Shown piece after piece: positions 1 through 64,000 of a stretch of 64,000 bases of DNA. Each line of letters begins with the position of its first letter. Positions within the stretch are counted from its first letter, which is position 1. The stretch covers positions 24,231,108-24,295,107 of the forward strand of contig OW203763.1 of NCBI GenBank assembly GCA_934045905.1, given 5' to 3'. The DNA is from Leuctra nigra (Eukaryota > Arthropoda > Insecta > Plecoptera > Leuctridae). A program made the translations under genes and the position numbers. The notes beneath the pieces were generated by a model. It made no database searches. It saw only the letters and a program-made list of their open reading frames with translations, and was not told where the DNA came from.

Positions 1-1210
1 ATATTGCCATGACTTCTAATGCCTTCATTAAGACACAATAGGTCCGTTCGCCAGCGCAGATAGCTAAGCCAATAGAGATAACAAGAATAATAGAAAGGCC
101 AACTTCTTTGAATGTTCTGATTTCTTGATATGTAACATGCACTACGGGTTTAATATGAAGTATATAATAAACAAACTTTAATTGGTTTGAACAAAAAGTT
201 GAGTAAATTGATGAAGGCGTTCATGCATTGACGCAGGTTCTTTTTATGTAATATGCTAAACCTATTTTTTTTATATCTCCAATGATATTATTTTTACTTT
301 TATATCAATAAAATTGCATTAAAATATAAGAAGTTAATTTAGTGAATTACGTTAAATATTTTATGAAATTTCAACAATCACAAGAATGTGCTTTTGAGTA
401 AGAATAAAGTTCTTGCGTTTGGGCTGATTGCTCTAATACTCCAACAGCTTGCGCCTATACTCGTACTTCAATATAAGTAGCGATACTGATGATGAGATAA
501 TTATATCTTATAATGTTATGGAATCACATAAATTAACGAAATGCAGCAAGAAAATCAGTTCGCAGCTTAGATAGTACAAACACAAGTACCAGCATTGAGT
601 CTCATAACACACTAGTGGCAACACAATTAGTAGCTCATAACTATAGCTGCATATTGCTAATACGGATCTAGGTACTCCGGCTGTACCTAGCAGGTCTAGT
701 CTTCGACTAGCAGTGCAATTCTGTTCCATTACCGAAGTCATAGCCTGCGTAATTATTCTATGCGAACCCTGATTACAGAGCTAACTGTGCACATGTTACT
801 GTAGAGCAGCAAACAAACTACTCCGGCACATGGCGTTCCAATCATCTAGGAAGTAATAGAAAAGAAAGGTCACTGGTGACATCTATCTGCTGTTCCTGGA
901 CGAAGCACACTGGCGGATGTAATTGTTTTCACGCGCTCATTGCTGGACGGGTTGTTGCAGTTCCCCTGTGCAGAGTTAGACGCTTCACTTGATGTCTCGA
1001 GATGGCTGGCCAGTGGGAGTGATTTGCAATCAGATCTCTTGCCAATTCAATTCTTTGTGAAATAGGCCATGTAGACAACCGAACCTAACCTTTAACACGC
1101 GTACGTACGCAGTCTAATTTCATATACAATTAAATTTGTAGCAGATATTGATGAGAATTTGTTTGAAACTACTTGAGGACACACTCAGTGCAAAGCAGGA
1201 TTCACACGTT
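1..1210. other. AT-rich non-coding sequence
   Basis: Unique-looking AT-rich DNA, presumably upstream or 5' intron of AGBL4. I see no coding signal, RNA gene or long repeat. Confidence 0.5.
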
Positions 1211-1375
1211 CACTTGGCAAAAGAAAAATTGGTCGGTGAGCAAATTTGAAAGACTGTTGGTTAGGATTCATGGTGTTGTCAATGAAATGAGAGTTCACTA
1301 TAGAGTGAGACAAGGATCTAACATTTTTCAGTAAATCAGATTTATTGAGCGAACATTTTTTTGTTTTGCCGAGTG
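1211..1375. mobile_element. Small MITE, family X copy 1
   Basis: The ends are inverted: CACTTGGCAAAAGAAAAA on the left, and CACTCGGCAAAACAAAAA as the reverse complement of the right end. The interior has GTTGTCAATGAAATGAGAGT, related to the interiors of the copies at 48616-48814 and 61703-61931. No clear target duplication is seen. Confidence 0.55.
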
Positions 1376-4300
1376 TACCTTTCCAATCTTCCTTCATACG
1401 ATCGTACATGTGCAATATTCCAAATGAACATTTCATTGTATCCTGATGCATCTCCAGTTTACACGGCCGTTTACAGACTTCGATCTGGAGGTTTAGAAGA
1501 ATTTGTACGCTTTATGCAGTCTAGTGCAGCGTTCGAACCTCCATCATAGTTGCATAGACCATTTGCCTTGACGCTTGCACGCGATTTGTGTTTGTTGCTC
1601 TCGATCCGTAGAAGATGCTTTATGTATCACAATCAAAAGAGACTATAACATTACAATTGAAGTTAAACCTCCGCTCGAATTGCCTCGAAAACATGGATTT
1701 CGTTAATAAAGCATTTGGCACCGCATCAAACTCGAGTCCACCAAGGGTAATTATTTTGATCGATGACTGTGCGCATCGCAATGATATGGGCTCACTTGGC
1801 ATCACATTGGCTTTTAGGAACGGCCAGAAAGAGGATAGACTGTCTTGCACCTAATTTAGTGCAGTTTTTCTCTCCCTCCCAACTCGCTCACTCCCTCTGT
1901 GTGATTGGTATCCAAGATCCACGAACATATTTTTAAGGGAAGATGGAATTGCAGAGCGGTTCAGTTCTCGACAGTCACGAGGTGATTATCGGGATAAGAA
2001 GATTGAGGAATTTATAACCAAGCGGGAAGACACCCCAGAGTTGCCTCTTCGAGGTGGTGTTTTGCAGCGTGAATATAAGGCCAATCTACGACGGAATAAA
2101 AGAAAGTCTTGAAATCGAAGCAAAAAGAGCGAAGAGGAGACGGAATAAGGTGGGACGTACACCGAACGCATAAAAACAGATTACGTTGATTGGTTGATTG
2201 GAGGAGTTCGTCTGAAAAACGTGTTTTTATCTGAACTAACTTCAGTTGCCATGGTTTTAACGAGTACACCGAACACTCGAGTACTTAAAAACCTATCACA
2301 TTGCGCTCGGTTCCGTTTCTTTGTCCTCCTCCATGTGAACCATCGTTAACGAGCAGTAAAACTAGAATTACGTAAACAAGGTTTAGTAGGATTTAGCGTC
2401 AGTGGGATATTTTATTGTCTTCGGTGTGCGTCCTGCCGAAACAGACGATTCTCCACCGTATTTATCCCCGCAAATGAATTTTATTTCGATAAAGAGCGAG
2501 CCAAGCTGAGCGGGTGTGATATTGATTGATTGATGGCCGATTGGTTGGGATTGATAGGTGTAAAAATAAACATTGTTGTACTGTGGGGAGTGGAAGTTAG
2601 TTCAGAACAAGTTCGATTACAATCGATATAATAAGGTAGCAGCCATCGCGATGCCAGAGAGGAAAAGCTCGCCTCTTTCACGAACTCACGACGAAGGAAT
2701 TGACAGCGTGGAAGAATGAGGAAGAGGATTACGTTTGGCTCGTTAACGAGAAATAAGTAATAACTATTCGTTAAAGTTAAATGATCACAAGGTATTTAAG
2801 TGGTGATTTGAGCGAGGAGCCGAGTAACGAAGTCACTCATGTCTCTTTCGTCTAGCGACAAAACTCGAGACGCGGAATCTCATGATAATGACCACCTTCC
2901 GGGCCTCGCGGAAAGTGTATTACTTTTAAACAAGAAAAGTTAAAACAGGGCATTACAAGTAGAAAAGGTACTATAAAGGCCCATCACCTTAATTAGAATT
3001 GCTGTTATTCTAAGTCTTAAAGCTGGCATATTTTGTGCGTATAAAGAGAAAATCTCGTCCGTTCGCTGAGCGAACGCTGCACAGATGAAAGGCTTCACGT
3101 GTAACTTTCGGCACTCGAACAATCGGGTGCCTCCATTATTTGTTTTCAGGGAGTTGTGTTGTTACTCTAACGAAGTAGCATCCAAACTCCAACAGTCTGA
3201 TTTCGAGAGCAAATAGTGGCTGTGTTCCATTACGATGCTCCTCTTCACTCCTAAGAAAAGCTTAATCAAGTTAATCTTTCTTCGAAGACCAGTCAACTGA
3301 CAAACTACGTAACACGCTTGATTACCTCGAATAATGAGACGGTTTTTATCTTTATGGTATAAATAGTCTAATCCATTCTTGTGTATTGGCGTGGATGAGC
3401 CTCCACAGTGAATTACTCAACATCATTACCCCTTTTATATCCTGTTCATATCATTTTCATCTCTCTAATAAAAACCCACGCACTCCGCGTTGTGTATTTA
3501 CGTCAATTAGCCAGTTTTGAGCCTCCTGCCTGAACGAACAGATCGTGGGAAGGGGGGAAACGAGTGTGAAAAAAGTGAGAGGGATGGGTCAGACTTTGTT
3601 CTTATCACGTTCTCCAAAAGTCGGGAAATTGGGTACCGTCTTCAAACCAGAAGGGAGCTAGACAACTCGAGTGGGAGAGAGTGATAAAGAGAAAGCGCAG
3701 CGCGTGGGTATGCGTACGAGTGGAATGGGATAGGGGGGGGGGGGGGGACAGAGACGCGAAAGTTTCTCTTGCTCTCTACTTCGTTCTCCCGGTCTAGTTG
3801 GGTCGATCTTGGTTTTTGTATTGCACAAAGGAGTTCGCATCTTCGTTTATTGAATCAGCACGCAGAGTTGGTCTGACTAGAGGGACTGGTTGTGTGGATG
3901 TGTGTGTGTGAGTGAGAGCGCCGGAGGCTGAGGACGTGATGAGATGGACCAGTCTTGCTCGGCAATCAGCCCGATGACCTCCGTCTCCGTCTCCGCAGGT
4001 CGCACACGCGTCTGCACGACGACAACAACAACTCTTCGCGGATTCTTAGAAACGCAGCGCCACGTGGCTGTTAGAAAACCCATCGTCTGTGCTAGATTGT
4101 AGACAATTACGCGTGCGGTAAGCTAGTCTGAATGGCAAATGTCAAAACCCTTCCGAACACGACTCGTGGCGAATATGAAAAGCCTAGACACACGTGTTCC
4201 TGTCGCCTTTGTCTCGGATAATGATCGCCGGCGTGGAGAGTGGAGCCGAGGAGCCCGGAGAGAATCGCAACTCCCAGCGCCCAGCTCCCAGCTCCCAGCT

Positions 4301-5033
4301 CCCAGTCGAACATTGCGCCATGCTCGAAATGGGAAAAACAGAACAATTATAAACTCGTATTGCATTGTGAATGCTGTACGCTTTTATTCTGTCATTAGTG
4401 GCAATTGTTTGATGCATTGATGATATCTAACAACGTTATATTCTCTATAACGCTATTCTACATGATTGAATTGAAACTGACGTTGCAAGTTGTAATTGAT
4501 TGCACCCTCGTCGGAATGAAATACTGGGTATTACACATAGTTTACGTTACGATATACATCACAGTTATGGTTTCGCCCCTTCAAAGGAATGGCTACGTTA
4601 TTCATTTCACGTTCATTTCAATCCATTTATAGGCCAAATAGTATTTGCTTTCAACTACAAATTAGCGGTTGTCATGTCCCAAGCCATCGTTCATATTATA
4701 ATAGAGCAGTGTATTAGACAATGCTACACCCACTGGTAATTTAATGCAGGCTATATGAGAGTCGAAGTCAAGGAATGGAAATACAGCAGCTTTCTTACCC
4801 CGACTTTATCTCAGCCAGTGTCACACTAAAACTTCTTCTTATCTTCCCTCCTTTCTCGCAACTTCAAACATTTCTGTTTGTTTCTTATCTTCAGTAGATT
4901 ACGTATTTCTTTTACTTTCTCTTTAGATTTTTTCTCTTGTTGTAACTCCAGAGTGTTCGGGTGCCTTAAGATGTCAGAGTGCTGCCTTTCAAGTAACATA
5001 TCAGGCGAGTTACATCCACAGTGTTGCCCGGGG

Positions 5034-5035
<2 letters not shown>
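1376..5035. other. Non-coding, mixed composition; G run and CCCAGCT repeats
   Basis: No gene is recognised. The stretch holds a run of 15 G at 3733-3747 and four to five copies of a CCCAGCT-like heptamer at 4268-4305. GC content rises across 3880-4330. That segment could be a promoter or 5' exon region of AGBL4, but I see no family match or convincing start exon. Confidence 0.4.

Positions 5036-5078
<43 letters not shown>
5036..5078. repeat. (CA)n microsatellite
   Basis: An uninterrupted CA dinucleotide run of about 21 units. Confidence 0.98.
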
Positions 5079-5080
<2 letters not shown>

Positions 5081-5439
5081 AGGAACAGCAGAAAAACCCG
5101 TCGCCAACCACTTTGCCCTGCGATCTGTCTTTGGTAAACCATGTCACAGAGTTCCCCTGTCGGCCCTCCAATGTTGTCGCGCTCTTTAATTTCAACTTAT
5201 AACCCGCACCCTTCAATCAATCATGGCGGGAAGTTAGTGGGGCGCGACGACTGTTCGACACTTCGACACTTGCCGCCGGAGCTAAGGTGCCGCAGCATCT
5301 TAGCATTGCCGATCATCGGCCCCTCGTGCAGATTCATAGATTATATCGGCTAAAGATATACTGAAATCGTTGATTTTTCAACACGTGAAATTTATCGCCT
5401 CGAGACGTGTCTCCAACACAAACAGTTCTGATTGATTAC

Positions 5440-5761
5440 CTTCTTGCTTCCCAGGCCTTGCAACTCTTCGGCCTTCTTGCTTCCCAGGCCTTGCAACTCT
5501 TCTTGCTTCCCAGGCCTTGCAACTCTTCGGCCTTCTTGCTTCCCAGGCCTTGCAACTCTTCTTGCTTCTCAGGCCTTGCAACTCTTTTTGCTTCCCAGGC
5601 CTTGCAACTCTTCGGCCTTCTTGCTTCCCAGGCCTTGCAACTCTTCTTGCTTCCCAGGCCTTGCAACTCTTCGGCCTTCTTGCTTCCCAGGCCTTGCAAC
5701 TCTTCTTGCTTCTCAGGCCTTGCAACTCTTTTTGCTTCCCAGGCCTTGCAACTCTTCGGCC
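5440..5761. repeat. 26/33-bp minisatellite
   Basis: The core TTGCTTCCCAGGCCTTGCAA plus CTCTT repeats about 11 times, with or without a 7-base CGGCCTT insertion, giving 26- and 33-bp units. A second-order duplication is visible (a block with the TTCTCAGG variant occurs twice). No unit contains a stop in several frames on both strands, so long artificial open frames run through it. Confidence 0.92.
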
Positions 5762-6299
5762 GCGACTCAAAAGCCTGGAATGCTGACGATTATTTGCGAA
5801 TGCGTGTCTAGGCAAGCGAGCTCAATAAGCAATTTGGCACGGAAATTGATTTTACTGTCAATCGATATTATAACACATTCGTGAATTTATTAGTTAGATG
5901 TAATTTGAAATAATTCGGCAGAATTTCACTATTTGGTTTTCACTATATGGCAATGCACTTCCCGACATATTGTTTATTGATGAATAAAAATAATATATTT
6001 AACACTGCTACTATAGGATTGATATCGTATTGGTTGTATCAAATAGGTTTTATTGACCAAAATGTAATTAATGTATGTGTAATGCTTTCACCTTCTGTAT
6101 CGTTAGGGTCCAACAATCACTTATATTGACATTTAGATAAAGAATTGACTCATTATCTTATTAAAATGCTCCAGATGTACTAAATCTTATTCCATTTGTT
6201 GCGTGTAATTTATTTGATTGTGTGTTAGTATGATTGGGTTTCCATTAATTAAAAAAAAAATATATATATATAGAAAGGCAATCTCTAAGATTTGGAGCT
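5762..6299. other. AT-rich non-coding sequence
   Basis: Low-GC sequence with a short A/TA-rich tract near 6250-6272. No gene or element is recognised. Confidence 0.5.
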
Positions 6300-6675
6300 T
6301 TTAACGTTGATTTCTGCAGTGTGAAGTCAATGAAATAATAATTGTACTGCATTTAAATCACTGTTTGAAATTCCGTGTAACTTGCAATTAAATTTGAAAA
6401 TATACCCACATCTGCCACCATTTGTAAAAAAACTAAAATCTTGTCCCATGTTACCATGAGTGTGCCTGAACCTTTTTTCTCAAAATTTATGAGGAACATA
6501 ACACTGTTATAATCATTAGAAATAAAAAAAATGATTTTAAACATTTTGCAATATATAGACCAATGTACTAAAATTTAAGCGATTTGGACTCAAAACGATA
6601 TACGATGCCACGATATTGATCTTTTTAATATTTATCTACAAATCGTTTGTACTTTTGACGTTATAAATTATAACA
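6300..6675 (+). repeat. Dispersed 370-bp repeat, copy 1
   Basis: Aligns by eye along its length with 7510-7890 (shared landmarks: TGATTTCTGCAGTGTGAA, CATCTGCCACCATTTGTAAA, CATTTTGCAATATATAGACC, GACGTTATAAATTAT). Contains the CCCACATCTGCCACCATTTG terminus motif found elsewhere in the window. Confidence 0.85.
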
Positions 6676-7224
6676 ATATCCCTGAAGATGTGGTTATTGC
6701 ACACATAATATTTATCCCACATCTGCCACCATATGTAAATTTCACGAGCATGCAAAATTAGTTTCCGAACACCAAAACATAAATTTCCGGTCAAGTTTGT
6801 CGTAAACACAACAAAGTGAATCTATATCGTGAACGTTACCACTCGCACCGTGTCTCATGGCTGCTTAAGACTCGAGAAGAATATATCGCTTGTCCGTGTG
6901 TGTACGATACACGGCACACGAGCGCGCGACGGAGGCTGAGCCATCATCACTTTTCGACAAAAGCAAAAGTTTTCAATCTCAGTTTAACTTTGCATTCTTC
7001 GACAACAGCGATGGAAGAATTATCTTCCGTATGAAAGGACGCAAAGACTTGACAAAATATTGTATTACATAACTTCTAATAAAGTTATGAAACTGGGAAA
7101 ACGGCAACATGATCGTTGACGGTGAAATATCGGAGTTGGCAGCCCAAGAGCCAGCGAGGGTTGAGGTAATGGTCGAATCATTGGAACTGTCACTGTCTTC
7201 GTCTTCTTGTATACGTAAACCTTG
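6676..7224. other. Non-coding; extra CATCTGCCACCAT motif
   Basis: A further CCCACATCTGCCACCATATG motif lies near 6717. The rest is unrecognised. Short open frames at 6816-7072 have no family resemblance that I can see. Confidence 0.45.
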
Positions 7225-7440
7225 TCAAAGTCGACGGCGAAATCCGACTGATGACCTCTGAGGTCTCTGAGACCTCTGAGTAGGACCAGGGTTCGATTCC
7301 CGTGACCGTCCTTCCTGGACTGAGTAGTTTCGCTCAGTCGAGAGGAAAATATGGGGCAGTCTCCATTCTTCCAATCTCCATTCTTACCTCATTCTTCGTC
7401 ATCATCTATTTATAATCATAATAAGTCATCCGTCTGCATT
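7225..7440 (+). mobile_element. tRNA-derived SINE copy (degenerate head)
   Basis: A good pol III B box, GGGTTCGATTCC, lies near 7289-7301. It is followed by the SINE body: GACCGTCCTTCCTGGACTGA, CTCAGTCGAGAGGAAAAT, then a pyrimidine-rich stretch ending TCATCATCTATTTATAATCA. The same body occurs in the better-preserved minus-strand copy at 46335-46621. Confidence 0.75.
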
Positions 7441-7509
7441 AACATAATTTCAGAAAAGTGTACTAAAATAAAATATCCGAGTTTCTAGATGTTCATAATA
7501 TTCAGATAG

Positions 7510-7890
7510 TACTTTAAAGGTTGATTTTTGCAGTGTGAACTACGTTATATAATAATTGAACTGCATTTAAATCATTGACTTGTAATTTCGTATAACTTGC
7601 AATTAAATTTGAAAATATGTACACATCTGCCACCATTTGTAAATAAAAGCTAAAATATTTACCCATGATACCATGATTGAGTGCCTGAACCTCTCTTTTC
7701 CAAATGTATGATGAACATAACACTGGTTTAATCATTAGAAATATAAAAATTCATTATCTTCAACATTTTGCAATTTATAGACCAATAGTAAAATTTGAGC
7801 GATTTAGACTCATAACAACATGCGATGCCACGATTTTCATCATTTCAATATGTATCTACATATCTTTTGTATTTTCGACGTTATAAATTA
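7510..7890 (+). repeat. Dispersed 370-bp repeat, copy 2
   Basis: Same orientation as 6300-6675, about 1.2 kb downstream. The copies differ by many substitutions and small indels, so the duplication is old. Confidence 0.85.
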
Positions 7891-8301
7891 TGGTTTTCTG
7901 GATGCCATCCAGTGCTGTCAGGAAGTCAAGAAGGGATGTGTGATATGAAAAACATCCGGATTAACAGGACTTGGACCCTGGTCATCTCACCGTCAATCGC
8001 CTACAGTTGGTAGAACTCTTGCACAAGTGTGATATCTTATTCAAGAATATTCAAGAAATTCGAAAACAACATATATTTCATCATTCATACGAGTCTGGTA
8101 AACTCACAGTTCAACTCTTGTTGTTTTTTTTTAGTTAAAATTAAACCAATACTTAATTGCATTGTATCGTTGATATTTTAGTATGTAAATCAAATAATTA
8201 CATTCTTCATAGGTATCTTAAAATGTTACTTACAGAACATTTTCCGTGTTACATTTATCACTGTGATGCTTCCTCGTACTTTCAAAATAGAGCCAGATTT
8301 C

Positions 8302-8352
8302 GTTTATTTTTTTTCTGGGGCTTAACGTCGCACAGTTCTGCAGCGAGGCTAA
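8302..8352 (-). mobile_element. SINE 3'-end fragment
   Basis: CTGGGGCTTAACGTCGCACA and GTTCTGCAGCGAGGCTAA match the 3' end of the SINE at 46335-46621 (CTGGGGCATAACGGCGCACT, GTTCTGCAGCGAGACTAA). The adjacent T run is the reverse of its A tail. Confidence 0.7.
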
Positions 8353-8890
8353 GTTTGTTTGAGTTCTAAATGAAATTGCACCATGTGATAATCGAGTTCC
8401 TTTTGCGTGCACTCCCGTTTGTAATTCTACATCGTTTGATCCAACATACAACATACAACTTGACAACTAATTTAACGGCCACAATGTCGTCCTTTGTTAA
8501 CTGGAATAAAGTCGGCCAGCTCCTGATTCAATTGCTTTTTCACTGCAAGTGCATTCCCTAATTGAATTACTCCATGACCGCGGTTTCCTTGACGTAAGAC
8601 TTAGAACCTAGAAGTAAGAAGCAAGATAATGCTGCATGATATAATGCTCTTGCAACCGGAATGATTCATGTTATAATGCGTTTTATGACAAAACTTATGA
8701 ATTTCAGGAGGAAGTACACATACAACACACATAATAAATTATGTACGTATACTATCATGCATTGAAAACATTTGTCGTAAAAACCGTACAGGATAATGAT
8801 GAAATCCATTACAATCTCCTTATAAAGTGATTTTTTTTAATTACATACGACTCGACAGCTAGGTATTTCATTCAGTGGATTTTAAGATGA
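8353..8890. other. Non-coding sequence
   Basis: AT-rich, no recognised gene or element. Confidence 0.4.
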
Positions 8891-9055
8891 TTTAGAGGTA
8901 ATGGTAATGAAAGGGTAAGAATGTAAGATGGAAAGGAGGAAGTCGTGGTACACTAGTAAGAAATATTAGAAGCGTTACTCTTTTGACTGAAGAAAACAAA
9001 GAAAAAAAGCTCATTTAGGAAGTACGGCCGCGGGAATCGAACCCGGGAATGCAAC
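8891..9055 (-). mobile_element. SINE copy, minus strand
   Basis: GGAAGTCGTGGTACACTAGT belongs to the body. GGCCGCGGGAATCGAACCCG is the reverse complement of a B box with its T stem. It ends just before the (ATT)n tract and the 61-bp array. Confidence 0.65.
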
Positions 9056-9063
9056 TTTTGAAA

Positions 9064-9065
<2 letters not shown>

Positions 9066-9112
<47 letters not shown>

Positions 9113-9113
9113 T
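9066..9113. repeat. (ATT)n microsatellite
   Basis: About 15 ATT units, immediately 5' of an AT-rich stretch that leads into the 61-bp array. Confidence 0.97.
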
Positions 9114-9235
9114 ATTTTCAAAATACCAAAAAAATATACATAAATGTAAATAATGTAAATGAATATATATGAATAATGTAAATACATAAATATTTATATT
9201 ACATAAATTACTATGAGTCGTGTGTGGTGACGTGA

Positions 9236-11644
9236 CTAGTGTCTCAATATTGTGTCTCGTGTCTCCCACTATTGTGTCTAGTGTCTCACACTATTGTGTC
9301 TTGTGTTCTAGACACGTCTTGGTGTCTCAATGTTGTTTCTTGTGTCTCACACTATTGTGTCTTATGTTCTAGACACGTCCTGGTGTCTCAATGTTGTGTC
9401 TCGTGTCTCACACTATTGTGTCGTGTGTTCTAGACACGTCCTGGTGTCTCAATGTTGTGTCTCGTGTCTCACACTATTGTGTCTTGTGTTCTAGACACGT
9501 CCTGGTGTCTCAATGTTGTGTCTCGTGTCTCACACTATTGTGTCTTGTGTTCTAGACACGTCCTAGTGTCTTCATGTTGTGTCTTGTGTCTCACACTATT
9601 GTGTCTTGTGTTCTAGACACGTCCTAGTGTCTCAATGTTGTGTCTCGTGTCTCACACTATTGTGTCTTGTGTTCTAGACACGTCCTGGTGTCTCAATGTT
9701 GTGTCTCGTGTCTCACACTATTGTGTCTTGTGTTCTAGACACGTCCTGGTGTCTCAATGTTGTGTCTCGTGTCTCACACTATTGTGTCTTGTGTTCTAGA
9801 CACGTCCTGGTGTCTCAATGTTATGTCTTGTGTCTCACACTATTGTGTCTTGTGTTCTAGACACGTCCTAGTGTCTCAATGTTGTGCCTCGTGTCTCACA
9901 CTATTGTGTCTTGTGTTCTAGACACGTCCTAGTGTCTTCATGTTGTGTCTTGTGTCTCACACTATTGTGTCTTGTGTTCTAGACACGTCCTAGTGTCTTC
10001 ATGTTGTGTCTTGTGTCTCACACTATTGTGTCTTGTGTTCTAGACACGTCCCGGTGTCTCAATGTTGTGTCTTGTGTCTCACACTATTGTGTCTTGTGTT
10101 CTAGACACGTCCTGGTGTCTCAATGTTGTGTCTCGTGTCTCACACTATTGTGTCTTGTGTTCTAGACACGTCCTGGTGTCTTCATGTTGTGACTTGTGTC
10201 TCACACTATTGTGTCTTGTGTTCTAGAGACGTGGTGTCTCAATGTTGTGTCTCGTGTCTCACACTATTGTGTCTTGTGTCTCACACTATTGTGTCTTGTG
10301 TTCTAGACACGTCCTGGTGTCTTCATGTTGTGACTTGTGTCTCACACTATTGTGTCTTGTGTTCTAGAGACGTGGTGTCTCAATGTTGTCTCGTGTCTCA
10401 CACTATTGTGACTTGTGTCTCACACTATTGTGTCTTGTGTTCTAGACACGTCCTAGTGTCTCAATGTTGTGTCTCGTGTCTCACACTATTGTGTCTTGTG
10501 TTCTAGACACGTCCTAGTGTCTTCATGTTGTGTCTTGTGTCTCACACTATTGTGTCTTGTGTTCTAGACACGTCCTAGTGTCTTCATGTTGTGTCTTGTG
10601 TCTCACACTATTGTGTCTTGTGTTCTAGACACGTCCCGGTGTCTCAATGTTGTGTCTTGTGTCTCACACTATTGTGTCTTGTGTTCTAGACACGTCCTGG
10701 TGTCTCAATGTTGTGTCTCGTGTCTCACACTATTGTGTCTTGTGTTCTAGACACGTCCTGGTGTCTTCATGTTGTGACTTGTGTCTCACACTATTGTGTC
10801 TTGTGTTCTAGAGACGTGGTGTCTCAATGTTGTGTCTCGTGTCTCACACTATTGTGTCTTGTGTCTCACACTATTGTGTCTTGTGTTCTAGACACGTCCT
10901 GGTGTCTTCATGTTGTGACTTGTGTCTCACACTATTGTGTCTTGTGTTCTAGAGACGTGGTGTCTCAATGTTGTCTCGTGTCTCACACTATTGTGACTTG
11001 TGTCTCACACTATTGTGTCTTGTGTTCTAGACACGTCCTGGTGTCTCAATGTTGTGTCTTGTGTCTCACACTATTGTGTCTTGTGTTCTAGACACGTCCT
11101 GGTGTCTCAATGTTGTGTCTTGTGTCTCACACTATTGTGTCTTGTGTTCTAGAGACGTGGTTCTCAATGTTGTGTCTCGTGTCTCACACTATTGTGACTT
11201 GTGTCTCACACTATTGTGTCTTGTGTTCTAGACACGTCCTGGTGTCTCAATGTTGTGTCTTGTGTCTCACACTATTGTGTCTTGTGTTCTAGACACGTCC
11301 TGGTGTCTCAATGTTGTGTCTCGTGTCTCACACTATTGTGTCTTGTGTCTCACACTATTGTATGTGTGTTCTAGACACGTCCTGGTGTCTTCATGTTGTG
11401 ACTTGTGAGTTGTGTCTCACACTATTGTGTCTTGTGTCTCACACTATTGTGTCTTGTGTTCTAGAGACGTGGTGTCTCAATGTTGTGTCTCGTGTCTCAC
11501 ACTATTGTGACTTGTGTCTGACACTACTGTGTATTGTGTTCAAGACACGTCCTGGTGTCTCAATGTTGTGTCTCGTGTCTCACACTATTGTGCCTTGTGT
11601 TCTAGACACGTCCTAGTGTCTCAATGTTGTGTCTTGTGTTCTAG
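9236..11644 (+). repeat. 61-bp minisatellite carrying acceptor-like sites
   Basis: About 39 monomer equivalents of a 61-bp unit built from CACACTATTGTGTCTTGTG, TTCTAGACACGTCCTGG and TGTCTCAATGTTGTGTCTCG. Subtypes have CTTCATG in place of CTCAATG, or TTCTAGAGACGTGG, or truncated units. The last unit supplies the 3' splice site of AGBL4 exon A at 11644. About 35 TTCTAG sites occur in all. A longer register of about 585 bp is superimposed: 9918-10500 resembles 10503-11085. Long open frames over the array come from the repeat and are not genes. Confidence 0.95.
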
Positions 11645-11767
11645 ACAGCGACGACAGTGAGAATGAGGGAGGCCTGGGCAATGTGACGCGAGTGGTGATG
11701 CGGCCCCCGGGTCAGAGCGGCAAAGCAAAGCGCGGCCACCTGTGCTTCGACGCTTCTTTCGAGACGG
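11645..11767 (+). CDS. AGBL4: AGBL4 coding exon A (N-terminal, first visible)
   Basis: The frame reading AGC GAC GAC AGT from 11647 encodes SDDSENEGGLGNVTRVVMRP and then PGQSGKAKRGHLCFDASFET. The last base, G at 11767, begins a split glycine codon (phase 1). The 5' donor at 11768 is GTGAGT. The segment GKAKRGHLCFDASFETG matches the opening of the CCP6 N-terminal domain, and the acidic stretch before it fits the weakly conserved N-terminus. The acceptor is TTCTAG, ending at 11644, preceded by a T-rich tract. This acceptor is the last unit of a 61-bp tandem array. An alternative acceptor, GACAG ending at 11648, would trim four bases. No initiator methionine belongs to this exon in frame, so a short upstream start exon is expected but not identified. 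Confidence 0.88.
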
Positions 11768-13800
11768 GTGAGTCAAGACCTGGGATCGAGTCCAGTACAT
11801 GCCATTCTTCCGTACGCGTATCGATGCTGAGAGTAAATGTGAGAGTAAATGGTTTGGAAATGTCACAATTTTGTCCATTCTGTATCCCAAAAGACGACCA
11901 AAATCGGGTTCTATTTTAACCTTGTCTCATACTGTTTTTAAATTAAGCACTTTGATGACGATCTATAAGGTAATATTTTATATTTTAGTTCAGAAATAAC
12001 ACCATATGAAATTTCGTTTTATCCAATTAAAGCGTCAAGAATGATGTGAGCAGTAGAGCACAGAGAGGAGAATGGGGTGGACCAGCTTTTGTACCACGAG
12101 ATAGGAACTATCCCAGCATTGATCGGAATCAATGGAGTGAATGTTTCTAAGAAACGACTATTTAGAACGAAAGCATCTGAGTTCAGCCCGGGGACCAAAA
12201 ATGTTATTAATTTTTTTTTCGTACTAATTACTTTTACTAATTTTGTGTGAGGAATTTCATTAATTCTCGGAAGACAAGGCCGGAAGAACGAATTGCCGAG
12301 GGAAGTTACAGCGTAACGCGACTTACGTAGTCATAAGTTAGCCCAGGACAGGAACGTGGCCATATGTTTCGATAGAATAAGAGTAATTCTCGAACCAATA
12401 TCCGTTACAAGACTATAGTTATAAGTTATGACACCGACTGAAACCCAATTCAAATCAGAGCACGTAAATCCAACAGCGGAAAGTTATAAAATATCCAGCA
12501 TTCGTAGTTTGCTCTTTCCGTGTGGTAGTGATATATTATTTCAGTTCCAAAAAAATTGCTTTGAATGAATACTGCCATAAGTAAAAAAAAAAATAACGGT
12601 TGCCTTAATTGGTTTTGTTAAGCAAGTGGGAATGATTGGGAGCACTGTGGCAGGCGGGTGGGGAAAGGGCGTCGTGAACTGGGTAGGGGTGTGATGGGGG
12701 GTAATTCGCGAAGATATACGTTACAACTTTCGCGCCGATTGGTGCAAGAAACTTTCCTAATTGCTTCCCCATGGGATGCATGGGCATGGACGTGGCCCCT
12801 GTTGGCTGTGGCGTGGGTCTCGCAGAGGCGGCATGGGAATTGCGGCAAAACACACCAATTATTGGCGCTATGGTAGCTCCCTCCCGAGCCGGCTAGGATC
12901 CACATTGCCGCCGCCGCATTACCAAATTAATATTATTATTACCCTAATGAAGTCTTACAGCAATTTGAGAATGTCTCACAGTCGGGAGGGATAACTTCGT
13001 GTGGGTAAAACAAGGTCCTTGTTAGGTTCGATAACTGGTTTCTCTGACGATAACCCCAATGGAGGTGCCATCGTCGTATTGGGAGATTATAAAATAATAA
13101 TCTGGCAATCTCTCAGTTCCCCTAGCAAGAAAATCAAGTAGGTTGATATACACTGTTCACATTTAACTGTCGTAGCTAAGCTAAAGCAATGTTAAGAAAT
13201 GTGAACAATATTTATATTGATGATGGAGGTGGCCATGAGCTCGAGTGTGGACAATCCCAGCATGTTATTTTCATGATCGCACATCAAGGATCACGTACAA
13301 TTGGGTGGACGATTCTGATCTGGGATCGCGTCCAGCATCCAGTCCAGTTGGTCGCTCGTTAGCCTCCACTGTGTAATTGACAACCGGCATCAAATTAATA
13401 ATTATTGTGTAAAGTCAATTGATGTATTGGAATCGGTAATGATACCTCCCATTACTTCGCATATGCGACATCCATAATATAGGAGAGATTCCCAGGGTGA
13501 TTCAGGGTCGTTGGACTCCATGTGCAAGTGTGATTGCAAGCAATTAGCAGATCTACTCCACCACTTGAGTGCCTCAACCTTGTGGGGAAGTACATTACTT
13601 GATTGATGCACCAGCACTCCTTAAAGGTAATTCTACTAATTAAGGCACGTCGCCCACTTGAGAGAACTCCCTACTTGTGACACCTCCAACTAAAAGTAAA
13701 TGCACATCCACTACTTGACGAGCCTTCACTATTTGAGGTAATTCCACTACTTTTTAGGTCCTGTTACTCAAAACAGTTGATTACGTTCATATTGCATTGG
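11768..13800. other. Intron A sequence, 5' part
   Basis: Intron between exons A and B. Moderately GC-rich around 12640-12920. No exon or mobile element is recognised; short open frames here lack family resemblance. Confidence 0.5.
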
Positions 13801-13801
13801 C

Positions 13802-13965
13802 ATCAATCAATGGCATACCTAGAATGACTACTTTGGTCCAGTTTTTCAATACTCTGCTTATAAATCAGTAATTAAGTTAACACAGTCATTCTAGGAATGT
13901 CATTGGTTGTTGCCATGATAATACAGTTCTGATCAACCGTTTAAAAGTTAACAGAGTATTGAAAT
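13802..13965. repeat. Interleaved inverted repeats
   Basis: CCTAGAATGACT (13818-13829) is inverted at 13884-13895. TTCAATACTCTG (13845-13856) is inverted at 13952-13963. The order A-B-A'-B' is interleaved rather than nested. Confidence 0.85.
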
Positions 13966-14039
13966 ACATTGACAGTAAAACTTAACAACTGGATTCGCGA
14001 GCATTGAAAGGTGTTAAACGTCGCCTTGTTTTGCGATTA

Positions 14040-14262
14040 GGCTAATGGGGAAGGATGAATGACGATGATTTTGAGATAATTATGAAAATTGAGTAAGGAT
14101 GGAGAGTGGGAAGGAGGTGGTCGTGGCCTACTTGTAGCACTTTCCCCACATTTGCCTCTGGACTGAGGAATCCACGGAAAAACTCAGTCAGGAAGGATAA
14201 CCGTTCGAATAGAACCCGGAACATCCGGAGAGCATTACTGACCGAGCCAGCTTCCTCTAAAC
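14040..14262 (-). mobile_element. SINE copy, minus strand
   Basis: Shares GTGGTCGTGGCCTACTTGTA, CATTTGCCTCTGGACTGAGG and CACGGAAAAACTCAGTCAGG with the SINE at 46335-46621. The head near 14200-14255 is degenerate (GAATAGAACCCGG). Confidence 0.75.
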
Positions 14263-14575
14263 TCACTAATTAAAACACCTCCACTACTTAAGAAAACACC
14301 ACTACTTGTTACACTGCACTATTTGAAGAAATTCCACTATTTGAGGCACCTGCACTATTTGAAGAAATTCCACTACTTGAGACAACTTCACATCTTGAGA
14401 CACCTCCACTAATTGAGGAAATTCCACTATTTGAAGCACCTCCTCTATTTGAGGAAATTCCACTATTTGAGGAAATTCCACTATTTGAGCTCCACTACAT
14501 GAGACAAATCCACAACTTCAGGCACCCCCAACACTTGAGGGAATTCTATTATTTGAGGCACCTACGCTAGTTACG
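14263..14575. repeat. Degenerate minisatellite, CTCCACTATTTGAGG type
   Basis: About 16-20 imperfect units of GGCACCTCCACTATTTGA or GGAAATTCCACTATTTGA. A more decayed stretch of the same kind lies at 13615-13760. The GGCACCTCCACT core is the reverse complement of the 31-bp array at 53.2-54.4 kb. Confidence 0.8.
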
Positions 14576-15816
14576 CCACACCATCGCCAGCAAACTGTGC
14601 TGAGGTGATGAAAAGCAATCATGATTCAATTATAGTCAATTATTCAATTATTACCAAAGCAATTATTCACATACATTAAACCAATTATGACGCGACGGAA
14701 TTTGTAACAATCAACAATCTACACTCTGTTGGTTGCTAAGAGTACACTGGTGAGCAAAGCTAAGTAATAGAAACTGAAGATTTTACTTTTTACCGGGTCT
14801 GTAATGGAGAAATATAACAATGATCATAAAAGTCTGCTATATTTCCCTGTGGTTTTACTCGGCGGCTGCAACATAACGAGATTTTGTGATTTACTTATAG
14901 TTTTTCAGCATTTTCCTTTCCACGTGCTGACAATGGGGGAGAAACATAAACAAAACAAAAACACCACTGAATTCGAGCATCTATTCACGTCTCGTGAGTG
15001 AACTGGAGCTCCAGAATCTCGACATTCTCCTAGCGACCAGCCATTTGGACTTTTCCTTCATCTGCACCGACAAGTTCGGCACCGCCACGCTGATGCATCG
15101 AAGCTTTTCTTAGACCTGCCAACACCGATAGAGTAATAGCAAGCTTTAAGTTGCAAATAAATCAGAGTAAGGCAACTCATAGGCTGACTTGATCCGTGCT
15201 TTACTGTGTTTTACTACTTTTTTTTCTTTCTCTCTCGCCCTCTCTCCGTCACTTTCTACTTCCAGCACCCGGTAATACTTTTTCTTCACGCCGAGTTTGC
15301 TTACCCTTCCAGAGTGCACGTGACTCCTGACGTAGGAGCAGAGCATTACCAACTTTCATAAATCAAAATGAAGCTAGCGTTAAAATACTAGACGCAAAGT
15401 GCCCTCCGGTCCCCGGAAAAAAAATTAGATATATATCTACGTATTCCCCAAAGTGTGGGCCAATTATAAGCTCCATCGTGCGTGGAAAACTTCCCATCGT
15501 CTCGAATTTATTCGTCGTTCTCCTGCTCTTGACGCCGAATTGTTTGAAATACTATTATATTTTGACCGTGGAGCACAAGTTCCAGTTAACGTGGTTATTA
15601 GACCGCAACTCTAAGCCAGCCAGCTTACTGTGTTTTGATGCTGCGGCTGGTATCTTTAGCTGGGCTACCCCTAAAGCCATTAGATATTAAACCATTAATA
15701 AAGGAGAATGGCTAGATGGGATGTGTGCTATCTTGACTGGATCCTTTGGTACACCAAGTGCTGGGCAAAAAAAGAACGCGCTCACGGTTCATCGAGCTTC
15801 TAATGATTATTTGCAG
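14576..15816. other. Intron A sequence, 3' part
   Basis: No gene or repeat is recognised before the exon B acceptor (TTTGCAG at 15816). Confidence 0.5.
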
Positions 15817-15941
15817 GAAATCTCGGCCGAGTGGACCTCATCTCGGAGTTCGAATATGATCTGTTCATTCGACCAGACACGTGCAACCCGAGATTCCGCC
15901 TCTGGTTCAACTTCGTCGTGGACAACGTGAGAACAGATCAA
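15817..15941 (+). CDS. AGBL4: AGBL4 coding exon B
   Basis: The exon is 125 bp: two bases complete the split glycine of the previous exon, and 41 codons follow. It reads NLGRVDLISEFEYDLFIRP, then DTCNPRFRLWFNFVVDNVRT and DQ. The acceptor is TTTGCAG ending at 15816 and the donor is GTAAGA at 15942, ending in phase 0. The EFEYDLFIRPDTCNPRFR block is the most diagnostic part for CCP6. The family's usual continuation (an RVIFNIVNFSK-like segment) is absent downstream until at least the gap. The exon lies 4.05 kb after exon A and 20.3 kb before the next visible exon. No frameshift or stop is present, so it looks functional. Confidence 0.93.
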
Positions 15942-16239
15942 GTAAGAAGTCATTGACATTTATAGCAATATAGAAAATACATATTCGAAAACATATTTAT
16001 AACTAAATGTTATACGTAAGTGTAAGATGTAAGATAAAATGTGAGTATAGCGTAACATCCCGAGTTTCAGCACACCATGGCAGTATCGCAATCCTAAACG
16101 TGTTCCCATGATCGGCACAAATTCAGCTTCGCATTTTAACTGTCCTCGAAGGAAGGCCCGGTACTTTTGTACGTCGTAAGCTTCCTAAATAGGGCTGACA
16201 GCTTTTAAAGCGGCCTACATAAAAGTTCGTAAAAGTTCG
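15942..16239. other. Intron sequence after exon B
   Basis: Nothing recognised. Confidence 0.45.
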
Positions 16240-16420
16240 CCGTCGCTGGGCTGGCAGCAGCGCCCGCCGCCGCCGCCATCTTCTGGCCGCGCGCGGCGTC
16301 AGCCATTTTGTCCAGTAAGCGCTTCCGTCGAGCCGTGTTCCATTAGGAACACCTGCGCTCGGATCCGCTCGCTCGGAGAGTCGCGCTCTATAGCATGTAG
16401 CCGTGTAACGTGTTCTGTCC
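16240..16420. promoter_or_regulatory. CpG-rich island in the AGBL4 intron
   Basis: A sharp rise in GC and CpG with (GCC)n, GCGCGC and CGCTCGGATCCGCTCGCTCG. It contains CCGCCATCTTCTGGCC and CAGCCATTTTG, both resembling YY1-type CCAT elements. On the minus strand an ATG opens an Ala-rich frame (MADAARGQKMAAAAGAAAS, then PATANFYELL), of no family I know. It could be an alternative or antisense promoter; this is inference from composition only. Confidence 0.35.
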
Positions 16421-19400
16421 GCACGGCGAACCAGCCAAGTTTTGATTAAAACTGAAACTCCACACAAGTGTTTGCAACCCCCCCCTCTACCCCGATCTAC
16501 CTCCCCACTCCCCTCCCAGCCCGTCTTCCCATGCCCATACCCCGTTACTGCCTAACTGCCGACTATATATTTCCTATTATATTTTGCCCGCGCTTGCAAT
16601 ATAATACTTATGGCGATCGAGAAACAATCCGCTGGATCTCATTTGCTGACTCTTGTATAGATCAAAGGGAACGAAAGACTTTTCAATCAAAGTTTGTAAA
16701 TAATATCTTCCATTCATAAATGGCAGTCAATTTGACTGTACTAATCTAAATAGCTCGAAAGCAACTTGAGAGCGAAAGAATATCAGCCAGTGCACTCAAA
16801 TATTCCCGATCCGACTCGTAGAGGCCGAAGGAATGGGTAGATTTAGAACATCAATCAAGAGTATTCGCACTCCCTCTATCGCACGCTGGCTTCTCTTCCG
16901 TCTCGCTTTTTGAATTAATTTAGTTTTCATGTAAACCGTCGGTGGAGCACTTAGGAAAGACTATTATTGTCGCATGAAATATCGTAGTGTAGAGGAACGA
17001 ACCTTTGCATTGTGGAAACTCATGTGCCATTTTCTTTCGACGAAACTGATTAACGCCTAGGAATAGCGTCGCTCGTGGAAAGTCTCGACTCCGGGGTCTA
17101 TTAATATGCATCACAAAGACTATGCCTATCAAAATCCCATGAATAAGTGATCAGGAGGTGCGTTTCTTCTGGTTCCACACTTCAAATTATATCAAAAGGC
17201 ACGACGAAAATGGAAACCATGAACGGATTTATAGACCATAAACGTAGGTGAGTTATAGTATTTCCCGTCTACATCATGATTCGTGTTTGTTTAGGGATCC
17301 ACCGCGATAGAGCGATAATCGTGTCGGCGATATCGTGCACACGCATAGAGGATTCTTTCCGCAGCGCTTAGGGAAACCATTGGACGAGTTTAAAATAATA
17401 ATGTTTTAATTAGAACATCTATCCGTAACGCTTCTTTCTCACATTTAAGCCGATTATATCTTAATGGTTTCCAATTTAAATCCTGATGGCTTGCAGCGTA
17501 GGCAAATGCGCCTGGTTGATATCGCTCCTCGTGGAGCAATGGCGTAGATTGTGAGCAAGGATTCAAGAGATTGGATTTCAAAGGGGAAACATTTCTAAAC
17601 AAGCGTCTTGATCGTAAGAACGTGCAATGATGGTGCGGGGTCTCCGAGGGTTCAACCAGGGAGGGGGACGAAGACGGAGACGAAGGAAGGTGGCAAGGGT
17701 AGAGAAGACTAGGATGTACTATATACTCAAGAAGATACACTTCTTGCGAAATGAGACCCATTTGTTACAAATGGCTCTTGCTCTATGTATGGGGAGCAGT
17801 CGTGAATGTATAGGCGGCACAGGCAGACAGGGGTTTCCCGTGATACCCCGGCGAGCTATCTGCTCTATGGAGCGACTCAGGAGTGGGAAATTGCATAGTC
17901 CAGTCGAAGTCGAGTTGAGTTCGGGATCCCATCATGATAACGTACCGTCCTGCTGTAAGCCCACCATGCCCCCATCACGACGTCCGCCATTGCCGCCCGA
18001 TCATTCACGAAGCCGTTTGAAATAGTCGCAGAGCCGGTCTGTCAAAGGTGGAATTGAGAATATGATAAGCGAGCACAACGACAATCGATGAATACATAGC
18101 TTACCGTCTGGAATATGTTTGAATACGACTTATCAGAACGCTGAAAGGGATGCTGCACCATCAATAGCAATAGCGGATGAACGTGAAGCGAAACACTAAT
18201 AATGCATTCGAAATTCCCTTCAAAAGCAGTATCTCAAATAAATCTACCGACTGAGTGGACAGTAATAAAATCTGCTTTAATGGCGCGTAATTCTATACGT
18301 CGAACTGTTTTTCACGCAAGTTAAGATAAAACGGTGAATTCCCGATAGCTACACGGCACAGAAACAAAAGTTCTAATTTATTGACGTTCCGTACGAGTGA
18401 GCATTATTTGCCATGGCAGCAAAGTATCGGTGGGCATCGCGCGGCCATTTCGCTCGCCGTCCGTCCGCATCTGCATGGCGGATTTGTTTGACCATCGCGC
18501 TGTGTAAATCCGACATCCATCTCCTCGTGCGTTTCATCTACCAGCGTTGCCAGCGTTAATTGCGTTTCGGCATTCCGAGACGGCGCAATGTTTTACGTGC
18601 ACAGACTGCCAGAAAACTCGCGGCCAAACTTGTTCGTGCATATTTTTATGACTCCGTTTTATAATTTAAGAGATAATGGAAAATCATTCCGCTGTATATA
18701 TCCAAAACCGATCCCATTTCTGTTTTTCATATATATATATATCTATCTATACACATCCAATACGAAGCACAACACACTTTGCCTCAACCATGCTCAATGT
18801 ACCAAGAGATTAGAAATATAATTCTCTAGTTCTCGAGTTTAAAATTGCATAGCGGGTTGAAAATCGTATATATGTATGATGGACTGACAAGTATAACGTA
18901 ACCCTCTCCTCCCCAGCCCCTATCCCCACCCACAAACACCCCCCCAGCTGCCATGGGAGAACTCAAAGTTGATTCCCAATGGGCCGTTCTATAAAGCTGA
19001 GCTAACTTTACGAGCTTTGGCACGCAGTGAATTCAACCACCATGACGGTAGAACCCAGAGCTTTTGAGAGCACCACTCTTGATCATAATCGCCCACTAAG
19101 TTGGTAGGTTAGAGGAGGTTTTACACGTACCATTGCACGGGGCGATCTGGCGGGTGACACTTTTTCTGTGACGACTCGCTCAACAGATTGCGTGACGGCT
19201 TTTGTTTAGCACGAAAAAAGAAAACTAACTTGATTTCGGACAGATTTCACATGAGAAATTGAGACGTCAATATGAAATAAGATACGTATAGTCAGTATGG
19301 CCAACAAATAAGGTTCAGCTATTCGAGGGATAATATTTATTGGTCGTCTATTGGCCTGGCTCTATGTTCCATTTAAGATAAAATAAAAAGAGATTATTAA

Positions 19401-20007
19401 TAATAATAATACCAGACATAAATAAAACTACTATCGAGTAGACGAAGAAAGAATATTTCGACTTTTATAAATACGAACAAACGAGGATGATGTTACAGAG
19501 GGCTCTCCGAAACTCTCTATTCACATTTTTTTATCGCCGCTGTCGAGATATAACAATGATATTACGTAGCTTTTGCGAGAACAATATGTGTCATTAAGCA
19601 CTTGATCGCACAAAAGAATGTGACTGAGCTGGAGTCGCATGCTAGTGAAGTGTTATGTGTCGACCATGGCGTCTTAAACGCACTTTCATCAAGCTCGTTC
19701 AACATGAATAATGTGAGGTGATACAACACAACTCGTCTACGGTGTTATGATATTTGTCATATTTTATTTACGTATAAGTAACATTGCACACTTACAAAAT
19801 TAATTACAGAGTTTGTCGCTAAAGTTTTTGCTAAAGATGTAACATTTCCAATGATATTGATCAATGTAAATGGTTGCAAAAGTAAATAATTTCTGGCTGG
19901 ACGTAATGGCAATTTAAAATATGATTATAGTCACACTTTGACTGAATTATTTGGTTTATTTGACCACATAAAATGATTTAGAGACCAACCTTCGTATCAC
20001 ATTACTA
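16421..20007. other. Intron, non-coding, no element recognised
   Basis: High-complexity intronic sequence. GC-richer patches lie at 17630-18030 and 18410-18570. They may be conserved regulatory DNA, but nothing in the sequence proves it. Confidence 0.4.
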
Positions 20008-20125
20008 AGACAACACGGTCAAGTTGGCTATGCCGTCAAGCTCGGTTCGATTCCCGAGGCCGAACTTCAGAACTGATATTCTTTCGTGGTTTCCTCAGTC
20101 GAGAAGCAAAAGAAAAACTAATAAT
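20008..20125 (+). mobile_element. SINE fragment, plus strand
   Basis: CTCGGTTCGATTCCCGAGGC is a B box in a T stem. It is followed by TTCTTTCGTGGTTTCCTCAG and TCGAGAAGCAAA, the SINE body. Confidence 0.7.
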
Positions 20126-20149
20126 TAAGCGAGGGTAGCAAACGTCACC

Positions 20150-20580
20150 ACGGTATGTTTTTGTAGGCAATGCCCAGGGCAAACCGTTCTACCAATCGAT
20201 CTGAAATTGTGTACACACACTTATGAAGTTATGTCATAAGAGCGGGCTCGTGTAGTTTTTGAACGAGATCATGTGATTGGTTGAAAATAAAAAATGGAAC
20301 CGTTTCAACTTGAAACTTTGCATGTCATCGGGAAAAACAGATTAGTTTTTTTTGAAAATGTCAGACAAATCTGTCGAGAACTCCAAGAGTAATTGACATT
20401 TATTCTTGTTTTGAAATGTTTGTCGAATTTACCCAAGGAAATTTAAAGACAAAATTACGCATTTTGTCCAATGTCTCTTGTGCAGCTACTTTAACATGAA
20501 TATGAATTCGCATGCAATACGAAGGCTCGCTTATCAACGCGTTACACGCAGCGTTTTCCTAGTGATAAGCAACGGCAAGT
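20150..20580 (-). repeat. Dispersed repeat Y, copy without SINE
   Basis: Its reverse complement aligns with 46170-46930. Both read ACTAGGAAAACGCT, then AACGCGTTGATAAGCGAGC, then TTCGTATTGCATG. This copy lacks the SINE that interrupts the other. Confidence 0.8.
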
Positions 20581-21409
20581 CTCGAGTAGAAAGATTGCAA
20601 TTCTGCATTTAATGCCCGAAGAACAACGAAGGGGTACTTTTAGTGCTTCGCATTGCTATACAACTTTCACTGGCGAGAATAACTCATAATTCTCGGTGTG
20701 CTGAGAATTGAGAAACACACAGCAATTTCTCTGCGAAACAATAATAAATAGGAACAATGCTGCGACTATTTCGGTACTAAACTTCAGACCGCTTCAGACA
20801 AGTCAACATGGCTCTTTGTAACTTGAGAGATGATTACACTAATATTTCCTACGTAGTTACGTCAAATCTAATGGTGTCATAAGTCACGTTAATACTAACA
20901 CAAAATCCGTTCATTATCAAACGATCTGTCAGAATTAGTTATTATATTGAGATTTAAACATTTGTTTAATTGTTAATAAAATAATTTCTCTGGCGTAATT
21001 ATTTTCTGTATCTGAATTTGTTCTGCGGAGATGAGCCTCCCAGGTTTTGTGTTGTTTCTGTATAAATGCGCTAGTTTTTAATGTATTATTTATGTGCCAA
21101 TACAAATTATGGTCAAATTAAATAACGTCACGTGCTCAAATATGTCATAACATGTCTCAAATATGTCATAACATGTCTCAAACTTGTCAATTATTTTACA
21201 AGATTCTACAAGACTTATGATTGTCAAGAGACATGTAGTAACATTTAATGCATATAATTCTATTTCGAAATATCCTATATACGACCCCAATTGAAAAATG
21301 TATTAACGGTAAATGTGTAAAAACTGACATTATAAGTTGTCTGCAAGAATGAAAAAAGCATCTTGTTTATATTGAAGATCTACATTATTTTACACACATT
21401 ATATTTTTA
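20581..21409. other. Intron, AT-rich; small 21-bp repeat
   Basis: Non-coding. About 2.5 copies of a 21-bp CTCAAATATGTCATAACATGT unit lie at 21135-21185. Confidence 0.55.
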
Positions 21410-22391
21410 AATCCCACATCTGTCACCATTTGTGAAAAACTGAATAAACAATTTTGTGGAATACCGAAAAAAGACGATGCTGGACAATTTCTTGATGTTT
21501 TCTGGGAGTAAATTCGAAATAATTGACCATACGTTAAACCATTTGCACTAGTCCATCGTCTCCACCATGTGTAAAATCATTCGAGGTCGAAATACATTAG
21601 GAGATGTTGGTGGAAGGTCTGATGAAAGATTTTATTAGTCACCAGGTGGTTCATTATCAAGCTCATTCTATTTAAAACAAATCCAGCAAAAACAGCACGG
21701 ATTCCGATTTTGATTAAAATGCTGGCAGTTACTCTAGAAAACACTGCTGTCATGTTAAAGAGGTACTTCCAGTACTTTTTGAGCAACGGAGAGTCAAAAT
21801 AAGTAATGACCGCAGTGCGCGCTCTAATGTGACAGAAGTGAATCCACAGAATGTTAAACCTGTGTGCCAATTAAAGTCAAATTCCATTAGGTCATCGCAA
21901 TGTGCTAATTTCACACGGAGCCTGACTAGATACCACCAGGGTGGGATCATATAAAATGACAACTCCCGTTCTCGCGTGACAATCGTCTCATCTCACCCAG
22001 GAAGACCGTGAATAACATTGATTCAATGTCGGGTGACATTGAATCAAAGTTACGTCACGCATCCCAGTTAACTAATTGCTTTGAGACATCTGATCTTCTC
22101 AAGTCGTCGAAGGCTAAGTTGATATCGCTTTAGAATTGGTCGGCCTATCGCTGACCATACTTCATACAACTTAACCTATCTACGACAATAGTAGAATCTC
22201 AGAATGAATGTCGCCTTAGAATGATTCTACAAATGGTGACAGAGGATGGACTTTTACAAATAAGTAAAATTTTACAAATATTTCGAACTTAAATTCAGAA
22301 AAAAATCAAGAAAAGGCTCAGGGCTTGTCTCTCCTCCGTATATCAAAAAATGTTGTTATGTTTTTCACAAATGGTGGCAGATGTGGGATTT
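21410..22391. mobile_element. About 1-kb element with 31-bp terminal inverted repeats
   Basis: The left end, AATCCCACATCTGTCACCAT followed by TTGTGAAAAAC, is inverted at 22360-22391 with one mismatch. No transposase is visible, so it is non-autonomous or only remnant. A strong hairpin lies inside at 22013-22052. No clear target duplication is seen. The same terminus motif occurs singly near 6406, 6717, 7621 and 22663. Confidence 0.6.
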
Positions 22392-24764
22392 GGAAACAAT
22401 AATTGACAGTATTTAATTCAGAGCCATAATATTAATAAGAGACCAACTCTGTATGTGCGAGACCACCAAATGTTGACAGTATTAGGTTTGATTGACCCTC
22501 CCTCCGTAACTCAAAAAAACGTATACTGGGCGCAGAGCCCTCTAGGTTTGCAAATATGTTCCCTACACCAAAATACATCTAAATCGAAGACGAAGAGATC
22601 TTTTGTAGAATTGTATGAGCGAGACATTAGTCATATTTCATAGGTTGAAATATTGATAACTATCCCACATATGCCACCATTTGTATAAAAAACTAAATCC
22701 AGACATTTTTATATCAATGTATCGCATTCGTGATATTAAAGTAATTGAAGCTTTTAATTAGAAATAATGACACAAACAACTTGACAACATCCCATAATAC
22801 ACCATCATCCGTAAATACCAATCCAAGAGTCACGCCAACAATCTCGCGTCGAGTCCAATATAATGTTAGATACGTAACTTATTACAAGGGATGATGTGAA
22901 TTTCGTTCACACGTCACGTCAGGACGTCGGGATACAATAATGTCCGATATTGGGACTGGCGGATCTCGGCACACTAATGATATTAGTACTACCCCGATGC
23001 CGGAGAAATGTCGACGAAAGACGAGGAGATCTCGCCACGGAGGTGAAATCGCCGATGAGGAACACGCCAACAACTTGAATTAGCAGAGGCAAGCGTTTCA
23101 CGGCTCATCTCTGCTTAGTTGCACAATCTCGCAGTGACCAAGTTGAAATGAAAAACTTTTATTTTCATTATTAACGAATTTGAACATTGAGAAATATTTC
23201 ACATATATATTTTTGGAGTATTTCAGAATACGTCGTAATATATTTATATATAACAATAATAAGTTATTACGAATGAATAGTTTTCACGGACGTAGACGAT
23301 AGTTTTATGGGTATTTTGCCAATAAATGTAAACGATTTCGATTGCGCTTGAAGTTACATTGTAGATCGTTACGTTGTACATACTATGAGGACAATTGGCC
23401 GATCGTTCCGACCTGTTCAATGTTTGTAAACCACATTTCTAAAAGATTACTCGATAAAAAGGCGAGTGCGAACGTCCTTTTCAATCAATTTTAACACATG
23501 AAAGCCATTTCAATAGTTCCATTCTGAGGTGTCCCGCAGCAGTATAAAATGATATATTAAAATATAAAAACTTCAAAGAGACCCATGCATAATGTTTTCA
23601 TTAAAATTACAAACTCGTTCCGGCAGATAGATTAGCAGTGGTCGAGAATTTCCACACACAGAGAAAAAAAGCACTATCAAATCACAAAGCGGTACGAGCC
23701 GGAGTAAACAAGCGGACAACGTTTGACCACTAATGACATGATTCCCACAACTTCTTGGTTCGTTGATCAATATCCCGAAGGATAGTGGTTCGATTTCCAG
23801 TTGAATGCATTCACGAATGTACAAAAACATTCGTTGGTTTTCTATGAAATGTAAACGACATAATAGCGTTGACAAATGAATTATCTAGGCATTATGTGGA
23901 AGCATCACTGTCCTTTCCCATCATCATGCTCATCACCTCATCATTTTATCACATCGTCACCATCAGCCCTAAAGGTGCGAACGACGCGCAAATATTTATA
24001 AAATACATCAAGTAAAGCCACCAACTTTTGATATCACGAATGGAATGATAAATTAATGAAAATGATTAAAAACTTTTAGCCGAGTGGACAAATAGGCAGA
24101 GCTATGTAGAAGTTTCAACAGGTGTATAAAACCCTGGAATATTTTTCAATGGGGGAAGCGCGCGATTCCATGGAACCATTCTCAGTCGCAGAGTATTCAA
24201 AGTCCCTGGACTAATTCGCTTATTTTCTCCTGTTGCTTTCTTTCGTATACACGGATATGACAAGACTCTAGCTTCATTAGCTGCTAAATGAATGGAAAAA
24301 TGTCATTTACTTTTTCCCTATAATTAAATTATGCTGTAAATAATTTTGTTATCTATAGAGTAAAGTATTGTAATAGCTTCGAGTCACATAAAAAAAATAA
24401 GAAATAATCTGCCTTGAAAAACTGTCCGGGCGAGCGTTTCAATTCAACATTTACGACACTCGACTCCGACGACACATATTTGTTTGTTGCAAGGATCCAT
24501 TAAAAAGTTACAAATGCGATTATTTAACTATAAAATTTGCATTGCATCCCGAGTGTCATAACTCGATTATAACTTAAATATGCATAGAGGTCTCTATGGA
24601 AATTGGGACATACAAAACATTTAGAATAGTTTTATCTCGGGATATATTGTTTGCATTCACTGTACATGAACATATTAATTTTAAAGGAGTTTGCTATATC
24701 GAATAATAACAATCTCATTAGCTAAAAGTACGGATATTTGTACAAGTTATCGACCATAGCAAAT
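22392..24764. other. Intron, no gene recognised
   Basis: Contains another CCCACATATGCCACCATTTG motif near 22663. Otherwise no exon or element is recognised. Confidence 0.45.
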
Positions 24765-24990
24765 CAGTCGCTACGGGGACCCAGGTTCTGAGACCGTCCC
24801 TCCTGACCGAGACTTTTCATGAGCGACAAATGATGGGACGGTTCCCTACTAATAAACCAGGACCGCCCCCTTCCCATGCTTCCATCCCGTTTTCATCCCC
24901 ATCTCCCCATTATCATCATCATCCGTCGCCATTACCCCAGTTGCAGGACGGTACGCCGTTAAACACCACTAAAATAAAATTCTCCGAGTC
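24765..24990 (+). mobile_element. Degenerate SINE copy, plus strand
   Basis: GAGACCGTCCCTCCTGACCG, then pyrimidine-rich CATCCCGTTTTCATCCCCA and TATCATCATCATCCG, resemble the SINE body and 3' part. Confidence 0.55.
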
Positions 24991-26154
24991 ACAACATTGC
25001 CCTAATTTATTGGCCACTCAAGTAATAAAGTCCGTTTAATTGTGGTTCTCCAGCACTGGGGATTTAAACAAACGTCACATATTTAGATTATAAACTAACG
25101 TAATTAATTAAGTGAAACTATTATCAGACTTTAACAACTAAAAAAAAAACGACCAAAAACCGTATCACCATTCTCAACTCGAGTTCCCCGCCCAACTCCA
25201 GCGCTCCCGCTCCATGGTGCTGGACTCTCCAGGCCCTGCGCGGGGCTCGATTCTAATTGGCCGTGCCTGAAACTGTGTTCGGCCGTCGAGGACATGATCG
25301 CTACACATGGCGGTGACAGTGTAGCTAGTCGAGACGTCAGATGCACCAGTCGGCATTCATCGAATCGAATCTTTCGAGGGGCATCCAAACGCCAAAATAA
25401 CGAGTCGCCCGCTATGTTCATTATACATTGACATGGCATTTGTCATGTAATAAATTGCGCTGGGGTTGTACATCGCAATCATTGGGGATGAGACAAATAG
25501 GCGACATGGTAGAGATGAGTGGGGGGGGGGGGGGTGGCAGGGGGGGGGAGAAGATATAAAGTTGAGTTTCATAACATTCTAGCTGTCCGCTGGATTGTAG
25601 CGATTCCCTCGTTCTTTTTTTCAGGATTATAGAATTGTGATTCGAGTTCTGCATTCTGATCGCATATTGAAATTCTTCGATTTCGATTTATAATAAGAGT
25701 CTATCGAATCAAACGACATCTTTAAAGAGGAAAAAGGACTAAGCATTGAAGTTAGAACGTCGAAGCGGATAAAAAAAAACCTACGGAATGTTCCGATTTG
25801 AATTCTCGAACGTTCCTTTGCTTCATTTACACGCCGTAATTGTTATTATCATTTCTTTGAACAATGAAGTGATCGCTTCATTGTCAGCTCGAGTGGGCAA
25901 AGCGGGGTTTGACGATGACTGGGTTTCACTTTCACCTCTGTTTTCATTCTATTCGCGTCTCTCAATAGATTAACCACTAAACCTATCAAGTTCACGCAGT
26001 TCATTACAGCAATCTTTTAACGAACGGAAGGGAATGGTTATACCGAGTAAAATCGGATTAACAGTTTAGACTTGAAATTCTGCTACAAGAAAATTACATT
26101 CAGTTTAAAATATAACAATAATAGGATGTGACCAAAATATGTTATAAAATGACT
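24991..26154. other. Intron; poly-G tracts
   Basis: A run of 14 G at 25521-25534 and of 9 G at 25540-25548. A GC-rich patch lies at 25180-25380. No gene is recognised. Confidence 0.5.
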
Positions 26155-26345
26155 GAGCGAGATAAACTGGGTGGTAAAGCTCCGACTAGCGCTTGAGCTA
26201 GGTTCCAGAGGCCGACATTTTTCACTGGGCTTTTTCGTGGTTTTCCTCAGTCGACAGGCAAATATTTGTTAGGCGCCTTACGCTTAGACCACGATGTTAT
26301 CCTTATCCTTCTCCTTCATTCATCATCATAATTATTCGCAGATGC
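26155..26345 (+). mobile_element. SINE copy, plus strand
   Basis: GCTTTTTCGTGGTTTTCCTC, AGTCGACAGGCAAAT, a decayed middle and TTCATCATCATAATTATTC match the body of the 46335-46621 SINE. The tRNA head is degenerate (GGTTCCAGAGGCC). Confidence 0.7.
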
Positions 26346-29300
26346 GCAATTGTCTACTGCAAACAACGCACAAAAATGTTCGGCGAGTTCCGACTGAACA
26401 AAACTGAGAACAATACAGAAATGCTATTTTTCTTTAATAACGTTTTACCGTATCGTTTTTCTATATAGTAAAATGCTACATTAAACGTCCGAGAAAGGAA
26501 AATAGGGTAAGAAATGCTTTAATTCGATTAGAGCGACATGTGAAAATCCCCACAAGTTCGCATTCACCGCAAAGAAAAAGATTTCATCGCTTCCACCGAA
26601 CCCAAAAGGAATCAACCACACTCCTCAAACACAATGGCGTTTGATTTTGTTTCGCATTTGTCACGCCGCCCGACATACTGCCGGGTTCCTATTGCTTCGA
26701 CATTGTTCAAACTGCCACTCCGTTACTCCGCCGCCCGCCGTCGGTCCATTCATCTCGTCACCCGCCTCTCGCCAGCATCCCCCGTGCTGCCGCTGCCGCT
26801 GCCGGACGACTCCAGAGCTTTAAGTAATGGATTACCTTTGGTTTTCGACGTCGCGAGTCGTGCTTCGGAGCGCGGAAGTAACCCGGACAAACGGCCTCGT
26901 TAAATTCGTCCATGCTGGCCGGCCCAGAAGGCGACCAATATACCTACCGAGGAGTGGGCGGCGAGAGGGGTGGGGGAGGGGGGCTGTTTGTTTGATCAGT
27001 ACTTGACATATGTCTTCTGGTTCACGTGAAGCGTACGTTCTTCTCGGCTCATTTCGCCCACCACAATTTAGATATTGTTTTGCACTATTTGAAAGGGGCG
27101 GTGAAATCCGCTTGGTGGCGTTTTAAGTTTTATGATACACGGAAGTCGTCATTATTCTTTAAAAAAATAAAATAAACTCATGTATTCAAGTGTAAGATTA
27201 AATAATAATCGGATCAAAAAGTCTAAAAAATTACGTTAACTCAGCAGCCGTGACTCTTTAAAAAATAATATGCACCGAAAACAATCGAGATAAAATAAAG
27301 CAAATATACGAAGTAGACAACAAAGAGGATGTCGTGTATATATCCAGTGTACGGTGTGCACAGTCTGCGGGGTGTGCTCATGTGTATGTTCACAAAGTAA
27401 TCATACTAACGTAAGTGCTCAACTACCAATGATTTCGAAAGCTTCAATGGGCGTCTTGTTTGTAAGAGTCTCAATTAAAAGCTTCGAAACGGTTAAACAA
27501 TTTGCAAATGAAAATATTAGATAGGTCTTAAGTAAATAAATGGGAAGTAAACCATCTAAGAAAGTCAATATAAACAACCCTTGACCGAGCCCTCTTGGAA
27601 GCCAGTTGTGTGCTCTGCGATTCTTTAACCTTTTCATTTCATCGAGGAAACGCTCATTTTTTACGTTACAAATTATAAAAGTTTTAATTGTATTTTAGTT
27701 ACGTAAAGATTTTTAATATTGCGCATACAAATATTTCGTCTGGAATTAATTGGTGTGATAGAGGGATAATTTGCAAACTTTTCGCACGTGATTTACTTTC
27801 GCAACTCTTTACTGCCCGCAAATTAGCTAGCTATATACCACCCATGCAGCTTATAGAAAAAACTGTAATAACGCCTTGGCGTTTGCTCGCGTATGAAAAT
27901 GTTTTCCGAATAGGTTCGTCTAGAGCGTTGTAACCCAGTTAGCTCCGGCAGATTTACAAGACGGTTATCGTTGCAGTGGCCAACACATGGCAAAGAAGTG
28001 GCGATTATTCAAGAGTGCGCACTGGGAATACAAAATAACGTTTATATACTGCATCTGTTTGCTGCACGAATGACATTTCTCTCTTAAACAGCTCAAAATT
28101 ACAATTGCGAAGAATATTGGAAGATGTTGAAGAAGTGGTTTCATTTGTGAAGTACGATTTCATAAAATGCAGTTCCTACTGTGTGAATTATTTAATAAAA
28201 AGCAACGTCTCGACTGACTTAAATCAGCCATCGTCAGGCATGTCAAAGGTCAAAAGATAATTTCAAAATGACATTTCAAAATTATGGTTCATAATAATAT
28301 GCTTATTACTTTCGAAATAAAGAATATTTTGGCCAAGTCAATAATCGAACTGGGATCCTCCTGGATGAAACATCAGGATGAGTCCTTAATTTACTGCCGA
28401 TTATAAACGCACCCCCGGATTGGTCTGAACATGGTACTGGGTCGATTCCCGCTTGGGATCAAGTTCATTTGTTTGAAAGTGTATTATTTATTCTGTATAC
28501 TACAGAGATACTACTGAACTTTTAAGCTGTATTGGTAAATAAGTAATCACTGTACCTATGTGTATTTCGACTAGTTTTAAAAAAATGAGTGAACTACCAT
28601 TGTTTCGTTTTGAGGAATTTTGCAGCATTAAAATAATTTTAAATGCTAAACAAAATACATACCACTTTTTGAAATAGGTAAGTATAGAATATCTTGACAA
28701 TCTAGGAGTTTACAGAGTGTTATCAAAAACACAACATAATTGAGAGGAAATCGTTCGAATCAAGTGGAGTTATTTATTGAATTTTCTTCTTAGAAGCTGT
28801 GTATATTCTTGATTGAACCACGATGCATTCTTTCTTGACATTGCAACGCATTCCTGGCCGATCAGGACATGCCAATACCCACTACTTTCTTCATGGTGTA
28901 CTTTTACACCATGTTTTGCAATTGTGCAGAATGTCGGATAAATAGCTGATGCCATAGAACTGACAAAGTGTCAAGGGATAAGTCGATATATGAAGAACGC
29001 ATCATTGACATTCGTCGAACGCACACCCGCAACTTACACAAATTCCGTGCAGAGCAGAAGAAAAGAGAGAAGTAATTTTCAAACTTTTGAGCTTGTCACT
29101 TTTCAAAGAGAACATGTTTCGAGGATTCCGATTGGTTTATCGGTTATTGAACAGCAGTTTGCAGTTCTCCAATCAGCACACGCCGGAGCTTTTCCAGCAA
29201 CAAACTTTTCATCTTCCAACTAGCCTTATTGTGAACTGCAGAAAAAAAGTATATAACTTCAGTGAGACATTTTTTTTAACTCGCGAAAAAAAGTTTCAAA

Positions 29301-30635
29301 ATGAAATTTCCTCCGGTGTGTATAAGCTGCACTGGGGCGCGCAAGTTCGCGATCTTTTCCCGATGATTTGGACGCGAAGTTATCGGGCGGTATATTGCGA
29401 CAGGGAACCCGCATTATGGGAAAAAGACGACCGTCAAACCCGATCAAGACCAACATTTACTTCTTAGTCGCGGTAAGGAAACCCTCCCCCACCCCCACAC
29501 CACTCCAGCCGAAAACGACGTCAATTTTATATTATACCTACTGCTTTCCAGAATTTAGATTCGATATGAACGGCCAGAATATGGGAAGTATCAAATATCA
29601 TATCCACCCATTCAGTTTTACTCCGTGAGATTGAGATACAAAACTACCCACCGTCACACTGCGATAAGTTTTTATCAGCGACGAAACAAATTTTAACGCT
29701 AACTTATACTCGTTCAGCGGCGAAAATGGCTTTATTTTAAACAGAGTCCGTATAAAATAGTATTGCCTTCCCATCTAAAGTTCTTCGGTCTCTTTGACGA
29801 CAGTTCAAAGCTCGCACTCAATGCTGAAGTTCAACTTTGAAACCATCGAAATAAAGTTGACACTCTATCACAAGTCAGAATCTTCAATGTAGTTAACTAT
29901 TGTCATTTCATGTAATACTCGAATCAAAGGAAATAATATTGTTTGGAGTAAATGTCAAACCTTATTGTCTTGTCGAGGAAAATGATACTTCTGTGTGATC
30001 GAATGACCCTTGGCCTCGGGTTCACCAATAAGTTCTTCTTCACGAATCTGATGAGAAAAGACATGCGTCAAGGTAATTCAGTTCAGAGGTAGGTCATTAC
30101 AGTACAAATATCAATTATTGAAGAGTGTAGCATGGAAAGCACTATAGCGGGAGGAAACAATTTCACAGAGCTTCAAGCTGTTCACAAGAGCGTTCGGCAG
30201 AATTTCCAATTTAATTCCGGCCAGATTAAGATTTCGTTTAGTAATTAATTAAATTTCGTCAATGAGAAGAGATCGAATGAGAGCTGTCTTGCATATTGTA
30301 TTTCGAAATAGAGGTTCTCGTACGTTTCCTTAATGACATAATTACGGGGTAACCTTATAAAAGGTTGATCAGCAACGTGGATGGGGTGCAGCTAACGAAC
30401 GTACCCACTGGTCAAACCCGGCTATATCTCAACCTCCAGCAATAGCTCTCATCGCCACTTTTCCACCCTCGTTTCTTCGGTCTTTTGGTTGCCGAAACTT
30501 ATTTCGTATTCTGTACGTGGCCGTTGAAATTTGCCGGGCCGGCTCCCTTAGCTAGGTCCCCGCGCTCTCCCCCCCGCCCGCCACCCGCCTCCGCCGCCGC
30601 CGGTCCACCCCCTCCACCCCACAGCTGCTAAGCCT
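26346..30635. other. Intron, no gene recognised
   Basis: A GC-rich patch lies at 26640-26960. A possible SINE head (TGGGTCGATTCCCGCTTGGG) lies near 28438-28458. A C-rich tract lies at 30540-30620. Open frames of 60-130 codons in this stretch have no resemblance that I recognise. Confidence 0.4.
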
Positions 30636-30827
30636 GTGCCGGGGATGATGAGCAAGTTCCAGGGGGTGGTTGCCTGTGTCAGCAAAGAGAACGTCGTACG
30701 AGGGTGGAATTTCAACGACTACCCCCGACATACACCGTGCTCTTCGGGCGTCATGGTTTCTTCATCTTCTTCCTTCGCAGACTCCGACATCCATCCCGGC
30801 ATCGTGCAGGTGATAGATAGACACTAA
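30636..30827 (+). other. Exon-like segment, unrecognised
   Basis: A C-rich tract ending in CACAG (30622) is followed by an open frame beginning MPGMMSKFQGVVACVSKENV. Within it, TTCTTCCTTCGCAG (30780) precedes 29 bases ending CAG|GTGATA that read SDIHPGIVQ. It does not match the AGBL4 segment expected here, and the donor is poor. It is probably not coding. Confidence 0.15.
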
Positions 30828-30874
30828 TCCGCCTGCGGTGAATTCGAGACTGAACCCTCGCGGGAGGTGTCGGC

Positions 30875-30939
30875 GGGGGGGGGGGGGGGGGGGGGATCAA
30901 TAATTAACAAATTCGCGCGGTCGGGGGGGGGGGGGGGGG
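30875..30939. repeat. Two poly-G tracts
   Basis: 21 G at 30875-30895 and 17 G at 30923-30939, separated by 27 bases. Confidence 0.97.
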
Positions 30940-32694
30940 TGGGGGTAACATTTTTATTCAAATTTGTCTTATTACGAACTTTAACGAGGTGCTTTAATGC
31001 AGCGACGCTTATGGAGCAATTTTGTAACCGTGGCGACACTCCGGCTGTCGTGAACCACGTAAAACGTGCGCCGTAAACGCGGTTCGATTCCGCAAGCCTT
31101 CGTGCTAACTACTGAATTAGCGAATTGGTAATCAAGGGGGAAAGCTTTGACATTCATTTCGGGTGAAGTTGAACAGAATTGCATCTTTATTATAATGTCC
31201 CCCGGCATACGTTAACTACGCAAACTGTACTAGATGAACCTAAACGCTAGGCACATCGTTGATCGAATCTCACCTTCCCTCAAACTTGGCGAATCTATCA
31301 CCATTACCATAATTACCCCCGAGGGTAACATAAAGTCGGTGGTTCGGAAACGCCGCGGGTGGAGTATATAGGTAGATTTACAAGCATCAGAACGCCTTCC
31401 ACCCACCACGGCCTCTCATCGGTGTCTCACTACTCACTACTCACTCCACAAACGAGCTCACAATGTGCACATGAACGCGTTGTCTGACTCGACTTAGTTT
31501 ACCAATAACCCCGCTGCCAGTGGGCTAGTCGATACAGATACAGATATAGATATAGAGACATGTATTGGCGACGTGCGAACACATCAAATGGAATTGACTC
31601 TTGAAATTGACAGAGTTTAGTTGATATAACACTCGATATGGCTACTGAATATATGCGGATGGTGAACGGGATACCATGGCAACAGTGGCCCAACAAACTG
31701 GAGGGGCTCTTTGTAGTATAGTTACACAAGAGAAACTATACTCGCAACAGTATAATCTTCACTTTCGCTAACTCAAACAACAGTTTTGTTAATTTGTTCT
31801 CATTTCACCCACAATGCTCTATTTTACAATCTCATTTGGCAAACACACATTCGCGAATATTAGTCTAATAAACTTAGAGTTGCGTGCCCTCATCCTGGCG
31901 TCTCGTTTATTTGCCACGAGACGCGGAGGCGTGCACGGTGTGCGGGCTTCTGCTTCTTCAGAGATCTCTTCCCATCAAAACATCAGACGCTCCAGCTTCA
32001 CGCCGAGGGCCAAATCATTCCCGAAAGATTTACTTGCTTTCTTCCAAACGACCGTTTTGATTTCACGGCTCGTAAGGTGCGCGGGGCGGGGGGGGGGGGG
32101 GGGGTTCTTCATCTCGACTATATAGAAGTATAGCAGCTATAACGCGCGCGGCATTTCAAGCATGAAAGTAAAATTGGTCGCACCTGCAGCAGTCACAGAA
32201 TGGAGCAGGAGAACAGACGGCTTGCTCTCTCTCGCTCTCTCCTTGTGTCTTCTCTCTCGCCCAACCCATCGACTTGTAGATTAAAAGCACCACTATCTGT
32301 CTCTATTCTATGATATCAAGCACATCAAACACATAACAGTAACACTGTATATCTAACGCGTCCCTTTTCACCCCCCTCCTCACCCCCACCCCCGCCTTCT
32401 CCGTCCCACATCTTTCACTCCTGGAAAAGCGTCCGACGACTCGCGGATAAAGATGATACTATTGTACGTCTGCTCCTCCAGTCGCTTACTACATTAGGTC
32501 CCTGAGGGAAATAGACATGCCGGGGCTATAGCAACGACAATACGCCCTATCTCCTATCCCATCCACAATACAACACGCGTACATAGAGGAGAAGAAGGTG
32601 ACATCAAGTTTAGTTCAGACGATATCGATCTGACGGGATACAGGAATTGGACACACAATTCTTTTCGAGGACATTCACAACTTTCAAAGAGATT
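30940..32694. other. Intron up to the assembly gap
   Basis: A possible SINE head (ACGCGGTTCGATTCCGCAAG) lies near 31078-31097. A run of 17 G lies at 32088-32104. No exon is recognised. Confidence 0.45.
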
Positions 32695-32894
32695 NNNNNN
32701 NNNNNNNNNNNNNNNNNNNNNNNNNNNNNNNNNNNNNNNNNNNNNNNNNNNNNNNNNNNNNNNNNNNNNNNNNNNNNNNNNNNNNNNNNNNNNNNNNNNN
32801 NNNNNNNNNNNNNNNNNNNNNNNNNNNNNNNNNNNNNNNNNNNNNNNNNNNNNNNNNNNNNNNNNNNNNNNNNNNNNNNNNNNNNNNNNNNNNN
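32695..32894. other. Assembly gap (200 N)
   Basis: Exactly 200 N, a size that suggests either a placeholder or an estimated gap. It lies inside the interval where a roughly 30-codon AGBL4 exon is missing. Confidence 1.
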
Positions 32895-35129
32895 AAATGT
32901 GAATAATGGCAAATCGCGATCCTAATACCTCCGTCAGTGTGAAGTGTCAACGGAACGGTATATTATATCTTATATTAGAGAGGAGGAGGTGACTATTACC
33001 CCCATAGATCCTCGACTAGAGTAAGGGGGGAAAGAAGAGGGGGGGCTTCTGTTTTATCCTAACGTTTCGTCGTTTATTTTCATCGCAAGACAAGGGTCAT
33101 TAGTTTGATCAGAGATAACGGATAATCGATTCCCATAAAGCCCGATGCCGGCAAAAGCATTGTACACCCCCACCCCCCCTCCCCCTACCCCGTCTCTTCA
33201 GTCACCCATATCTATGCAGACATTCACATGATCCATATTACGATATGGGGTCAAAGGGCATATCTATCTCTCTATAATGGAGCCGCGAGTTTTTTCCTAT
33301 CCCCTCTTCTGCGCCCTCCAACCCCCTCCAGCTATATACCTATATGGAACAGTTAAAGGTCCAAATCATGATATTGCGGCGCGGGCAATTGGACCACAAC
33401 CTACGCTTGAATTGGGATGATATCACCACAAAGAAAATGAAATGGTCCAAGAATATTACAAAGAAAGTTCGTTTCAACTTTGCCTCAAAAGGTATTTTCA
33501 AGAAAAAGGAGATATGCACAAGAAATATATAATTCAGTTTAGTTCTTCTTCCTCAAGAAAGTTTCAAATGCCAATTAGAAAAGCAAAACGTTCTACTGCA
33601 TAATCATGGTGTTCAGGATGTATTGTTATTATTGTTTCACTGCCAAGCTACAAAACTGTCATTTTCAGTTCCCAAGAGCATTTCCGAGAAAACGTTCGTG
33701 CTAAGTTGAAAGTTAGAGTGTGACAGTGGCATCTTGTCTCTTCTGGAAATGCACATTTTCCAATGACCCGAATACAGGAAAAGGAATGGCCAAATGCAGA
33801 AATAATACATCACAATGTTGTGAAGAGGCAACGCAAGTCATAAGAATCACAATTACGACTTATAGTTTACACTAATTTCCCAACAGTTTACGACACATTT
33901 CTCTACGAAAGCACTCACCTAAAAAATACGAACGACCCACCCCGACATTAAATTTCATAATACTCCCTCTCAGCAAAAAGCCACAAACAAAATATCGCAA
34001 GATGAAAGGATACGTCCATCTTTGGGCCGAGAAGATGGCTCTCAAGAACGTTAGATATGCCCATAGGCGTAGAAATACTGTCTGATATAAGCGACGTATT
34101 TTTCCTCTCCCATAGTTGCTGCCCCCCCCCCCCCCCCCCCCCCCCCCGCAGGTCGACTTTGTTTGCACATATTGGCTTGACAGTGATCTCATCAACTACG
34201 ATATTGTTCGGTAGAAAATTGCATTTTCTTGCCTTGGCGTCCACTTCATTTCATTTCAATACTCTTGGGAGTTTGTGCCACGTTCTGAACACGTTGCAGA
34301 GTAAGCCTATTGCACTGATGAAATTATATAGGAGTCTTCTAATAATAGCCTCTGTCTTGCGAACTTCATCCTTTTATCTCGATTCCAAGTAAGAAATCGT
34401 CAATACCGATAGATTTTGCCATTCCAATAGACAGAGAGCGATGTGGAGTGCGGGGTGGGGGGGGGGGGGGGGAGCTGGCGGTGGGGAAAAATCGAGAAGG
34501 CTTTTAAGAAGTAGCATCCGCATAAAAGGAATTTATTGAAATTTTCAGAGAGTGGGAGTGCAATTTAACAAAGACACTTGACGATGGAACTTGGAAAGTA
34601 TGAAGATTATTAAGGTTTGATGAAGAGCAAATTCCCACACAAAAAAACTATGTATGAAAATCGGTTCCGTTCACTTAATTCAGTTAAATTATAATCAAGA
34701 CTTCAAAAGATTCTTATTATTCATATTTCATTTTCAAATTTATTATAAGAACTCACGTGACAAATTAAACAACACTTCTTTTAGTCGTTTTTGGCAATTG
34801 AAAATCTTTACTGCTCTAACTGCATCAAACGAGCTACCCGTTTGATTATGTTTATCATTTAATTGAAATGTTTGTACAAGTGTGTAAATAACAGCCGACT
34901 AGAACAAACATTGTTCTCTAGATTCTTTCTCTTCTAATTCCCTTGTCTAATCAGTCTCTATTTACTCATCAGTATACGTCGCAGAGTTGCAATTAATTAG
35001 ATATACGTCCTATCTCCAGTATATCTGAACGTAACGTATCATTAGATAGCTACAAAAGATAGAACTCATTCAAGTTAAGATTCTGTATGCGATAACAAAG
35101 CGCTGTGATGAGAGAAATACCTGCTAGGA
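32895..35129. other. Intron; poly-C and poly-G tracts
   Basis: 26 C at 34122-34147 and 16 G at 34457-34472. No exon is recognised. Confidence 0.5.
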
Positions 35130-35712
35130 ACATTCGAATATTGGCGCGTTCAATTTGAATTGAAGATTTTTTGAATACATAAAATATTGGAATGTTTTTA
35201 GTGATGCTTTGATTCAGTGATAGAGGCGCCGAGGCAAGAAATGTGACTGCAAATCAGGCGGGTCGTAAACAAAATTCAAATATTGGCGCGTCGAAATTGA
35301 ATTGAAGTTTGTTTTGAATACTTATCGAATATTGGAATGTTTTTAGTATTGTTTTGACTCGGTGATGAAAGAAAGGAGCAAATACAAAACGTGGCTATAC
35401 AAATAAGGCGGGTTGGGTATTGGCGCGTACAATTTCAATTGGATTTCCTTTTAATTGTATATTGGAATATTTTAGCATTGGTCACTTTGATACACAGTGA
35501 TCAAGGCCCTGAGACAAGAAAACAAGGTTGTCGGGAACAAAATAAGAATATAGGCGCGCCATTCTTTTTAAATACTTTTTTTTGTACATTTTGAAACTCA
35601 ATGATCCTAGTGGTGGCTTACAAGAGAGTACAATTGAGACAGGTGGTGAAAAATTCGAATATTGGATCGCTATCAATGTTTTGAATATTTCTATTTTGGA
35701 ACACTAAACATT
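35130..35712 (+). repeat. Diverged tandem repeat of about 111-142 bp, 5 units
   Basis: Each unit opens with an AATATTGGCGCG-like motif. The cores are TTGGCGCG at 35141, 35283 and 35420, TAGGCGCG at 35551 and TTGGATCG at 35662. Each is followed by AATTGAATTG-like sequence, an AATATTGGAATGTTTTTAG-like segment and an A-rich purine stretch. Spacing is 142, 137, 131 and 111 bp. The units are much more diverged than the satellites elsewhere. Confidence 0.8.
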
Positions 35713-35984
35713 GATCACAGTTGAAATCTGATGAAGTGGCCTCGATCGAGATCTAGATAGTTGCAATCACAATGACAGATAGGTACACTTATCCTCTCTT
35801 CTCAGCATTATTTCAACTATCCGATACAACGAGAGAAGGGCACATAAAGGACTACATAAAAGGGTTCGATAAAATTGGGATATTCATAAGTTTCAACAGC
35901 GCGTCAAAAGGTGAGTTGTCGAAAGTCCACTTACAAGCTTATAAGCTCAACCACTCGGAAAGATCAGACTTGAAACGGACTTTT

Positions 35985-36046
35985 GAAGGACGGCCGGGAG
36001 AATCGAGACCGAGCTTTACTGCCTGAGCCAACTTGCTCTGGAGGTT
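35985..36046 (-). mobile_element. SINE head fragment next to exon D
   Basis: GGACGGCCGGGAGAATCGAG and TTTACTGCCTGAGCCAACTT match the minus-strand tRNA-like head seen in the 82-bp array (GGGAATTGAACC, TTACTGCCTGAGCCAACTAG). It ends about 12 bases before the first 70-bp acceptor repeat. Confidence 0.65.
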
Positions 36047-36057
36047 TCCATGAATAT

Positions 36058-36337
36058 CTTGTGTTTGTGTTTTCAGGCAACGGATGCCCAACAAACACGT
36101 CTACTACTACAAGTCGCCTGAACATGTCTTGTGTTTGTGTTTTCAGGCAACGGATGCCCAACAAACACGTCTACTACTACAAGTCGCCTGAACATGTCTT
36201 GTGTTTGTGTTTTCAGGCAACGGATGCCCAACAAACACGTCTACTACTACAAGTCGCCTGAACATGTCTTGTGTTTGTGTTTTCAGGCAACGGATGCCTA
36301 ACAAACACGTCTACTACTACAAGTCGCCTGAACATCA
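36058..36337 (+). repeat. 70-bp tandem repeat of splice acceptor plus exon start, 4 copies
   Basis: Four copies with a period of exactly 70 bp. The AG of each copy ends at 36076, 36146, 36216 and 36286. Each unit has a T/G-rich pyrimidine tract (CTTGTGTTTGTGTTTTCAG) followed by the first 51 bases of AGBL4 exon D. Copies 1-3 read CGGATGCCC where copy 4 has CGGATGCCT, a synonymous difference; the units are otherwise identical as far as I can see. Near identity implies recent duplication or gene conversion. Confidence 0.95.
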
Positions 36338-36503
36338 GAACCACTACGTCTTGTCCTTCGCATTCGGCTTCGACAGGGAAGAAGATGTCTACCAGTTCGC
36401 CTTCAGTTATCCGTACTCCTACTCCAGATGCCAGGCCCATCTGGACCTGCTAGAGAGGAGGCAGATCCCGCACTTCCACAGGGAACTACTCACCAATACA
36501 GTG
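36287..36503 (+). CDS. AGBL4: AGBL4 coding exon D (after a missing exon)
   Basis: The exon is 217 bp. The first base completes a codon (phase 2; the family has Trp here, TG|G), followed by 72 codons: QRMPNKHVYYYKSPEHQNHY, VLSFAFGFDREEDVYQFAFS, then YPYSYSRCQAHLDLLERRQI and PHFHRELLTNTV. The HVYYYKSPEH and FDREEDVYQFA blocks match CCP6. The donor is GTAAGA at 36504, phase 0. I chose 36287 as the start because it is the only copy of the fourfold repeated acceptor that leads uninterrupted into the rest of the exon. The three upstream copies, with exon starts at 36077, 36147 and 36217, each run into a TGA in the following repeat. This part of the protein ends the N-terminal beta-rich domain, just before the M14 catalytic domain. 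Confidence 0.92.
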
Positions 36504-37469
36504 GTAAGATAACTCGCATAATTTGAATCACATTTTCAAGTAAGGGCATAGTCCTTGGTAAGTAGTTCTGAGATAAATGATAAAAACTATGTAAAACTTT
36601 CTAGTTAAAATAAAAATGTTAAACAGTATTGATTCTAAATTCTAATACTAAATAATATAAGCTTTTAAACCTGTTTGTTAGATTATTTTTTTTAATCTTA
36701 CAACGCCTCTATTTAAGGGCTTTTTTGCTCTGGACTTATGCCCTTACTTGAATACAAGTTCATTTTCCCAGAACTACATGTACTAAATAATGTTCAAAAT
36801 AATGCTTAATCACATATTTTCGGTCAAATATATTTTATCCCAGAAAAAAACACTCCGTGTAAAAAGGCAGCCAAGTCTCTTTATTTACAAAAAAAAAACA
36901 ATACTGAAAAGGAGTGATATCAATAAAGAAGCCAAGTCAATGACATTTCCAATCATTAATCTTATCTTTGAGATAAAATAATATATATACATCGAGAAAA
37001 TCTTTAAAAAAGGACTTGGCGCATCGTTTTTTAAAGATTTTTTTTTAATTTTATTATTTTTTTTATTATTTTTAGTATTAAGTATATTTATTATTAATTT
37101 CCAACCCATGTAGATTACGGACAGATGCCCTTTCTTCAGAAAATGTGCGTCTATCTTCAATAGTGCGATTATCACATTAAAGTCGATTTCGTAGTTTTGT
37201 GACTTTGAATAACTGATTCAATTAGCGTCTCCACTTGAAACTGATGGTTGGAATCGCTGTTTTTTGTCTATTTGTCTGTATGTCTGTTTCTTTGTTTGTC
37301 TGTTCCTTTCGCATTAGAGGTCAAACGAGGTAACGGATCAAGCCATTTCTTTCATAAAAGATGCATTACTATCCTGTTCGGTTTCCTACTGATTTCTAGC
37401 AATATTGGTCCATAAGTTAAATCGGAAAATTTATTTTTTTAGTTTATCAGATCGTAGCATCGAAATCTT
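36504..37469. other. Intron after exon D
   Basis: AT-rich with T/A runs near 36890-37070. No exon is recognised. Confidence 0.5.
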
Positions 37470-37543
37470 CTCCGGTAGCTCAGTTGGCAGAGCTCTCGCC
37501 CGGCAAGGGAAAGGTTCCGGGTTCGATACCGGTACGACCGGAT
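37470..37543 (+). pseudogene. tRNA-like sequence (degenerate tRNA or SINE head)
   Basis: The 5' TCCGGT pairs with the 3' ACCGGA. A D-arm GCTC...GAGC is intact. The loop CCGGCAA would place anticodon GGC (Ala). The B box GGGTTCGATACC is good. The T stem and anticodon stem have mismatches (CCGGG opposite CCGGT, TCGC opposite GGGA), so a functional tRNA is unlikely. Confidence 0.6.
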
Positions 37544-39044
37544 ATGTTTCACTTCGCACATCGCTTCATCATTTTTAAATAGTTGTCAAAATTGATATAT
37601 CGACAAAGCAAATGCTACATTACTGGTCAAAATATGATATTAAACCTAATATATCATCACAAAGAAATTTCGTTTTGAGGTGTTGCATGTTTTTCAACGC
37701 GTTACACAGAGCGTTGCTAGTCATATCAGAATTACGGATCGCTTTTTCTGTGATTGAAAAGAGCACCTTCAGGGACTTAATATAAGATATTACTTTTTCT
37801 ATAAACAATCAACAATAAGTACACAAAAACATAGCCAACATATAAAAAGAAAAAAGAAAATCACAATTCGTTTTGTTAAATGATCTATTCTTTTAGCGTT
37901 TCGAGCACATGTTCTATTAACATAGATATATCCTTTTCACATAATTTCAAGCAGAATCGTGTCTCTATAGTTCTGGCGAGTCCAGGTTCGAGTCTCGCAC
38001 CGCGCTATCCTGATCGTGACCAGCAGAGATTTCAGCGATGCCAGCAAGCACGCCCGTCTACTTGCCCCCCCCCCCTCTCTCTCTCTTTGGTCTCTCTCCA
38101 GGCTCTCTCTTCTCTCTGCTTGATCGCCACAGCGACTGGTCATGCCCGATAATCAATCCCATTAAACTTACAACATCACCGGCAATTGCAATGGCAACGT
38201 TCAAATTCCCAAATAATTCAATTAACTTCCGTGCAGCTAACGCAATTTGGAAATTTAATACATTTTAGAGTTGATTTTCGCTACGCATAGTTTCAAATAG
38301 TCGGACGTTCTGTTTTCGTTGGTAATTTGTAATGCTTTTTCCAATTCAGTGAACACGAACTATTCCCACGACATTCATTACACTATAATATAAAATTAGT
38401 AGGTACTAGGAAGTTTATGACATATGTCAATTTCTAATTCTGACAACAAATTCCATAAATATTCATAAATTAGTTCGGCTAAACGATTTAGTTTACTTTG
38501 ACTTATTTTGATTTAATGGCCGTTTTCTCTGATGGGTTTCCAAAGTTTTCATGACGTTTTGTCATTTTTCGTGTAAATCAAAGATATTAAACGTTTTCTG
38601 TCCGCAATTCTTGATTTTTCTATTCGTTCAAAATCATTTGTTTGCGGAACAAGCACAGCCAATGAAAAACGCATAATCGTAAAATATTAATTGAACTTAT
38701 TGATCAATATAAGTTTTGTTTTGTTAATATAAATTTGGAGTTGTGCATTTGAATTATCAAATAAAACACATTTCTCAATAAATAATTAATTTTTATTACA
38801 TTTGATCCATTATATAACTGGACGCTTCTGGACGATTAGTATGTACTATTTATTTTAAAAAACTCAAAGAACCTTAGTCGTGATCACCAAAACGAAAACA
38901 TGAAAACGAGGAGAAAACGGGTCTCCTGAGTCTATTGGATTTCAAGCAACAAGTAATTGTATTAATATTTTGTTAAAAGGTGTGTAAGAAATACGTCGTG
39001 TATAGAAGTTTCTAGTAAAAAAATCAGGACGAAAATGATGTCTT
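37544..39044. other. Intron, AT-rich
   Basis: A tRNA-like B box (CAGGTTCGAGTCTCGC) followed by CTATCCTGATCGTGA near 37982-38020 suggests a second SINE type. A CT-rich tract lies at 38070-38120. No exon is recognised. Confidence 0.45.
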
Positions 39045-39584
39045 CTTAAGGTAGAGCAATCGATCGACATATACAAAAAAAAAATATTCTTGAAATTACA
39101 AGTTCAAAAAACGTTTCCCTACATTTCAACTATATTTAAGTACAACAGACTCATTTAATGTTCTGTAGTTTGCAACTCCAGTCCAACAATGAGTTTTCAA
39201 TTTTATGTTATCAGAGGATGAACAAAACTTAACATGGGAGGTATAGGAAAATCATTTCGAATTTGGTATATAACTTTTAAAATAGCACACGTTGGTATTG
39301 TTTTCAGTTTTTTTCCTGATAGTATGTCCATATGTCTACCATAAAAAAGTTTTTTGCTCAAATCTATCGAGACAAAAAAAATAGATCTTCATTTTAGCTT
39401 AAAAATGACACGATTTTCTTTTTCCGCCATAAGATAACATGGGGGAGACAAATCAATTTATCTCAGAAACTGGACACGAGAAGTGTTTCATTTTTTCATG
39501 GATTGATGTATTGCATGATTATCAATAAGTCATCAAAATTTCAAGTAAATCGGAAACATTGAGGTTATGGTGGTTCTACCTTAA
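39045..39584. mobile_element. Possible MITE with TTAAGGTAGA ends
   Basis: TTAAGGTAGAGC at the left is inverted at the right (GGTTCTACCTTAA). The interior is AT-rich and non-coding. No clear target duplication is seen. Confidence 0.35.
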
Positions 39585-42009
39585 ACACAACTTCACCCCA
39601 TATTGATTCAACTAAACACCCTTGTTGTACGGAAACTTTCTATTTGTCACTATACGTCTGATTATATTGCCGCTTTGTGCGTAACACTATACGCATGCCA
39701 CATGTAGAGTTTGCCATCTCATTTCCATCATCAATATTAATACGCCGACATCAATGGACCTTTATAGTCATTAAGTACTTTGGAAATACATTAAAAAATT
39801 GCGCGGCCAGCAAATACAGCACGAGATTTTCAACCATAAAACGCATTTGAAAACATACGGTTGACGTTTTGTCACTTCCGTTAACAATGCAATATCTGCA
39901 CATGAATAAATAGCCTGCCAAATGCTACTCCAACGATGACGCGTGGTGTGCAATAATGCACTCTGTAGCACCATTGCACAGAGATAATTAAAAAGTGAGA
40001 TAGATAATAAAACCGTAAAAACCGTAAAAATATTAAATGGCAAACCATCGCCATAAGCCAGCTTATTATACGGAGCGTACTTTGTTTTTGAAAAAGTCAG
40101 AATATAGAGAAGAGGTATTATGATAAGCTGTTCTTATTATAATATGGAAGAAATGGAAATTGAAAATAACGGACTTGATTTCGCGAAGAAGCTCCCTTGT
40201 GATGTAACTAAGCATCTTGATCTTCAATCTATAGAGAACAAGGTGAAATTCATAAACTCAGGTCCATAGCATGGCCAATCACATCATGTCGTGTTCATTA
40301 GGGGTTATATTTCGGCTGGCAAATCGAGTTATTTTGCCATGCCAAGTTAAGGCCAAGAGATTAGCGGGAGTTTTCAGATTTACTGTGGGCTCGAATGTCT
40401 ATATTTAGCGTATACACGCCAAAGTTATTTATTTTAGACATTAAACTAATTCTAATGTGCATGAAATGTTTCTTTAATTTCGCCATTAGGATCATAAAAA
40501 GTATGCTAATTTGCCATGCAGTTTCTGTGAAATCCTTCCATTGAGAAATGTACTTTTGACAGAGGTAATGGCAGCTTGCAAAAAGGGCAAAATGAATGTT
40601 ATTGATTGTCAATACTTGTATACAGGTGTCAAGAATCAATCAATTGCGATGCATATATTCACTTTTCATTTGGAGATAATAGAGTTTGAGAGTTTTTTTA
40701 TATAATTCCGAGATATTCAAGTGAATTTTCTCCACAACTAATGAGAGTAGAGAATTCCATCCGAGCAGGCAGGACAAATTCAACGAAACAAATGCCTCAA
40801 ATACACACTGCCAAATATCAAGGCATAGAAAACAGATTAGACTATAACTTTACATGGCAATCAGTCTTCCAATGAAACTTTCCTCGCGATGGAAGAAAAC
40901 TTCTCGCTTTAATCCTATTTCTACTCGATTAAACTTTCTGCAGACGCGTAGTTCACACATATTTGCATAAATAAAAGTACCCGGTGAAGTGAGCAAGCGG
41001 GCCAAGCAGGGCTTACCATGCCCGGCCCAGACGCTAAGTAAATCTCAACGAGCCTCTCGCACCTAATGTCTTTGCGAACAGAGAAACAAACAAGAGGCCA
41101 CAGAGGCCGGGGGATATTTCGCCCGAATGTTCATTAGGCTTACACACAATGCCGATGCCTTCTGCAAGATAAGACCGTAATCAATTCCGAGTAGTACATT
41201 GGTAGTTCCATAAAACCGAGTCTTGCTCTGAGTGTGTTTCTTTCTTTGCGGAGGCATGGATTATCAACAGCCGCCATGCGCCCTGGATTATTCACTGCAC
41301 ACATTATAGGAAAATCATTTGATTCTCCCACTCACACCCTCTCGACTCATTAGCAAGTGCCATGGCTCTCATAACCTTCGAGACTAGAAATTAGAATTTA
41401 ATAAAGAATCCCGTTCACCATTACGGTCAAAGTCATTACAGCTTGGGTATAGCTTCTTAATTTATTTTGCCTCTCCGAGATGTGGCAGATCTAAGCGTTT
41501 TATTGGTAGGTAGAGTGGGGGGTGGTAGGGAGTGAAGGGGTTGGCAGGACTAAGACGAAGCGCGGTGGAATCCCATCCCCTTCCCACTTGTCTCATCCCC
41601 TTCATCCCGAACATTATTTCATATCTGAAGATTGATGGCTCAATTTTAGTGGCCATCTATCTATCTCTTATAATAATAATATTCCTGTGGGGGTTGCGTG
41701 CAGACGTGTTCCCCCCCCCCCCCCCCCCCCACCCCCCTCTCGCGAGTGATAGGGCATCACAGGTTAGCACGGAGTGGCGGATTTCCTCGCCCAAGTGCCG
41801 GCCACCCGAAACAATCCCAAGTCCGAAGCGGGGCCAGGGGAGAACGAAAACAATCTAGATATTAATGATGGATTTGATAAAATTTGAAGTTTTCTTTTTA
41901 TCCCAACACGTGCCCCACTGGCCCATGAAATAATGTGTGCCGTTTGTCTTCATTTCCACGCGTGGATGTCGAAGACGTTCCGGCACACGATGGAGCAATA
42001 TTGTGCATC
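39585..42009. other. Intron; 20-C tract
   Basis: 20 C at 41711-41730. No exon or mobile element is recognised. Confidence 0.45.
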
Positions 42010-42013
42010 TGGG

Positions 42014-42078
42014 TCCGTCCCCGTCCCTCTTCCCGTCCCCGTCCCCGTCCCCGTCCCCGTCCCCGTCCCCGTCCCCGC
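42014..42078. repeat. (CCCCGT)n hexanucleotide repeat
   Basis: About 11 hexamer units with one CCCTCTTCC interruption. Confidence 0.95.
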
Positions 42079-43122
42079 GCAATTCGCTCCGCGGAACATT
42101 CAATAGTCAATTCACTGTTGTTAGAAGTAATATTTAGTGTTTGTCTTATTGGAAAGTGTGACGAAACTTCGGTGAGAACGGAAGGGGGGGAATAGAATCA
42201 GCGAAAGAGATTGGATAGAAAAGCTTCTTCCATCCTTCTTCCTCTTTGTTATGAGTTTTTTTTTCTTTATTAGTTTGTCATTCCACAAACTGTCGTAGTT
42301 TTCGTAACTCAATGGCAAAGAAGAGAATTTGCAATGCTTATAAGAAACAAACAAAGGAATATATTCCTTATACTCCAGAGTCTAAATCCAATTATTAGAC
42401 ACCTTAATTGCATGTCGTCAAGAAATGCGACTCACTTTGAATATATAATCTGCCCTCCTTTAAACTCTAAACCCAAAGAAAAAGGAGACTTTCCTTTCCA
42501 CTGAATTCCTCCAACAAAGGGAGAGAGTTGCAGATCCTATACACGACTTGCTTTTGAGTCAACTTGAATCGAAAACATTGGCAAGAGCTGCGGGGCGAAC
42601 ATTTCAGCTCATTTCAGAATGATTCGTATCGATTCGATTGACCCTACTAGACCGTGTGATATGGCAATAACTCTGTAATGCGCGATAGCAACAGAGCTCC
42701 CATAACCTGATCAAACTGCGCCAGAAAGTCGACAATGACCGAATGTCGATGCGACGGTTGAAATTGAAAAATACCAATCTTCGTGTATCGACGTCCGTAT
42801 TCCTTCTACTTATCTGTCTCTTGCGCTGACGTACTGACAACGCCGAGCAACGATATGTAGGAGGCTTTAGAACACACGGAGAATAAGAGAAAGAAATCCG
42901 GGGGCGGAGGGATTTAGGAAGAAGAGTAAAAAGTTTATTCTGTTGGGGGTTTGTTGTTGCCAGTAGGATGGAAGGGACGTCGAATTTAGCGAGGAAAACA
43001 AGCGGAGTGCAGACACAGCAGACAATGCCAATGTGCACGCCTCGCAAGAAGTCTGATGCCGAAAACCAGACAGTATATATGGTGGAAAAACCGAAATATT
43101 CGCATGCCAGTTGTGCTTATAA
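42079..43122. other. Intron, no gene recognised
   Basis: A minus-strand open frame at 42604-43047 has no recognisable family and no splice or start context. Confidence 0.4.
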
Positions 43123-43170
43123 CCGCGAGAGAGAACGAGAGATAGAGAGAGAGAGAGAGAGAGGAGAGAA
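43123..43170. repeat. (GA)n microsatellite
   Basis: Imperfect GA run with ACGAGAGA and ATAGAGA interruptions. Confidence 0.9.
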
Positions 43171-43261
43171 AGACAAGGAGGGGTAAAAAATGGACAGAAT
43201 TCAAGAGTAGAAAATACCGGCACGTTTCTTAGGACGGAATATTGCATTCCTTCGAATCCGT

Positions 43262-43400
43262 GTTGGCGTCGCGACGCATACACCTCCGCCGCGACGTCGC
43301 GTCACGTGTCACGTGTTCGCAATCGTCATCGTCATCGTCGTCGCCTCATTGCGATCGATAGGCCCGCGATCGACTCCCGGTGATGGAGCGATAGATTATG
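43262..43400. promoter_or_regulatory. CpG-rich cluster of palindromic motifs
   Basis: CGCGACGTCGCG (43290-43301) is a perfect 12-base palindrome with a GACGTC core. It is followed at once by TCACGTGTCACGTG, two overlapping-register E-box (CACGTG) sites. TCGCGA lies just upstream and a (TCG)n-like tract just downstream. It looks like an enhancer or promoter cluster; function is inferred. Confidence 0.35.
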
Positions 43401-43732
43401 CACGGGTGTAATTTATTTAACGGAGAAGGTGAGATCGGGGGATTCTTTTTCCAGGATTGACTTTCCTCCCTCCCTCCCACCCTCATCCTCATTCCTCCAA
43501 TATCCCATCACATTTCTCCTGAAGGTGTATTCCGTTTGATGGCGTCCCCCCTCCCCCCTCCCCCCTCCTTGCCCCACACTCTCTTGCCGAGGATTTGATG
43601 GAATGGTGAACGATGTACTGGCATCAAAACCGCCCCAGCTCACCGACTGTCAACTGTAACTGACTGTCACATTAGTTCGTGACAGGCGAGGTGACAGCTC
43701 AGGTGACAGTTGGCTGTAGGCGGCCGATCTCA

Positions 43733-43750
43733 AGAGAGAGCAAGCGAGAG

Positions 43751-43783
<33 letters not shown>
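43733..43783. repeat. (GA)n microsatellite
   Basis: GA run with a few AGCGAG interruptions. Confidence 0.93.
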
Positions 43784-43784
<1 letters not shown>

Positions 43785-44183
43785 AGGTGACTTAGCGCAG
43801 GGTTAGAGGCAGACAGAGTCCTGGGGGCCAAGACGGGAATTCTAAATATGATTTGCTGGATAAATATCGCTCAATCATATGGATATTTTCATCTATTTCC
43901 CGGTCCCCGAACATCAGGAATATCAACATTCCGACATCGATATTTATAAGATTGGAAGGTAAAAAAACACCGTTGACACTTAGTAAATTACTTTTTTTTC
44001 AAGATAAATCCCTGGTGTCATGCGTCAGATTAAATCCTGAGCAAATTATAAATGTGTTTCCCTTCAGGAGCACTAAAACATAAATAGGCACGGTTTAAGT
44101 AAAATATTCCAGCAACTTATTGGCAGGATAAGTTCGCTTGTGGCTTAACATGAAAGACGCCATGCGGTAATTGGCTGTTATAG

Positions 44184-44197
44184 GTTGCCATGGCAAC
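44184..44197. promoter_or_regulatory. RFX X-box motif, perfect palindrome
   Basis: GTTGCCATGGCAAC is a perfect palindrome and fits the GTHNYYATRRNAAC X-box bound by RFX factors of ciliated cells. Binding is inferred. Confidence 0.45.
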
Positions 44198-45149
44198 TAG
44201 AGAATTGCTGACAACTTATGCTTCCATGCACTACCATAAAGCTGCCAAAAACTTGGGCAAATAAGGGAAGCATTTATTTGTTAGTAAAAAATACAATTTT
44301 GAAATATTTCCGTAAATATTTTTTTTTTAATTCAACTCCTGTATTAATATTAATAACAAGAAAATTGTGATTTTACTAAAACATAAATAACATCGGAGTC
44401 TCCTACATAATATTTAGTAGATTTACATTTTTTACCGCGTGTTTCTCCGAATAGAAGGTGAAACTGTATTCCTGAAACTCGAACCATGAGCATTATCTAT
44501 TCAAACTTTGGAGTCTGGTCTGGGCCGACAGTATTTGAATCTCAGAGCCGAATTATCCCGAGAGACTTGTCTGCCCGTACTCTACCCCCCCCCCCCCCCC
44601 CCCCTGCCAAGTCCCAACATATGCATCACAATTGCCATTCTACAGGACAACTATCGCAAATATACGCAATGCTCAAAACACAACCCACCCCCAAATCACC
44701 GTTCAAGATATCTGAAGGGGATACGACACCGAACCAACCTATGGCGCTATAATGTCGGCGTTGATGTTATTATCAGAATAAAAAACGACACGTACTCTTA
44801 TGTATGTGTGTGTGCCTTTAAAGACCACGGATGGTTAGCGTGTGTTCCGTAATGCAGGCGACTTCATACACTTGCCACAACTAATCCAATGGCTATAGTA
44901 TTGTTCTAATCAGAGAATCTATACATGCATGCAGCTCACAAAGCATACACCCCCCTTGGCCCCCCAGGCCCTCCAGGCCCCCAGGCCCCCCGTTTACCGA
45001 GGCATACACGCGTTTCGGTGGACCTTTGCCCAACGTGCTTTCGATGGTTCATGTCCAGTAATTGAGATAACAAACACAAAGTAATGGTCGAATCAAGCAA
45101 ACGTGTAGCCAGTCAAAAAAACATGGCTATAAAGTTTCAACATACGTTG
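44198..45149. other. Intron; 20-C tract
   Basis: 20 C at 44585-44604 and a C-rich CCAGGCCC-repeated patch at 44950-44992. No exon is recognised. Confidence 0.45.
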
Positions 45150-45355
45150 ATTTTTTTATAATCATGATTATAATGATAATTGGGAGATGATTAGGAAGGA
45201 AGGGGAATGATTGAATGTGGAAAGAGATCAGTTAGCAACTGCATGAAAGTCAGCCTAATCACGATCAGAAGCTGTCAGGATAGTCGGCGACGAGATCCGA
45301 ACCCGGGTATCCAGCGCTCAAAGCCGAGCATTTATCTATGCGCTTGCTCTGTGGT
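45150..45355 (-). mobile_element. SINE copy, minus strand, second type
   Basis: GATCCGAACCCGGGTATCCA is the reverse complement of a B box region. The body reads (minus strand) CGCCGACTATCCTGACAGC and ends in CCAATTATCATTATAATCAT. The CTATCCTGA signature differs from the CTTCCTGACTGAG type. Confidence 0.6.
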
Positions 45356-45599
45356 GAAAGATGTATTGTTTCTACTTGTATAGAAGTTATCACGGTATCC
45401 TTCCATTAATATTAAAACATTTATTACAATTGATTTTTTCACCCCAAGGTTAAGGCCAAGTCCATGGCATAACGTGACTGCACACTGGATTCCCGCCATG
45501 CACTTCGGACAAGCTGAATGCTCGTGAAATTACCCCCCACGATCTCGCCAATCCAAAATGATGCTCATCGCTTTTTTACAAGTGAAAAGTTAGTGCAAT

Positions 45600-45795
45600 C
45601 AACTCAAGCTCTCCGGGTTCGACTCCATTGATTGGCAATCCTGATAGTAGATTGCCATGATTTCGTCGATCAGTTAGAGCCGATAAGCGCTGGGATTTGT
45701 TCCAGTAATGGCGGGGTTTGCCAATGCCAGTGTCTTTCCTTCCTGATCATACAGATAATCATTCAGTGACGTCATTCATCCGGCGATCGAGCGAA
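45600..45795 (+). mobile_element. SINE-like copy, plus strand, degenerate
   Basis: B box CCGGGTTCGACTCC followed by GGCAATCCTGATAGTAG and a decayed body. Confidence 0.5.
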
Positions 45796-46169
45796 GTCGA
45801 ATAAAAGAAAAAAGGGGAGACTGATAAATGCATTTGGCATTGATGCATATCAGTTGAGATGCATTGCGAGACGATGACGAACTGAGACGATGTTAAATCT
45901 TGTTAGAATTATTTTGCTTTCAATGAGATTTCTAAGAAATGTCAACATTGAGTACTTATGCAGATTTATAATGACACAAAAGAAGTAACTACATTTAGAT
46001 ACGCTAGCGTAATGAGGTAGAATGAAAAATATGATAGATCGTATTGTGCACTGTAAAAAGTAGCTGTACCTACACTTGTTAAAACGTACTTATGAGCTGT
46101 ATGTAATGTAACACCATATTACGTCAGTGCAAATATACATCTTTCTAGTTAGATTTAATAAAAATGATA

Positions 46170-46930
46170 AACGTGTACACTAGGAAAACGCTCCGTGGAA
46201 CGCGTTGATAAGCGAGCATTCGTATTGCATGTGAATTAATATTGCTGCTCTACAAACCTTAGAAATGAAGCCAATTTAATGAAATACGGCAAAGAAGCAG
46301 TGATAATTTCTTTGAAATTCTGTTGAAGACATTTTTTATTTTTTTTGTCTGGGGCATAACGGCGCACTGTTCTGCAGCGAGACTAATGGCGACGTATGAA
46401 TTGATTATGATGATGATTGGGAGATGATGGTGAAGAGTAGGCAAGGATGGAAGGTGGGCAGGAGGCGGTCGTGGCCTACTAGTAGGATACCATCCCAGCA
46501 TTTGCCTGTCGACTGAGGGAATACCACGAAAAAAAACAGTCATGAAAGACGACCGCGGGAATCGAACCCGGGCCTCCGGAATACAAGTTTAGAGCGTTAC
46601 CACTCAGCCAACCTGTTCCGTTTGAAGACATTTGACAAATATTTAAAAAAAAACATAAATTGTCAGTAGCTCTTGAAGTTCTTGCTCGAGTTTCTTTTGA
46701 AAATTGTCAAAACCTCTTAAAATCCAATGATCGTGCAAAATTTGAAGTACATCGGACGAACTGTCCTATTTTTAATTTTCAAACTATAAGAGGATTGTAA
46801 AAATTTAAGTCTACTAACCATCATCTAGTTGGTCTTTACATGTTAGACAAATTTTAGCTTAATCGGAGAAACGGTATGACCTGTATAGCGGCAGTAATAG
46901 AACGAAAAACAGACATTCCTGCCAAAATAA
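46170..46930 (+). repeat. Dispersed repeat Y, copy split by a SINE
   Basis: The flanks of the SINE at 46335-46621 together align with the reverse complement of 20150-20580. The later part carries ATTTTAGCTTAATCGGAGAAACGG-like sequence common in old repeats. Confidence 0.75.
46335..46621 (-). mobile_element. Full-length tRNA-derived SINE with target duplications
   Basis: Flanked by 12-base direct repeats TTGAAGACATTT (46323-46334 and 46622-46633). On the minus strand the head has A box TGGCTGAGTGG and a perfect B box GGTTCGATTCC. Then come the body (GGTCGTCTTTCATGACTG, CCTCAGTCGACAGGCAAATG) and an A-rich tail next to the left duplication. Length is about 287 bp. This is the best reference copy in the window. 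Confidence 0.9.
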
Positions 46931-47097
46931 CGAAAAGGAGACTCTCCTAAAAAATATATAAAAAATATGTTTTCCTGTCAATTTAGTAGATCTAATGCAG
47001 ATCTATTTTCTCCATTGTATTGTATTCTGAGTAACGTAATCGTGAAGTGAGCGAAATAGACTGATTTGCATAATAGCGTTGACTCCTCAATCGAGGC

Positions 47098-48381
47098 AGT
47101 GCTACACACAGTCGCCGCTACACACAGTTAGTGCTACACACAGTCAGTGCTACACACAGTCAGTGCTACACACAGTCGCCGCTACACACAGTTAGTGCTA
47201 CACACAGTCGCCGCTACACACAGTTAGTGCTACACACAGTCAGTGCTACACACAGTCAGTGCTACACACAGTCAGTGCTACACACAGTCAGTGCTACACA
47301 CAGTCAGTGCTACACACAGTCAGTGCTACACACAGTCGCCGCTACACACAGTTAGTGCTACACACAGTCAGTGCTACACACAGTCGCCGCTACACACAGT
47401 TACTGCTACACACAGTCAGTGCTACACACAGTCAGTGCTACTCACAGTCGCCGCTACACACAGTTAGTGCTACACACAGTCAGTGCTACACACAGTCGCC
47501 GCTACACACAGTTAGTGCTACCTTAGACTGTGCTACACAGTCACCGCTACACACAGTTAGTGCTACCTTAGACTGTGCTACACACAGCCGCCGCTACACA
47601 CAGTTAGTGCTACACACAGTCAGTGCTACACACAGTCAGTGCTACACACAGTCGCCGCTACACACAGTCAGTGCTACACACAGTCGCCGCTACACACAGT
47701 TTGTGCTACCTTAGACTGTGCTACACACAGTCACCGCTACACACAGTTAGTGCTACCTTAGACTGTGCTACACACAGCCGCCGCTACACACAGTTAGTGC
47801 TACACACAGTCAGTGCTACACACAGTCAGTGCTACACACAGTCGCCGCTACACACAGTCAGTGCTACACACAGTCGCCGCTACACACAGTTTGTGCTACC
47901 TTAGACTGTGCTACACACAGTCACCGCTACACACAGTTAGTGCTACCTTAGACTGTGCTACACACAGTCGCCGCTACACACAGTTAGTGCTACACACAGT
48001 CAGTGCTACACACAGTCGCCGCTACACACAGTTAGTGCTACCTTAGACTGTGCTACACACAGTTAGTGCTACACACAGTCACCGCTACACACAGTTGTGC
48101 TACACACAGTCAGTGCTACACACAGTTAGTGCTACACACAGTCACCGCTACACACAGTTGTGCTACACACAGTCACCGCTACACACAGTCAGTGCTACAC
48201 ACAGTCACCGCTACACACAGTTAGTGCTACACACAGTCACCGCTACACACAGTCAGTGCTACACACAGTCAGTGCTACACACAGTCAGTGCTACACACAG
48301 TCGCCGCTACACACAGTCAGTGCTACACACAGTCAGTGCTACACACAGTCAGTGCTACACACAGTCAGTGCTACACACAGT
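47098..48381. repeat. 16-bp satellite, about 80 units
   Basis: Units GCTACACACAGTCAGT, GCTACACACAGTCGCC, GCTACACACAGTTAGT and GCTACACACAGTCACC, with occasional GCTACCTTAGACTGT. A 190-bp higher-order repeat is visible (47623 onward resembles 47813 onward). Three units make 48 bases, which is why long open frames with a 16-residue period appear. Confidence 0.96.
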
Positions 48382-48615
48382 CACGTGACAGTTTAAGCTG
48401 CGTTTACTGTGGGGTGACGCGGCGCCGTCTGCACGCGACTACTCAATGGAGATTCCATCAAGTCTATACCTCGATTGTTTCAATACTCATCGATTAATTA
48501 TTCATTTATCACTCCATCTACTTTTCACTAAATATTTCACATAAATGTTGTGTAAAAATAAACATCACCGAATTCAAACACTAAATGGGAAGTCCAATGA
48601 ATTTTCACTTCGGTA
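48382..48615. other. Intron, short non-coding stretch
   Basis: Begins with GC-rich sequence ending the array, then AT-rich. Nothing recognised. Confidence 0.4.
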
Positions 48616-48814
48616 CACGTGGCCAAAGTAAAAACGGTATTTGAACATAACGGATTGGTCAGGTTCTTTGACAATCAATCATTGAATGCTATTATCAATG
48701 AAATCAGAGCTCATCTACTAAGAAGAGTTAGATGACGAGCTAGCATCGACATCATGGGAAATACTGATCAGACAATCCGTATCTTTCGAATACTGTTTTT
48801 GCTTTGGCAAAGTG
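48616..48814. mobile_element. MITE, family X copy 2
   Basis: The ends CACGTGGCCAAAGTAAAAAC and (inverted) CACTTTGCCAAAGCAAAAAC match at most positions. The interior TTATCAATGAAATCAGAGCT is shared with the copy at 61703-61931. Confidence 0.7.
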
Positions 48815-49033
48815 AAAATTGCTTTTCTACGAAGGAGTTTTGAAGAAAATTATCATTTATAGATGTATTGGTAACGTTGGTGTTGTTTTGAGAAAACATT
48901 TACGCTTATTTTCATAATTTGACATTTTAACAATTTAAAACTTGAATTGCCAGTATCTGGTTCGTTTGTCAAATTCAACAAAGTGTACCAGACGGACGTA
49001 TTTTTAGTTTTGTGCCATTGGCGCCTTTTTAAT

Positions 49034-50777
49034 GAAGTACGGCCGCGGGAATTGAACTCGGGTCGCCCGAGTGAAAGTCCAGCGCGTTACTGCCTGAGCC
49101 AACTAGCTCCGTCCATCACCGAAGCCACGGGAATTGAACCCGGGTCGCCCAAGTGAAAGTCCAGCGCGTTACTGCCTGAGCCAACGAGCTCCGTCCATCA
49201 CCGAGGCGAGGGGAATTGAACCCGGGTCGCCCGAGTGAAAGTCCAGCGCGTTACTGCCTGAGCCAACTAGCTCCGTCCATCACCGAAGCCACGGGAATTG
49301 AACCCAGGTCGCCCGAGTGAAAGTCCAGCGCGTTACTGCCTGAGCCAACGAGCTCCGTCCATCACCGAGGCGAGGGGGATTGAACCCGGGTCGCCCGAGT
49401 GAAAGTCCTGCGCGTTACTGCCTGAGCCAACTAGCTCCGTCCATCACTGAGGCGAGGGGGATTGAACCCGGTTCGCCCGAGTGAAAGTCCAGCGCGTTAC
49501 TGCCTGAGCCAACTAGCTCCGTCCATCACCGAGGCGAGGGGGATTGAACCCGGGTCGCCCGAGTGAAAGTCCAGCGCGTTACTGCCTGAGCCAACTAGCT
49601 CCGTCCATCACCGAGGCGAGGGGAATTGAACCCGGGTCGCCCGAGTGAAAGTCCAGCGCGTTACTGCCTGAGCCAACTAGCTCCGTCCAGCACCGAGGCC
49701 ACGGGAATTGAACCCGGGTCGCCCGAGTGAAAGTCCAGCGCGTTACTGCCTGAGCCAACTAGCTCCGTCCATCACCGAGGCGACGGGAATTGAACCCGAG
49801 TCGCCCGAGTGAAAGTCTAGCGCGTTACTGCCTGAGCCAACTAGCTCCGTCCATCACCGAGGCGACGGGAATTGAACCCGGGTCGCCCGAGTGAAAGTCC
49901 AGCGCGTTACTGCCTGAGCCAACCAGCTCCGTCCATCACCGAGGCGAGGGGGATTGAACCCGGGTCGCCCGAGTGAGAGTCCAGCGCGTTACTGCCTGAG
50001 CCAACTAGCTCCGTCCATCACCGAGGTGACGGGAATTGAACCCGGGTCGCCCGAGTGAAAGTCCAGCGCGTTACTGCCTAAGCCAACTAGCTCCGTCCAT
50101 CACCGAGGCGAGGGGAATTGAATCCGGGTCGCCCGAGTGAAAGTCCAGCACGTTACTGCCTGAGCCAACTAGCTCCGTCCATCACCGAGGCGACGGGAAT
50201 TGAACCCGGGTCGCCCGAGTGAAAGTCCAGCGCGTTACTGCCTGAGCCAACTAGCTCCGTCCATCACCGAGGCGACGGGAATTGAACCCGAGTCGCCCGA
50301 GTGAAAGTCTAGCGCGTTACTGCCTGAGCCAACTAGTTCCGTCCATCACCGAGGCGACGGGAATTGAACCCGGGTCGCCAGAGTGAAAGTCCAGCGCGTT
50401 ACTGCCTGAGCCAACTAGCTCCGTCCATCACCGAGGCGAGGGGAATTGAACCCGGGTCGCCCGAGTGAAAGTCCAGCGCGTTACTGCCTGAGCCAACTAG
50501 CTCCGTCCATCACCGAGGCGAGGGGAATTGAACCCGGGTCGCCCGAGTGAAAGTCCAGCGCGTTACTGCCTGAGCCAACTATAGCTCCGTCCATCACCGA
50601 GGCGAGGGGAATTAAACCCGGGTCGCCCGAGTGAGAGTCCAGCGCGTTCTGCCTGAGCCAACTAGCTCTGTCCATCACCGAGGCGAGGGGGATTGAACCC
50701 GGGTCGCCCGAGTGAAAGTCCAGCGCGTTACTGCCTGAGCCAACTAGCTCCGTCCATCACCGAGGCGAGGGGAATTC
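49034..50777 (-). repeat. 82-bp tandem array of tRNA-Glu-like SINE heads, about 21 units
   Basis: On the minus strand each unit reads GGAGCTAGTTGGCTCAGGCA, GTAACGCGCTGGACTTTCAC, TCGGGCGACCCGGGTTCAAT, TCCCCTCGCCTCGGTGATGG. It has a TGGCTCAG A-box start and a GGTTCAATTCC B box (one change from consensus). The TTTCACTCGGGCGACCCGGG segment resembles the anticodon-to-variable part of tRNA-Glu (TTC), with a mispaired anticodon stem. The left edge, GTACGGCCGCGGGAATTGAA, looks like the SINE head-body junction. Units are about 95% alike by eye. Confidence 0.9.
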
Positions 50778-51281
50778 ATTAATATCTTGTTGTGGTGGAG
50801 GTAAAGGTTGCGATTAAAAATAGAGCAGGAAACTGAAATCTGTGAAACGTGGAATGCTGAGAGAATATTAATGTTAAAAACCCTGCGCGATTTTTTGTTT
50901 ATTTTTAGTCATGTTGTTAAAAATGATTGATTTAGGGAAAAACAGAGTTTCATCATACGACTATTTTGTAGATTTTTAAGTTCCCCAGATCATGGAGTAG
51001 CCATTTCATATTTTATTTGAAGAAAGCACTAAGATATTCTATGCTAATGGTTTTTTGTTTGTGTGAATTTTGTCATCCACGGCAAGCACATTAAAACGAG
51101 CGCGTAAAAAACGTTTGCTAATGTTCAAAGCTTGTTGTCAAGTGTTTAAGTTTTATTATTTGAATCCACAATAATACCTAATTAATGATTTATTCTGGAT
51201 TTCGCAAGCGATTAAATGTTGCGCTATTTTACTGGATCCTCGTGTTTTCGAGACCCATTCTGTACATTTACTATCAGTTGT
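50778..51281. other. Intron, AT-rich
   Basis: Nothing recognised. Confidence 0.45.
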
Positions 51282-51289
51282 ATATAGGT

Positions 51290-52059
51290 TAGGGACCCGA
51301 ACCGGAACCGGAACCGGAACCTAGAACCGGTATGAACCTTTATAATTTTGGAACCAGAACCGGAACCGTTATACTTTTTTCCCCAAGAACCGGAACCGGA
51401 ACCCGAACCTTTATAATCAATTAGGTTCTTAAAGGTTCTTTAAGGTTCCTTCTTTTAATAAAAGAAACATGTACGATTTAATTTTTTAACTTTTGGATTT
51501 TAATATTATGATATTTTCAAAGAATATTTTTCGCAAAGTTGTAAAAAAAATATTTTTTGATAACATTTCTATTAGTATTTTTTGTAGACTTTTTTAATTC
51601 TTGAAAATCCTTCATTTTTAAATTGTGCTCGAGTTTTAAATTTTTTTGCGATGAGAACTGCTTTGCTGACAATTATGAATATGATAGCTCTGGCATAATT
51701 GATGTTTACGTCGTCTTATGGAGAAAATTGCCGCCATTGTCTCTTCTGACTCTGAGATTTAGTCTGCGTACCATCCTGTGACTTCTGTACGCATATTACA
51801 GACACTACACCAGTGCTTCATTCATATGACAAAATCCAAATTCAAAAATTCCATTAAATTTGACATAATACTGAAGTGTTATAATCTAGTTTGATTTAAA
51901 ATTTGAGAACCGGAACCGGAACCCGGAACCTTTATGCAGGAACCGGAACCGAACCTTTAAGATTATTTGTTTAAGAACCGGAACCGGATACCGAACCTTT
52001 ATAAAGTAAAATTGTGGAACCGGAACCGGAACCTTTATTAATAAAGGTTCGGGTCCCTG
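51290..52059. mobile_element. hAT-type non-autonomous element with GGAACC arrays
   Basis: 770 bp. The ends are TAGGGACCCGAACC and (inverted) CAGGGACCCGAACC, typical of the hAT CAGGG start. 8-base flanking duplications match at 7 of 8 (ATATAGGT at 51282-51289, ATATAGGG at 52060-52067). Clusters of CCGGAA/GGAACC hexamers lie inside both ends (51298-51420 and 51907-52035). No transposase. Confidence 0.82.
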
Positions 52060-52067
52060 ATATAGGG

Positions 52068-52613
52068 AATGTATCTTTTTTGGTTACTAGGACATTACAT
52101 ACACACTTCGAAGATTTCGAAGATTTTGAAGATACTTCAACTTCAACCTTTGACCCATCAAAATTATGATACATGTGAAATACAATTTACAGCTAAATTT
52201 TTAGTCGACCTTGTAGTATAGGTACATAAATACACCAGCTACAATATTTATGCCCAAACTAGCCTTCCCTTTTTTCTGTATTTTTTTCATCTTGAGTCGA
52301 GTTTGGGCACAAATTTTGTGTAATTTGGTGTTTATGTTGATACGGCCAACGAATAAATTATCTAAGTTAATTATTTTTCCCATTTAACATCGGTAATTTA
52401 AATGGTTGAACTGCTTTGACGATATTGAGTACATATTATTTCCGATGTTTATCTTGATTCTTGAGTGTAGTCTAGCAATGACAAATGCGGAGTCTTGTAG
52501 ATTTGTTACTTCGCAAGGCGATAGAAAATGTCCGGTAATCAAGCTGAAGTGATGACAAGAATGTTATGGAGCGGAGACGCATGTTGAACTCCCTACGTTG
52601 CAGTTGCATTTAT

Positions 52614-52618
<5 letters not shown>
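52068..52618. other. Intron, AT-rich
   Basis: Nothing recognised. Confidence 0.45.
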
Positions 52619-52651
<33 letters not shown>

Positions 52652-52653
52652 TC

Positions 52654-52700
<47 letters not shown>

Positions 52701-52709
52701 CTCTCTCGA
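52619..52709. repeat. (CT)n microsatellite
   Basis: About 45 CT units with CCCT, CACT and CGCT interruptions. Confidence 0.97.
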
Positions 52710-53137
52710 TTTCGCTCGCTTTAGACAAATGTGCATCTTTGAACCTTTGTGTGCCTCAAGTTAATAACATTCTTGGACGATCGACGAAAGTTTGCCACTT
52801 TGAAATTGTACAGGACAAAAAGTATATATATATTTGAAAATTGAAGCTATTCAAAATGAGTTTGTAGAAAGTTGAATACATTTTATTTTCCGACGGACAA
52901 AAGTTGGATGGAAATTGGTAATGCCTTTAAAAAAGTATACTTCTGTTTCAAATTGCTCGAAAGAACGTCTGTTGCCATCATAAACGCACTTAAGTTAAAA
53001 TATAGGAGGATTTAAAAAGAAATCTCGTCTCTTTATAAAACGGAAATATGAATTTCTTAAGAATATCTACAAAGATATACAGACACCACACTACACTTCT
53101 TTAAATATAATTGAAGGTGCTATAAAGCTTCCTTATA
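52710..53137. other. Intron, AT-rich
   Basis: Nothing recognised. Confidence 0.45.
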
Positions 53138-53168
53138 GCATAGAGGTAAGAAGTTCTTACCTCTATGC
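53138..53168. repeat. 31-base palindrome
   Basis: GCATAGAGGTAAGAA, a central G, then its exact inverse. It lies just before the 31-bp minisatellite. Confidence 0.95.
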
Positions 53169-53175
53169 TTATAGA

Positions 53176-54382
53176 GAGATGACGAAGTGGAGGTGCCATG
53201 TACCGGAGGTAAGGAAGAATGTCATAGATATAGGTTCAATGAAGTGGAGGTGCCATGACATGAAGGTGAGAAGCACTTAAGTGGAGGTGCATGAATTAAA
53301 AGTGCCTTAAGGAGAGTTGCAAAGTGGAGCTGCCATTAATTGAAGGAACCTTAAGGAGGTGCTGATAAGTAGAGGTGCCTGAAGTAGAGGTATGGTAAAG
53401 TGGAGGTGCCTAAAGGAGAGGTGTGGAGAAGTGGAGGTGCCTAAAAAAGAGTTGCACTGAAGTGGATTTACCAAAAGGAGAGGTGCTGATAAGTGGAGGC
53501 CTGTGGTTGAGGTGTGGTGGAGTGTAGGTGCCAAAAAAGAGGTGAGTGTGAAGTGGAGGTGCCTAAAGAAGAGGTGCGGTGAAGTGGAGGTACCTAAATG
53601 AGAGGTGCTGGGAAGTGGAGGTGTCTAAAGTAGAGGTGCTGTGAAGTGGTGGTGCCTAAAGGAGAGGTGCGGTGAAGTGGTGGTGCCTAAAGGAGAGGTG
53701 CGGTGAAGTGGTGGTGCCTAAAGGAGAGGTGCTGTGAAGTGGAAGTGCCTAAAGGAGATGTGCTGTGATGTGGAGGTGCCAAAAGGAAAGGTGCACTTAA
53801 GTGGAGGTGGCTAAAGGAGAGGTGACTCGAAGTGAAGGTGCCTAAAGGAGAGATGCACTGAAGTGGAGGTGCCTAAAGTAGAGGTGCGGTGAGGTGGAGG
53901 TGCCTAAAGGAGAGGTGCACTGAAGTGGAGGTGCCTAAAGGAGAGGTGCTGTGAAGTGGAGGTGCCTAAAGGAGAGGTGCTGTGATGTGGAGGTGCTGTG
54001 ATGTGGAGGGGCGTAAAGGAGAGGTGCGGTGAAGTGGAGGTGCCTAAAGTAGAGGTGCACAGAAGTGGAGGTGCCTAAAGGAGAGGTGCTGTGATGTGGA
54101 GGTGCTGTGATGTGGAGGTGCTGTGATGTGGAGGTGCCTAAAGAATAGTTGCACAGAAGTGGAGGTGCCTAAAGGAGAGGATCTGTGAAGTGGAGGTGCC
54201 TAAAGAATAGTTGCACAGAAGTGGAGGTGCCTAAAGGAGAGGTGCACTGAAGTGGAGGTGCCTAAAGGAGAGGTGCACTGAAGTGGAGGTGCCTAAAGAA
54301 GAGTTGCACAGAAGTGGAGGTGCCTAAAGGAGAGGTGAACTGAAGTGGAGGTACCTAAAGGAGAGGTGCACTGAAGTGGGGT
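53176..54382. repeat. 31-bp minisatellite, about 38 units
   Basis: Units of GTGGAGGTGCCTAAAGGAGA plus GGTGCACTGAA or GGTGCTGTGAA. The first units are more diverged than the central ones. The GGAGGTGCC core is inverted relative to the array at 14.3 kb. Confidence 0.93.
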
Positions 54383-55207
54383 CTCCATTCCAGCATCTCA
54401 TTCCAGACAAAGTTTGATCGTTAGTTATGCATAATCAGCACGATTTCCATGATTTCAAACCAACATTCCCGAATTTGCTTTTTGTGTTTTATTCTTCCCA
54501 GCTTTAGCAATCTCATGCCAAGTTTCGATCCGGTTGCCACTTTAGTTTACAACCATAATCACTGTAATTAGTGGTAGTTAAGTGAACGGGTGCCAATGTC
54601 GTTGCTGCAAAATAATGCTTTTTGTTACATGGAACAAAATCGATGCTTTCATACGTCTGCATATATATAGATTCACAGGCAATCTGCATTAGCGGCGGAG
54701 GACAAACGAATTAGGTACAAAATTGGAATTTGTTTCAACTTTGTGATTGATAAATGTGTCGGGGAGGGCCGGTAGATGTTCTATCTTCATTGCACAGCAA
54801 CAGTGCATGAGGGCCATAATGTAGAGTAGATGGGGAATGGAATATATGCGCTAATGGCACAAATCGATGGCGGTGGTTTTCGCATATACCATCCCCCGCG
54901 ATCGCCGAACTGGGGACAAAGTAATTGTTAAAGCGCAACATTAAAATGACATAGTATTGTTGCGGCTTGGTAAGTTGGCTGTGTGCCTTCCTCTGTTCAA
55001 ACCTTCCTTTCTGCTACCATTATTACCGCGCTCTACACGCGATACAACCAACAACACCGAAACAAGCAGCCAAGCAACCAGTAACACACTTTTCTCCGAG
55101 CTCTAAACAAACAGCGGGGCTCCAATCTGTATAGGAAACACTAAATAAATCACAATTATCACAAGGATTAATTGAATTATAATATTAATGATTATGAAAT
55201 ATGTAGA
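54383..55207. other. Intron, high-complexity sequence
   Basis: 54660-54960 is unique, moderately GC-rich and looks like candidate conserved non-coding sequence. No exon is recognised. Confidence 0.4.
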
Positions 55208-57045
55208 CGCCAGTTAATTGGCTCAACATGATCGTGCGGGAGGCCGTGCTTCGAGTTCGAGCTCAGTGACCGGCTGTCCTGATTGCGTTCAGCCATGATT
55301 ACAACGTTAGAGCACGATCGTCTCCTCTTCGCCCGATCTCGTCACCTACATCCTCGTGCGGGAGGCCGTGCTTCGAGTTCGAGCTCAGTGACCGGCTGTC
55401 CTGATTGCGTTCAGCCATGATTACAACGTTAGAGCACGATCGTCTCCTCTTCGCCCGATCTCGTCTCCGACATCCTCGTGCGGGAGGCCGTGCTTCGAGT
55501 TCGAGCTCAGTGACCGGCTGTCCTGATTGCGTTCAGCCATGATTACAACGTTAGAGCACGATCGTCTCCTCTTCGCCCGATCTCGTCACCTACATCCTCG
55601 TGCGGGAGGCCGTGCTTCGAGTTCGAGCTCAGTGACCGGCTGTCCTGATTGCGTTCAGCCATGATTACAACGTTAGAGCACGATCGTCTCCTCTTCGCCC
55701 GATCTCGTCACCTACATCCTCGTGCGGGAGGCCGTGCTTCGAGTTCGAGCTCAGTGACCGGCTGTCCTGATTGCGTTCAGCCATGATTACAACGTTAGAG
55801 CACGATCGTCTCCTCTTCGCCCGATCTCGTCACCTACATCCTCGTGCGGGAGGCCGTGCTTCGAGTTCGAGCTCAGTGACCGGCTGTCCTGATTGCGTTC
55901 AGCCATGATTACAACGTTAGAGCACGATCGTCTCCTCTTCGCCCGATCTCGTCACCTACATCCTCGTGCGGGAGGCCGTGCTTCGAGTTCGAGCTCAGTG
56001 ACCGGCTGTCCTGATTGCGTTCAGCCATGATTACAACGTTAGAGCACGATCATCTCCTCTTCGCCCGATCTCGTCACCTACATCCTCGTGCGGGAGGCCG
56101 TGCTTCGAGTTCGAGCTCAGTGACCGGCTGTCCTGATTGCGTTCAGCCATGATTACAACGTTAGAGCACGATCGTCTCCTCTTCGCCCGATCTCGTCTCC
56201 GACATCCCCGTGCGGGAGGCCGTGCTTCGAGTTCGAGCTCAGTGACCGGCTGTCCTGATTGCGTTCAGCCATGATTACAACGTTAGAGCACGATCGTCTC
56301 CTCTTCGCCCGATCTCGTCTCCGACATCCGGGAGGCCGGGTTTCGAGTTCGAGCTCAGTGACCGGCTGTCCTGATTGCGTCCAGCCATGATTACAACGTT
56401 AGAGCACGATCGTCTCCTCTTCGCCCGATCTCGTCTCCGACATCCGGGAGGCCGTGCTTCGAGTTCGAGCTCAGTGAGCGGCTGTCCTGATTGCGTTCAG
56501 CCATGATTACAACGTTAGAGCACGATCGTCTCCTCTTCGCCCGATCTCGTCACCTACATCCTCGTGCGGGAGGCCGTTTTTCGAGTTCGAGCTCAGTGAC
56601 CGGCTGTCCTGATTGCGTCCAGCCATGATTACAACGTTAGAGCACGATCGTCTCCTCTTCGCCCGATCTCGTCTCCGACATCCGGGAGGCCGTGCTTCGA
56701 GTTCGAGCTCAGTGACCGGTTGTCCTGATTGCGTTCAGCCATGATTACAACGTTAGAGCACGATCGTCTCCTCTTCGCCCGATCTCGTCTCCGATATCCG
56801 GGAGGCCGTGCTTCGAGTTCGAGCTCAGTGACCGGCTGTCCTGATTGCGTTCAGCCATGATTACAACGTTAGAGCACGATCGTCTCCTCTTCGCCCGATC
56901 TCGTCTCCGACATTCTCGTGCGGGAGGCCGTGCTTCGAGTTCGAGCTCAGTGACCGGCTGTCCTGATTGCGTTCAGCCATGATTACAACGTTAGAGCACG
57001 ATCGTCTCCTCTTCTCCGACATCCTCATAATCATTAACCGACACT
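55208..57045 (+). repeat. 122-bp satellite nested in a SINE, about 15 units
   Basis: Units start GTGCGGGAGGCCGTGCTTCG, continue AGTTCGAGCTCAGTGACCGG and CTGTCCTGATTGCGTTCAGC, and end CGATCTCGTCACCTACATCC. Most are 122 bp; some lack 8 bases (114 bp). The first unit is preceded by TTGGCTCAACATGATCG, an A-box-like tRNA head. The last is followed by CTCATAATCATTAA, like a SINE tail. Units are nearly identical. Confidence 0.93.
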
Positions 57046-60000
57046 TTAACGTCGTCCCCGTGCGTCCTTAAGCCGATAATAAAAAGGGTTATAAAAATAG
57101 ACGCGTCCCATTTAGACACAAAACTTACCATATTTATATGCAGGATCAACATATTTTAACTCCTATTTTATTTGTACCCATCGAGTCGGATTTTGTATAA
57201 TTTACATCCCCCTTCGGGACGTTAATCGGGTAATCGGCCTAAATTTAGCCCTATTCCAGCACACATTTCCAAACATCCACGCCTATGGAGAGCATATATA
57301 GAGAGGCATTCGCTGGTATATCGGTATATATAAAAGCGAATTTGTGTCGCACATAAAATGTGCTTTTGTTCTCTATATGGGGTAGCAACGTTATATTTAT
57401 TACCAGTTGAACTATCACCTCTGCATGGAAGCGAAAATAATTTCACGTACCAATATATAATACACCTATCATGCATTTAATGAAGACATAGTAGGAGAAT
57501 GCTTATCGTACTGATCTAACCATACCGTGAGCGAGACATCCAATGTGAATTGCATTTCGGTGGATGGCGCTTGGAAAATATTGCTTCGGCAAAATGGCAT
57601 TCCATTTTGCAAATGTCGCACGTATATAGGTATAATGAAATCGAGCAAAGCGTCCTGTGACATTAGATTGTATGTATACCGGGTGGTTCGGGAAAAAAAG
57701 AATACACGTAATGGATGTGATCGCACATTGAATTGAAAATGTCCCATATTGTCAAGTTGTAATATACGGGCAAGGATCCAGCAATCAGGACAAACAAATT
57801 CCGATATCAATTTCGTCCTTGTAGCATCGTTTAGGAACTGTGGAATTAGAAATCTGAGCACAGATTTAACATTTCATCGAAACTTGTGAAATTTTTCGTA
57901 AAAGCTTAATTTCAAGATACCATAACTTTCGCCGTAATATTTCGAATGTTTTGTAATTTGCACACTCCGTGGTAATAGGGTTTGAACTTGTCAGCCTGAT
58001 GTTTAGCTAGACTCGGCCATTGGTCTTGTCTTTCGCGTCACCCGGTTATATCTCGTCGTTTACCGTGTGTCATAAATACCAGCATGCATTGTATTGGTGG
58101 GGTGACTCTCCGGGAATATTTCATACCCCCGTCGTCTTTCCCATTTAGCACACTATAGAGGTGTCGAAGGTTCATTCAAACTTTTTACCACCCACGTAAA
58201 AGATGGTCATCATAGCCGAACTGTTTACATAATCTTTTCAAAAGTCTAGTTTTATTCATACTGGAACTCAAAAAGATTACATTTTTAAATTGTCCTTTTT
58301 ATTGCGTCCCAATCGCCAAAGCTGGAATATTTTCCATGAAAACTATCATGACTTAATGAAGAAATAATGAGAAATACTTTTCATTTTCGATTAATCTCGA
58401 ATTAACAAAATGATACCATATATATTACATTTAACCTAATTTTCTTATGCATTTCATGTATAGATAGGTAGTTGGTATTAAGTGTATTTGGTATCATACC
58501 TACTGATATTTTGTTATTGATTCGCTTTTCAAACTAACTGCCTATTTTTTGTTTCTTTTTGATTAGGAGATGACATTTTTGTATTATATTATTATGTACT
58601 TAGACTAGCCTTTTGGCCTCGCTTTTGGCTATGAGGCATGTTGTTGTATAGTGTGTTTATTATTTCTGTGTACTAGGTATGTATAATTATTAGTTCTTAC
58701 CAATAAAAAAAGGCAATTTTACTGGAAAAAGCTTGAAAGAATTGCCACTTAAATTTCGAGATTTAAACTTCAAAATTTTGAGACCAATTAGCTTAATTAA
58801 ACAAATAATTAAATTTGCGTGACTTTTCAGTTCCTATTACTAGCTTTTTAAAATGATGGTAATATAAAAAAATGTTATAGCGTATGATCTATTTATAACG
58901 TATTCCAAAAACATCTTTTCTACTTCGCTCTCTATACGGCCGATGCAATTCTAACACACAAAGTAACCGATGTGTTTTGTCCCAGTCCAGCAAAACTGTT
59001 AGGCATAGAATAAAGAAACTGCTGTTACGAATTAATAGCCACCCTAAACCTTATAGCTTTAATATTTTCCGTTAATAAAACAAAGTTTTGTACAAATATG
59101 GCCATAAAGATTTACATGCCAGAGCTTACAAACAAAGCTCAGAGTTAGAGATAAAGCTAAAAGTTACAACTTAAAGCTCCTGCAACGCCTTGCAGTTTAC
59201 CTAAGGCTAGACTGATAACGAAGACAAGTTTTTTACTTTATTCAAGTAGTTTCGTAGGGAAAAAAATAATGTAAAAGTGTATTAATCGACTAAATGTAAA
59301 CGTTTTTTCGGCTATTCACTGGCAAAAAAGTTCAAGTTAGGTAGTACGTATTTCACAAAGTGTAGGTAGTTTGTACGAGTATCATTTAATCCATAATATA
59401 TACCTGGTATACTTCTACTCTTACTTAATATTGTTGCTTTGTTGAAAAAAATCGTTTGAAAATGGATTAAAGTCCATGAAAAATTGAATAATATCTCTTA
59501 ATTCAGCCTCACTTCCACCGCTCCCTTAATGTCATTGGTTATAAACAAGAATTGTTTCCAAGTTTTGACCATAAAAATCACAATAATAGTACCTACCTAT
59601 AAATAATGAAATAAAATCATCCACTCTACATAAATTATATACATTTCATACGCAAATGAGTTAAATATCCTGGAGTGATACCTACTCTTCAATAAAGGCT
59701 AAAAACTGAATTGAGAATGGCACATAATTTTAAGTACCTACAAATTTCACCTTTTGGCTCTACAAAATTCGCGGTCAACAAACAAAATCGTTTTGATTAT
59801 TAAATACTAAATCCTGAATATCATTTAGAATAAAGCAGTAATTGTTTGCGTAAGTCTTATTTATTGGCATTATGAGTCATGACAGATAGTCAAAAAGGTA
59901 ATATTAAACTTGAAACAAAAATTGTAATTACCTATTAATAAAAAAAATACAAGGTAAAATCATGATTCGTGAACACCTCGACTGTTTAGGAAACAAATGA

Positions 60001-61702
60001 GTATAGGATCAAAGCATATGAACCAGTATTGAATCATACAGATTTTAATCCAGTGAAACACTTATTTGTTCCTCCATTCCGCAAAATGAATTGTTCATTT
60101 TTTTATTGAAAAGAATAACTGAATATTTGGGCCTTTGTCAACATGTCAAATTGTGATTCAGTTTTCTTGTTGCATGATTATGCACAGAACAGAAACACAA
60201 ATGAGCCAAATGACCAATGATTTATCATCAGGATTCGGGATGAAAACTCCTTTACAAAGAAACATTAAATATTGTTTAACACCAGGTTACGATACGGAAA
60301 ACACTGAAGCTTGTGTTATTCATATTTTAATTCATTACTTTGACCACCCAACTAATAGTTTGTTGGCGTAGTACTTACTTGCGTTGACTCATCCATTATA
60401 CGAAGTTCAAAAAATGATAAAAATGCAGTACAAGATAATTGGCTTCTTTAACCTTTGAACTTTAAAAGTTGACAAAAATTCCTGAGGCGCTATAAAAGAA
60501 GATATTTGTTTGAAATTGGACTAATTGAAAAGAAAATGTAAATATATCTACCTATACCATGGTGGTATATCCTATAATCTTAAAAATAATCCCGGGCTCT
60601 AATTTAACATTGAGAAAGCTACACGATATTTAGTACCGTACTAAAGTAATCAAATCGGAGGCTATCACCGATTAATTTGGAAAGTGTACATTCAACTATA
60701 ATAAGTATGATCACATTATCCATCACAATCAGTGTACCTATTAAATAATTGCCGGCAGAGTTAATTAATGACATGCGTTATATTTACCACTTATGGTGGG
60801 CATTCACATCGCATTTTGGTGGACCTTTTTTAATGCTTCTGTGCCGGGAGAACGGTTGACAGGAGCACTCCAATTTTTTTTTCTCATGCTTATAACAGAT
60901 TTGAGTTGTTGCTGGACATTTTGTTTTTTAAATTTTTGAACTGGAAAAGCGCATGAAAATTTTTGAAACTTTTAATTTTTTTGTCAACTTCAGGCTATCA
61001 CAACTCACGTAATTATTGTTATATCGTAAAAGTAAAATGTCCAGCAACAATGTGCATATATTGGTAACACATGCTGAAAATTTGAAATTAATCGGTCAAT
61101 CGGCTTGCTGTTCAAACGGGAATTAAAAATGTACTAAAACCTTCAAATGATAATTTTCCAGCTCATTTTCTAGTCCACATTTGCAGCGAATATTTCCCCT
61201 CCTTCTTGTCACGTACAAGACATTAATTTAACTGTCAACGCAGCGATAACACGACTGGAGAGTCGAGAGCGGATCAGTTTCACCCTGTGGGTAGAATGAC
61301 GTCATTCATTGTGTTGATAAACACATGTGCTCTGCATCTTTCACTAACTCAAGGGAATAAATTTACTCGATGTGTCAATGCGAAGTCAATGCCCAATTAG
61401 AATTGCATTAAATATATTCAATAATTATCAAAAATTAAATAAAATGAAATACAAATTATGGAATACCTACCCAAAAATATTTGAACAGTAATTAGCTTGC
61501 GCAACATGATTTGGAAATGTATTATTATATTCAGTTAGCTGGAGACACTTTATTGTTTCTATTGTGCCGATTGCAATGAATGTGGATGCTGTATACATTG
61601 ATGAAATGCACTGAATTTGCACCGATTGTTACATCTAAGGAGATGATTGCTAAAGAGCTCGACCGAACATCTCAATTTCTATAGTTTCTTTTTGTTAGAA
61701 GT
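57046..61702. other. Intron, AT-rich, no gene recognised
   Basis: A minus-strand open frame of 130 codons at 57469-57861 has no recognisable family. 58420-58720 looks like the 3' end of an old retroelement (short GCCTC...GAGGC hairpin, A-rich end), but this is weak. The rest is plain AT-rich sequence. Confidence 0.4.
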
Positions 61703-61931
61703 GTAGGTACACTCCCCCAAATAATAAACGGTACTTGGTACAAAACGTATTGGCTGCTGGGCCGGTTCCTTGGCAATCAATCCTTGTTGTTATCAATGAA
61801 ATCAGAGCTCACCTAAAAGAGTTAGATAATGCGTTAGCACTGACTGACTTCATGAGATGATGCCATCAAACATTAATCAGTCAATTCATTTTCTTTCGAG
61901 TACCGTTTATTATTTGGGGGAGTGTACCTAC
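61703..61931. mobile_element. MITE, family X copy 3, 33-bp perfect inverted ends
   Basis: GTAGGTACACTCCCCCAAAT plus AATAAACGGTACT at 61703-61735 is exactly inverted at 61899-61931. The interior TTATCAATGAAATCAGAGCT is shared with the copy at 48616-48814. Confidence 0.85.
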
Positions 61932-61951
61932 TTCCTATTATACAAAGTGTA

Positions 61952-62367
61952 CATGGGCGTCCGCAGCATTTATGCCAGGTGGGGGCAGGGCAAGGAAATA
62001 ATATTTTACGGGTTAAGGGGGGTGTGGGGGACGCGCCCCCCACCCTGCCCCGCAAGGCGTGTTTTGGATTTTGGACACTTTGAAATCAATTTTGAGACGT
62101 TATGATGTGTATTTTGTTGAAATATTCAATATTTTTAAATATTGCACTTTGGGGGGGGGGGGGGGGGGGGAATGTTCAAACCTGCCCCGCAGGGCAATTT
62201 TTGGTTTCTTGACACTTTGAAATCAATTTTCTTTAGTTTTTTTGGCTACAAAATGAGACTATACGTAAAACCCCAGAACATTTTAATGTTTTCCTGACAT
62301 CCAGGGGGGGAGGGGGGGGGGGGGGGGGGGCAAGCGCCCCCCTTGCCCCTCCCTGTGGACGCCCATG
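61952..62367. mobile_element. hAT-like MITE with exact 8-base duplications and G tracts
   Basis: The ends CATGGGCGTCCGCAG and (inverted) CATGGGCGTCCACAG are flanked by exact AAAGTGTA duplications (61944-61951 and 62368-62375). 416 bp, no coding capacity. Contains 20 G at 62151-62170 and 19 G at 62312-62330, plus an internally repeated GACACTTTGAAATCAATTTT. Confidence 0.9.
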
Positions 62368-62375
62368 AAAGTGTA

Positions 62376-64000
62376 TTTTCTTGCCTTTTTTGATATTAGT
62401 AACATTTTCATATCTCTGAACATGAACAATATTATTCAATTATTCAATTATTCATAACAAAATGAAGATTGCAACTACATTTTTAGGCTTCGTTCGATTA
62501 TTGTGAAAAAGCTTACGAATATTAAGTTCATAAGCAACAGTTTGCCTTCCTTCCAATGATCTGTAAGTTGACCGTTTGTAGTAATTCAATCGCTTGTAAT
62601 TTAGAAGAGTCAATATCCTACAATAGCGCGGAAAGATATAAATCAGTATTTTCCATAGATATTTTGGGAAATATTTTATATTTACCCTGAATACTCGGTC
62701 TATTTGTCTTCAAATAATGATGTAAACATCATCATAGTTGGGAATGGGATCAATTATTTACCTACTTATTTTTTGGTCCATGATTTGTAGCGAGATCTTC
62801 CAACCTACTCGATTAGTTTGAAGAAAAATGATGGATGGATTTTACAAATTTTACTCCGATTGAGTTCAGAACAGTCAAAACTAACAATTATTGAAAGTAT
62901 ACATGTTTAGGATGTAGACAAACAAAAATTATTATTGTGGGATGGTAGGATGACTAGTTTTGAAGTAATTGATATAGAAAAGAGGTTGCCATGACAACAA
63001 AGTCTTCACCATGGTAACACATTGTTGTGGTCTTAGAAAATGACATCACCAGGCAGTCCAAAATGTCATATTATATTTCAATGTGATATTACTTTTGATA
63101 ATGCTTATATTGTTATTAGGTTGATACTATTCTAGCCAGTGGCGCCGACTACGTGGGTGCTCCGAGGTTCGATGACCCATAAAAATAATTTTAAGAAATC
63201 AAATCATCAAATTAAATTATTTATTTCCCACTTAAAATATGAATCGATTTATTAGTAATCTTTAGAATTCAGAGAGAATATAGTTTTTTCTATAATTGAT
63301 ACATAATTAATTTATAATTATGTTAATATTCCCTCTTTTTGATAAATTTTTAATTTGGGTATTGTTATTAAATGTTGAAGTATTGACTACTGTTGTAATT
63401 TGAAAATGATAACTATTGATAACATTGTTGAAACTGCACTCAAAACGCATAAAAAAAATACTAAAATTAGGGATGATATACAAAAAACAGGGCTGTGCGC
63501 CCCGGACCTGCCTGCATGTCATCTTCCTCCCTTCAACCACACACAATTAATTGTAATACATTATTTTTCGGGCACTAAGTTCGTAGGAAGGTCACTCAAA
63601 CAGTATGAACGCATAAAAAATAAAGTTTATAGCGTCCCAGAATCACTTATAATTTGTTTAAATTCTAAGTAACGCTCTTCGGGGCCTAGAACTGGGGTCT
63701 CTATGACCATCATCCGGATATAGCAGTCCCCCCCCCCCCCCCCCCCATGATCATGATGGAAAACCGTTCCTCTGTCGGGCACCCATTGGATTTTGCAAAA
63801 GTCGGCGCCCCTGATTCTAGCATTCATCTCAGACTAGGTAGTTTCAAATTGTGTAAAATGTCTCAGGATAGAATGCCATGGCAGGAATCGAGCCCTGGCC
63901 CCCCAGGTGGCTGTTTGAGTGGACTACAAGTATACATTAACTGTCCAGGTGGGGTGACCACTCATTGACCTTACTTTGCGAGAAAACAATACATTTGAAC
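62376..64000. other. Intron or downstream sequence; X-box, poly-C, SINE piece
   Basis: AT-rich. A 19-C tract lies at 63728-63746. A minus-strand tRNA-like head fragment (GGAATCGAGCCCTGG) lies near 63886-63900. No exon is recognised. Confidence 0.45.
62985..62998. promoter_or_regulatory. RFX X-box motif
   Basis: GTTGCCATGACAAC fits GTHNYYATRRNAAC. A partial second site, CACCATGGTAAC, lies about 10 bases further right. Binding is inferred. Confidence 0.4.

Follow-up and report, generated by a model that had tools for sequence, protein, structure and literature searches.

Tandem arrays at exon boundaries of AGBL4 and other carboxypeptidase-type genes in the stonefly Leuctra nigra: candidate 'mirage' minisatellites

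At exon D of the AGBL4 gene of Leuctra nigra, the splice acceptor and the beginning of the exon stand four times in a row and only one of the copies leads into the rest of the exon, which raises the question of how such an array could have arisen and how a gene can live with it. The reading favoured here, at a probability of roughly three in four, is that the array (array D) is a boundary 'mirage' minisatellite, which arose by tandem duplication and is likely tolerated since the acceptor joined to the exon body would mostly be used. The evidence comes from the window (the whole stretch of 64,000 nucleotides that was analysed), from its surroundings and from other carboxypeptidase-type genes of the same genome.

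The gene and the array at exon D

The region considered comprises 264 kb, i.e. the window with 80 kb upstream and 120 kb downstream (coordinates in this joined stretch equal the window position plus 80,000). Exons were mapped with a vertebrate AGBL4, along with Schistocerca and Timema proteins, as queries. Eight AGBL4 exons, all of them open, were placed by homology and lettered here A, B and D to I, including exon A (11645-11767, plus strand, donor GTGAGT), exon B (15817-15941, plus strand, with no array within 300 bp), exon E (147384-147519 in the joined stretch) and exon F (167939-168053 in the joined stretch). With exon C unlocated, the located exons lie 1.3 to 30.9 kb apart; the largest distance is that from D to E, and the 20.3 kb from B to D would include exon C. 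A joined query of seven exons retrieved 452 proteins at E 1e-20 or better; the best among the 120 of these 452 matches listed were a Timema protein (78%, named Peptidase M14 protein) and a Schistocerca protein (75%, named cytosolic carboxypeptidase 6 (AGBL4)), in agreement with the gene identity given in the original prediction.

Exon C, which is expected between B and D and should supply the first two bases of a Trp codon, was not found genome-wide at E values up to 1; it may lie in the run of 200 N at 32695-32894, between exons B and D. The exon following I matches the minus strand at G000:C13:24133409-24133525, about 110 kb upstream of exon A. The lack of the one and the displacement of the other likely mean that a contig was misplaced or inverted in the scaffold, or that the inversion is real.

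Tandem Repeats Finder, applied to the window, delimits an array of period 70 at 36057-36335 (plus strand; 4.0 copies, 99% matches), confirming the four 70-bp copies that had been noticed at exon D. Each unit consists of 20 intron bases with the acceptor AG at their end, the first 49 bases of exon D (in place of the 51 coding bases claimed earlier) and one junction base, and the array is indeed a duplicated splice acceptor plus exon start. The acceptor AG ends at 36076 in copy 1 (36057-36126), 36146 in copy 2 (36127-36196), 36216 in copy 3 (36197-36266) and 36286 in copy 4 (36267-36335), all as claimed, and copy 4 is the only one that continues into the exon. Exon D itself (36287-36503, plus strand) is predicted by homology, comprises 217 bases, is open and is flanked by TTTTCAG (5') and by the donor GTAAGA (3', at 36504); its phase fits homology, as its first base, G, would finish the Trp codon of ...PKW/QRMP... 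(slash at the junction) in the Schistocerca protein. Copies 1 to 3 are identical, and the only change within the unit in copy 4 is a C to T at unit base 33 (window 36299), synonymous for Pro; at unit base 70, exon D continues from copy 4 with C where the other units have G. In a DNA search of the 536-Mb assembly, the 454-bp stretch with array D gave one listed match. Exon D alone found no relevant match in Pfam or PDB searches, and RNA families scored nowhere above the gathering score in the window.

Reading on from each of the three upstream acceptors meets a premature stop, as had been expected. The stop named for them, the TGA within GTCGCCTGA of the following copy, is the one encountered from acceptors 1 and 2 (in both cases after 37 codons), but not from acceptor 3, the frame of which stops first, after 27 codons, at a TAA made in copy 4 by the C-to-T change. 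Similarly, the description of the four sites as nearly equal holds for their context, which is identical from -20 to +49 (unit base 33 of copy 4 aside), but not for their surroundings, as a branch-point-like yTnAy motif is seen upstream of copy 1 only and exon proximity would be expected to favour copy 4. Neighbouring copies enclose a 21-base GT...AG stretch, which is likely too short for an intron.

Some further features of the array and its surroundings deserve mention. RNA structure masking the upstream acceptors was dropped as a candidate, the folding scores being not unusual (z of -0.16 for one unit and 0.67 for the whole array). Near both edges of the duplicated stretch a short similarity is seen (GAATATC at 36052-36058 and GAACATC at 36330-36336), which may be left over from the event that produced the first duplication. 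Just upstream of the array, a 26-base piece at 36013-36038 is 92% identical to a tRNA-Glu-like minisatellite; such units, of 82 bp, form a minisatellite at 49047-50776, with eight ARAGORN calls on the minus strand.

Further arrays in AGBL4 and in other genes

Array D is not alone, for four of the eight located AGBL4 exons (A, D, E and F) bear arrays that extend across the boundary of the exon itself; no array with a period of at least 10 lies within 300 bp of exons B, G, H and I. Array A (9236-11644, plus strand; 61-bp unit) repeats the acceptor predicted for exon A, TTGTGTCTTGTGTTCTAG/ACA (slash at the boundary, up to four mismatches allowed), 36 times; the last copy is the acceptor of the exon itself, and only about three exon bases are copied. 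Array E consists of five extra copies of the 3' part of exon E downstream of the exon, which makes six donors in all, spaced by 143, 141, 113, 113 and 136 bp; the donors of the extra copies read CAAG/GTAAAT in four cases and GTATAT in one, and the copies are 92-95% identical (in pairwise matches that span at least 100 bases and have no large gaps). Array F (G000:C13:24306430-24319071), upstream of exon F, extends over 12.6 kb with a 134-bp unit and includes 93 pattern-matched acceptor copies, with AG in 89 of the 93. At the predicted boundaries, each AGBL4 array has as its productive site the copy that gives the shortest exon (last acceptor or first donor), and reading from the sites that are not exon-proximal leads to a stop throughout, viz. 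from 35/35 acceptors in A, 3/3 in D and 92/92 in F and from 5/5 donors in E.

Two observations on neighbouring sequence may be added. The unit of array F contains 89 bases that are open in one frame and absent from the flanking exon, and no other copy of this part was found within the 264 kb. A 144-bp array at 5440-5761, parts of which read CTTCTTGCTTCCCAGGCC and are acceptor-like, is possibly another boundary array.

Beyond AGBL4, at least twelve arrays at predicted exon boundaries (those of AGBL4 included) were found in the Leuctra nigra genome, nine at acceptors (AGBL4 A, D and F, L002, L026 and L034-L037) and three at donors (AGBL4 E, L030 and L049). A genome search with Peptidase_M14 gave at least 151 matches, and 136 of 138 candidates were scored; on C11, C12, C3 and C10, partial matches stand in rows just upstream of fuller exon matches. 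These rows proved to be acceptor arrays, all four of them autosomal. Acceptors number 14 in L034 (pattern-matched; 113-bp unit, the first exon start having a different intron end), six in L035 (143 bp), three in L036 (156 bp) and 36 in L037 (137-139 bp), the array of L037 lying apparently at a terminal exon. L034 and L035 are paralogous exons whose arrays sit at the same exon boundary and differ in their unit (113 against 143 bp), hinting at repeated birth there. L026, at a lower-ranked M14 match, is a two-copy 94-bp acceptor duplication, and the donor arrays of L030 and L049 have related units of 54-55 bp with partly degenerate donors. L002 (C13:14.37 Mb), a carboxypeptidase-like gene from an M14_N search which we take to be CCP2/3-like, has eight acceptor copies within the locus at a spacing of 88-100 bp; they lie at a predicted exon, an open stretch bounded by an acceptor and a donor and situated some 600 bp upstream of the exon that was matched. 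Upstream acceptors lead to stops in L002 (7/7), L026 (1/1), L034 (13/13), L035 (5/5) and L037 (35/35); in L036, all three acceptors, both upstream ones included, are in frame and open. The 33 top-ranking M14 matches were all read with at least 150 bases of flank, and four of them bear boundary arrays (L034, L035, L030 and L049). A p450 search gave no tandem partial matches among the 100 listed, just 92 of 835 candidates being scored, so that it carries little weight in either direction.

Could the copies be a product of the assembly, multiplied there from a single copy in the animal? The locus is not free of blemishes, with 200-N gaps at window positions 32695-32894 and at C13:24337828-24338027 and with the order of the AGBL4 exons disturbed. 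Nevertheless, the assembly was built, in the accessible text of its report, from one male at 32-fold HiFi with the X at half coverage, and the contig of the window, C13, is the X chromosome (PMC10280035); since a male has a single X, on which the window lies, the copies do not stem from merged alleles. Furthermore, copy 4 differs from copies 1-3, and twelve such arrays are present with different units. HiFi reads are far longer than 280 bp, the length of array D. An artefact of this kind is thus judged extremely unlikely.

Another reading is that the array blocks AGBL4 and that the gene is becoming a pseudogene in this animal. In its favour, the first acceptor downstream of the native intron is unproductive and a male X, as the available part of the assembly report has it, means one copy only (PMC10280035). 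It sits poorly with the eight open exons out of the eight located, and the divergence among the exon E array copies (92-95% identity) suggests a gene that has been living with arrays for a while. Since all eight exons are open and the seven joined ones share 75% identity with the Schistocerca protein and 78% with that of Timema, the located parts of AGBL4 are not decayed despite four arrays; with exon C missing and the exon after I displaced, the integrity of the whole gene is judged from these located exons only. A dying gene is therefore very unlikely here, and open, conserved exons would agree with regular splicing.

Chance placement, decoy acceptors and splice-site choice

In a repeat-rich genome, ordinary minisatellites might land on boundaries by chance, with no tendency to start there. 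Some overlap with exons is to be expected, as 9.3% of the 264 kb is taken up by the 15 merged arrays with a period of at least 30. Four of these 15, however, have an end no more than 100 bp from one of the 16 boundaries of the located exons (at 6, 48, 26 and 25 bp, the next nearest array being 1,328 bp away), against a mean of 0.28 under random placement, and four were reached in 3 of 20,000 trials; without the array and exon D, three of 14 lie that close (against a random mean of 0.22, with three reached in 22 of 20,000 trials). Likewise, four arrays cover a boundary against a random mean of 0.71 (47 of 20,000, and 55 in a repeat), and when the tests are extended to all 45 arrays with a period of at least 10, the corresponding counts are 66 (end near a boundary) and 154 (boundary covered) of 20,000. 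The test is suggestive only, AGBL4 being a gene picked because of its array. Among 30 M14 loci, three of the four arrays whose unit is at least 54 bp long are placed at exon edges (the fourth being L048), which again speaks against chance placement. Such an origin appears unlikely, though it deserves to be kept in view; it shares the tolerance part of the preferred explanation and opposes mainly the reading of boundaries as birthplaces.

According to the original prediction, the arrangement could be either a neutral recent expansion or a length-tunable control, in which the number of decoy acceptors sets the share of early-stop transcripts lost to nonsense-mediated decay (NMD). A control of this kind would suit the stops that follow every upstream or outer site of AGBL4 as counted above, and equally the retention of AG in the upstream acceptor copies (35/35 in A, 3/3 in D and 88/92 in F). 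Stops are, nonetheless, the usual outcome of any unit not divisible by three, and the unit lengths of the arrays vary, being 0, 1 and 2 modulo 3; L036, with its 156-bp unit, keeps the frame and runs into no stop from any of its three acceptors, and L037 lies in an apparent terminal exon, where classical NMD is not expected. Early stops are thus common without being a rule, which argues against selection for NMD. The AG of the 93-copy array shows no special conservation either. Across the 87 units of exactly 134 bp in array F, which diverge from their consensus by 1.0% on average, the A of the acceptor is invariant and the G varies in 4.6%, and 13 of the 134 sites are as variable or more; in L037, one of 70 AG bases differs across 35 copies. 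The copies of array A, being selected by pattern, are left out of this comparison. Nothing points to maintenance or purging of the AG sites in the arrays. Length-tunable control as the reason for the arrays is hence improbable and an NMD dial as their general rule is not supported, though array D alone may have a side effect on the mRNA level. Neutral recent expansion fits best of the two, with the addition that array D belongs to a class present in several genes; as a whole, the interpretation offered by the original prediction is partly supported.

Under the preferred explanation, a boundary minisatellite tolerated by splicing, a splice acceptor would have been duplicated in tandem together with the first bases of its exon, leaving one copy joined to the exon body, and splicing would mostly pick this acceptor, allowing the array to be tolerated. 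The choice could be made by exon definition, in which the two splice sites flanking an exon are recognised as a pair, favouring the copy that is continuous with the exon; pairing across exon D is made plausible by the long stretches on either side (30.9 kb to E and 20.3 kb from B to D). Transcripts spliced at the remaining sites of an array would mostly meet early stops, and the arrays themselves would grow and shrink by ordinary repeat instability. Boundary arrays are accordingly likely to have no selected function, their extra copies being harmless by-products of repeat growth.

Published data bear on the proposed choice in both directions. Where introns are large, the splice sites closest across the exon are preferred, as far as the accessible text of the study goes; the same text describes an overall lean of 3' sites towards the upstream site, which long introns lessen (PMC9225289). 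By analogy, this upstream lean would count against a preference for copy 4 (PMC9225289). The yTnAy motif upstream of copy 1 only would also favour the first, unproductive acceptor and counts against the preferred explanation.

Relation to known systems and significance

Arrays of this class are already known as the 'mirages' of amphioxus (BflGb6, BflGb9 and Adh3), which are described in the available text as minisatellite-like tandem duplications over an exon-intron boundary, affecting acceptors as well as donors, with units of 10-72 bp in Adh3 and 150-160 bp in the globins (PMC3087553). Many of their units carry AG or GT signals, copies at the edges escape homogenisation, and the BflGb6 mirage has six and three units in two haplotypes, as reported in the same accessible part (PMC3087553). 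The Leuctra nigra arrays resemble them in that the units hold an intron end and an exon start, or an exon end and an intron start (PMC3087553, as far as available). At the predicted boundaries, all twelve arrays have units with both sides of the boundary, and one copy only is continuous with the exon body.

The differences are chiefly of scale, with up to 93 copies, 12.6 kb and four arrays in one gene in Leuctra nigra against the six and three units of amphioxus BflGb6 (accessible text of PMC3087553). Length polymorphism and regular splicing belong to the amphioxus reports, the accessible portions of which describe mirages as being without effect on splicing (PMC3087553, PMC3902484), whereas the Leuctra nigra arrays are known from the sequence of one haplotype. 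Splice-site duplications are also described in lancelet PGBD5 and TnC (PMC3902484, available part); the PGBD5 copies are imperfect, and the animal group differs from stoneflies. Intron gain in a potato RdRp (PMC4974935) and in Drosophila (PMC2891723), the latter an insect as well, likewise involved tandem duplication of a stretch with splice signals, but a new intron is what the accessible texts report there, in contrast to the array units of Leuctra nigra, repeated up to 93 times. A literature search, which had most subscription journals outside its reach, found no report of insect mirages; within the literature searched, the insect host, the four arrays in one gene and the number of copies, up to 93, are new as far as could be seen. 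Tandem acceptors of the NAGNAG kind are another case in which several acceptors in a row compete; in the Leuctra nigra arrays, the sites are mainly 61-156 bp apart, the exon start is copied with them and most upstream sites lead to stops.

A more general reading, tentative and somewhat doubtful at present, is that stonefly exon boundaries give birth to minisatellites, at around one exon in ten (a rate taken from one enzyme family) and with up to about 100 copies, that only the shortest-exon site is spliced and that these arrays are independent of the amphioxus mirages. If this birthplace reading were true, the genome would be a place where nature itself tests how splice sites are chosen, and one that drives the formation of new introns. 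The arrays might serve as a standing supply of spare splice sites for new introns or exons and, if lancelets and stoneflies acquired their mirages independently, duplication at boundaries would be a recurrent type of mutation and a credible route to new introns. Further, up to 93 near-identical sites with a single productive one would provide a direct test of pairing across exons versus across introns, and RNA reads from one insect could settle site pairing at many loci. For annotation, exons with boundary arrays call for caution, as they yield ghost exon starts.

Two further repeats were also seen, at the loci L025 and L031. A donor-like site in L025 carries an imperfect repeat of two copies (354-573), and in L031 a 20-bp array (2839-3046, reverse complement) begins shortly after such a site.
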